Source: a virus. From it: a stretch of DNA of 30,074 nt. Made by a program: the position numbers and the translations under genes. Where the stretch lies: IMG/VR virus record IMGVR_UViG_3300021139_000086, positions 1 to 30,074 of that record; one strand, written 5' to 3'. The notes under the pieces were generated by a model. That model saw only the letters and a program-made list of their open reading frames with translations. It was not told the DNA's origin and did not search any database. Shown one piece after another: positions 1 to 30,074 of the stretch; position 1 is the first letter of the stretch, and each line of letters starts with the position of its first letter.

Positions 1-1
1 A

Positions 2-109
2 CGTGAGGCGTGTGCAAAAACTGTCGAAACGATTAAAGCCTACAGAGAACTTGAGAAGGTTTGCTTTAAGTTTGCCGCAAAAACAATCCGAGCAAGGGGG
101 CAAGCATGA
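2..109 (+). CDS. 3' end of an upstream gene, unknown function (partial)
   Basis: An open frame enters from the left edge and ends at a TGA at 107-109. It encodes about 35 residues, ending in a Lys/Arg-rich stretch (KTIRARGQA). The stop overlaps the ATG of the next gene as ATGA, the same coupling used elsewhere in this operon, which supports it being the real end of a translated gene. The fragment is helical and basic with two Cys. Too little is present to assign a function. Confidence 0.6.
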   Translation, partial: REACAKTVETIKAYRELEKVCFKFAAKTIRARGQA

Positions 110-333
110 CACAAGAATACGAAGACGAAGTTATGGCGCACCGCTACCTCTACTATGTGTTGGCAGAACCCGTGCTTACAGACGCCGACTATGACACGCT
201 TGAGCGTAGAGCAAGAGAAGTTTGTCCTCCAGAATCGTCTGTACACAAAGTAGGATCTTCGTTGCCCAGCAGCTACACAAAAAAGCAAGTGGGTTTAGCA
301 ACACAGTTTTTAACAAGAAACGCCCAGCAATGA
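106..333 (+). CDS. Stand-alone LigA-type Ia (NMN-binding) domain protein, 75 aa
   Basis: Seen: residues 11-36 match the N-terminal Ia domain of bacterial NAD+-dependent DNA ligase. Aligned with E. coli LigA, Tyr22, Asp32, Tyr35 and Asp36 correspond to Y16, D26, Y29 and D30. The His23 position is Tyr17, and Tyr occurs there in many LigA proteins. A VGSSLPSSY segment near residue 50 lines up with the VG linker that precedes the nucleotidyltransferase domain. The protein then stops, with no KxDG adenylation lysine, OB fold or BRCT. Known: Ia binds the NMN half of NAD+ in the first ligase step. Inference: this is either half of a split ligase or an NAD+/NMN-binding protein with another role. The start overlaps the preceding stop (ATGA), and its own stop overlaps the polymerase ATG. 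I see no rest of a ligase anywhere in the window. Confidence 0.8.
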   Translation: MTQEYEDEVMAHRYLYYVLAEPVLTDADYDTLERRAREVCPPESSVHKVGSSLPSSYTKKQVGLATQFLTRNAQQ

Positions 334-2342
334 ACGCACCATACAAAACACTGCTGGTCATCGACTTCGAGACGCGCTGGAGTTCTAAAGACTACACACT
401 TTCCAAGATGACAACAGAGGAGTACATCCGTGACAAACGATTCAAAGCATTCGGTGCGTGCATCCACGAGTTCGGCACAGACAAAATCACACAGTGGTAT
501 CGAGGCGATGAACTACGTCGAGTCCTATCCACCTATGACTGGAGCACCACTGCCGTGCTTGCCCACAACGCCCAGTTTGATGTGTCCATCCTTTCTTGGT
601 GCTACAACGTCCACCCCTGTTTTATCTTTGACAGCCTCAGCATGGCACGCGCTCTACGGGGCGTCGAAGTCGGCAATAGTCTCTTCAAACTTGCCGAAGC
701 GTTTGAACTCCCGCCCAAGGGCGAGGCCGTGCATTCCACGGATGGCCTACAAGAACTCACGCCCGAGATTGAAGCGGAGCTTGCGGACTACTGCAAGCAC
801 GATGTCTTTCTTTGCGAAGAGTTTTTCAAACGCCTCGCTGTAGGCTACCCAACCAAAGAACTTCGACTCATTGACATGACGTTGAAGATGTACACGCAAC
901 CCGTGCTGGAGCTAGATCGTGAGATGCTCATCAAAGCACTATATGAAGAAGGAGTTCAACGTGAGTCACTACTTACAAAACTCGGCATCGAAGAAACTGC
1001 GCTTGCATCAAATCCTCAATTTGCAAAGCTTCTCGAAACTCTTGGTGTACCTGCGCCAAAGAAAAAAAGCAAGACCACCGGAAAGCAAACTCTTGCGCTT
1101 GCAAAGAATGATGCGCTCTTTCAAGCGCTCCTCAACGGCGACAATGAAGATGTCCGACTGCTTTGCGAGGCTCGCCTTAAAGTTAAATCAACCACGGAGC
1201 GGACCCGGGCGCAGCGTTTTCTTGATATCAGCGGAAGGGGGGCGCTACCTGTTCCACTTTCATACTACGGGGCACTATCAGGACGTTGGACAGCGAGCAA
1301 AGGCAGCGCAATCAACATGCAGAACCTCAAGCGAGGCTCATTCCTACGCAAAGCAATTATGGCTCCCGAGGGCTATGAACTCATCGTCGGCGATCTATCG
1401 CAAATTGAACCGCGAGTTCTTGCGTGGCTTTCGGATTACGACGACATGCTCTACATCTTCAATGCTGGGGGCGACCCTTACGCCGCTTTCGGCGCTCAAA
1501 TGTTCAACATCCCCGGCCTCACAAAAGAGAGTCATCCGGACTTACGCCAGTCTGCCAAGAGCGCGTTGCTTGGATGCGGCTACGGATTGGGATGGGCGTC
1601 ATTTAGTGCGCAGCTACTTGTTGGCTTCCTCGGTGCGCCCCCAGTTAGGTACGGCAAGGAGTTCGCTAAAAAGCTGGGCGTAGATAGCGAGTACATTCAC
1701 AAGTTCCTTGAGAACACGGACAACCTCAAAAAGCTTGAAGATATACCGCACACCTGCACCACGCAAGAGTTGTTGATTCATTGCGTTGCGGCCAAGAAGA
1801 TCATCGACATCTACCGCGCCACAGCGCACCCTGTGACTTCGTTCTGGCAAATGTGTGAGGGCTTGATTCAAACCGCGCTGTACGGCGGCAAAGAGTACAC
1901 GCACAAGTGCGTGATATTCAAGAAAGAAGAGATCGTATTGCCTTCAGGCATGAGCCTGCTCTACCCCAACCTGCGCCGTGAACCCGAACTAGACGCTGAC
2001 GGCAAGAAAGTGCTGGGCAAGAAAGGCGATGTCGTGATGAACTGGGTGTATGGCGAAGAGGGCAAGAAGCCCACCAAGCTGTACGCAGGTAAGGTGACAA
2101 ACAACGTGACGCAGGCGGTTGCGCGAGTCGTGATGACTGACGGCATGTTGCGTGTGAACAAGCGCTACCCTGTCAAGGGAACAGTGCATGATGAGTTGAT
2201 TGCGGTTGCACCGCAAGAAGAAGCTAAGGAAGCCACGGACTGGGTGTTGGAGCAGATGACCATCACTCCTTCCTACATGCCGGGGATTCCTCTAGGGGCT
2301 GACGGTGGCCATCACCGTAGATATGGACTAGCAAAGGGCTAA
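330..2342 (+). CDS. polA: Family A DNA polymerase with 3'-5' exonuclease domain
   Basis: 670-residue replicative polymerase, about the length of T7 gp5. The exonuclease occupies roughly residues 8-170: Exo I is IDFET (D12, E14), Exo II is HNAQFD (N80, D84), and Exo III is YCKHD (Y154, D158). Polymerase motif A is GDLSQIEPR (D355), motif B runs from R406 through K410 to Y418-G419, and motif C is VHDEL (H620, D621, E622). All catalytic residues are present. The residue equivalent to E. coli Pol I Phe762 is Leu414. A longer in-frame ORF begins at 222, but I chose ATG 330: it overlaps the preceding stop as ATGA, and the protein then opens directly on the exonuclease fold (MNAPYKTLLVIDFET), whereas the extra 36 residues would sit on top of the preceding gene. 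No 5'-3' exonuclease domain is fused. Confidence 0.96.
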   Translation: MNAPYKTLLVIDFETRWSSKDYTLSKMTTEEYIRDKRFKAFGACIHEFGTDKITQWYRGDELRRVLSTYDWSTTAVLAHNAQFDVSILSWCYNVHPCFIFDSLSMARALRGVEVGNSLFKLAEAFELPPKGEAVHSTDGLQELTPEIEAELADYCKHDVFLCEEFFKRLAVGYPTKELRLIDMTLKMYTQPVLELDREMLIKALYEEGVQRESLLTKLGIEETALASNPQFAKLLETLGVPAPKKKSKTTGKQTLALAKNDALFQALLNGDNEDVRLLCEARLKVKSTTERTRAQRFLDISGRGALPVPLSYYGALSGRWTASKGSAINMQNLKRGSFLRKAIMAPEGYELIVGDLSQIEPRVLAWLSDYDDMLYIFNAGGDPYAAFGAQMFNIPGLTKESHPDLRQSAKSALLGCGYGLGWASFSAQLLVGFLGAPPVRYGKEFAKKLGVDSEYIHKFLENTDNLKKLEDIPHTCTTQELLIHCVAAKKIIDIYRATAHPVTSFWQMCEGLIQTALYGGKEYTHKCVIFKKEEIVLPSGMSLLYPNLRREPELDADGKKVLGKKGDVVMNWVYGEEGKKPTKLYAGKVTNNVTQAVARVVMTDGMLRVNKRYPVKGTVHDELIAVAPQEEAKEATDWVLEQMTITPSYMPGIPLGADGGHHRRYGLAKG

Positions 2343-2343
2343 A

Positions 2344-2640
2344 GTGGATATACCAAGAAAAATCAAAGTGGGCGATAAGTGGTACTCGATCGAGGTCGTC
2401 GAGGCCATGCAAGAGCATGGCATGTTGGGGGAGGTCAACTACCCCGCGCAGAAGATCAAGGTCAGCACCACGCATAACAAACGCAAGCTAGCAAAAAATG
2501 ATGTGCGAGACACGTTCTGGCACGAGTTGATTCATGCTATCTTGTACGACATGGGCCGGTATAAACTGACCAAAGACGAAGTGTTCGTCACCGGCCTATC
2601 AAGCCGTCTTCACAAAGCAATTGCATCAGCGAGGTTCTAA
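2344..2640 (+). CDS. Mini HExxH zinc metalloprotein, 98 aa
   Basis: A zincin-type motif, WHELIHAIL, lies at residues 59-67 (H60, E61, H64). Glu79 is a possible third zinc ligand, in gluzincin style. The upstream half is predicted beta (IKVGDKWYSIEVV), followed by basic residues. The start is GTG at 2344, one base after the polymerase stop, with a weak AAGGG about 8 bases upstream, so translation is probably coupled. The stop TAA shares its last A with the next ATG (TAATG). Small HExxH proteins in phage replication operons are seen widely, but their substrate is usually unknown. SprT-like proteases acting on DNA-protein crosslinks and ImmA/IrrE-type proteases acting on repressors are two possible comparisons. 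I cannot choose between them. Confidence 0.7.
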   Translation: MDIPRKIKVGDKWYSIEVVEAMQEHGMLGEVNYPAQKIKVSTTHNKRKLAKNDVRDTFWHELIHAILYDMGRYKLTKDEVFVTGLSSRLHKAIASARF

Positions 2641-3305
2641 TGCCGCACGTATCGTGGAGCCACACGGCTCTCAAAGACTATGAAAATTGCGCACGCAAAT
2701 ACCATGAGGTGCGCGTGCTCAAGAAATTCCCGTTCGAGGAAACCGAGGCTTCGCGCTACGGCAACAACCTTCACAAAGCTGCGGAGTTGTACGTCAAGGA
2801 CGGCACGCCACTGCCGCCCGAGTTCGACTTCATTAAACCTGTGGTGGACTCTTTGATGAGTTTGCCCGGTCGCAAGCTGGCCGAGTACAAGATGACGCTT
2901 GACGCCAACCTCAACCCCGTCTCGTGGTTTGATAAGAAAGCGTGGGTGCGTGGCATCGCTGACTTCTTGTCCATTGACGACGACAACTTGACAGCCTACG
3001 TAGCCGACTACAAAACGGGCAGCAACAAATACCCCGACAGGGAGCAGTTGCGCTTGATGGCCATGATGGTGTTTGCGCACTTCCCGCACCTTCGTCGCGT
3101 TAAATCAATGCTTTTGTTTGTGGTCAAGAACGATGCAGTCAAAGACCAGATAATGGTGGCCGAGGCCGAGTCAGAATGGTGGCGCTATCGTGAGCGAATC
3201 GGTAAGATTGAGTCCTCGCTTGAGAGCGGTGTTTGGAATCCAAACAAGAATCCTTTGTGCGGCTGGTGCCCCTGTACTAGCTGTGAGTTCAACCCAAAAC
3301 ATTGA
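2640..3305 (+). CDS. Cas4/RecB-like PD-(D/E)XK nuclease with Fe-S cluster cysteines
   Basis: 221 residues in the layout of the RecB-like/Cas4/AddB nuclease group. An N-terminal WSHTALKDYENCARKY segment carries the first cluster cysteine (C17). The GNNLHKAAELY motif gives the active-site His45. The PD-(D/E)XK core is GIADFL (D108) followed by VADYKTG (D123, K125), and Q136 is in the expected following helix. The C-terminus has C207, C210, C212 and C215 in CGWCPCTSC. Together with C17 these could hold a 4Fe-4S cluster as in Cas4 and AddB. Known enzymes of this group degrade or trim single-stranded DNA ends. Inference: in this operon it probably acts in phage recombination, DNA end processing or host DNA breakdown. 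There are no cas1/cas2 genes or repeats nearby, so a CRISPR role is unlikely. Confidence 0.88.
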   Translation: MPHVSWSHTALKDYENCARKYHEVRVLKKFPFEETEASRYGNNLHKAAELYVKDGTPLPPEFDFIKPVVDSLMSLPGRKLAEYKMTLDANLNPVSWFDKKAWVRGIADFLSIDDDNLTAYVADYKTGSNKYPDREQLRLMAMMVFAHFPHLRRVKSMLLFVVKNDAVKDQIMVAEAESEWWRYRERIGKIESSLESGVWNPNKNPLCGWCPCTSCEFNPKH

Positions 3306-3312
3306 GTAAATC

Positions 3313-3549
3313 ATGGCAACTAAACGTGATTGGAAAAAAGAGTACCAACAAGATTTGAAGACGGGCAAATCAGGCCCCGGCTCAGATCAGCATGAGCGCC
3401 AGCGTGCTCGTCGTGCATACGACAAAGCAGGCATCGACCGTTCAGGCAAAGACATCGACCACATCAAGCCGCTGCGCAAAGGCGGCAAGTCAACCAAGGG
3501 CAACCTGAGACTGCGAAGCAAGAGCGCCAATCAAGGGGATAACAAATGA
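3313..3549 (+). CDS. Small HNH endonuclease-like protein, 78 aa
   Basis: The C-terminal half carries an HNH (beta-beta-alpha-metal) signature: DIDHIKPLRKGG at residues 47-58, then GNLRLRSKSANQGD to the end. The His in DHI, the Asn in NLR and the last Asn fill the expected positions. The N-terminal half is a basic helical segment. The size is typical of free-standing phage HNH proteins. Such proteins serve as nicking or packaging-associated nucleases, or are remnants of homing endonucleases. The neighbouring Cas4-like nuclease suggests DNA processing. There is no clear Shine-Dalgarno before ATG 3313, which is only 7 bases from the previous stop. The stop overlaps the next ATG (ATGA). Confidence 0.82.
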   Translation: MATKRDWKKEYQQDLKTGKSGPGSDQHERQRARRAYDKAGIDRSGKDIDHIKPLRKGGKSTKGNLRLRSKSANQGDNK

Positions 3550-3713
3550 CACAAGCAACCTTAGCAGACAAGGTGATGAAGGCAGCGTATTTTTTAGATA
3601 CCGGTTGCCCTATCAAAGACGTACTGACGGACGAAGAAATCGACTTGGCTATCAGTATGTTGGCCGATGTGCTGTTGGTAACGGGAACGCCTGCATTCGA
3701 CCCTGAAGAATAA
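3546..3713 (+). CDS. Small acidic protein, 55 aa, unknown function
   Basis: The ATG at 3546 overlaps the HNH stop (ATGA), and the frame runs to a TAA at 3711-3713. The product is acidic and mostly helical, with a TDEEIDLAISMLADVLL helix and a DPEE end. The coupling overlap and the lack of another frame in this stretch are the reasons to call it. I do not recognise the family. Confidence 0.65.
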   Translation: MTQATLADKVMKAAYFLDTGCPIKDVLTDEEIDLAISMLADVLLVTGTPAFDPEE

Positions 3714-3727
3714 AACTAGGACAAGCG

Positions 3728-5290
3728 ATGGAAATCATTGACAACAAAGCACTTCTCATCAGAACCAGACAGCCAGAAAAATACAGCATCATTCCTAGAA
3801 GCCAAGTCGTTGAAACACACGCTGATGGCTCTGCGTCTGTCGCTGTGTTTTGGGGGTTAGATGAAGCGCGGGTACTGAAAAACATAGGCGTCAAAGATGT
3901 ACCTTCGCCTATCACTAAACGCTATGCGTGGCCGGGCAGATTCAAACCTATGGCGCACCAAGTGGAGACAGCATCTTTCTTGACGCTCAACCGCCGCGCT
4001 TTTGTGTTCAGCGAACCCGGCACAGGCAAGACGCTTTCGGCACTGTGGGCTGCGGATTACTTGATGCAACGTGGAGAGGTGCGCCGCTGTTTGATTCTGT
4101 GTCCTCTGTCGATCATGCAAGCCGCGTGGATGCAGGACTTAAACAACAGCATCATTCACCGCAGCGCCATCATTGCCCACCACCCCAAGGCAGCAACGCG
4201 CATCGAGATGATTCAGCACAGCTATGAGTTTGTGATCGTCAACTACGAAGGCTTGAACCTGATCGCTGATGAAGTCAAAGCCAACGGCAAATTCGATCTC
4301 GTGATTGTGGATGAAGCCAATGCGTACAAGACTGCCACAACCAAACGCTGGAAGTCACTGAACTCAATCATTGCGCCCAACACGCACTTGTGGATGATGA
4401 CAGGCACGCCTGCTTCGCAGTCCCCCGCCGATGCCTACGGCTTGGCCAAGCTAGTCAATCCCAAAGGTGTGCCAGCGTTCTTCACCGCGTGGCGCGACAA
4501 GGTGATGCACAAGGTGACAATGTTTAAGTGGGCACCAAAAGCCAACGCGCACGATCTTGTTCATGAAGCGTTGCAACCCGCGATCAGGTTCACCAAAGAA
4601 CAATGCTTGGACTTGCCGCCCGTGGTGACGATGACCCGCGAAGTGCCGATGACAGCGCAACAAAACAAGTACTACAACATGCTCAAAGAGCGTATGCTGG
4701 TACAGGCCGCAGGCGAAACAATCAGCGCGGTCAACGCTGCCGCTGGTGTGAGCAAGCTGTTGCAGATCAGTTGTGGCGCAGCCTACACGGACGAAGGTGA
4801 AGTGGTGGAGTTCGACGCCTCGCCCCGCCTGTCGGTACTAGAAGAAATCTTGGAAGAGACCGATCGCAAGGTCATCATCTTCGCGCTGTTTCGCTCCAGC
4901 ATCGACACCATCAACCGCCACCTCACCAAGCACGGCATCGCCAACGAGATCATTCAGGGCGATGTGCCAGCCACCAAACGTGCCGACATCATCAGGCGCT
5001 TTCAAAATGAACCACAACCTCGCGTGTTGGTGATGCAGCCCCAAGCCACAGCGCATGGGATTACGTTGACTGCCGCCGACACTGTGGTGTTTTTTGGCCC
5101 CTTGATGAGCGTGGAGCAATACGTGCAGTGCTGCGCACGCGCTGACCGCAAAGGACAGACCGCCGCCAAGGTGACAGTCATCCACATCTCGGGTAGCCCA
5201 ATCGAGAAAAAGATGTTTAAAGCATTAGAAGGAAAGGTTAGTGACCATTCACTTTTAACCCAAATGTTCGACACAGAAATTAAATCTTGA
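3728..5290 (+). CDS. SNF2-family (SF2) DNA helicase/translocase
   Basis: 520 residues with the two RecA-like lobes of SNF2 ATPases. Motif Q and the segment before motif I are MAHQVETASFL (about 75-85). Walker A is EPGTGKT (K101). Walker B reads VIVDEAN (D195, E196), with Asn where DEAH or DEGH is usual. Motif III is MTGTPAS near 225-230. In lobe 2, VQCCARADRKGQ near 465 is the classic SNF2 motif VI with its two arginine fingers, after a GITLTAADTVVFF motif V. The N-terminal 70 residues are a small extra domain. A good AGGA lies 6 bases before ATG 3728. Such phage helicases are thought to work in replication restart, recombination or branch migration. The translocase activity is well supported, but the precise role is not. 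Confidence 0.92.
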   Translation: MEIIDNKALLIRTRQPEKYSIIPRSQVVETHADGSASVAVFWGLDEARVLKNIGVKDVPSPITKRYAWPGRFKPMAHQVETASFLTLNRRAFVFSEPGTGKTLSALWAADYLMQRGEVRRCLILCPLSIMQAAWMQDLNNSIIHRSAIIAHHPKAATRIEMIQHSYEFVIVNYEGLNLIADEVKANGKFDLVIVDEANAYKTATTKRWKSLNSIIAPNTHLWMMTGTPASQSPADAYGLAKLVNPKGVPAFFTAWRDKVMHKVTMFKWAPKANAHDLVHEALQPAIRFTKEQCLDLPPVVTMTREVPMTAQQNKYYNMLKERMLVQAAGETISAVNAAAGVSKLLQISCGAAYTDEGEVVEFDASPRLSVLEEILEETDRKVIIFALFRSSIDTINRHLTKHGIANEIIQGDVPATKRADIIRRFQNEPQPRVLVMQPQATAHGITLTAADTVVFFGPLMSVEQYVQCCARADRKGQTAAKVTVIHISGSPIEKKMFKALEGKVSDHSLLTQMFDTEIKS

Positions 5291-5380
5291 AAGGAGTTGC
5301 AAGCATTTGAAAACCATGTACACTGTCTAACCCTTGACAAACATTTCAGCCGCAAAGACGGCATCAACTAGGAGAAAGTG
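5291..5380 (+). other. Intergenic spacer with in-frame open extension and a -35-like box
   Basis: The largest gap in the plus-strand operon. Directly after the helicase TGA, the same frame stays open for 26 codons, to a TAG at 5369-5371 (it includes the peptide DKHFSRKDGIN). A TTG at 5297 would give 24 residues, but the AAGGAG just upstream is too close to serve it. A TTGACA at 5334-5339 matches a sigma70 -35 box, but I find no TATAAT-like -10 at the right distance. The strong AGGAG at 5370-5374 belongs to the next gene. Confidence 0.4.
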
Positions 5381-5809
5381 ATGAGTGAAGAAACTGCGCA
5401 AGACGCACCCGCAGAGGTAGTGCCTCTAGACAAAATGGCGAAGGTGTATCGCCGCATCCGTTCCGAGATCGACCTGCTGACCCAAGAGTACGACAACAAA
5501 GTTGAAGCGCTCAAGGAGCAACAAGAAGTTTTGAAGAACGCTATGAAAGACCAGATGAAAGCGCTTGGCGTCACATCCGTTCGCACCGATGCCGGAACCG
5601 TTGTTCTTGGCGTATCCACACGCTACTCGACCAGTGACTGGGACTCGTTCAAATCCTTTGTGGTTGAGCACGATGCCCTCGACTTGTTCGAGAAGCGAAT
5701 TGCACAGGGCAACATGAAGCAGTTCTTGGAAGAGAACCCCGGCGTTGTGCCCCCCGGCTTGAACTCGAATTCCGAGTACAGCATTTCCGTCCGTAAACCA
5801 ACCAAGTAA
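5381..5809 (+). CDS. Conserved-looking phage protein with coiled coil, 142 aa, unknown
   Basis: Residues 15-62 form a charged helical stretch likely to be a coiled coil (YRRIRSEIDLLTQEYDNKVE and onward). A beta-rich middle follows (VRTDAGTVVLGV), and the end, PGVVPPGLNSNSEYSISVRK, has the feel of a conserved phage family. I chose ATG 5381 rather than the in-frame GTG one codon earlier because AGGAG lies 6 bases before it. Position between the helicase and the Cys-cluster protein suggests a replication accessory, perhaps a Gam-like or ssDNA-related factor, but no motif proves this. Confidence 0.75.
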   Translation: MSEETAQDAPAEVVPLDKMAKVYRRIRSEIDLLTQEYDNKVEALKEQQEVLKNAMKDQMKALGVTSVRTDAGTVVLGVSTRYSTSDWDSFKSFVVEHDALDLFEKRIAQGNMKQFLEENPGVVPPGLNSNSEYSISVRKPTK

Positions 5810-5819
5810 GGAAAATCCC

Positions 5820-6824
5820 ATGAGCAATGTAGCTCTCTTTAACCCCGGCCAACTGCCCTCATTCGCCAAGAAAGGTGAACTCTCTGACACCGCCAAAGCC
5901 TTGATGGGCAACGGCAGCACCGGCAAGCGCATCAGCATCAAAGGCGGCGTGTTTCGTTTGATCTCCGGCGGCAAAGAAGTTGCCAACATCGAAGAACGCT
6001 ATCTGGATGTGGTGATCGTCAAAGCTGCGCCGAAAGTCTCCCGCACTTTCTACATGGCCAAGTACGATGGCGACACTGCGGCGGCTCCCGACTGCTGGTC
6101 AAACGATGGCGACATACCTGACGCTTCTATCAAAGAACCTCAATCCAAGACTTGCGAAGGTTGCCCACAGAACATCTCTGGTTCTGGCGAAGGCGAAAGC
6201 CGCGCTTGCCGCTTCCAACAACGCTTGGCTGTGGTAATGGCTAACGACATTGAAGGTGACGTGCTCCAGTTGACCGTGCCTGCGAAGTCTTTGTTTGGTA
6301 AAGAAGAAGGCGAGAACCGCCCCCTGCAAGCCTACGCTCGTTGGTTGGTGGCACAGTCCGTTGACCCCAGCATGGTCATCACTCGCATGAAGTTCGACAC
6401 CAAGGCCGAAAGCCCCAAGCTGTTCTTCAAAGCAATGCGCTGGTTGACAGAAGACGAGTTCGAGACCGCCACCAAACAAGGCGAGCATCCCGATGCTGCA
6501 CAAGCCGTGGTGCAAACCGCTGGCGCTATGGACAAAGCCAAACCTGCCGACTCGTTGGCTGGCACACCTCCTAAAGCCAAGGCCAAAGTTGCTCCTGCAC
6601 CTGAGCCTGAACCCGAAGAGGAAGAAGGCGAAGCCCCACCACCTCCACCCAAAGCAAAAGCTAAGGCCGCAGCCAAACCCAAAGCTGCCCCTGCGCCAGC
6701 GCCCGAAGAGGAGGAAGAAGAGGAAGCTACTCCAGTCGTGCGCGAGAAAGCCGCCAAGACCAACGCTGTGCCTGCCAAGAAAGACTTGGCCTCAGTGGTT
6801 GCGAACTGGGACGATGAAGACTAA
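5820..6824 (+). CDS. Cys-cluster protein with charged linker and acidic tail, possible ssDNA-binding protein
   Basis: 334 residues. The folded part covers about 1-220 and has a TCEGCPQN segment near 112-119 followed by ACRF about 14 residues later, a likely small metal site. From about 235 the sequence is low complexity: PKAKAK and APAPE blocks alternate with runs of Glu, resembling histone H1-like linkers. It ends in VVANWDDED. A disordered linker with an acidic C-terminal tip is how SSB and T7 gp2.5 contact partner proteins, so an ssDNA-binding role is inferred from architecture and location. No OB fold can be proved by eye. AAGGA sits 8 bases before ATG 5820. The gene lies between the coiled-coil protein and the primase block. 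Confidence 0.8.
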   Translation: MSNVALFNPGQLPSFAKKGELSDTAKALMGNGSTGKRISIKGGVFRLISGGKEVANIEERYLDVVIVKAAPKVSRTFYMAKYDGDTAAAPDCWSNDGDIPDASIKEPQSKTCEGCPQNISGSGEGESRACRFQQRLAVVMANDIEGDVLQLTVPAKSLFGKEEGENRPLQAYARWLVAQSVDPSMVITRMKFDTKAESPKLFFKAMRWLTEDEFETATKQGEHPDAAQAVVQTAGAMDKAKPADSLAGTPPKAKAKVAPAPEPEPEEEEGEAPPPPPKAKAKAAAKPKAAPAPAPEEEEEEEATPVVREKAAKTNAVPAKKDLASVVANWDDED

Positions 6825-6831
6825 CTAAAAC

Positions 6832-6853
6832 AAGGGGGGCGCAAGCCCCTCTT
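6832..6853 (+). other. GC-rich hairpin with GNRA tetraloop
   Basis: A 9-bp stem (AAGGGGGGC paired with GCCCCTCTT, one G-U) closes a GCAA tetraloop with a C-G pair, just after the stop of the acidic-tail protein. No U-run follows, so it is not a standard intrinsic terminator. It ends 6 bases before the next ATG (6860) and may affect mRNA stability or translation of that gene. Confidence 0.6.
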
Positions 6854-6859
6854 CAACCT

Positions 6860-7138
6860 ATGCCCTACTCTCAAAAAACAATCGAAGAAATAGCAGACGC
6901 GCCCAAGACGCTGGGCAACCAGCTTGGCCGTTGGGCTATCCACCGCGACTTCTCCGTAGTGCGCGTATCTAAAGCGCTGGGCGTTTCACGTCAAACAGCT
7001 TACAACTGGTTCAAGGGCGGCGACATTTTCCCTGCCTACGAACAACGCGCTGAACTACTGTTGAAGATTCTCAAAGAGACAAAAACCGCTGACGAAGCGT
7101 GGAGAAAAATATGCAAGATTTACAACCTCGAAACTTGA
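6860..7138 (+). CDS. Small helix-turn-helix DNA-binding protein, 92 aa
   Basis: Residues 31-56 form a likely HTH: VVRVSKALGVSRQTAYNWF, with the Ser-Arg-Gln-Thr-Ala recognition helix start common in Cro/XRE and transposase-type HTHs. The rest is helical (RAELLLKILKETKTADEAW). There is no dimer or ligand domain, so it is probably a small transcription or replication regulator. No Shine-Dalgarno is visible in the 6 bases between the preceding hairpin and ATG 6860, so translation may be low or controlled by that structure. The gene overlaps the next by 28 bases. Confidence 0.78.
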   Translation: MPYSQKTIEEIADAPKTLGNQLGRWAIHRDFSVVRVSKALGVSRQTAYNWFKGGDIFPAYEQRAELLLKILKETKTADEAWRKICKIYNLET

Positions 7139-7296
7139 GCAACAGCGAGTTGATTCGTTTGTCTGCGATTGCTATGGATTCTGAATACGGCATGTCCGTG
7201 GTGTGGCAGCGTGAATTGTTGCGCCGCTTCATTGCCCTCGCGCCCTTGGATGCGTTTCCAGCAAAAGACCCTGCACAAAAAGACCTGTTCATCTAA
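7111..7296 (+). CDS. Small protein, 61 aa, unknown function
   Basis: ATG 7111 was chosen because GGAG lies 6 bases upstream. An in-frame GTG at 7099 would add four residues but has no site. The product is a short helical protein (NSELIRLSAIAMDSEYG, then WQRELLRRFIAL). It overlaps the HTH gene in another frame by 28 bases, which points to coupled translation. I do not recognise it. Confidence 0.65.
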   Translation: MQDLQPRNLSNSELIRLSAIAMDSEYGMSVVWQRELLRRFIALAPLDAFPAKDPAQKDLFI

Positions 7297-7314
7297 CAAT
7301 TCCCGAGGATTTCT

Positions 7315-10218
7315 ATGAGTCCGCTTGACTTTCTAGCGGTGGTTTTGCCGACCCCGGGACATGGGTTCTATTGCGCGGCAGAGCTTAGTACAACAAAAAA
7401 GGAGCACATCTATGTTCAAGACACTCAAGATTTTTATCCCCAAGTAGACGATTGGGTTGCGGCCAAGAAGAACGTCTTCTTCGCGCTGTCTACGTTTGAA
7501 GTTTCGGGCAAGCGCCAAGCAGCAAATGCACGCTTCATCAAAGCGTTGTTCATCGACATGGACGGCTACGCCAGCAAGAAACAAGCGGCGATTGCGCTGC
7601 ACGCATTCTTGCAAGAGACTGGCCTTGGTGGACTGGGTATGCCTTGGATGGTCGGCTCCGGCGGTGGGCTGCATTGCTATTGGCCGTTTGAAGAAGCGGT
7701 GAGCATTGACGTTTGGAAGCCAATGGCGGAGAACTTCAAGAAGCTGTGCAAGCAAAAGAAACTCAACATCGACATGACCGTGACCGCAGACTCTGCCCGA
7801 GTGCTGCGCATCCCCGAGACATTCAACTTCAAAGAAAAGTATCCAGAGCCGCGCCTTGTGTCGGTACTGGCCGAAGGCAGCGTGTTCAATTTCAAGGTGC
7901 TGCGTGACAGCATCCGCGAGTTGCTCGAAGAAGACAGCATCGCCCCAGCAGGCGAGGGCTTGGGTATGCGCCCAGATTTCGCCAAGAACCCACCCACGGC
8001 CACGGCAGTCAAGTTGTTTGAGAACAGCGAGACGCGCTTCAAGAACATTTTGCGCAAGACTATGGACGGCAAGGGGTGCTTGCAGTTGTCGCACTTCGTG
8101 GAGAACGCTACCGAAGAAGGCATGGAGCCGTTGTGGCGTGCGTGGTTGAGCATCGCCAAGCCCTGCTCGGATGGAGCCAAGGCCGCACTGTGGTTGACGC
8201 AACAACACCCATACGACACCACGCGGATGCACCAGAAGCTGGGCGAGATCAAAGGCCCATACCCTTGCACAAAATTCGACAGCGAGAATCCGGGCGTTTG
8301 CAACGGGTGTCAGTTCTTTGGAAAGATTACAAACCCATTGGCGCTTGGACGCGAAACCAAGGTCGAGACGGGCGAAAAAGAAATCGAAGTTGAGTTGCCA
8401 CAAGAAGACACGCAAGCGCCTGTTGAAGTGGTCAAGATTCTGCGCCCCACACCGCCTCGCGGCTACGGCTACGGTCAACGTGGCGGTATTTTTCTTGAGA
8501 AAGAAATGGAAGACGCTGAGGGCGTGATGGTCAAAAAGCCAATGATGCTCTTGCCCTACGATTTATTCGTGGTGGATATCCTGCACCAAGGCCCCGACCA
8601 CACTATTCACATGCTGGCGCTGCGCCCCAACGGAGCCGTCAACATCACCATGCCGCAAAAGGCCATCGTCAGCAAAGACGAAACGGTTAAATGCTTGGCA
8701 TCCCAAAACATCATCGCCTCATTTGGCTCTGGCAACGACAAGAACTTGTGGGATTACGTCCGCGCTTGTGTCGAAGCCGCTAGTACAGGAAAAGTTGCTG
8801 TGAAAGTACCATCAAACTACGGCTGGCAAGAAGACAACACCATTGTCTACGCCGGCAAGATTTTCTCCAAAAACGCACCGCCCGTCACCGTGCCCATGCC
8901 CGGCTTGGAAAACATTGTGGCCAACACCAAACCTACTGGCTCTTTGGCTGGCTGGGTTGACTTCGTGCAGTTGCTCATCAACAAGCGCATGTACACACAC
9001 TTGGCCGTGCTGCTTGCCGGTGCTGGCGCACCGCTCATGAAGTTCACCGGTATCTACGGCATCACATTCCACTGCGGCTCAACCGAGTCTGGCACGGGCA
9101 AGACGCTGGCGCTCGAAGCTGCGGCCTCTGTTTGGGGACACCCAACGCACTACCGCACAGGCAAGGGCACTTCACCTGTGGCCATGCAACAACGCCTTGG
9201 CTTGCTCAACAGCTTCCCACTCATCACGGACGAGGTGACGAGCAAGAACCGTAACAACTTCGAGTGGTTCCCAGAGTTCTTGTTGGACATGACCGAAGGC
9301 CGTGGCAAGGAGCGCATGGAGTCCGGCTCCAACAAAGAGCGCATCAACTTGTCAACGTGGATGACCAACGCGATCATGTCGTCAAACACCCATGCCATTG
9401 ACAGCCTCACAGGCGGCCGTATGCACTCATCCGAAGGTGAGTTGCGCCGTTTGATCGAGTTCATCATGTCCGATGAGTTGTCGTGGGAGCCACACGAGAT
9501 CGACACCATCAAGTCGCTGCAACAAAATTATGGCTACGCAGGTGAGCGTCTGGTGCAGTACTTCGTGGATAATGTTGAGCTTTTGCAAAAACTTGTGCCC
9601 GAGTCCGTGCGCTATGCGTACACCGAGTTCGGCGCTACAAACGATGAGCGCTTCTGGATGGCTGGCATCGCCACCATCATTGCTATTGGGTCAATCTTTG
9701 GCTCCAAGCACACAGGCATCATCAACTTCCCCATGAAAGAGATTATTGGTGTTATCAAGAAAACGATTGTTGCGGCACGCTCGAACGTGCGCTCAAGCGC
9801 GAGGTCGGCTGAGGATGTACTCAACGCATATACACGCGACAACTACGGCAGCTTTATCGTCATCAAGCACGTTGAAGGCGGCAAGATTTTGGCAGAGCTT
9901 GGGCACGGCGGGATGGTTGACCAGTCACTTACTCGCAACAAAATTATGGGCCGTGTTGAGCATGGGATGACCACCGACCACATTGACTATTACATCGAAG
10001 AGCAACTGCTCAAGGCGTACTGTTCATCAATGTCTTTTGGCTACGCCGATTTCAAGCGACAATTGGCACAACAATTCAGCGTCTCGCACATGCCCAAGAA
10101 GGACATGACGTCTAGAACCAAAGGCCCTCAAATGCGAGTGTCAGCGTTGAAGATCAGTCGTCGTATATCGGACATGGATGATGAAATTAAAAATACACTA
10201 TCCTTGGGAGAAGACTGA
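7315..10218 (+). CDS. AEP primase fused to superfamily 3-like/DUF927-type helicase, 967 aa
   Basis: The N-terminal domain is an archaeo-eukaryotic-type primase. FIDMDGY supplies the DxD metal pair (D81, D83), GSGGGLHCYW is the sxH motif (H120), and ADSARVLRIPETFNF holds the third catalytic acid (D159) and a basic residue (R162). Near residue 320-340, CTKF...GVCNGCQFFG looks like a small zinc-binding insert. The C-terminal half is an ATPase: Walker A SGTGKT with K596, Walker B LITDE (D639, E640), and further helical domains to the end. This primase-plus-helicase layout is known from plasmid and phage replication proteins. It would make primers and unwind DNA for the upstream polymerase. GAGG precedes ATG 7315. 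It is the main initiator or helicase candidate, as no DnaB-type helicase is present in the window. Confidence 0.9.
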   Translation: MSPLDFLAVVLPTPGHGFYCAAELSTTKKEHIYVQDTQDFYPQVDDWVAAKKNVFFALSTFEVSGKRQAANARFIKALFIDMDGYASKKQAAIALHAFLQETGLGGLGMPWMVGSGGGLHCYWPFEEAVSIDVWKPMAENFKKLCKQKKLNIDMTVTADSARVLRIPETFNFKEKYPEPRLVSVLAEGSVFNFKVLRDSIRELLEEDSIAPAGEGLGMRPDFAKNPPTATAVKLFENSETRFKNILRKTMDGKGCLQLSHFVENATEEGMEPLWRAWLSIAKPCSDGAKAALWLTQQHPYDTTRMHQKLGEIKGPYPCTKFDSENPGVCNGCQFFGKITNPLALGRETKVETGEKEIEVELPQEDTQAPVEVVKILRPTPPRGYGYGQRGGIFLEKEMEDAEGVMVKKPMMLLPYDLFVVDILHQGPDHTIHMLALRPNGAVNITMPQKAIVSKDETVKCLASQNIIASFGSGNDKNLWDYVRACVEAASTGKVAVKVPSNYGWQEDNTIVYAGKIFSKNAPPVTVPMPGLENIVANTKPTGSLAGWVDFVQLLINKRMYTHLAVLLAGAGAPLMKFTGIYGITFHCGSTESGTGKTLALEAAASVWGHPTHYRTGKGTSPVAMQQRLGLLNSFPLITDEVTSKNRNNFEWFPEFLLDMTEGRGKERMESGSNKERINLSTWMTNAIMSSNTHAIDSLTGGRMHSSEGELRRLIEFIMSDELSWEPHEIDTIKSLQQNYGYAGERLVQYFVDNVELLQKLVPESVRYAYTEFGATNDERFWMAGIATIIAIGSIFGSKHTGIINFPMKEIIGVIKKTIVAARSNVRSSARSAEDVLNAYTRDNYGSFIVIKHVEGGKILAELGHGGMVDQSLTRNKIMGRVEHGMTTDHIDYYIEEQLLKAYCSSMSFGYADFKRQLAQQFSVSHMPKKDMTSRTKGPQMRVSALKISRRISDMDDEIKNTLSLGED

Positions 10219-10381
10219 AAAGGGGCAGGGATTTTTCATCCCTTGCCTTGACACCGATGCCGTGCGCGAAGAAGGCTTGAGAGCCGCAGTCTCACACAGA
10301 ATGCTGGATGCTCGGGCTATGCCCGGCATCCGTGACGGCCTCATCGGGGTGTGGTTTTTTCGTAGACCCCACGGACATTAG
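10178..10381 (+). CDS. Last gene of the replication operon, 67 aa, unknown function
   Basis: It starts inside the last 41 bases of the primase gene in another frame and ends inside the last 41 bases of the minus-strand giant gene. Either ATG of the MM pair (10178 or 10181) could be the start. No strong ribosome site is visible, so coupling is likely. The sequence looks like a compact folded protein, not a shadow frame: HYPWEKTEKGQGFFIP, then a helix, then LDARAMPGIRDGLIGVWFFR. It resembles short phage proteins with a YPW-x-GQGFF opening that I have a general sense of but cannot name. It fills what would otherwise be a 122-base gap between the two operons. Confidence 0.65.
   Translation: MMKLKIHYPWEKTEKGQGFFIPCLDTDAVREEGLRAAVSHRMLDARAMPGIRDGLIGVWFFRRPHGH
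10224..10247. terminator. Hairpin near the operon junction, weak terminator candidate
   Basis: GGCAGGGAT pairs with ATCCCTTGCC (one bulged base) around a TTTTC loop. Read on the minus strand, it is followed by CCCCTTTTC, a short U-run, so it could end transcription of the late operon just past the giant gene. Read on the plus strand it has no U-run. It lies within the 67-residue coding frame. Confidence 0.4.
10306..10331. other. Strong imperfect palindrome at the convergent junction
   Basis: GGATGC-T-CGGGC, loop TAT, GCCCG-GCATCC: an 11-bp stem with one bulged T. It ends 9 bases short of the stop of the minus-strand giant gene. No U-run follows on either strand, so it may act as an RNA 3'-end stabiliser or as a transcription barrier between the colliding operons. 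Confidence 0.5.
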
Positions 10382-13300
10382 AAGCGATTTGAATGCGCAT
10401 TTTTTGGATTTCATCCAAGCGTGCGCGTTTCTCATCAGGCGTCAAGCTAGACGCTTTGATCGCCATTTCCGCTTTCTTTAGTTTGCCCATCGTCTCTTGC
10501 AAGTTGCCCGTCATTGTTTTAGTGGCAAGCATGTTGACGTTTTCTTGCAAGTACTGACGCGCTTCCGCACCGTTGCCCTCTTTGACCAACTGGTTGTAGG
10601 TCTTCTGCACTTCACGGGCGCGAGCCATGTGATCGTACATATCGCTCACCATGCCGCCAGCATCTTCTGGTTGGAACGCAGCGCCAATAACCGGCATCTC
10701 CGACAGCTTCTTGGTTGGCGCAGGAACGCCATTGCCGGGGCTGGCCGCACTGATTGCTTGCGTGAAGGCGATGCCCATCGTGCCGGTGTATCCTCGAATC
10801 AGGTTCTCCAGTTTGATAGGTGAAGTACCTGTGATAGCACCAAGGCCTTTGGCCAACTCGGATGTGCTATCGCGGTAACGGAACTGGGCTTCGCGCTCTT
10901 GCTCGGCCTTGGACTCCAACTCGCGCCCTGTGAAGAACGAATGGTTGGTGGCGTTCTCAACCAAAGGTTTGACGCCTGCTGGCATGAATCCAGAAGTCGC
11001 GCCGGGGATGGTTTGAATGGCAATTGTCTTGAATGCCTTGTACGCATCTTCCGCGCCAGCATCGCTGGCCATCGAGTTAATGATTGCCTCGGGAATTGAC
11101 TTGAAGATGTAACCGATTTCAAACGGCACAGGCACGCGCAGCGCCTCTTTCATGCCGGGCAAATGCACAAAGAAGTTGCCGTACTTCTCGTCAGGCTGTG
11201 CATTCTTGTACAGCGGGTCATCTTGCATCAGCATCGTGTAAGCAATGGCAGTACCGGCAAGCGCCGCGCCACGGCGGTACAACTTGCCTTGGATATCCAA
11301 GCGCTCGTTCATTGGCATCTTGCCTGTCATGGCGCGATACAGCACGTCCAAGCTTTGCAACTGGGCGTTGAAGAACGGAATCAATGTGGATGCCAAACGC
11401 ACGCTGGGCGACATGCCCTTGCGGTTAAAGTTCATGGACTCCAAAGACATGAGCGTGGCTTCCATCTCAGACAGCCCTTGGCGAATGTAGGAGTCGTACT
11501 GGGCGCGGCGGGTCAGCGCATCGGCTTCCATTGCCACGGCTTCGGCCTTGGCCACCAGTTGAGACAAACCAATCTTGCCGGATTGGAACTCGCCCAAAAT
11601 GCGCGTCAAGTCCTCGTTGCCGCCAGTGAACACCTGACCGCCCACAATACCGCGTGACTCCAGCGTGCCTTTGGTATCCATTTTCCCAATCTGTTTGATT
11701 GCCGCCATGACTGGCGTGAAGTCAGCGCCGGACGTCAGGGGCGCGGCCACCGAGTCACGGAAAATCTGACGAGCGGAATACAAAGGACTCACGGTCACTG
11801 CGCGGCGCAACAATGTTGCTGGCATGGCCATTGCGCGAACAAGCGCGGAGTTGTTGACCGGAATACCTTCCATGCCTTTGACCAACAAGTTTGAGGGGAT
11901 GCCTGCGGCATCGGTGTCCACGCGCACGTACCGGTCTTGGCCGTCTTCGCGGAACTGAACCACGTTGGGGCCGCTGGCTTCGCCGCCGTAGAACGATGCA
12001 AGACCCAAACTTTGCAACTCAAACATTGCGTTCTTGGTGGCTATGTTGCGCAAGCCCATGTCCATAATCATGCTGGTGTTTTGCACCGAGCTTGTCAAGA
12101 AGTCAAAAATCTTTTGGTTGCCACCAATCAACTCGCGCAACTGGGGTTGGTCTTTCAAACTGCCCACGCGATACGTGCCTTCACCCCCAATAACCAATTC
12201 AGCCTCGCCGTTGCGATCTCGGTAGTACGGGATGTAGTCATTGCTCTTGGAAAGCGAGGCGGCAGTCTCTTTAGAGATCACGCCCATGTCTTGCAGGAAG
12301 TTGACTAGGTTGCGGTTGTACTCGTTGTACTGGTTGCGTGCGTCTTCAAAAACATCATGCAACTCTTTGTTGGCTTCAATTTTGCCCACTGCATTCTTCA
12401 AGTCTTGTTCAGACACATCAAAGTTCAGCACGTCAGCACCCACACGCTCTGCGCGTTTGCCGGCCAAATAAAGCGTGAACAAACGATTTGCTGCCGCAGG
12501 GTTCATGCCCGGCGCTTTGCCCAGAGTCTTGGCAATGTTGGCAAGGTTTGCGCCTTTTTGACTTTCAATGACGTATTCCGTGCGGCCATCGGCGCGTTTG
12601 ATCGCTACTTTTTGTGGCACGCCATTGGCTACCGCCTGCTGCGTGAAAGACATTTTTTGGTCTGCCATGCGCAAGAAGAACATCATCTGAGTACCCTTGA
12701 GCGGGTCCATCATGGTTTGCGCAATCTTCTCCAGCGGTGCCAAACGATCTAGCCATTTGGTGCGAAAGTTCAGCCCAAGGTTGGCGTCAATTTGTTGCTG
12801 CATGGACGGCTTGTCGGCAATGATGCGTTCGGCCAGTCCCAGCTCGTCCTCAAAACCCTTGGCTGTCGGCGCTGCACGCGCCTTGACTTCGGCTTCAAGT
12901 TTGGCCGAGGGTTTGAAAATCTTGTCGATTGCGTCAGTAGCGGTTTTGAATGCGTCACTGCGAGTGTCCACGCCGAACATGCGCATGATGAACTGCTTGA
13001 GCTTGTCAAAAAATGACTCGCCTTCCACTTTGGTGCTGGCCAACTTGTCTTGCAGTTTGCTGTTAGACATGGCTTCAGCCACGAATTCTTCCAAGTCTTT
13101 CTTGGCGTACTCTTTGGCAAACGCAGGGTCTTCTTTGATTTGGTCGTAGAGCTTTTGCAAGTCGTCACGGGCTTTGCGCTGTGTCGGGGTCAAGTCGGCG
13201 TTGTCGGCGCGAAGAACGCGCATGGTAGCCGCGTGAACCATTTCATGCACCAAATCTTCTTCGGTCATGTTTTGATCGTCCAACGCAATCCGGTTTTCTG

Positions 13301-16300
13301 CGGGGTAGTACGCGCCGCCAGCAGGCTTGCCATCCACCATCAAGTCTTGTGTTGTACCAATTTTTGTGCGCATCAACAAAGGGCGCAGGCGTTCGGCCAA
13401 ATCTTTCACAAATTGTGTAGACCCGTGCTCGGCCAGTTCGTCGGCCACATCCAGCATCCGGCCATCGCGGATAGCTTCGGTGGTTGTTTTGCGCAAATAC
13501 GTCACTGGGGCGCTTTCGTATTCACCGCCGGCTTCGCGTGCCAATTCGTCTTTGCCGTACTTCTTTTTGCTTTTGGCCAGCTCTTTAGCGGCAGCAGCTT
13601 CTTGGGTGCTAATTTCTTTTTGAATTTTTGCGGCAGCATCTGTTCGTTTTTGTGCAGCATTGAGCTTGTTGGTCAACGCTTGCGGTACAGGTTTACCTTT
13701 TTCAGTCAAGAAATCTACACGGCGTTTGAACTCGGCTAATTCTGCGCGGCGAGCAATCAAAGTATCGGTAACAGCATCGGCGCGGCCAACAACGTCTTTG
13801 CGTTGCCCCGTTTGTTCGGTACGACCTGTGCGCACATGTTTTACGACCGGGCCTCGGCGTGCGGAAGGGAGTTCTGAAGGTAGGTTTTCTTTAGCATTTC
13901 TAGCGCGTGCTTGTTGAATTTGCGCTCTTTCAAAAGCTTCATCGGCTTCGGTGCGGTCTTTAATAGGCGTGCGAACCAAAGGCGCTTCGCTTTCAATACC
14001 GGCAAGCTCCAGCTCAACCCGCGCTTCGTTTTCTTTGGCAATTTGCAGTTTTGATTCTGCATTGCCCAGTTTAGTAATATTAGTTTCGGTCGGTTCAAGC
14101 TGCTTAAGCGCTTTGACGGCTTTCGTGTATTTGTTGACTTCGTTATTCCACGACCCCAGTTCGCGTTTCAAATCGTCTTTGTCTTCTTTGATCGCGCTGA
14201 CATCACGTTGCACACGCTCACCTTCCAACCCCAGCCCTTCACGGCCACGTTGGATGGCCGCACGACGTTTTTCTTCGGCGGTGCGTTCTGCTTCCGGTTG
14301 ACGGTTTTCTTCACGCGCTTTAGCGGCGGCATCTGCTTGTGCTTTTTGCGCGGCTTCGTTTTGCAGCGCAGCAAGTTCTGCTTGTGCTTTCTTGAAATCC
14401 TCTTCAGCTTTTACAGCGCGGTCAACAGCAGGTTTGGCCAAAGTCATTTGTGCAGCATTGGTGGCTTGCACAGCCGCAGTCAGTTCTTTGGCTACAGCCA
14501 AACCTTCCTCGGCGCGTTTGAGTGCAACACGAATAGCTTTTTCTTGATTCAGCACCGCAGGAGCGCTAATCAAAATGGACATGTCTTCGGGTTCTTGCAT
14601 CAAAGCATCCCGCATGGCGGTGACTTCGGCTTCGCGTTCACGCAAATCGTCCACTTGTTTTTGCCACGCAGCTTGCGCTTCTGTAGCTGCGGCAATGTCG
14701 GTCTGCATTTCTCGGTCAAACTCGTTTGAAACGGCCACAGTTTTTTGCAATTTTTTCAAGTTGCGTTCGTATGTGTTTTTTGCCGTTTCAACTTTGTTTT
14801 TTAACGTGGGCGCAGCTTTGCCAAAACCTTGCAATGCAGCCAAGTTGTCTTTGCGTTGTTTTTCAATTGCGTCGCGCAGCCCTTGAATGTTTTTAGAGTC
14901 CAACATTTTTTGGAAGTTAGACGGGGTAGCGCGTTGCGTTTGCACTTCGGCTTCGGGGCCAGCTTCGGGGAACAATTCGCGTTGAGGCTGGGCGCTGGTG
15001 CGTTGCAACTCTTCTGGGGTAGCACCGGGACGGGTCGCGCTGCGGCCTGCAACCTCATGCGCTTTCAGCATTTCGCCCAAGTCCCGCACAGCAAACTCAT
15101 CAGGCAAGTTGCCTTCAACAACACGCTGCGCTTGTTCAGCGGCAAGCTTCACAAACTCTGGATCATTGTTGGTTTCTAAGCCGTCACGCAGTTGTTCAAG
15201 AAACTGTTTAGTAGTGGCATCAGTTTGTGCGCTGGCTTCTTTGCCTTTTTCTTGGCCAAACAACTTGGCCATGTCTGCCAACGACCCCACGCGAGCCGGA
15301 GCTTTTTCTGTAGTGGTTGGTACAGCGCGAGTACGGCCTTCACGCAGCGCCATCGTAATCATGTTGAGTGCGTGCTGCTTTGTATCGGTGGCCAGTCTAG
15401 GCTCGTTGCGCAAGGTCAACTCGTCAGGCGCGGCAATCCGAGGACCTGTTTTGGGAGGCGCAAGTTTTTCGGCCAGTGTTGACTGTTGTGTTTGGGCTTT
15501 ACGAGTTGCGGCTTTGAACAAGTTTTGATACACCGCTTCGCGTGTAATGTTTTGTAAAGCTTTGACGCTGATCGCAGGATCTTCAAACTGCCCCCAGTTG
15601 TTGGTCAGCGTATTCAAACCTTCCAGCGCACGGGCGCGAGCTTCGGCGCGTTCCCAATCTTCCATTGGAGGCAAACCAAACGCTTTGCGACGCGCTTCAA
15701 TTTCAGCCGCGTGCTGTGCCACATACTGCTCTTTGGCGTTGCTCAACAGCTCCGCACGTTTGCCGGGGAGCATAATTTTCTTGGACGCCAGTGTGCGAGC
15801 CATGCCCAGCAAGGTGTTGCGTTGCTCCGAAGCAAACTGATCTGCCTCGGCTTCATTAACGCGGAGTTCTGGAAGTTTGCTGCGGCCAATAATTTCAGCG
15901 GCGTTTTTGCCGCCTTCCGTGCCAAGACCGCCTTCGGTTGGGATAGGGCGTGTTGCATCCAGTTGACGCTTGATCTCGCCTTGCAATGCTCGGTTGCCGG
16001 TCAGACGCGCAATAGCAAGCTGTGCTTGCAAGTCTTTGTAGTTCTGTTTCTTTTGGCCAAGACCCAAATATACATCGCCGGGATTGATCTGGCCGTTGGC
16101 CAAAGGTAGGCTTTGCACCAGCTTATCAACCATCTCATCGTGGGGTTCTGCTTCTGGCGCACCTTCGCCCAAATCTTCTTGTGCAGACTTAAGGCGTTCG
16201 GAAATCAGCTTGCCTTGTGTGACGGTAGGTTCTGGCCGCGCAGGACGCGCAGGATGTCCAATGGGTAAACGGCCTTGGTTTTTTGTGGTGACAACGGGAA

Positions 16301-17993
16301 GCGTTGTTTCGGTTTCAGGAGCGCCTTCACCCAAGCGGCGAATGCCTTGGATTTCTTCCAAGGTCTTACCAAAATTGGGTTGCGCACGCGCAGAAGACAC
16401 CAAGTCTTCGGGCTTTTGCGTGAACATGCTACGCGCACGTTCTTGTGCAGTGCTAACTCGGGCAGCTTCGGCTTTGGCTGCGGCATCGGCACGCGACTTG
16501 AGCTGCATTTTGATGCCGCCCAGCAACGCTTCGCTTTGTTTTGCCGTGACGCCGGGGATTTGCGTGCGGTTTTCCAACAGCGCTTGCGCTTGCTTGGGGT
16601 CTTGCATCAAATAGTCAAGGTAGTCCTTGATTTGCGGCGCGGCTTCGCGGTCTTTGGCCAACGCCATTTGTTGCGCGGCGTAAGTTTCGTGGGGTGCAGG
16701 AGGTGCGGGGTGCTGCGTGTAGTAGCCTGTTTCGTCCTCTTGAGGTACGGTTGGGCTGACCTTCTTGGGAGCAGTCGTCACGCCTTGCATTTGCTCAAGC
16801 GCATATTCCTCCGGCGACATGTCCTTGACGCGCTGGTATTCGGCAATAGCTGCTTGGCGGTTTTCGGCCTGTTGCGCGTACTTGCGCAAGTACTCTTCTT
16901 GATCTTTCTTTTGGCGTGCGGCTTCGGCTTTTTGTTGTTTGGTCAGCACGGCTGGCGCAGCAGGGCCTTCGGCCACTTCTTCTGGCGCAGGTTGGCGCAG
17001 TGTGGGTTCTGGAACTTCTTCTGCGGGTTGTTGTGCCGCAGGTGCTTGCACACCGGGTTGTTGCGTCGGTTGTCGAACAGGTGCGGGTTGCTGAATCTTT
17101 GCTGCACTGCGCTCAAACGCATGGCCGACAGGTGCTAGCGCACCGCCAAGAACAGCGCCGCCAAGGAAGTTGTCGTAATACTCTTGGCGTGCTTCGGGGT
17201 CGTTGATGCTCAAACCTGCTTGCAGGCGTTCAAAGAATTGTTGGGCAGCTTCGGTCAAACCTTCTGCACCCATTGCTTTCAGGGTCGCACCACCGTAGCT
17301 AGCCAGCGTTTGGCTAAGTCCTTGTTTGGCAACTTGGGCGGCTTGTTGCTCGGTCAACTCGATGCCGGCTTTTCCTAGAATGCTGCGCACACCGGGAAGC
17401 ATATGCAAAGAAAACACATCCAAAGCAGCTTGTGGCAAGGCAGCGGCAGCGGCGGAACCCAATGAAGCGTTCTGCAAAGACTTGTTCTCGTCCACTTGAC
17501 GCGCCAAGTTAGTGCCTGTGAACTGGCCAAGAGACGCTAGTCCTGCACCAACTTCACCCGCACCAAGACCCAATGCACCAACAGCAGCAGCTTCAGGGGC
17601 AGCAGCCGCACCGATAAGCGGCGCGACCATGTAGGGCAGGGAACTTCCGGCCAGTTCTTTGAATTTTGTGAAGGGTGCTTGAGACCAGCTCTCAGTGGTT
17701 GGCGCAAAAACGTCTTTGCCGTGCTGCACTTGCTCTTCGTAATATTTTTGAGCAGCGTCTTGGTTCATCAAGCCAAGCTTGCCGGCAGTAAGTGCTGCCG
17801 AACCTTTGAGGCCTGCGATACCCGATTCAAGAGCAGGAACAAACCCCGATTCAGGGTGCGCTTCGGGTCTGGAGGGTTCTGCCGGTTGGAGCTGTTTCAG
17901 CGCCGCATAGTACGCTTCCGAGTCGGTAAGAGGGCGGTCTGATTCAACATTAAACGCGCCCTGTCCGGGAATCTCAACCTTGTATTGCGGCAT
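10341..17993 (-). CDS. Giant polyvalent/ejected virion protein with zincin motif and LPD38-like C-terminus, 2550 aa
   Basis: The short N-terminus (YKVEIPGQGAFNVES) is a type often seen at the start of large injected phage proteins. Residues about 105-300 are hydrophobic, Ala/Gly-rich helices. About 300-1500 is Pro/Gln/Ala/Glu-rich and largely coiled coil. A metallopeptidase core is EDLVHEMVHAATMRVL (H1583, E1584, H1587) with a following EEFVAEAMSN helix carrying the likely third ligand. From about 1690 to 2330 a long conserved-looking region contains NDYIPYYRDRNGEA and IPFFNAQLQSLDVLYRAMTG, which I assign to the LPD38-type large polyvalent protein region. A basic helical tail ends the protein. 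Known: polyvalent proteins are packed in the virion and delivered with DNA, and they carry effectors against host defences. T7 gp16 is a functional analogue for channel formation. GAGAGGG precedes ATG 17993. The lytic transglycosylase is a separate gene just upstream. Confidence 0.88.
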   Translation of the reverse strand: MPQYKVEIPGQGAFNVESDRPLTDSEAYYAALKQLQPAEPSRPEAHPESGFVPALESGIAGLKGSAALTAGKLGLMNQDAAQKYYEEQVQHGKDVFAPTTESWSQAPFTKFKELAGSSLPYMVAPLIGAAAAPEAAAVGALGLGAGEVGAGLASLGQFTGTNLARQVDENKSLQNASLGSAAAAALPQAALDVFSLHMLPGVRSILGKAGIELTEQQAAQVAKQGLSQTLASYGGATLKAMGAEGLTEAAQQFFERLQAGLSINDPEARQEYYDNFLGGAVLGGALAPVGHAFERSAAKIQQPAPVRQPTQQPGVQAPAAQQPAEEVPEPTLRQPAPEEVAEGPAAPAVLTKQQKAEAARQKKDQEEYLRKYAQQAENRQAAIAEYQRVKDMSPEEYALEQMQGVTTAPKKVSPTVPQEDETGYYTQHPAPPAPHETYAAQQMALAKDREAAPQIKDYLDYLMQDPKQAQALLENRTQIPGVTAKQSEALLGGIKMQLKSRADAAAKAEAARVSTAQERARSMFTQKPEDLVSSARAQPNFGKTLEEIQGIRRLGEGAPETETTLPVVTTKNQGRLPIGHPARPARPEPTVTQGKLISERLKSAQEDLGEGAPEAEPHDEMVDKLVQSLPLANGQINPGDVYLGLGQKKQNYKDLQAQLAIARLTGNRALQGEIKRQLDATRPIPTEGGLGTEGGKNAAEIIGRSKLPELRVNEAEADQFASEQRNTLLGMARTLASKKIMLPGKRAELLSNAKEQYVAQHAAEIEARRKAFGLPPMEDWERAEARARALEGLNTLTNNWGQFEDPAISVKALQNITREAVYQNLFKAATRKAQTQQSTLAEKLAPPKTGPRIAAPDELTLRNEPRLATDTKQHALNMITMALREGRTRAVPTTTEKAPARVGSLADMAKLFGQEKGKEASAQTDATTKQFLEQLRDGLETNNDPEFVKLAAEQAQRVVEGNLPDEFAVRDLGEMLKAHEVAGRSATRPGATPEELQRTSAQPQRELFPEAGPEAEVQTQRATPSNFQKMLDSKNIQGLRDAIEKQRKDNLAALQGFGKAAPTLKNKVETAKNTYERNLKKLQKTVAVSNEFDREMQTDIAAATEAQAAWQKQVDDLREREAEVTAMRDALMQEPEDMSILISAPAVLNQEKAIRVALKRAEEGLAVAKELTAAVQATNAAQMTLAKPAVDRAVKAEEDFKKAQAELAALQNEAAQKAQADAAAKAREENRQPEAERTAEEKRRAAIQRGREGLGLEGERVQRDVSAIKEDKDDLKRELGSWNNEVNKYTKAVKALKQLEPTETNITKLGNAESKLQIAKENEARVELELAGIESEAPLVRTPIKDRTEADEAFERAQIQQARARNAKENLPSELPSARRGPVVKHVRTGRTEQTGQRKDVVGRADAVTDTLIARRAELAEFKRRVDFLTEKGKPVPQALTNKLNAAQKRTDAAAKIQKEISTQEAAAAKELAKSKKKYGKDELAREAGGEYESAPVTYLRKTTTEAIRDGRMLDVADELAEHGSTQFVKDLAERLRPLLMRTKIGTTQDLMVDGKPAGGAYYPAENRIALDDQNMTEEDLVHEMVHAATMRVLRADNADLTPTQRKARDDLQKLYDQIKEDPAFAKEYAKKDLEEFVAEAMSNSKLQDKLASTKVEGESFFDKLKQFIMRMFGVDTRSDAFKTATDAIDKIFKPSAKLEAEVKARAAPTAKGFEDELGLAERIIADKPSMQQQIDANLGLNFRTKWLDRLAPLEKIAQTMMDPLKGTQMMFFLRMADQKMSFTQQAVANGVPQKVAIKRADGRTEYVIESQKGANLANIAKTLGKAPGMNPAAANRLFTLYLAGKRAERVGADVLNFDVSEQDLKNAVGKIEANKELHDVFEDARNQYNEYNRNLVNFLQDMGVISKETAASLSKSNDYIPYYRDRNGEAELVIGGEGTYRVGSLKDQPQLRELIGGNQKIFDFLTSSVQNTSMIMDMGLRNIATKNAMFELQSLGLASFYGGEASGPNVVQFREDGQDRYVRVDTDAAGIPSNLLVKGMEGIPVNNSALVRAMAMPATLLRRAVTVSPLYSARQIFRDSVAAPLTSGADFTPVMAAIKQIGKMDTKGTLESRGIVGGQVFTGGNEDLTRILGEFQSGKIGLSQLVAKAEAVAMEADALTRRAQYDSYIRQGLSEMEATLMSLESMNFNRKGMSPSVRLASTLIPFFNAQLQSLDVLYRAMTGKMPMNERLDIQGKLYRRGAALAGTAIAYTMLMQDDPLYKNAQPDEKYGNFFVHLPGMKEALRVPVPFEIGYIFKSIPEAIINSMASDAGAEDAYKAFKTIAIQTIPGATSGFMPAGVKPLVENATNHSFFTGRELESKAEQEREAQFRYRDSTSELAKGLGAITGTSPIKLENLIRGYTGTMGIAFTQAISAASPGNGVPAPTKKLSEMPVIGAAFQPEDAGGMVSDMYDHMARAREVQKTYNQLVKEGNGAEARQYLQENVNMLATKTMTGNLQETMGKLKKAEMAIKASSLTPDEKRARLDEIQKMRIQIASNVRGVYEKTTPR

Positions 17994-18013
17994 ACCGCCC
18001 TCTCATTGTGCTG

Positions 18014-20038
18014 TTACTTTACAGGCGTTACTGTAACATTTGGTGGGATGTAACCCAAGCTAGGGCCAACACTCTGCAAATATTTATCAAAAGCAGTTCC
18101 GACTTGTTCGGGCGGCAGGGTTTGTGCCATTGGCGAAGACATAAACGTGCTAAACATTTTCTCTTTGGTCATCGGTTCGCGTTTGGACTCTTGCAGTTGT
18201 TTGTACTGTGCCATGTTTGCGGGGTCTTTGAGCCACTCCAGCATTTGCACTTCTGTTGGCACGCCGTAATGTGCAGCCATAGCTTGTTTGTATGCCGTGT
18301 CTGCCGCTTCTTTTTTCGATTCTTGGCCATACTTCAAAGCGCCGATGCCTGCTTGCCCCAAATTAGTCAAAGCGTTGGGCGACTGACCGCCCATCAAACC
18401 CAGACCCAGCATGAGCAGCATTTCGTTTTTGTCCATACCAGTAGTAGGCACGGCTTGTTGGGCTGGTGCGCTGGTTGTACCTGTCGGTTGCGTCGCGCCT
18501 TGGCCGGCATCGTAAAAACCGCTTGTTGTTCCCATGTTGGCTGTGGGTTGCGCATTTGTCCCGCCCAACAAAGAACCGATACCGGGCGCGTTAGCTTCTG
18601 CGTTGACCAAATCAAACCCTTTGGCAGCATTGGCCACTTGTGCTTGACGGCTCATGATATCTCTAGGAGCTTGCGCAAGACCTTCTTCAACGCCCTGGGC
18701 AGTTTCAGAAGTCAGTTTGCCAGCATTAACACCTTGCTCTGCGGCTTGGGCAGCATCTTTGTCTGCTTGTAAATAGCGCAATTGTTTGGCTTGTTCCGCC
18801 GCTTGACGTGTTGCAGCGGCTTCTGGGGCCAAGGCTTCAAGCCCTGCTTTTGCTGGACCGGTAAGGCGTTGTGTGTCCGCAATCTGTTTGAGACGCGCCG
18901 CTTCCGCAATCGCTTCTTCGGTAGGCGCTAAAGCTTTAGAAGCAATACCCACACCTTTACCTACCGTGGAAACAGGGCTAGCCCAACCACCCAAAGCGTT
19001 GGCCGTATTTTCGACGTTGCGTGCAACGTCTTCCAATGAAAAAGGACTTTGGTAGTAATTTTTAATTGAGTCCCACATGCCATAATTTTTTACAGGCGTA
19101 GTAGCGGGTAGCTTTTTAAGCGACTCAACTTGTTCAGGCGTAAGCGCGGTGGGCACATCGTTGTCTTTTTTGAATCCAGTTGTGCTAGGAGCTGTTTGTG
19201 CCGTAGGCGTGCTTGGAACTTCCGCAGCTTGAGCGGTGCTGCCGGGCATGATTTTGTTCAAATACTGCGCGGTTTCTTTGGGCAAACTTATGCGGTTCAG
19301 CGTGCCGTCGTTTTTGGCCAAGTGCTTGTTGACATGGCCTTGACCCCAGTTGTACGCGGCCAAAGCTTTTTCGTAGTCGCCGCCGTACTGGCTGCGCAGT
19401 TTGTTGAGATATTTGAAGCCGCCTTCCAGACTCTTTTCGGGATCATAACGGTCTTCGGGACTCATCCCCATTTCTTTGGCCGTATCAGGCATGAGTTGCG
19501 TCAAACCAGCGGCTCCTGCTTTGGATTCGGCTTTAGGGTTAAATTGCGATTCTTGACGCACCATACGCATAGCGATGTTGGGGTCAATGCCGTATTTTTT
19601 GGCTTTGGCCAAGACCATTTCGGCCATATCACGGCTGAGACCACCTTCGTCAAAATGCTCCACAATCCCGCCACCTTTCATGCCTTCCAAGTTTTTGGCC
19701 GACAACGCGCCAATGCCCTGTTCTTCGGGCAGTTTGGTTTGAGGCTGTTGAGGTTGCGCTTGTTGCGGCATCCCTGAGGGAGCGCCCATTGGGGCGTAAG
19801 GCATCTGCGGCATAGCGCTCTGCGCCATTTGACCAACGTCTTGTTGCACCACGGTTGGAGGCTTTTGTCCGGCCATCGCTGCTTGCGATTGAGCACGCAT
19901 TTGCTGGCGTGTTTGGCTCTCTTGGAACGCCAAGGGGAACACATAGGGGTCGTTCTGGTGCATCTGCGCGTACTGCGCCAGTTGCTGGTCGGACATGCCG
20001 CGCAGGTCGGCAATGATATTTTGTGGAGCGATTGTCAT
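18014..20038 (-). CDS. Virion-associated lytic transglycosylase (SLT/GEWL fold), 674 aa
   Basis: A soluble lytic transglycosylase domain covers about residues 137-262: RQESQFNPKAES with catalytic Glu163, AAGLTQLMPDTAKEMG, and AAYNWGQG at 227-234. These are the three classic SLT motifs. The N-terminal 125 residues are Gln/Pro/Met-rich and include GGGIVEHFDEGG. The C-terminal 400 residues are Ala/Gln-rich helices without a catalytic signature. Such proteins are packed in the virion and open the peptidoglycan locally during DNA entry, like the T7 gp16 N-terminal domain. AAGGA is placed 5 bases before ATG 20038. It sits between two other ejection-protein genes, with 8 bases from the previous stop and 20 bases to the giant gene. 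Confidence 0.93.
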   Translation of the reverse strand: MTIAPQNIIADLRGMSDQQLAQYAQMHQNDPYVFPLAFQESQTRQQMRAQSQAAMAGQKPPTVVQQDVGQMAQSAMPQMPYAPMGAPSGMPQQAQPQQPQTKLPEEQGIGALSAKNLEGMKGGGIVEHFDEGGLSRDMAEMVLAKAKKYGIDPNIAMRMVRQESQFNPKAESKAGAAGLTQLMPDTAKEMGMSPEDRYDPEKSLEGGFKYLNKLRSQYGGDYEKALAAYNWGQGHVNKHLAKNDGTLNRISLPKETAQYLNKIMPGSTAQAAEVPSTPTAQTAPSTTGFKKDNDVPTALTPEQVESLKKLPATTPVKNYGMWDSIKNYYQSPFSLEDVARNVENTANALGGWASPVSTVGKGVGIASKALAPTEEAIAEAARLKQIADTQRLTGPAKAGLEALAPEAAATRQAAEQAKQLRYLQADKDAAQAAEQGVNAGKLTSETAQGVEEGLAQAPRDIMSRQAQVANAAKGFDLVNAEANAPGIGSLLGGTNAQPTANMGTTSGFYDAGQGATQPTGTTSAPAQQAVPTTGMDKNEMLLMLGLGLMGGQSPNALTNLGQAGIGALKYGQESKKEAADTAYKQAMAAHYGVPTEVQMLEWLKDPANMAQYKQLQESKREPMTKEKMFSTFMSSPMAQTLPPEQVGTAFDKYLQSVGPSLGYIPPNVTVTPVK

Positions 20039-20046
20039 GTGTGTCC

Positions 20047-21105
20047 TTACATTTTCGACAAGGCCAAAGCGCCCAAACCACCGGGACGCCTGTCTTTAAC
20101 TTTGCCGCCCTTTTTCATTTTGTTCAGTGCGTACGCGGCGGTGCCCAGCCCTGCCACTTGGGACAACAGGCTTGGGTTGCTGTAGACGTTTTGCGTTGTG
20201 GAACTCATAGGTAGTCCACTCAACATATTTTGCATGTAGCTCAACTGCTGGTATGGGTATTGCAGTTGGTTTTGAAAGTCTTGGTACTGCTGGTTGAGCA
20301 CGTTTTGTTGCTGCTGCTGTTGCTGCCCACCCATCGCCGCTTGCTGGTTGATGATGTTTTGTTGAGCGCCCAAATTCTGGCCAGCAATGTTGGCCGAGGT
20401 AGCGCCGGCATTGGCCGCGTTGTTGTAGCCTGCTTGTTGAGCACCAATACCCGCCAAGCCTGCTTGCGCACCTTGAATGCCCAAATTCGCCGCATTTTGC
20501 ATGTTGGTTTGAGCGGTGTTGTAAGCGGTGTTGTAAGCGTTGCTGACAAGCTGGTTGGTAGCCAAGTCTTGGTTTTGTTGGTTCAAACCTTGCATCACCG
20601 CTTGCCGTCCGCCACCAAAAGCGCCTTGCTGTGTGGCTTGTCCTTGGTTCATGGCTTGTTGTTGGCCGTACTGCTGATTGAGCAGTTGCAACTGCGGCTG
20701 CAAAGAATTTTGCAAGTAAGGATTCATGAACGCGGCAACAGCGTTGGGGTTGGTGGCGTTTTGGCCGTAGCTCATACCCGCTTGCGCACCCATGTTGCCG
20801 TACATTCCGGCCATGCCTGTGGTTTGCAAATTACCAATGCCGCCCATTGCAGCCAAATTAGAACCTGTTTGATAGCCGCCGGGGGTTTGCAAATCCGAAG
20901 CCGAGTTAAACGCTTGGTTCTGTAACCCTGTGAAATCTGCTGTGCGTTGACCGCCGTAGGCTTGGTAAGGTTGAGACGTAACCGCTTGCGCTTGGCCAAG
21001 CATGTTTTGCACATAGGGCGCAGCGTAAGCGCTGATGCCGTTGTAACTGGTTTGAGTTTGGGTTGGGCTGGCTTGTTGTTGACCGCCACCAAAGATTCCG
21101 CTCAT
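20047..21105 (-). CDS. Gln/Asn/Ala-rich ejection-type structural protein, 352 aa
   Basis: Low-complexity protein opening on MSGIFGGGQQQ, with many QQ, NQ and GxQ repeats and a poly-Gln tract of seven residues near 261-267. The C-terminus is distinct: NKMKKGGKVKDRRPGG and a LGALALSKM end. Gln/Ala-rich helical proteins in this position match the P22 gp7/gp16/gp20 and T7 gp14 type of internal or DNA-transfer proteins, although the sequence itself gives no specific family. GGAG lies 8 bases before ATG 21105, which overlaps the preceding stop as ATGA. Confidence 0.75.
   Translation of the reverse strand: MSGIFGGGQQQASPTQTQTSYNGISAYAAPYVQNMLGQAQAVTSQPYQAYGGQRTADFTGLQNQAFNSASDLQTPGGYQTGSNLAAMGGIGNLQTTGMAGMYGNMGAQAGMSYGQNATNPNAVAAFMNPYLQNSLQPQLQLLNQQYGQQQAMNQGQATQQGAFGGGRQAVMQGLNQQNQDLATNQLVSNAYNTAYNTAQTNMQNAANLGIQGAQAGLAGIGAQQAGYNNAANAGATSANIAGQNLGAQQNIINQQAAMGGQQQQQQQNVLNQQYQDFQNQLQYPYQQLSYMQNMLSGLPMSSTTQNVYSNPSLLSQVAGLGTAAYALNKMKKGGKVKDRRPGGLGALALSKM
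20305..20326. repeat. Imperfect CTG/TTG microsatellite (poly-Gln codons)
   Basis: A run of TTG and CTG triplets encodes, on the minus strand, the poly-Gln stretch of the 352-residue structural protein. Mixed CAG and CAA codons suggest selection for glutamine and not simple slippage. Confidence 0.7.
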
Positions 21106-21503
21106 AATTTAATCTCCATCAAAACGGCTTTTTCTTCAAGCCCAACTCGTCTGTACAAACGTGCCGCAGCTTCACGCGCTAGCACTTGAATTTGGGTTGC
21201 ACCCATGTTGCGTGCAATATTTTTCACTTGGTCAAAAGCCTCTTGGCTAGCCAAACCTGTGCCTGCCGCAGACACAATACACGCTGTGCGTGCGCCGGGT
21301 CCGTTGCTAAACCCCAGAATATAGGCTCCACAAATTTTTTCGTCTTCCATTGCCGCAAGCAAAACAAAAGCGCCTGTGCTCAGAAAAGCTTCGGCGTGCT
21401 CCACGGTGCAGCTATCAGTGTGTGATAGTCCCCGAGCAATAAATGCCCGAACTTGCGGCAGCACTTGCGCCACCATTTCGACAGGGACGTATTGAATGTT
21501 CAT
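21102..21503 (-). CDS. GNAT-fold-like protein, 133 aa, in the virion gene cluster
   Basis: The layout suits a small GNAT N-acetyltransferase: a strand-helix opening, FVLLAAMEDEKICGAYIL as the paired central strands, and a late AREAAARLYRRVGLEEK segment matching the motif B helix (x-LY-x-x-GF/L-E) of the family. The usual acetyl-CoA pyrophosphate loop (Q/RxxGxG/A) is not clear, as the corresponding region reads AAGTGLASQEAF, so activity is doubtful. Known: T7 gp13, also in the internal-protein gene block, has been linked to a GNAT-like fold. By position this may be the equivalent. It overlaps both neighbours by 4 bases (ATGA). Confidence 0.65.
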   Translation of the reverse strand: MNIQYVPVEMVAQVLPQVRAFIARGLSHTDSCTVEHAEAFLSTGAFVLLAAMEDEKICGAYILGFSNGPGARTACIVSAAGTGLASQEAFDQVKNIARNMGATQIQVLAREAAARLYRRVGLEEKAVLMEIKL

Positions 21504-22954
21504 GCTGGCATGTATTTTTCTGGGCTAATTTCTTTGCCCTGTTTGCTGTGGCCGGTGCGTGCTGTGCGCACTCGGTCCATCATTTTGTAGAGCTGTTTTG
21601 AACCCGCATCGGTTGAGCCGTTGCCAAGGTGCGACACCACGTCCGCAGGAACAACAAACTCACCCTCAGCCAAACGTGCTGGTTGATGTTGTCCAATCTG
21701 CGCGGGGATGCTGTCGCTCATGCCATCACCGGGGCCTTTGAGCATTTGACCGCCGTCAGAAAACGTGCCTAAAGACGCGATGCCGCCATGCGCCATATTT
21801 TGTGTGCTACCTGCATGAGCTTGAGCAGCAAGAATTGCGTTGGCAATTGGGGAATTGCTGGCCGGTGCGGGAGCAGAATTTTTATCTGTTGCGTTTGCTA
21901 AAAATTGTCCAAGGGGGCCATTTCCAGAACTTGACGGGTCGTACTGCAAACTATTACCGCCTCCAAAAACTCCGCTTACAGCATTGCCCACGCCTTGCAC
22001 CGCATTACCGATAGCATCACCAATAAAACCGCCAAACCCGTAACGCACTGCGCCACCATCAGCCATACCCATTGGGCCTTGGGCTACCGGAGTCTGCCAC
22101 GCATCGGCAAAACCCATTGCTTGATTGTGCGCTTGGGGGTAGTTCATGTTTGCGCCGGTGGCATTTTGTGCAACAGCCATTGAGGTTGGCGTGCCGCCCA
22201 TAGCGTAGCCGGGTACTTGACCGCCTTGTGCGGCGGTGTAGGTGTATGGCGTCTGCGCAGTGTATTGCGGGTTGAAGTACGTGCGTTCGCTCGTGTCTTG
22301 TCCGGGCTGGTAGTTCGCGCCAATCAAAGGGCGTGCGCCAGCTTGTGTCGGGTTAGGGTTTGACGACGAGTTGTACACGGGATTGGCCGCGTAGGTGTAG
22401 GGGCGAATAGTGCCGGTATTGCCTTGAGGTGAAAGTTGGTTTTGTGTGCTCAATGAGTCTAGCAACGCTGGCGCTGCCGCTGCGGCCATAGGTTTCCAGC
22501 CGCCAAGAATAGACGTTGCGCCTTCGCCGGTTAAACCACTTGCGCCAGTTTGTAACTTTTGAGCCGTTGTAGCCCCTTCCGGCAGAACAGAGCCTCCAGT
22601 ATTCACTACATTGTTTAGCATGTCTGCACCGCCCCATGCGCCAAGACCTGCCATCAAACCTTTACCTAAATCGCCCGTGCGCAGCGCTTGGATGCCACCA
22701 ATACCCAAACCTGCCATCATTGGCGTAATTTCGGGGAAAGCAAACGTGGCGGCAGCACCCAGAACGGTGGGCAAAATGCTGTCCAAGAAGCCTGCCTCGG
22801 GCAGACCTGTGTGGGGGTTCTGCGTCAACGACCCGCCGTGCTGTTGGGCAAGTGCCTGCAAGCCGGCCAACTCTTTGGTAGACATGTGAACGAGCTGATC
22901 GTCAGGGCCGCGACCGTGCTCTTGAAGGTGTTTTGCGACAGTGTGTAAGGTCAT
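21500..22954 (-). CDS. Gly/Ala-rich ejection-type structural protein, 484 aa
   Basis: The N-terminus (HLQEHGRGPDDQLVHMSTKE, then GGSLTQNPHTGLPEAGFLD) is followed by a hydrophobic Gly/Ala stretch at about 58-120, which could insert into or cross a membrane. The middle is Gln/Asn/Tyr-rich with GGAVRYGFGGF. The C-terminus is a separate motif block: GGIASLGTFSDGG, GDGMSDSIPA, RLAEGEFVVPADVV, then a helix with MMDRVRTARTG. I associate this C-terminal block with environmental phage tail or injection proteins. By composition and place it is a DNA-ejection protein candidate. It overlaps both neighbouring genes by 4 bases. Confidence 0.75.
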   Translation of the reverse strand: MTLHTVAKHLQEHGRGPDDQLVHMSTKELAGLQALAQQHGGSLTQNPHTGLPEAGFLDSILPTVLGAAATFAFPEITPMMAGLGIGGIQALRTGDLGKGLMAGLGAWGGADMLNNVVNTGGSVLPEGATTAQKLQTGASGLTGEGATSILGGWKPMAAAAAPALLDSLSTQNQLSPQGNTGTIRPYTYAANPVYNSSSNPNPTQAGARPLIGANYQPGQDTSERTYFNPQYTAQTPYTYTAAQGGQVPGYAMGGTPTSMAVAQNATGANMNYPQAHNQAMGFADAWQTPVAQGPMGMADGGAVRYGFGGFIGDAIGNAVQGVGNAVSGVFGGGNSLQYDPSSSGNGPLGQFLANATDKNSAPAPASNSPIANAILAAQAHAGSTQNMAHGGIASLGTFSDGGQMLKGPGDGMSDSIPAQIGQHQPARLAEGEFVVPADVVSHLGNGSTDAGSKQLYKMMDRVRTARTGHSKQGKEISPEKYMPA

Positions 22955-23265
22955 GATTTCATCTTCAAAACATTGGACGCACTCGTGTCAACATAAATGT
23001 CTCCACTGCGCAGGTTTGACAAGTCAGCTTGGGTGGCTGTGCTGGCAACGTATTGTGCCCGATTACTTGGGCTTGGTGCAGAAAAACTCAACGCAGAGAC
23101 CACTTTTGTTGTGCCCACATCCTGCGCAGAAGCAACTTCCGGCGAGGGGTTATCCAGTTGGTTGAAGTACAAACGCAGCACGCTCAAAAGTTTGCGCATG
23201 TATTCTTGGCTGTACTCCGCAGGAGGGTCTAGCAAGCGGGGGGCAAGGGAATTTTTTGAAGCCAT
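22951..23265 (-). CDS. Small virion-cluster protein, 104 aa, unknown
   Basis: The N-terminal helix, EYSQEYMRKLLSVLRLYFNQ, is followed by a flexible middle and a SGDIYVDTSASNVLKMK strand end. Similar short proteins next to gp10-like genes give the impression of a conserved structural or fibre-attachment protein, but no function is known to me. GGAG lies 6 bases before ATG 23265, and the site overlaps the TAA of the preceding gene. The stop overlaps the next ATG (ATGA). Confidence 0.7.
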   Translation of the reverse strand: MASKNSLAPRLLDPPAEYSQEYMRKLLSVLRLYFNQLDNPSPEVASAQDVGTTKVVSALSFSAPSPSNRAQYVASTATQADLSNLRSGDIYVDTSASNVLKMKS

Positions 23266-23267
23266 GT

Positions 23268-25499
23268 TTATCTCCGTCCATCGGGGCGAATGTCAAGGCG
23301 AGGGATGCCAAGCTGCCACTGGACGCCCAAGCCTGTGGAACCAACAACAAGCGCCATTTGACGGCCTCTAGCGCGGATATACACCTGTTGTGTGTATTGC
23401 TGAATAAGGTACTGCGGTGTTTGGTAGTAGTTATTTGCACTCACCACTGCATCCACATTGTCTGAACCATAGGCCGCACCGGGGTTTTGGCGAGGCAATA
23501 GCGTGAAGGTCATGACTGGATCATTTACTGCCGAACCGTCAAAGTTGACATCAGGAACCAAGCGCCATGCAAAACCAAAGTTGTTGCCTTCGCCAATGTC
23601 AAAGTCTGATGACTGGACGTAACAAGTAATGGGCGATGCGGGGGAAGTTGTCCCATCATCCACACCACTTTCGTGGTAGATCAGTTGGCCGTTGTAGCCT
23701 GTTGCAATAGGGAAATTACGTAGGGAGTTGTTGTCCCAAGCAGTGCGTTGCAAATTGCCGTAGTACCAAGTGCTATCTAAATAGTTGAAAATAACGTAGC
23801 GGTCAATGGTACTGTTTGGGTTTGACACGGTGCCCGTGCCGTTTGGTCCCGTGATGGATGGGTAGAACCACCATACTTCATTAAACCCGTTGTTGACACC
23901 TGCAAAGATTTCATACCCTTGCTGCAAGTTAATGTTGTTGTAAACGTAGTCACGCAGCGTGCAAGGCAGCACAGACATTGTGCCGTTGTACATATAGAAC
24001 TTGTCCACGCCCATCCAATAGGTGGCGTTGTTGACTGTAGCTACTGCGTTGGGGCCAACAATAGAAATCGTATCTGCCAGCAACTGGAAACCCCAAACGT
24101 AGGGGGGGCCTAAATACTGCATGGAGTACATTGCCGTGTCAGTCAACACCAAAATCTCTTGGCGGGACTGAATCACCGTCACAATCGTTGACCCAAGAGA
24201 CAGTGTGTAGCTGCCGGCTTGGTTTGTGACTTGAGGTGCCCACACAGAAAACGATTCTTGGTCTGACCAACGAATCAACATATTGTTTTGCACAGTGGAT
24301 CCGTAATCGTTAACACCATAGGCGATCACAAAACGAGACGCATCAGACACCAACACGCCGTTTGCCACAGTTGGGCAGGACGTATCCACAGTCACATTGC
24401 CTGCTGTAGTGGTAATAACCGCACTAGGACCTAGTAGCTGGCCTCGATCAATCACGTTAGCATTGGCGTCCGTTGTCCAAATGTAGAGCGCACCACCACG
24501 GGGGTTGAACATCAGGTAATCGCCAAAGTTGTACTGCGTCCATGTGCGCAACTGCAAACCGATCGTAGACGGCGCGGATGTGCCCCAGCCTTCAAAAGAT
24601 GCCGCATTTTGCACGGTAGCGCCGCTAAGGTGCGAGACAGCGATTGTGCCGTTTGTTCCGCGAGCGCATCCTGTAAGCGTGTTAGTGCTTACTCCGCTAT
24701 ATGTTATGAGTTCGTTATCTATGAGCACGGTGCCAGCAGTTGGAAAGCCCGTGGCCGATGTCAAGACAACGCTAGTAGCCGAGTTGGTCAATGCACCATT
24801 TAAAGTGGTCGTTGCCACGCCAGTTGTAACACCGCCCCAAGGACCTGCGCCCCAACCCGTGCCGTAGGTAAACACCGAATTACCTGTTGTGATTTGAAAC
24901 GCAGCCGTAATCCCAGTACCCCCAAAACTAGACGTGCTGGTGTTGGCTACGACCGAAACTGTGATGGACAAGTTGTTGGAGTCTACGTATGTAACTTGAA
25001 ACTCGTTGTTCAAAATGGTAGTCGTAACATTGCCAGAACCCGCAGACACGTTTGAAAACGTAACAAAGTCCCCTGTTTGAGCACCGTGCGCGGGAGCGTA
25101 GACGTTAACTGTTGAAGACGTGGCGGTTGTTGTAAAAGGGTTTGATAGCGCGTTGGAGTTAGCGGTAGAAAAAGTGATGCGAATTGGCGTGATGTCATTG
25201 AAATACCCGCCAGCAGAGCTTTGAATATAGTACTTAAGGTTTGTGCCTACCCCCAACAAGTTATAGCCTGTTGTCGTAATCCAGTTAAACAAAGACCGCG
25301 CAATACCCCAAAAAGCGCCGGCGGGAGGTGCTAAAGATCCAATCGCAACCGTGCCCGTATCTAACGTCCAACCGCCAATTTTTTCAGGAAAGCCAGAACG
25401 AAAACGAATCTTGTCCGATGCGTACCAGCCGCCTTCGTTGGCTAGAGTAGTGCCTTCACGGTTTACGCCGGGGCGAAATTTCAGTTTGTTTAATGGCAT
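23268..25499 (-). CDS. P22 gp10-like DNA stabilisation / tail hub protein, 743 aa
   Basis: The opening LKFRPGVNREGTTLANEGGW followed by DKIRFRSGFPEKIGGW is the type seen in the P22 gp10 (packaged DNA stabilisation) group of environmental phages. It is all-beta in appearance. Two apparent insert domains occur: about 125-205, with APAHGAQTGDFVTFSNVSAG, and about 230-305, with TSATGFPTAGTVLIDNELI and CARGTNGTIAVSHLSGA. These make it longer than P22 gp10 (472 aa). The last third has WGFQLLADTISIVGPNAV and a FNEVWWFYPS beta-propeller-like repeat. Inference: it plugs the portal-tail junction or forms the hub after DNA packaging. The ribosome site is weak (a GGGA about 9 bases before ATG 25499). Confidence 0.65.
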   Translation of the reverse strand: MPLNKLKFRPGVNREGTTLANEGGWYASDKIRFRSGFPEKIGGWTLDTGTVAIGSLAPPAGAFWGIARSLFNWITTTGYNLLGVGTNLKYYIQSSAGGYFNDITPIRITFSTANSNALSNPFTTTATSSTVNVYAPAHGAQTGDFVTFSNVSAGSGNVTTTILNNEFQVTYVDSNNLSITVSVVANTSTSSFGGTGITAAFQITTGNSVFTYGTGWGAGPWGGVTTGVATTTLNGALTNSATSVVLTSATGFPTAGTVLIDNELITYSGVSTNTLTGCARGTNGTIAVSHLSGATVQNAASFEGWGTSAPSTIGLQLRTWTQYNFGDYLMFNPRGGALYIWTTDANANVIDRGQLLGPSAVITTTAGNVTVDTSCPTVANGVLVSDASRFVIAYGVNDYGSTVQNNMLIRWSDQESFSVWAPQVTNQAGSYTLSLGSTIVTVIQSRQEILVLTDTAMYSMQYLGPPYVWGFQLLADTISIVGPNAVATVNNATYWMGVDKFYMYNGTMSVLPCTLRDYVYNNINLQQGYEIFAGVNNGFNEVWWFYPSITGPNGTGTVSNPNSTIDRYVIFNYLDSTWYYGNLQRTAWDNNSLRNFPIATGYNGQLIYHESGVDDGTTSPASPITCYVQSSDFDIGEGNNFGFAWRLVPDVNFDGSAVNDPVMTFTLLPRQNPGAAYGSDNVDAVVSANNYYQTPQYLIQQYTQQVYIRARGRQMALVVGSTGLGVQWQLGIPRLDIRPDGRR

Positions 25500-25514
25500 G
25501 GCTGCATTTTCCCA

Positions 25515-26114
25515 TTAAGTTGACAGCACATCAATAGCGCGGTCTGTCAAAGCGATGCGTTCTTCCAAGCCGAAAGTTCCGCCATTGATGATCTTGGTGA
25601 CAAGCATCCAGTTCTCGGCTGCGGCTGCGGCATTCAAATGGTGTGTTGCCCAGAACCATCCCGCACTCATGGCCGCATATTTGGGCGTAACAAGCAGCTC
25701 TGGATGCGTAACCACATCAACCCCCACCGCTTGACCAAAGTGCCAGTAGTTGTCATGAAAAGTCAACTGGATACAGCCGCGCCCGTGGTACAGCCATCCC
25801 GCGCCAGAAACTTCGTCCCCGTTGCCGCAACGCCCAGAGTACACCTTATTGGCAATTTTCTCCGGTTTGTGTGCGTATGCGTTGGCAATGTCGTCTGTGG
25901 GAAAGCGCTGTGGCCACAGTTTGCGCAGCGTCTCGGCTTTGTAGTTCAGATTTTCTTCAAGCGTCTTGAAATGGTTGCACTCATGGCTGCATTGTCCAAT
26001 GAACGCGGCTTGCTGATCTACCGTGGCAATATCGAATTTAGCAAAGGTATCGTTGAGCGCTGGCACCCATTCAATGCCGATGCCCAGCCGTTGGAGTTGT
26101 TCAGCGTTTACCAT
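25515..26114 (-). CDS. Endolysin, GH19 (chitinase/lysozyme-like) family, 199 aa
   Basis: The GH19 endolysin pattern is clear: IGQCSHECNHFKTLEENLNY holds the catalytic acid Glu45 and a candidate general base in the following Glu pair (E53/E54). GAGWLYHGRGCIQLTFHDNY is the substrate-groove motif, and INGGTFGLEERI closes the fold. There is no signal peptide or TM, so it needs a holin for export. It cuts the glycan strands of host peptidoglycan at lysis. The gene follows Rz and overlaps it by 14 bases. In the lysis cassette (holin candidate, Rz/Rz1, endolysin) it is the last member. Length fits single-domain GH19 phage endolysins. Confidence 0.95.
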   Translation of the reverse strand: MVNAEQLQRLGIGIEWVPALNDTFAKFDIATVDQQAAFIGQCSHECNHFKTLEENLNYKAETLRKLWPQRFPTDDIANAYAHKPEKIANKVYSGRCGNGDEVSGAGWLYHGRGCIQLTFHDNYWHFGQAVGVDVVTHPELLVTPKYAAMSAGWFWATHHLNAAAAAENWMLVTKIINGGTFGLEERIALTDRAIDVLST

Positions 26115-26541
26115 TTACAATCTTTCTCATGGCTTCGTATCGGTCGATGCAGGCGTTGAGTTGGACGATGGCGCTGTCGCCGTCGTCGGTGATGGAGACA
26201 AGAGAGTCCGCAAACGCTGGGTCAAGCTGGGCTGTTGTCGTTGAATCTCCGCCGGTAGAGGCGGAACACTCAGTTGGGGTGGCGACACGGACGAACAACC
26301 GCTGATTCCCAGAATGAACAGCGTCACGAAACTGTTTCTGAGCAGTGGTGAGTTTGTCTTGTGTTTTCTTGAGTTCTGCATCTGCTTGCTCCTTTGCGTC
26401 TTGCATTTCTTGGTTCTTGTGGCCAATGACCACAGCGTCTTCGGTTTCTCTTTCTTTGTAGCCTTCATGATGGCCGTACTCAAATACGCTGGCCAAAGCC
26501 AATAGCAATCCCAGAATCAGCCAAGGACTAGGCATGGTCAT
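26101..26541 (-). CDS. Rz: Rz-like inner-membrane spanin, 146 aa
   Basis: An N-terminal TM anchor (WLILGLLLALASVFEYG, about 7-23) is followed by a charged coiled coil at about 28-75 (KNQEMQDAKEQADAELKKTQ) and a periplasmic tail with two Cys. This is the i-spanin plan. The identification is supported by an embedded Rz1 in another frame and by the adjacent endolysin. Known: Rz and Rz1 join across the periplasm and fuse the inner and outer membranes after peptidoglycan is degraded. The start overlaps the stop of the holin candidate as ATGA, and a second Met two codons on is an alternative. Confidence 0.88.
   Translation of the reverse strand: MTMPSPWLILGLLLALASVFEYGHHEGYKERETEDAVVIGHKNQEMQDAKEQADAELKKTQDKLTTAQKQFRDAVHSGNQRLFVRVATPTECSASTGGDSTTTAQLDPAFADSLVSITDDGDSAIVQLNACIDRYEAMRKIVNGKR
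26127..26381 (-). CDS. Rz1: Rz1-like outer-membrane lipoprotein spanin, embedded in Rz, 84 aa
   Basis: Wholly inside the Rz gene in another frame. The open frame reaches back to 26483, but ATG 26381 is the start with a perfect AAGGAG 7 bases upstream. The N-terminus is basic (RKHK, R15). A hydrophobic stretch, FVTLFILGIS, then runs into the lipobox Ile-Ser-Gly-Cys with the lipid-bearing Cys29. The mature part begins SSVSPPQLSVPPLPAEIQRQ, the short Pro-rich type known for o-spanins. The remainder is Ser/Thr/Pro-rich. This matches the lambda Rz/Rz1 nested arrangement, with a longer tail than lambda Rz1. Confidence 0.88.
   Translation of the reverse strand: MQNSRKHKTNSPLLRNSFVTLFILGISGCSSVSPPQLSVPPLPAEIQRQQPSLTQRLRTLLSPSPTTATAPSSNSTPASTDTKP
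26389..26394 (-). promoter_or_regulatory. Shine-Dalgarno of embedded Rz1
   Basis: AAGGAG on the minus strand, 7 bases before ATG 26381, lying inside the Rz coding frame. It fixes the start of Rz1 and shows that the nested gene is translated independently. Confidence 0.85.
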
Positions 26542-26990
26542 TCCTTTGTAGTTTGGCGTGCAGCGGCAATCGCTTGGCGGTCTTCATCGGGTTCTAAATA
26601 GTGCGGGGGATTAACGGGTGTCGTGCCCGGCGTCCACGCAGCCATTTGAACTTCTTGCACAGGCGGTGCAACGTAGGCCGGCGCATTATTCTTGGCCGCA
26701 GCCATCATATTAGAAGCCTCAGTCACTGCGCCTTTGGTCAAGATGCCGCCCACGCCGCCAACAATCAACAGCACAATGTCGTTGAGCATCTTGGTATAGG
26801 CTTGGTCAATTGGAGCCATCGCTTTGATAGGCTGGGTCACAAAAGTCACCGAATACAGCAGTGCAAAAACGATGAACACCAAAATGAGTGTGACCATCAC
26901 GATCACAAAAGCCCGAACCCGGACTTCAATCTCATCGGCACTGAGACGCGGCTGGTTGCTGGCTAGAAGCTTGAGCAGGATTTCCTTCAC
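26538..26990 (-). CDS. Two-TM membrane protein, holin candidate, 150 aa
   Basis: The open frame goes back to 27125, but that would overlay the lipoprotein gene. I chose GTG 26990 because GGAG lies 7 bases upstream (26998-27001). An amphipathic, charged start (KEILLKLLASNQPRLSADEI) precedes TM1 (AFVIVMVTLILVFIVFALL, about 27-48) and TM2 (MLNDIVLLIVGGVGGIL, about 67-84). A soluble Pro/Ala-rich C-terminus of some 60 residues follows. Two TM segments directly upstream of Rz and the endolysin suggest a class II-type holin. The long tail and absence of a recognised holin signature keep this an inference. The stop overlaps the Rz start (ATGA). Confidence 0.65.
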   Translation of the reverse strand: MKEILLKLLASNQPRLSADEIEVRVRAFVIVMVTLILVFIVFALLYSVTFVTQPIKAMAPIDQAYTKMLNDIVLLIVGGVGGILTKGAVTEASNMMAAAKNNAPAYVAPPVQEVQMAAWTPGTTPVNPPHYLEPDEDRQAIAAARQTTKE

Positions 26991-27159
26991 TTTTCTTCTC
27001 CAAAACAGGGGCCACCAAATACTCGGGGCAAGTTTGTGTAAATTCACACATGGGTTTTTGGCACTGCTTGTCAGCAAAGTGCGTGGGATCTTGGCAAGTG
27101 TAACGGTAGCGGTCTTCGCAGCCAACCAGTAACAAAGCCAGCAAAATCGCGTATTTCAT
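26932..27159 (-). CDS. Cys-rich small lipoprotein, 75 aa
   Basis: MKYAILLALLLVGC is a short signal with a lipobox (Leu-Val-Gly-Cys), lipid attached at Cys14. The mature protein has four further Cys (22, 33, 38, 44) in a compact block (CQDP, C, CEFTQTC) that could form two disulfides, then a flexible Gln/Ser tail. AAGGAC is 5 bases before ATG 27159, and the start overlaps the previous stop (ATGA). It overlaps the holin candidate by 59 bases. Lipoproteins such as T5 Llp block superinfection by masking receptors, and that is one reading. A second lysis lipoprotein is another. The Rz1 role is already filled. Confidence 0.8.
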   Translation of the reverse strand: MKYAILLALLLVGCEDRYRYTCQDPTHFADKQCQKPMCEFTQTCPEYLVAPVLEKKSEGNPAQASSQQPAASQCR

Positions 27160-27443
27160 TCTTTGTCCTTTTTAGCTTGTTCAATTTCCCGCTGGGCCTG
27201 TTGCAGCTTGCGCAGGGTGTGCTCCATTGCCATTTCAGCCACATATGCCCTATACCAAACGTACCCCGCCGCTGGAACCAGCAGCGCAAACAAGAGCACC
27301 AGCAAAATCAGAATGGCGTGAAACCCCGAGTCGCTAGACGCACGGTAAGCATCAAGCCCCACATCCACGCCGCCAGCCCCACCAGAGTTACCCCTAGAGC
27401 CAGACGCATTGATCGACGTTGACGGATTGCCTCGCGTAGCCAC
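27156..27443 (-). CDS. Single-TM membrane protein with coiled-coil tail, up to 95 aa
   Basis: TM segment AILILLVLLFALLVPAAGYVW (about 43-63), then a charged helix (TLRKLQQAQREIEQAKKDKE) to the end. The layout resembles a small i-spanin or holin accessory. The start is uncertain: GTG 27443 gives 95 residues but overlaps the preceding gene by 136 bases and lacks a clear site, while in-frame GTGs at 27368 and 27362 give shorter proteins that keep the TM. The extra N-terminus is Gly/Ser-rich and may be untranslated shadow. The stop overlaps the lipoprotein start. Confidence 0.6.
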   Translation of the reverse strand: MATRGNPSTSINASGSRGNSGGAGGVDVGLDAYRASSDSGFHAILILLVLLFALLVPAAGYVWYRAYVAEMAMEHTLRKLQQAQREIEQAKKDKE

Positions 27444-28051
27444 CTTGCTTCATTCCTTTTGCGGATGTGCTCGCGCCGAGCAAATTCCTGTTCGTCAATG
27501 ATGCGTTCATACATCTTGAGAAACCTTGTGTATATGTCCTTTAACTCAGGGGGCGCATACACCATTGCCTCTCGGATCTCGACGCTCAAGTTCTCCAGTT
27601 GCAGCTCAACAAGTGAGCGCTCCATTGCTTTTTTAGCGACGTTTTGGTCTGGATCGTAGACTGTAACTGATGTTTCTTCCAAGTCCGCGTAGTAGTTCTT
27701 GAGCTTTTGGTGGATATCGAAGAACTCCCCCATTTTCTGGCCAATGTCAACAATGAGTTGGGTTTGCAGTTCTTCGGGGTCTTGGGATGCACGAGCCTTT
27801 TTAACGGGCACAGAAGCTGCGGCGGCAAGCTGGACGACTGGCGCACTCGCGCTTTTGATTCCCAATAGCCCTCTAACCCAACCCCAAAATCCTGTGAGTT
27901 CTTTGGCAATAGCTTTAACGTCGCCAACAGTGCGCTCCACACCTTTTTTAAACTCTTCGATGGCCATGCGGCCTTCGTGCAGTTGGTCGCACCCAGCCTT
28001 GATCTGCTTGACCAGCGCGACAGCACCGAAGAGAAGCGTGATTGGATCCAC
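27308..28051 (-). CDS. Membrane-associated coiled-coil protein, 247 aa, unknown
   Basis: A helical N-terminus (ITLLFGAVALVKQIKAGCDQ) is followed by long charged helices, with ERIIDEQEFARREHIRKRNE near the end, and a C-terminal TM (ALGVTLVGLAAWMWGLMLTV, about 219-238). The start is GTG 28051, three bases after the collar-fibre stop, with no strong site, so coupling is likely. I do not recognise the family. The place between fibre genes and lysis genes and the TM-tail plan suggest a role at the host membrane or in the virion base, not in DNA work. Confidence 0.75.
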   Translation of the reverse strand: MDPITLLFGAVALVKQIKAGCDQLHEGRMAIEEFKKGVERTVGDVKAIAKELTGFWGWVRGLLGIKSASAPVVQLAAAASVPVKKARASQDPEELQTQLIVDIGQKMGEFFDIHQKLKNYYADLEETSVTVYDPDQNVAKKAMERSLVELQLENLSVEIREAMVYAPPELKDIYTRFLKMYERIIDEQEFARREHIRKRNEARWLREAIRQRRSMRLALGVTLVGLAAWMWGLMLTVRLATRGFTPF

Positions 28052-28054
28052 ATC

Positions 28055-29167
28055 TTAGGTTTTGATGATGAAGTAGATGCCCAAATATGGAGAAATTGTA
28101 TTCATCGCACTATTTGTAGTGGAGTTGTTGCCAACCGTGATGCCGGTTGTCGCGGTGCTTGTGTTGTCTGTATATGTGCTTGTCAAACAAGGTGTCGTGC
28201 TGCCCGATTGAGGAGCCGCATTGTAAGCATGTTGATACTGGTGGTTGTGGCCCGGGTCTGTCACAGGGTGGGTGTGAGCAGGGAGGTTGTTTGCCACAAT
28301 CGTTGTTGTAGCCGAGCCGCCTGTAGCGCCAACGGATGCCGCAGTAGACCCAACACCAATCGGCATACGGTCTGCATAGTTTGGCAAGTTGAATGTGGTT
28401 GACCCATCACCTGAACCAAAGGTTGTTCCCACGATTGCAAACAACGCCGCGTAGGTTGTGCGGGAAATAGCGGAGCCGTTACAGAGCAAATACCCGCTAG
28501 GAGCCGAAGAAGTCGGCCACATGTTGATCGTGCCCGTGATGGCAGCAGAAGCCAGCGCAGTCTGAACAAAAGCAGTTGTGGCAATTTTTGTTGAGCTGTC
28601 CGTAGAGGGCGTCACCGTAAGCGCTGTGGCCGTGCCAGCCAAAGAGGTCGTGCCCGACAACGTAGTGGCTCCAGCAACGGCAAGTGTTCCGCTTAAAGAG
28701 GTGTTGCCTGTGACGCCCAGAGTGCCTGCTACGGTTTCATTGCCGCCCACGGAGAAATTACCCGCCACACCAGTGCTGCCGGCGTAAAAATTTGTGCCAT
28801 CGCAGTAGACGGAGGTCGTTGTGCCGTTGGGAATTGTTACTGTAGTACCAGTAGATGCGCCAATGGTGATGGCATAACCGCCGGTAGTTTGGTTAGATAC
28901 CACGTAGTATTTTGTAACTAGCGGTGTAACTACTTGGAACACGCCGGAGTTCGTTCCTTTGACCACAAGCACCATGTTGTTAGATGGCGACACCGCGCCT
29001 TGGGTGTTTGTCAGCGTGTAGTTAGCGCTGGACATGGTAATGGTGACAACGCCGGCGATAGCTTGCTCAATGATTTGCAAGTTGGTGTTGGTCGTATTGC
29101 CCCACGCGCCGGCTTGTTGACCTGTGCCGATTAACGTGAGTTCAAGGCTTGATGAAAATGTAGACAT
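28055..29167 (-). CDS. Tail fibre protein with phage tail-collar domain, 370 aa
   Basis: The N-terminal 60 residues (SSLELTLIGTGQQAGAWGNT) are the usual particle-binding start of such fibres. A Ser/Thr/Gly repeat shaft follows at about 130-195, with VAGTLGV, TSLSGTLAV and TTLSGTTSL blocks. The C-terminus is the tail-collar domain: GTINMWPTSSAPSGYLLCNG (about 216-235), TFGSGDGSTTFNLPNY, and a HTHPVTDPGHNH His cluster likely to bind metal near the tip. It probably mediates receptor binding or forms a short fibre. AAGGA lies 7 bases before ATG 29167, and the gap from the S74 fibre stop is 9 bases. Confidence 0.92.
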   Translation of the reverse strand: MSTFSSSLELTLIGTGQQAGAWGNTTNTNLQIIEQAIAGVVTITMSSANYTLTNTQGAVSPSNNMVLVVKGTNSGVFQVVTPLVTKYYVVSNQTTGGYAITIGASTGTTVTIPNGTTTSVYCDGTNFYAGSTGVAGNFSVGGNETVAGTLGVTGNTSLSGTLAVAGATTLSGTTSLAGTATALTVTPSTDSSTKIATTAFVQTALASAAITGTINMWPTSSAPSGYLLCNGSAISRTTYAALFAIVGTTFGSGDGSTTFNLPNYADRMPIGVGSTAASVGATGGSATTTIVANNLPAHTHPVTDPGHNHQYQHAYNAAPQSGSTTPCLTSTYTDNTSTATTGITVGNNSTTNSAMNTISPYLGIYFIIKT

Positions 29168-29176
29168 GATGTTTCC

Positions 29177-30074
29177 TTAGAAGCCAGCTACGCCAGCGGA
29201 TTTGAGTTTAGCTTGCAAGTCTGTAATGGTTGCATTAAGTTCTTGGATTGCGGCGACCAAAACAGGAATTAACCCTCCATCTGCAATTGCTTTGTATGGT
29301 GTGATGTCTTCGCTACCTGGAATTGGATTCTCAGCCACCAACTCAGGTATATGTTGTTCAAAGTCCTGAGCAATCCATCCACGATGTAACGGCGCAGATT
29401 CATCTTCTGTTTTAAATCTGAATGTAACTGGTTTTAACGATAAAACAACATCAAGACCTTTGTAACCAGCAACAGTTTTGTCTGTCAAATAGGTAATGTC
29501 TTTTTTCAGTCGCTCATCCGATGCTGTATGAATACCTGAAGTTCCACCGGGTAAATACAAGCTTCCATCGTTGAGCCAATATGAAGTTGTACTACCGTTG
29601 TTTTGATTAAGAATTGCAACTTGGCCTGTAGTACTTGTGGCAGAGTTGATAACCATGCCATTTGAAGAGCCTGAAGTTTTTGTTAAAAATATTCCTGCTG
29701 TTGCATTTGAACCATAGACCGCAAGTTGACCTGCTCCACTTGTAGTCCCCACCAGCAAGTTACCGCTGGAGTCGATACGCATACGTTCTGAACCAGCGGT
29801 AGACCAAGCAAGTGTTCCGTCGGCAGGCAAATACATACCAGCGCCGCGACCACCATTAGATGTAACTTGCCCAACAAACCCAAATGCGGGGTATCCAGCA
29901 GTTCCAGCGTTATAAGATGCAAATCCAACTTGTGTAGCAGTGGCAACGGATGTAATTCTTGAAGCGGCATCAGGAGAACTTGTACCAATACCTACGTTTT
30001 GACTTGTATCAATCGTGACTGCTGTTGTGCTGTTTGTGGCAATGTAAACGGGGTTGCTTGTCACCGAACCCAAG
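29177..30074 (-). CDS. Tail fibre/spike C-terminus with S74 intramolecular chaperone (partial)
   Basis: The gene runs off the right edge, so its true start is not seen. The visible shaft has repeats of the VGIGTSSPD and NLLVGTTSG type. From about residue 184 of the visible part comes the Peptidase_S74 chaperone: TASDERLKKDI, with the conserved Ser (about 185) before Asp and the Lys of the catalytic dyad near 190, then KPVTFRFK, GWIAQDFE and a C-terminal coiled helix (VAAIQELNATITDLQAKL). Known: this domain folds the trimer and then cuts itself off before the Ser. It likely ends the main receptor-binding fibre. Confidence 0.92.
   Translation of the reverse strand, partial: LGSVTSNPVYIATNSTTAVTIDTSQNVGIGTSSPDAASRITSVATATQVGFASYNAGTAGYPAFGFVGQVTSNGGRGAGMYLPADGTLAWSTAGSERMRIDSSGNLLVGTTSGAGQLAVYGSNATAGIFLTKTSGSSNGMVINSATSTTGQVAILNQNNGSTTSYWLNDGSLYLPGGTSGIHTASDERLKKDITYLTDKTVAGYKGLDVVLSLKPVTFRFKTEDESAPLHRGWIAQDFEQHIPELVAENPIPGSEDITPYKAIADGGLIPVLVAAIQELNATITDLQAKLKSAGVAGF

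Follow-up and report, generated by a model that had tools for sequence, protein, structure and literature searches.

The DNA under analysis, called the window here, comprises an entire linear virus record (30,074 bp) and begins inside an operon; the phage genome is therefore probably incomplete. Close to its start lies a small gene for a protein that resembles domain Ia of the NAD+-dependent DNA ligase LigA (Table 1). The preliminary description had judged this gene not to be broken, and the four-base ATGA overlaps at both of its ends, together with an identical protein in three other contigs, agree with that view. The small gene upstream, of which the window holds only the 3' end, is complete in contig L002 and has no family match in Pfam or PHROG. 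The same contig encodes an identical Ia protein and carries 4.1 kb of extra upstream sequence, which holds small ORFs only. The Ia protein has no match among the PADLOC models of anti-phage defence proteins.

Table 1. Positions of the features in the window and in the records compared with it
Feature	Record	Positions	Strand	Remarks
3' end of the small gene directly upstream in the operon	window	2..109	+	no Pfam or PHROG match
ATGA overlap, stop of the upstream gene and start of the Ia gene	window	106..109	+	
Stand-alone Nlig-Ia (LigA domain Ia-like) gene	window	106..333	+	ATG to TGA, 75 aa
ATGA overlap, stop of the Ia gene and start of the polymerase gene	window	330..333	+	
Family A DNA polymerase gene, downstream neighbour of Ia in the operon	window	330..2342	+	Pfam DNA_pol_A 2.6e-22; phrog_17 1.6e-66
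SNF2-like DNA helicase of phrog_62	window	3728..5290	+	Pfam and PHROG matches
Large ORF	window	10341-17993	-	2550 aa; seemingly a giant multi-domain phage protein
Complete small gene upstream of Ia	L002	3831-4124		97 aa
Threonine dehydratase gene directly after Ia	L005	10208-11134		phrog_7093, 5e-55
Single ORF with HAD-like and Ia domains	L092	9599-10204		201 aa
Solo Ia homologue	L117	8001-8198		contig of an Opitutus MAG
gp62 of phiEco32	L110	3944-4273		
Nlig-Ia fused to a phrog_62 helicase	Rhodococcus phage ReqiPepy6	70167-71795 (L111:3944-5572)		542 aa, annotated DNA ligase
Known solo Nlig-Ia examples				PF22745, phrog_6466: phiEco32 gp62, ECBP2_0056, Dp-1 gp16, Arthrobacter phage Tallboi gp42

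Taken as a single sequence, the Ia protein gives matches to LigA domain Ia that are modest and consistent. Pfam Nlig-Ia (PF22745) is matched at E=1.8e-4 with 22.5 bits, under the curated cut-off of 27 bits, which is a model threshold and no biological feature. The PHROG NAD ligase match has E=3e-5, and the PDB match, a Thermus-type LigA, has E=1.2e-4. A profile built from ten stand-alone homologues finds E. coli LigA at E=2.9e-7 in an alignment that spans the SPxxxVG segment, and all other convincing PDB matches of this profile are likewise LigA. The viral nsp2 structure 7ldk, which the profile also returned (E=0.007), is unrelated and was set aside as a chance match.

The AlphaFold2 model of the Ia protein comprises three helices with a mean pLDDT of 94.6, which makes the domain Ia fold a high-confidence prediction. 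In the PDB, the best 25 Foldseek matches of the model are NAD+-dependent DNA ligases without exception, with probabilities of 0.69-1.0 and E-values of 0.026 at best, as expected for a helical protein of 75 residues. Among viral proteins the model matches ligases and small proteins of the solo-Ia type best, with TMq up to 0.69. The product had been described as ending just before the adenylation domain, and in the alignment its C-terminus does fall at about the point where that domain would begin. The fold, the NMN-contact residues, and the SPxxxVG segment are common to the window protein and LigA. In contrast, the window protein is encoded by a separate gene and lacks the adenylation, OB, zinc-finger, HhH, and BRCT domains. 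A full LigA has an adenylation domain with the catalytic lysine, and no PF01653 is found in these 75 residues. The window protein is almost certainly a solo Ia, that is, a free-standing and intact LigA domain Ia as first described, which is borne out by sequence, profile, predicted fold, and selection.

The NMN contacts of LigA, which are taken here to be Tyr22, Asp32, Tyr35, and Asp36 in E. coli numbering, correspond to Tyr16, Asp26, Tyr29, and Asp30 of the window protein. All four were said to be kept in this protein, and they are invariant in 10/10 stand-alone homologues from unrelated phages. In the wider alignment, Y16, Y17, D26, and G50 are invariant in 23/23 sequences, full ligases among them. 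The invariance of the stretch AHRYLYY is biased because it served partly as a search seed; Asp26, Tyr29, and Asp30 lie outside the seeds used for the alignment scans. The conserved contacts show shared ancestry and suggest that the Ia protein may bind an NMN/NAD+ ligand. Since the protein stops before the region of the adenylation domain of LigA, only the NMN half-site is present.

The Ia genes of contigs L002-L004 differ from that of the window at 0, 0, and 2 nucleotides, and their product is identical. Both differences are in L003 and both are silent, and the adjacent polymerase in these contigs carries 9-17 amino-acid-changing differences. Between lineages, pS of the Ia gene reaches 0.63-1.0, with synonymous sites near saturation, against a pN of 0.17-0.40. 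Judged by these substitution patterns, the Ia gene is under purifying selection. The stand-alone homologues measure approximately 72-117 aa in unrelated phages, and the domain also occurs in a 155-aa ORF (L091) and in a fusion (L092). Even though its small size and ligase ancestry might recall a full ligase gene in decay, or one truncated by a sequencing frameshift, such an origin is hardly credible. A frameshift onto a full ligase, which the preliminary description had kept in view, is excluded by the identical protein in three contigs with silent changes only. The same observation speaks against decay, as do the conservation of length and residues across unrelated phages, the purifying selection, and the sequence downstream of Ia, which contains no trace of a ligase and continues with the polymerase as the next gene.

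Whether another phage gene supplies the rest of a ligase can be judged from domain searches. The window contains neither DNA_ligase_aden (PF01653), in line with the earlier remark that no adenylation domain is visible in it, nor the ATP-ligase domain (PF01068). PF01653 was found in 0/14 stand-alone carrier contigs of up to 90 kb. The sole positive among the 15 relative contigs searched for it was L093, which had been returned as a relative, proved to be a true full ligase, and was used as a positive control. PF01068 was found in 0/12 contigs searched. Both domains are absent from 20 polymerase-related contigs of up to 68 kb and from 12/12 complete isolate phage genomes that carry a solo Ia. 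The domain searches are positive in control genomes and the method therefore works. The metagenomic carrier contigs may be incomplete. The window and the searched contigs L002-L004 yielded no NAD+ or ATP ligase, but the window genome probably extends beyond its record, with relatives that reach 63-68 kb. The proposed search for a ligase lacking Ia elsewhere in the genome is thus negative for the window, the carriers, and the polymerase relatives, as far as an incomplete record can answer it.

These results bear on two of the uses suggested at the outset. One is half of a split NAD+-dependent ligase whose other half is another phage gene. Such a ligase does exist in the T5-like phage Stitch, in which subunit A holds the adenylation and OB domains and subunit B the HhH and BRCT domains. 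As in the window, the domains of an NAD+ ligase are here a matter of separate phage genes, and the missing half could lie outside the incomplete window record. However, Stitch divides its ligase after the OB domain and not after Ia, and both parts are present and adjacent, whereas the window record has Ia alone. Moreover, the adenylation domain is found in no stand-alone carrier examined. A split ligase is very improbable on these grounds, and neither this use nor the other one, a partner that modifies a phage ligase, agrees with the lack of any ligase catalytic domain in the window, the carrier contigs, and the 12 isolate genomes.

Free-standing proteins of this kind, which the preliminary description did not mention, are not new. 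Iyer, Burroughs, Anantharaman and Aravind (2022) counted 81 phages with a solo Nlig-Ia. These phages lack any ligase with one exception, and the ligand residues are conserved; the authors proposed a role in NAD+ sensing or in shielding NAD+ from NADase effectors (PMC9503650, section 3.5.1). A full-text literature search returned no other paper with the name Nlig-Ia and no experimental study of solo Ia. The known solo Nlig-Ia proteins are stand-alone and occur in single copy, as is the case for the window protein, and they belong to genomes without a ligase catalytic module; the window record, which is probably only part of a genome, has none either. They also share with it the ligand residues of the Tyr16/Asp26 type, and they too often have genes for nucleotide metabolism or replication close by. 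The label 'DNA ligase' is attached to many solo Ia genes, including those of phiEco32, Dp-1, and Arthrobacter phages, although in the genomes tested no ligase catalytic domain was found. For phiEco32 gp62, Pfam additionally gives Immunity protein 41 at E=3e-4, a weak match under the cut-off.

The window protein differs from these known solos in several respects. The latter score 69-131 bits against PF22745 as opposed to the 22.5 bits of the window protein, and the subfamily to which the window protein belongs is mostly under the cut-off, with L092 passing it and L091 passing it in one of two scans. The window subfamily has a shorter helix-loop (inter-helix) segment and keeps the LigA-like SPxxxVG, which the known solos lack. 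A profile of the window subfamily gives 35.2 and 34.5 bits with the Ia domains of full ligases versus 15.9-29.7 bits with the known solos. Conversely, a profile of the known solos gives 34.6 bits with the MaMV ligase versus 18.3-29.2 bits with window-type proteins. What is new here, by these profile scores, is a divergent and ligase-like subfamily of solo Ia that resembles full ligases more than it does the known solos. The simplest reading is two radiations from a ligase-like Ia, possibly with separate origins, a matter that a domain of 60 residues cannot settle. Searches of 50,697 isolate phage records found no clear member of the window subfamily, only full ligases, distant known solos, and weak matches. 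Two of the matches were rejected: a Felixounavirus nicotinamide phosphoribosyltransferase (E=3), matched by chance at residues ~295-350 in a protein with no Nlig-Ia, and a protein of Leuconostoc phage LLC-1 without any Pfam match.

For comparison with the window, 80 relatives of its polymerase were retrieved. Leaving aside the three contigs that encode the identical protein, the relatives with polymerases at 72-78% identity carry no copy of the Ia gene. Most of the relatives inspected have another small gene ahead of the polymerase, often one whose end reads ...PPKEMMN or nearly so, and these alternative genes are usually joined to the polymerase by the same 4-base overlap (L007-L077). The site immediately before the polymerase gene serves as a slot in which the small gene varies. 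L084 encodes an Ia that is 61% identical to that of the window and is also ATGA-joined to a polymerase, even though the two polymerases are only 33% identical. Since close polymerase relatives lack Ia and L084 has the same arrangement with a distant polymerase, the Ia gene acts as a mobile accessory passed from phage to phage. Nlig-Ia is matched once per carrier record. A rescan of the viral contigs with the ten-member alignment added no further lineage, and a scan of genome contigs added one, the L117 contig of an Opitutus MAG. There the solo Ia homologue lies near DnaB-like and SSB-like ORFs, and the MAG genome has two full LigA genes. The surroundings of the gene look phage-derived, so the assignment to the MAG is tentative and the contig is probably a phage.

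The genes around Ia vary among the carriers. PolA adjoins it in the window and in L084. ThyX lies near it in L085; in L005 it follows two genes later, and in phiEco32 and ECBP2 it comes two genes earlier. A dUTPase is nearby in L006, RecA and a 5'-3' exonuclease in L091, UvsX and a clamp loader in Dp-1, and PolI in Arthrobacter phage Tallboi. No clear replication gene adjoins it in L086, L087, EFDG1, ATCCB, and BpsS-36. Ia is often located in modules for replication or nucleotide metabolism, an association that is purely descriptive. The metabolic gene that separates Ia from ThyX in L005, a threonine dehydratase match, is an unusual one.

Two fusions are of note. In Rhodococcus phage ReqiPepy6, the protein annotated as DNA ligase is an Nlig-Ia joined to a helicase of phrog_62 (SNF2/DEAD-type), and the genome has no ligase catalytic domain. 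This Nlig-Ia is, like that of the window, without a ligase module, but it is fused to a helicase while the window Ia is free. The window helicase belongs to the same phrog_62 family as this fusion partner. In L092, an N-terminal HAD-like domain with a DFDGT motif (phrog_1238, E=2e-36; Pfam HAD weak) is followed by a C-terminal Ia.

The favoured explanation, with a probability somewhat short of even, is that the Ia protein is a ligand-responsive NMN/NAD+-binding regulator or adaptor that is independent of a phage ligase. Its ligand would be NMN, or NAD+ through its nicotinamide half; the protein would act in trans, without a phage ligase, during phage DNA replication. It may report or buffer the NAD+/NMN state, possibly upon the firing of host NADase defences. 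Of the three uses put forward in the preliminary description, an NAD+/NMN-binding protein apart from ligation, offered there as speculation, fits best and had already been proposed in PMC9503650. No nicotinamide or nicotinate phosphoribosyltransferase of NAD+ salvage occurs in the carrier records (0/24), which leaves no visible link to NAD+ counter-defence. Moreover, as cellular NAD+ is millimolar, shielding of the bulk NAD+ pool appears stoichiometrically implausible.

The main alternative, possible but unlikely, is that the Ia protein modulates the LigA of the host. Acting in trans, it would dock at the site on the LigA nucleotidyltransferase domain at which NMN is normally clamped by domain Ia, and would slow, redirect, or recruit the ligase for phage replication. 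The tested carriers have no ligase of their own and must therefore use that of the host, although this absence is weak evidence because most phages lack a ligase anyway. The frequent position of the Ia gene within replication modules is in keeping with such a role, as is the similarity of the window subfamily, whose profile scores higher with full-ligase Ia (35 bits) than with the known solos (16-30 bits), and the helicase fusion of ReqiPepy6 would place Ia at the DNA. On the other hand, a free Ia would have to compete with the tethered Ia of LigA in this putative interaction, for which the literature search gave no published precedent. The fuller proposal, that a free Ia tunes or recruits host LigA at the phage replication fork and arose separately from the known solo Nlig-Ia, is rather doubtful.

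The fusion in ReqiPepy6 also bears on a further explanation, in which Ia is an NAD+-responsive subunit of the phage's own replication apparatus, such as an adaptor that serves the phrog_62 helicase or the adjacent polymerase. A phrog_62 helicase is present in the window operon and in L084, L086, L090, Dp-1, and Qui, and the Ia-ATGA-PolA adjacency recurs in L084 with its distant polymerase. However, phrog_62 is a common family and is found in only 9/24 carrier records, and the polymerase is not a constant neighbour. A partnership with the adjacent polymerase is weakened by the relatives at 72-78% identity that lack Ia, and the subunit role as a whole is improbable.

The favoured regulator or adaptor and its alternatives concern the same object, a cofactor-binding domain of an essential enzyme that many phages keep alone. 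To the known solo Ia the window adds a second, ligase-like subfamily, which is not found among isolate phages and which moves between unrelated phages with its ligand residues retained. If the LigA explanation is true, a host enzyme would be taken over by a copy of one of its own domains. The two fusions, with a HAD-type domain and with a DNA helicase, offer starting points for work on function. Because carriers such as phiEco32 are in culture and the protein has 75-110 aa, the choice between an NAD+/NMN sensor, a LigA modulator, and an adaptor is tractable by simple assays.
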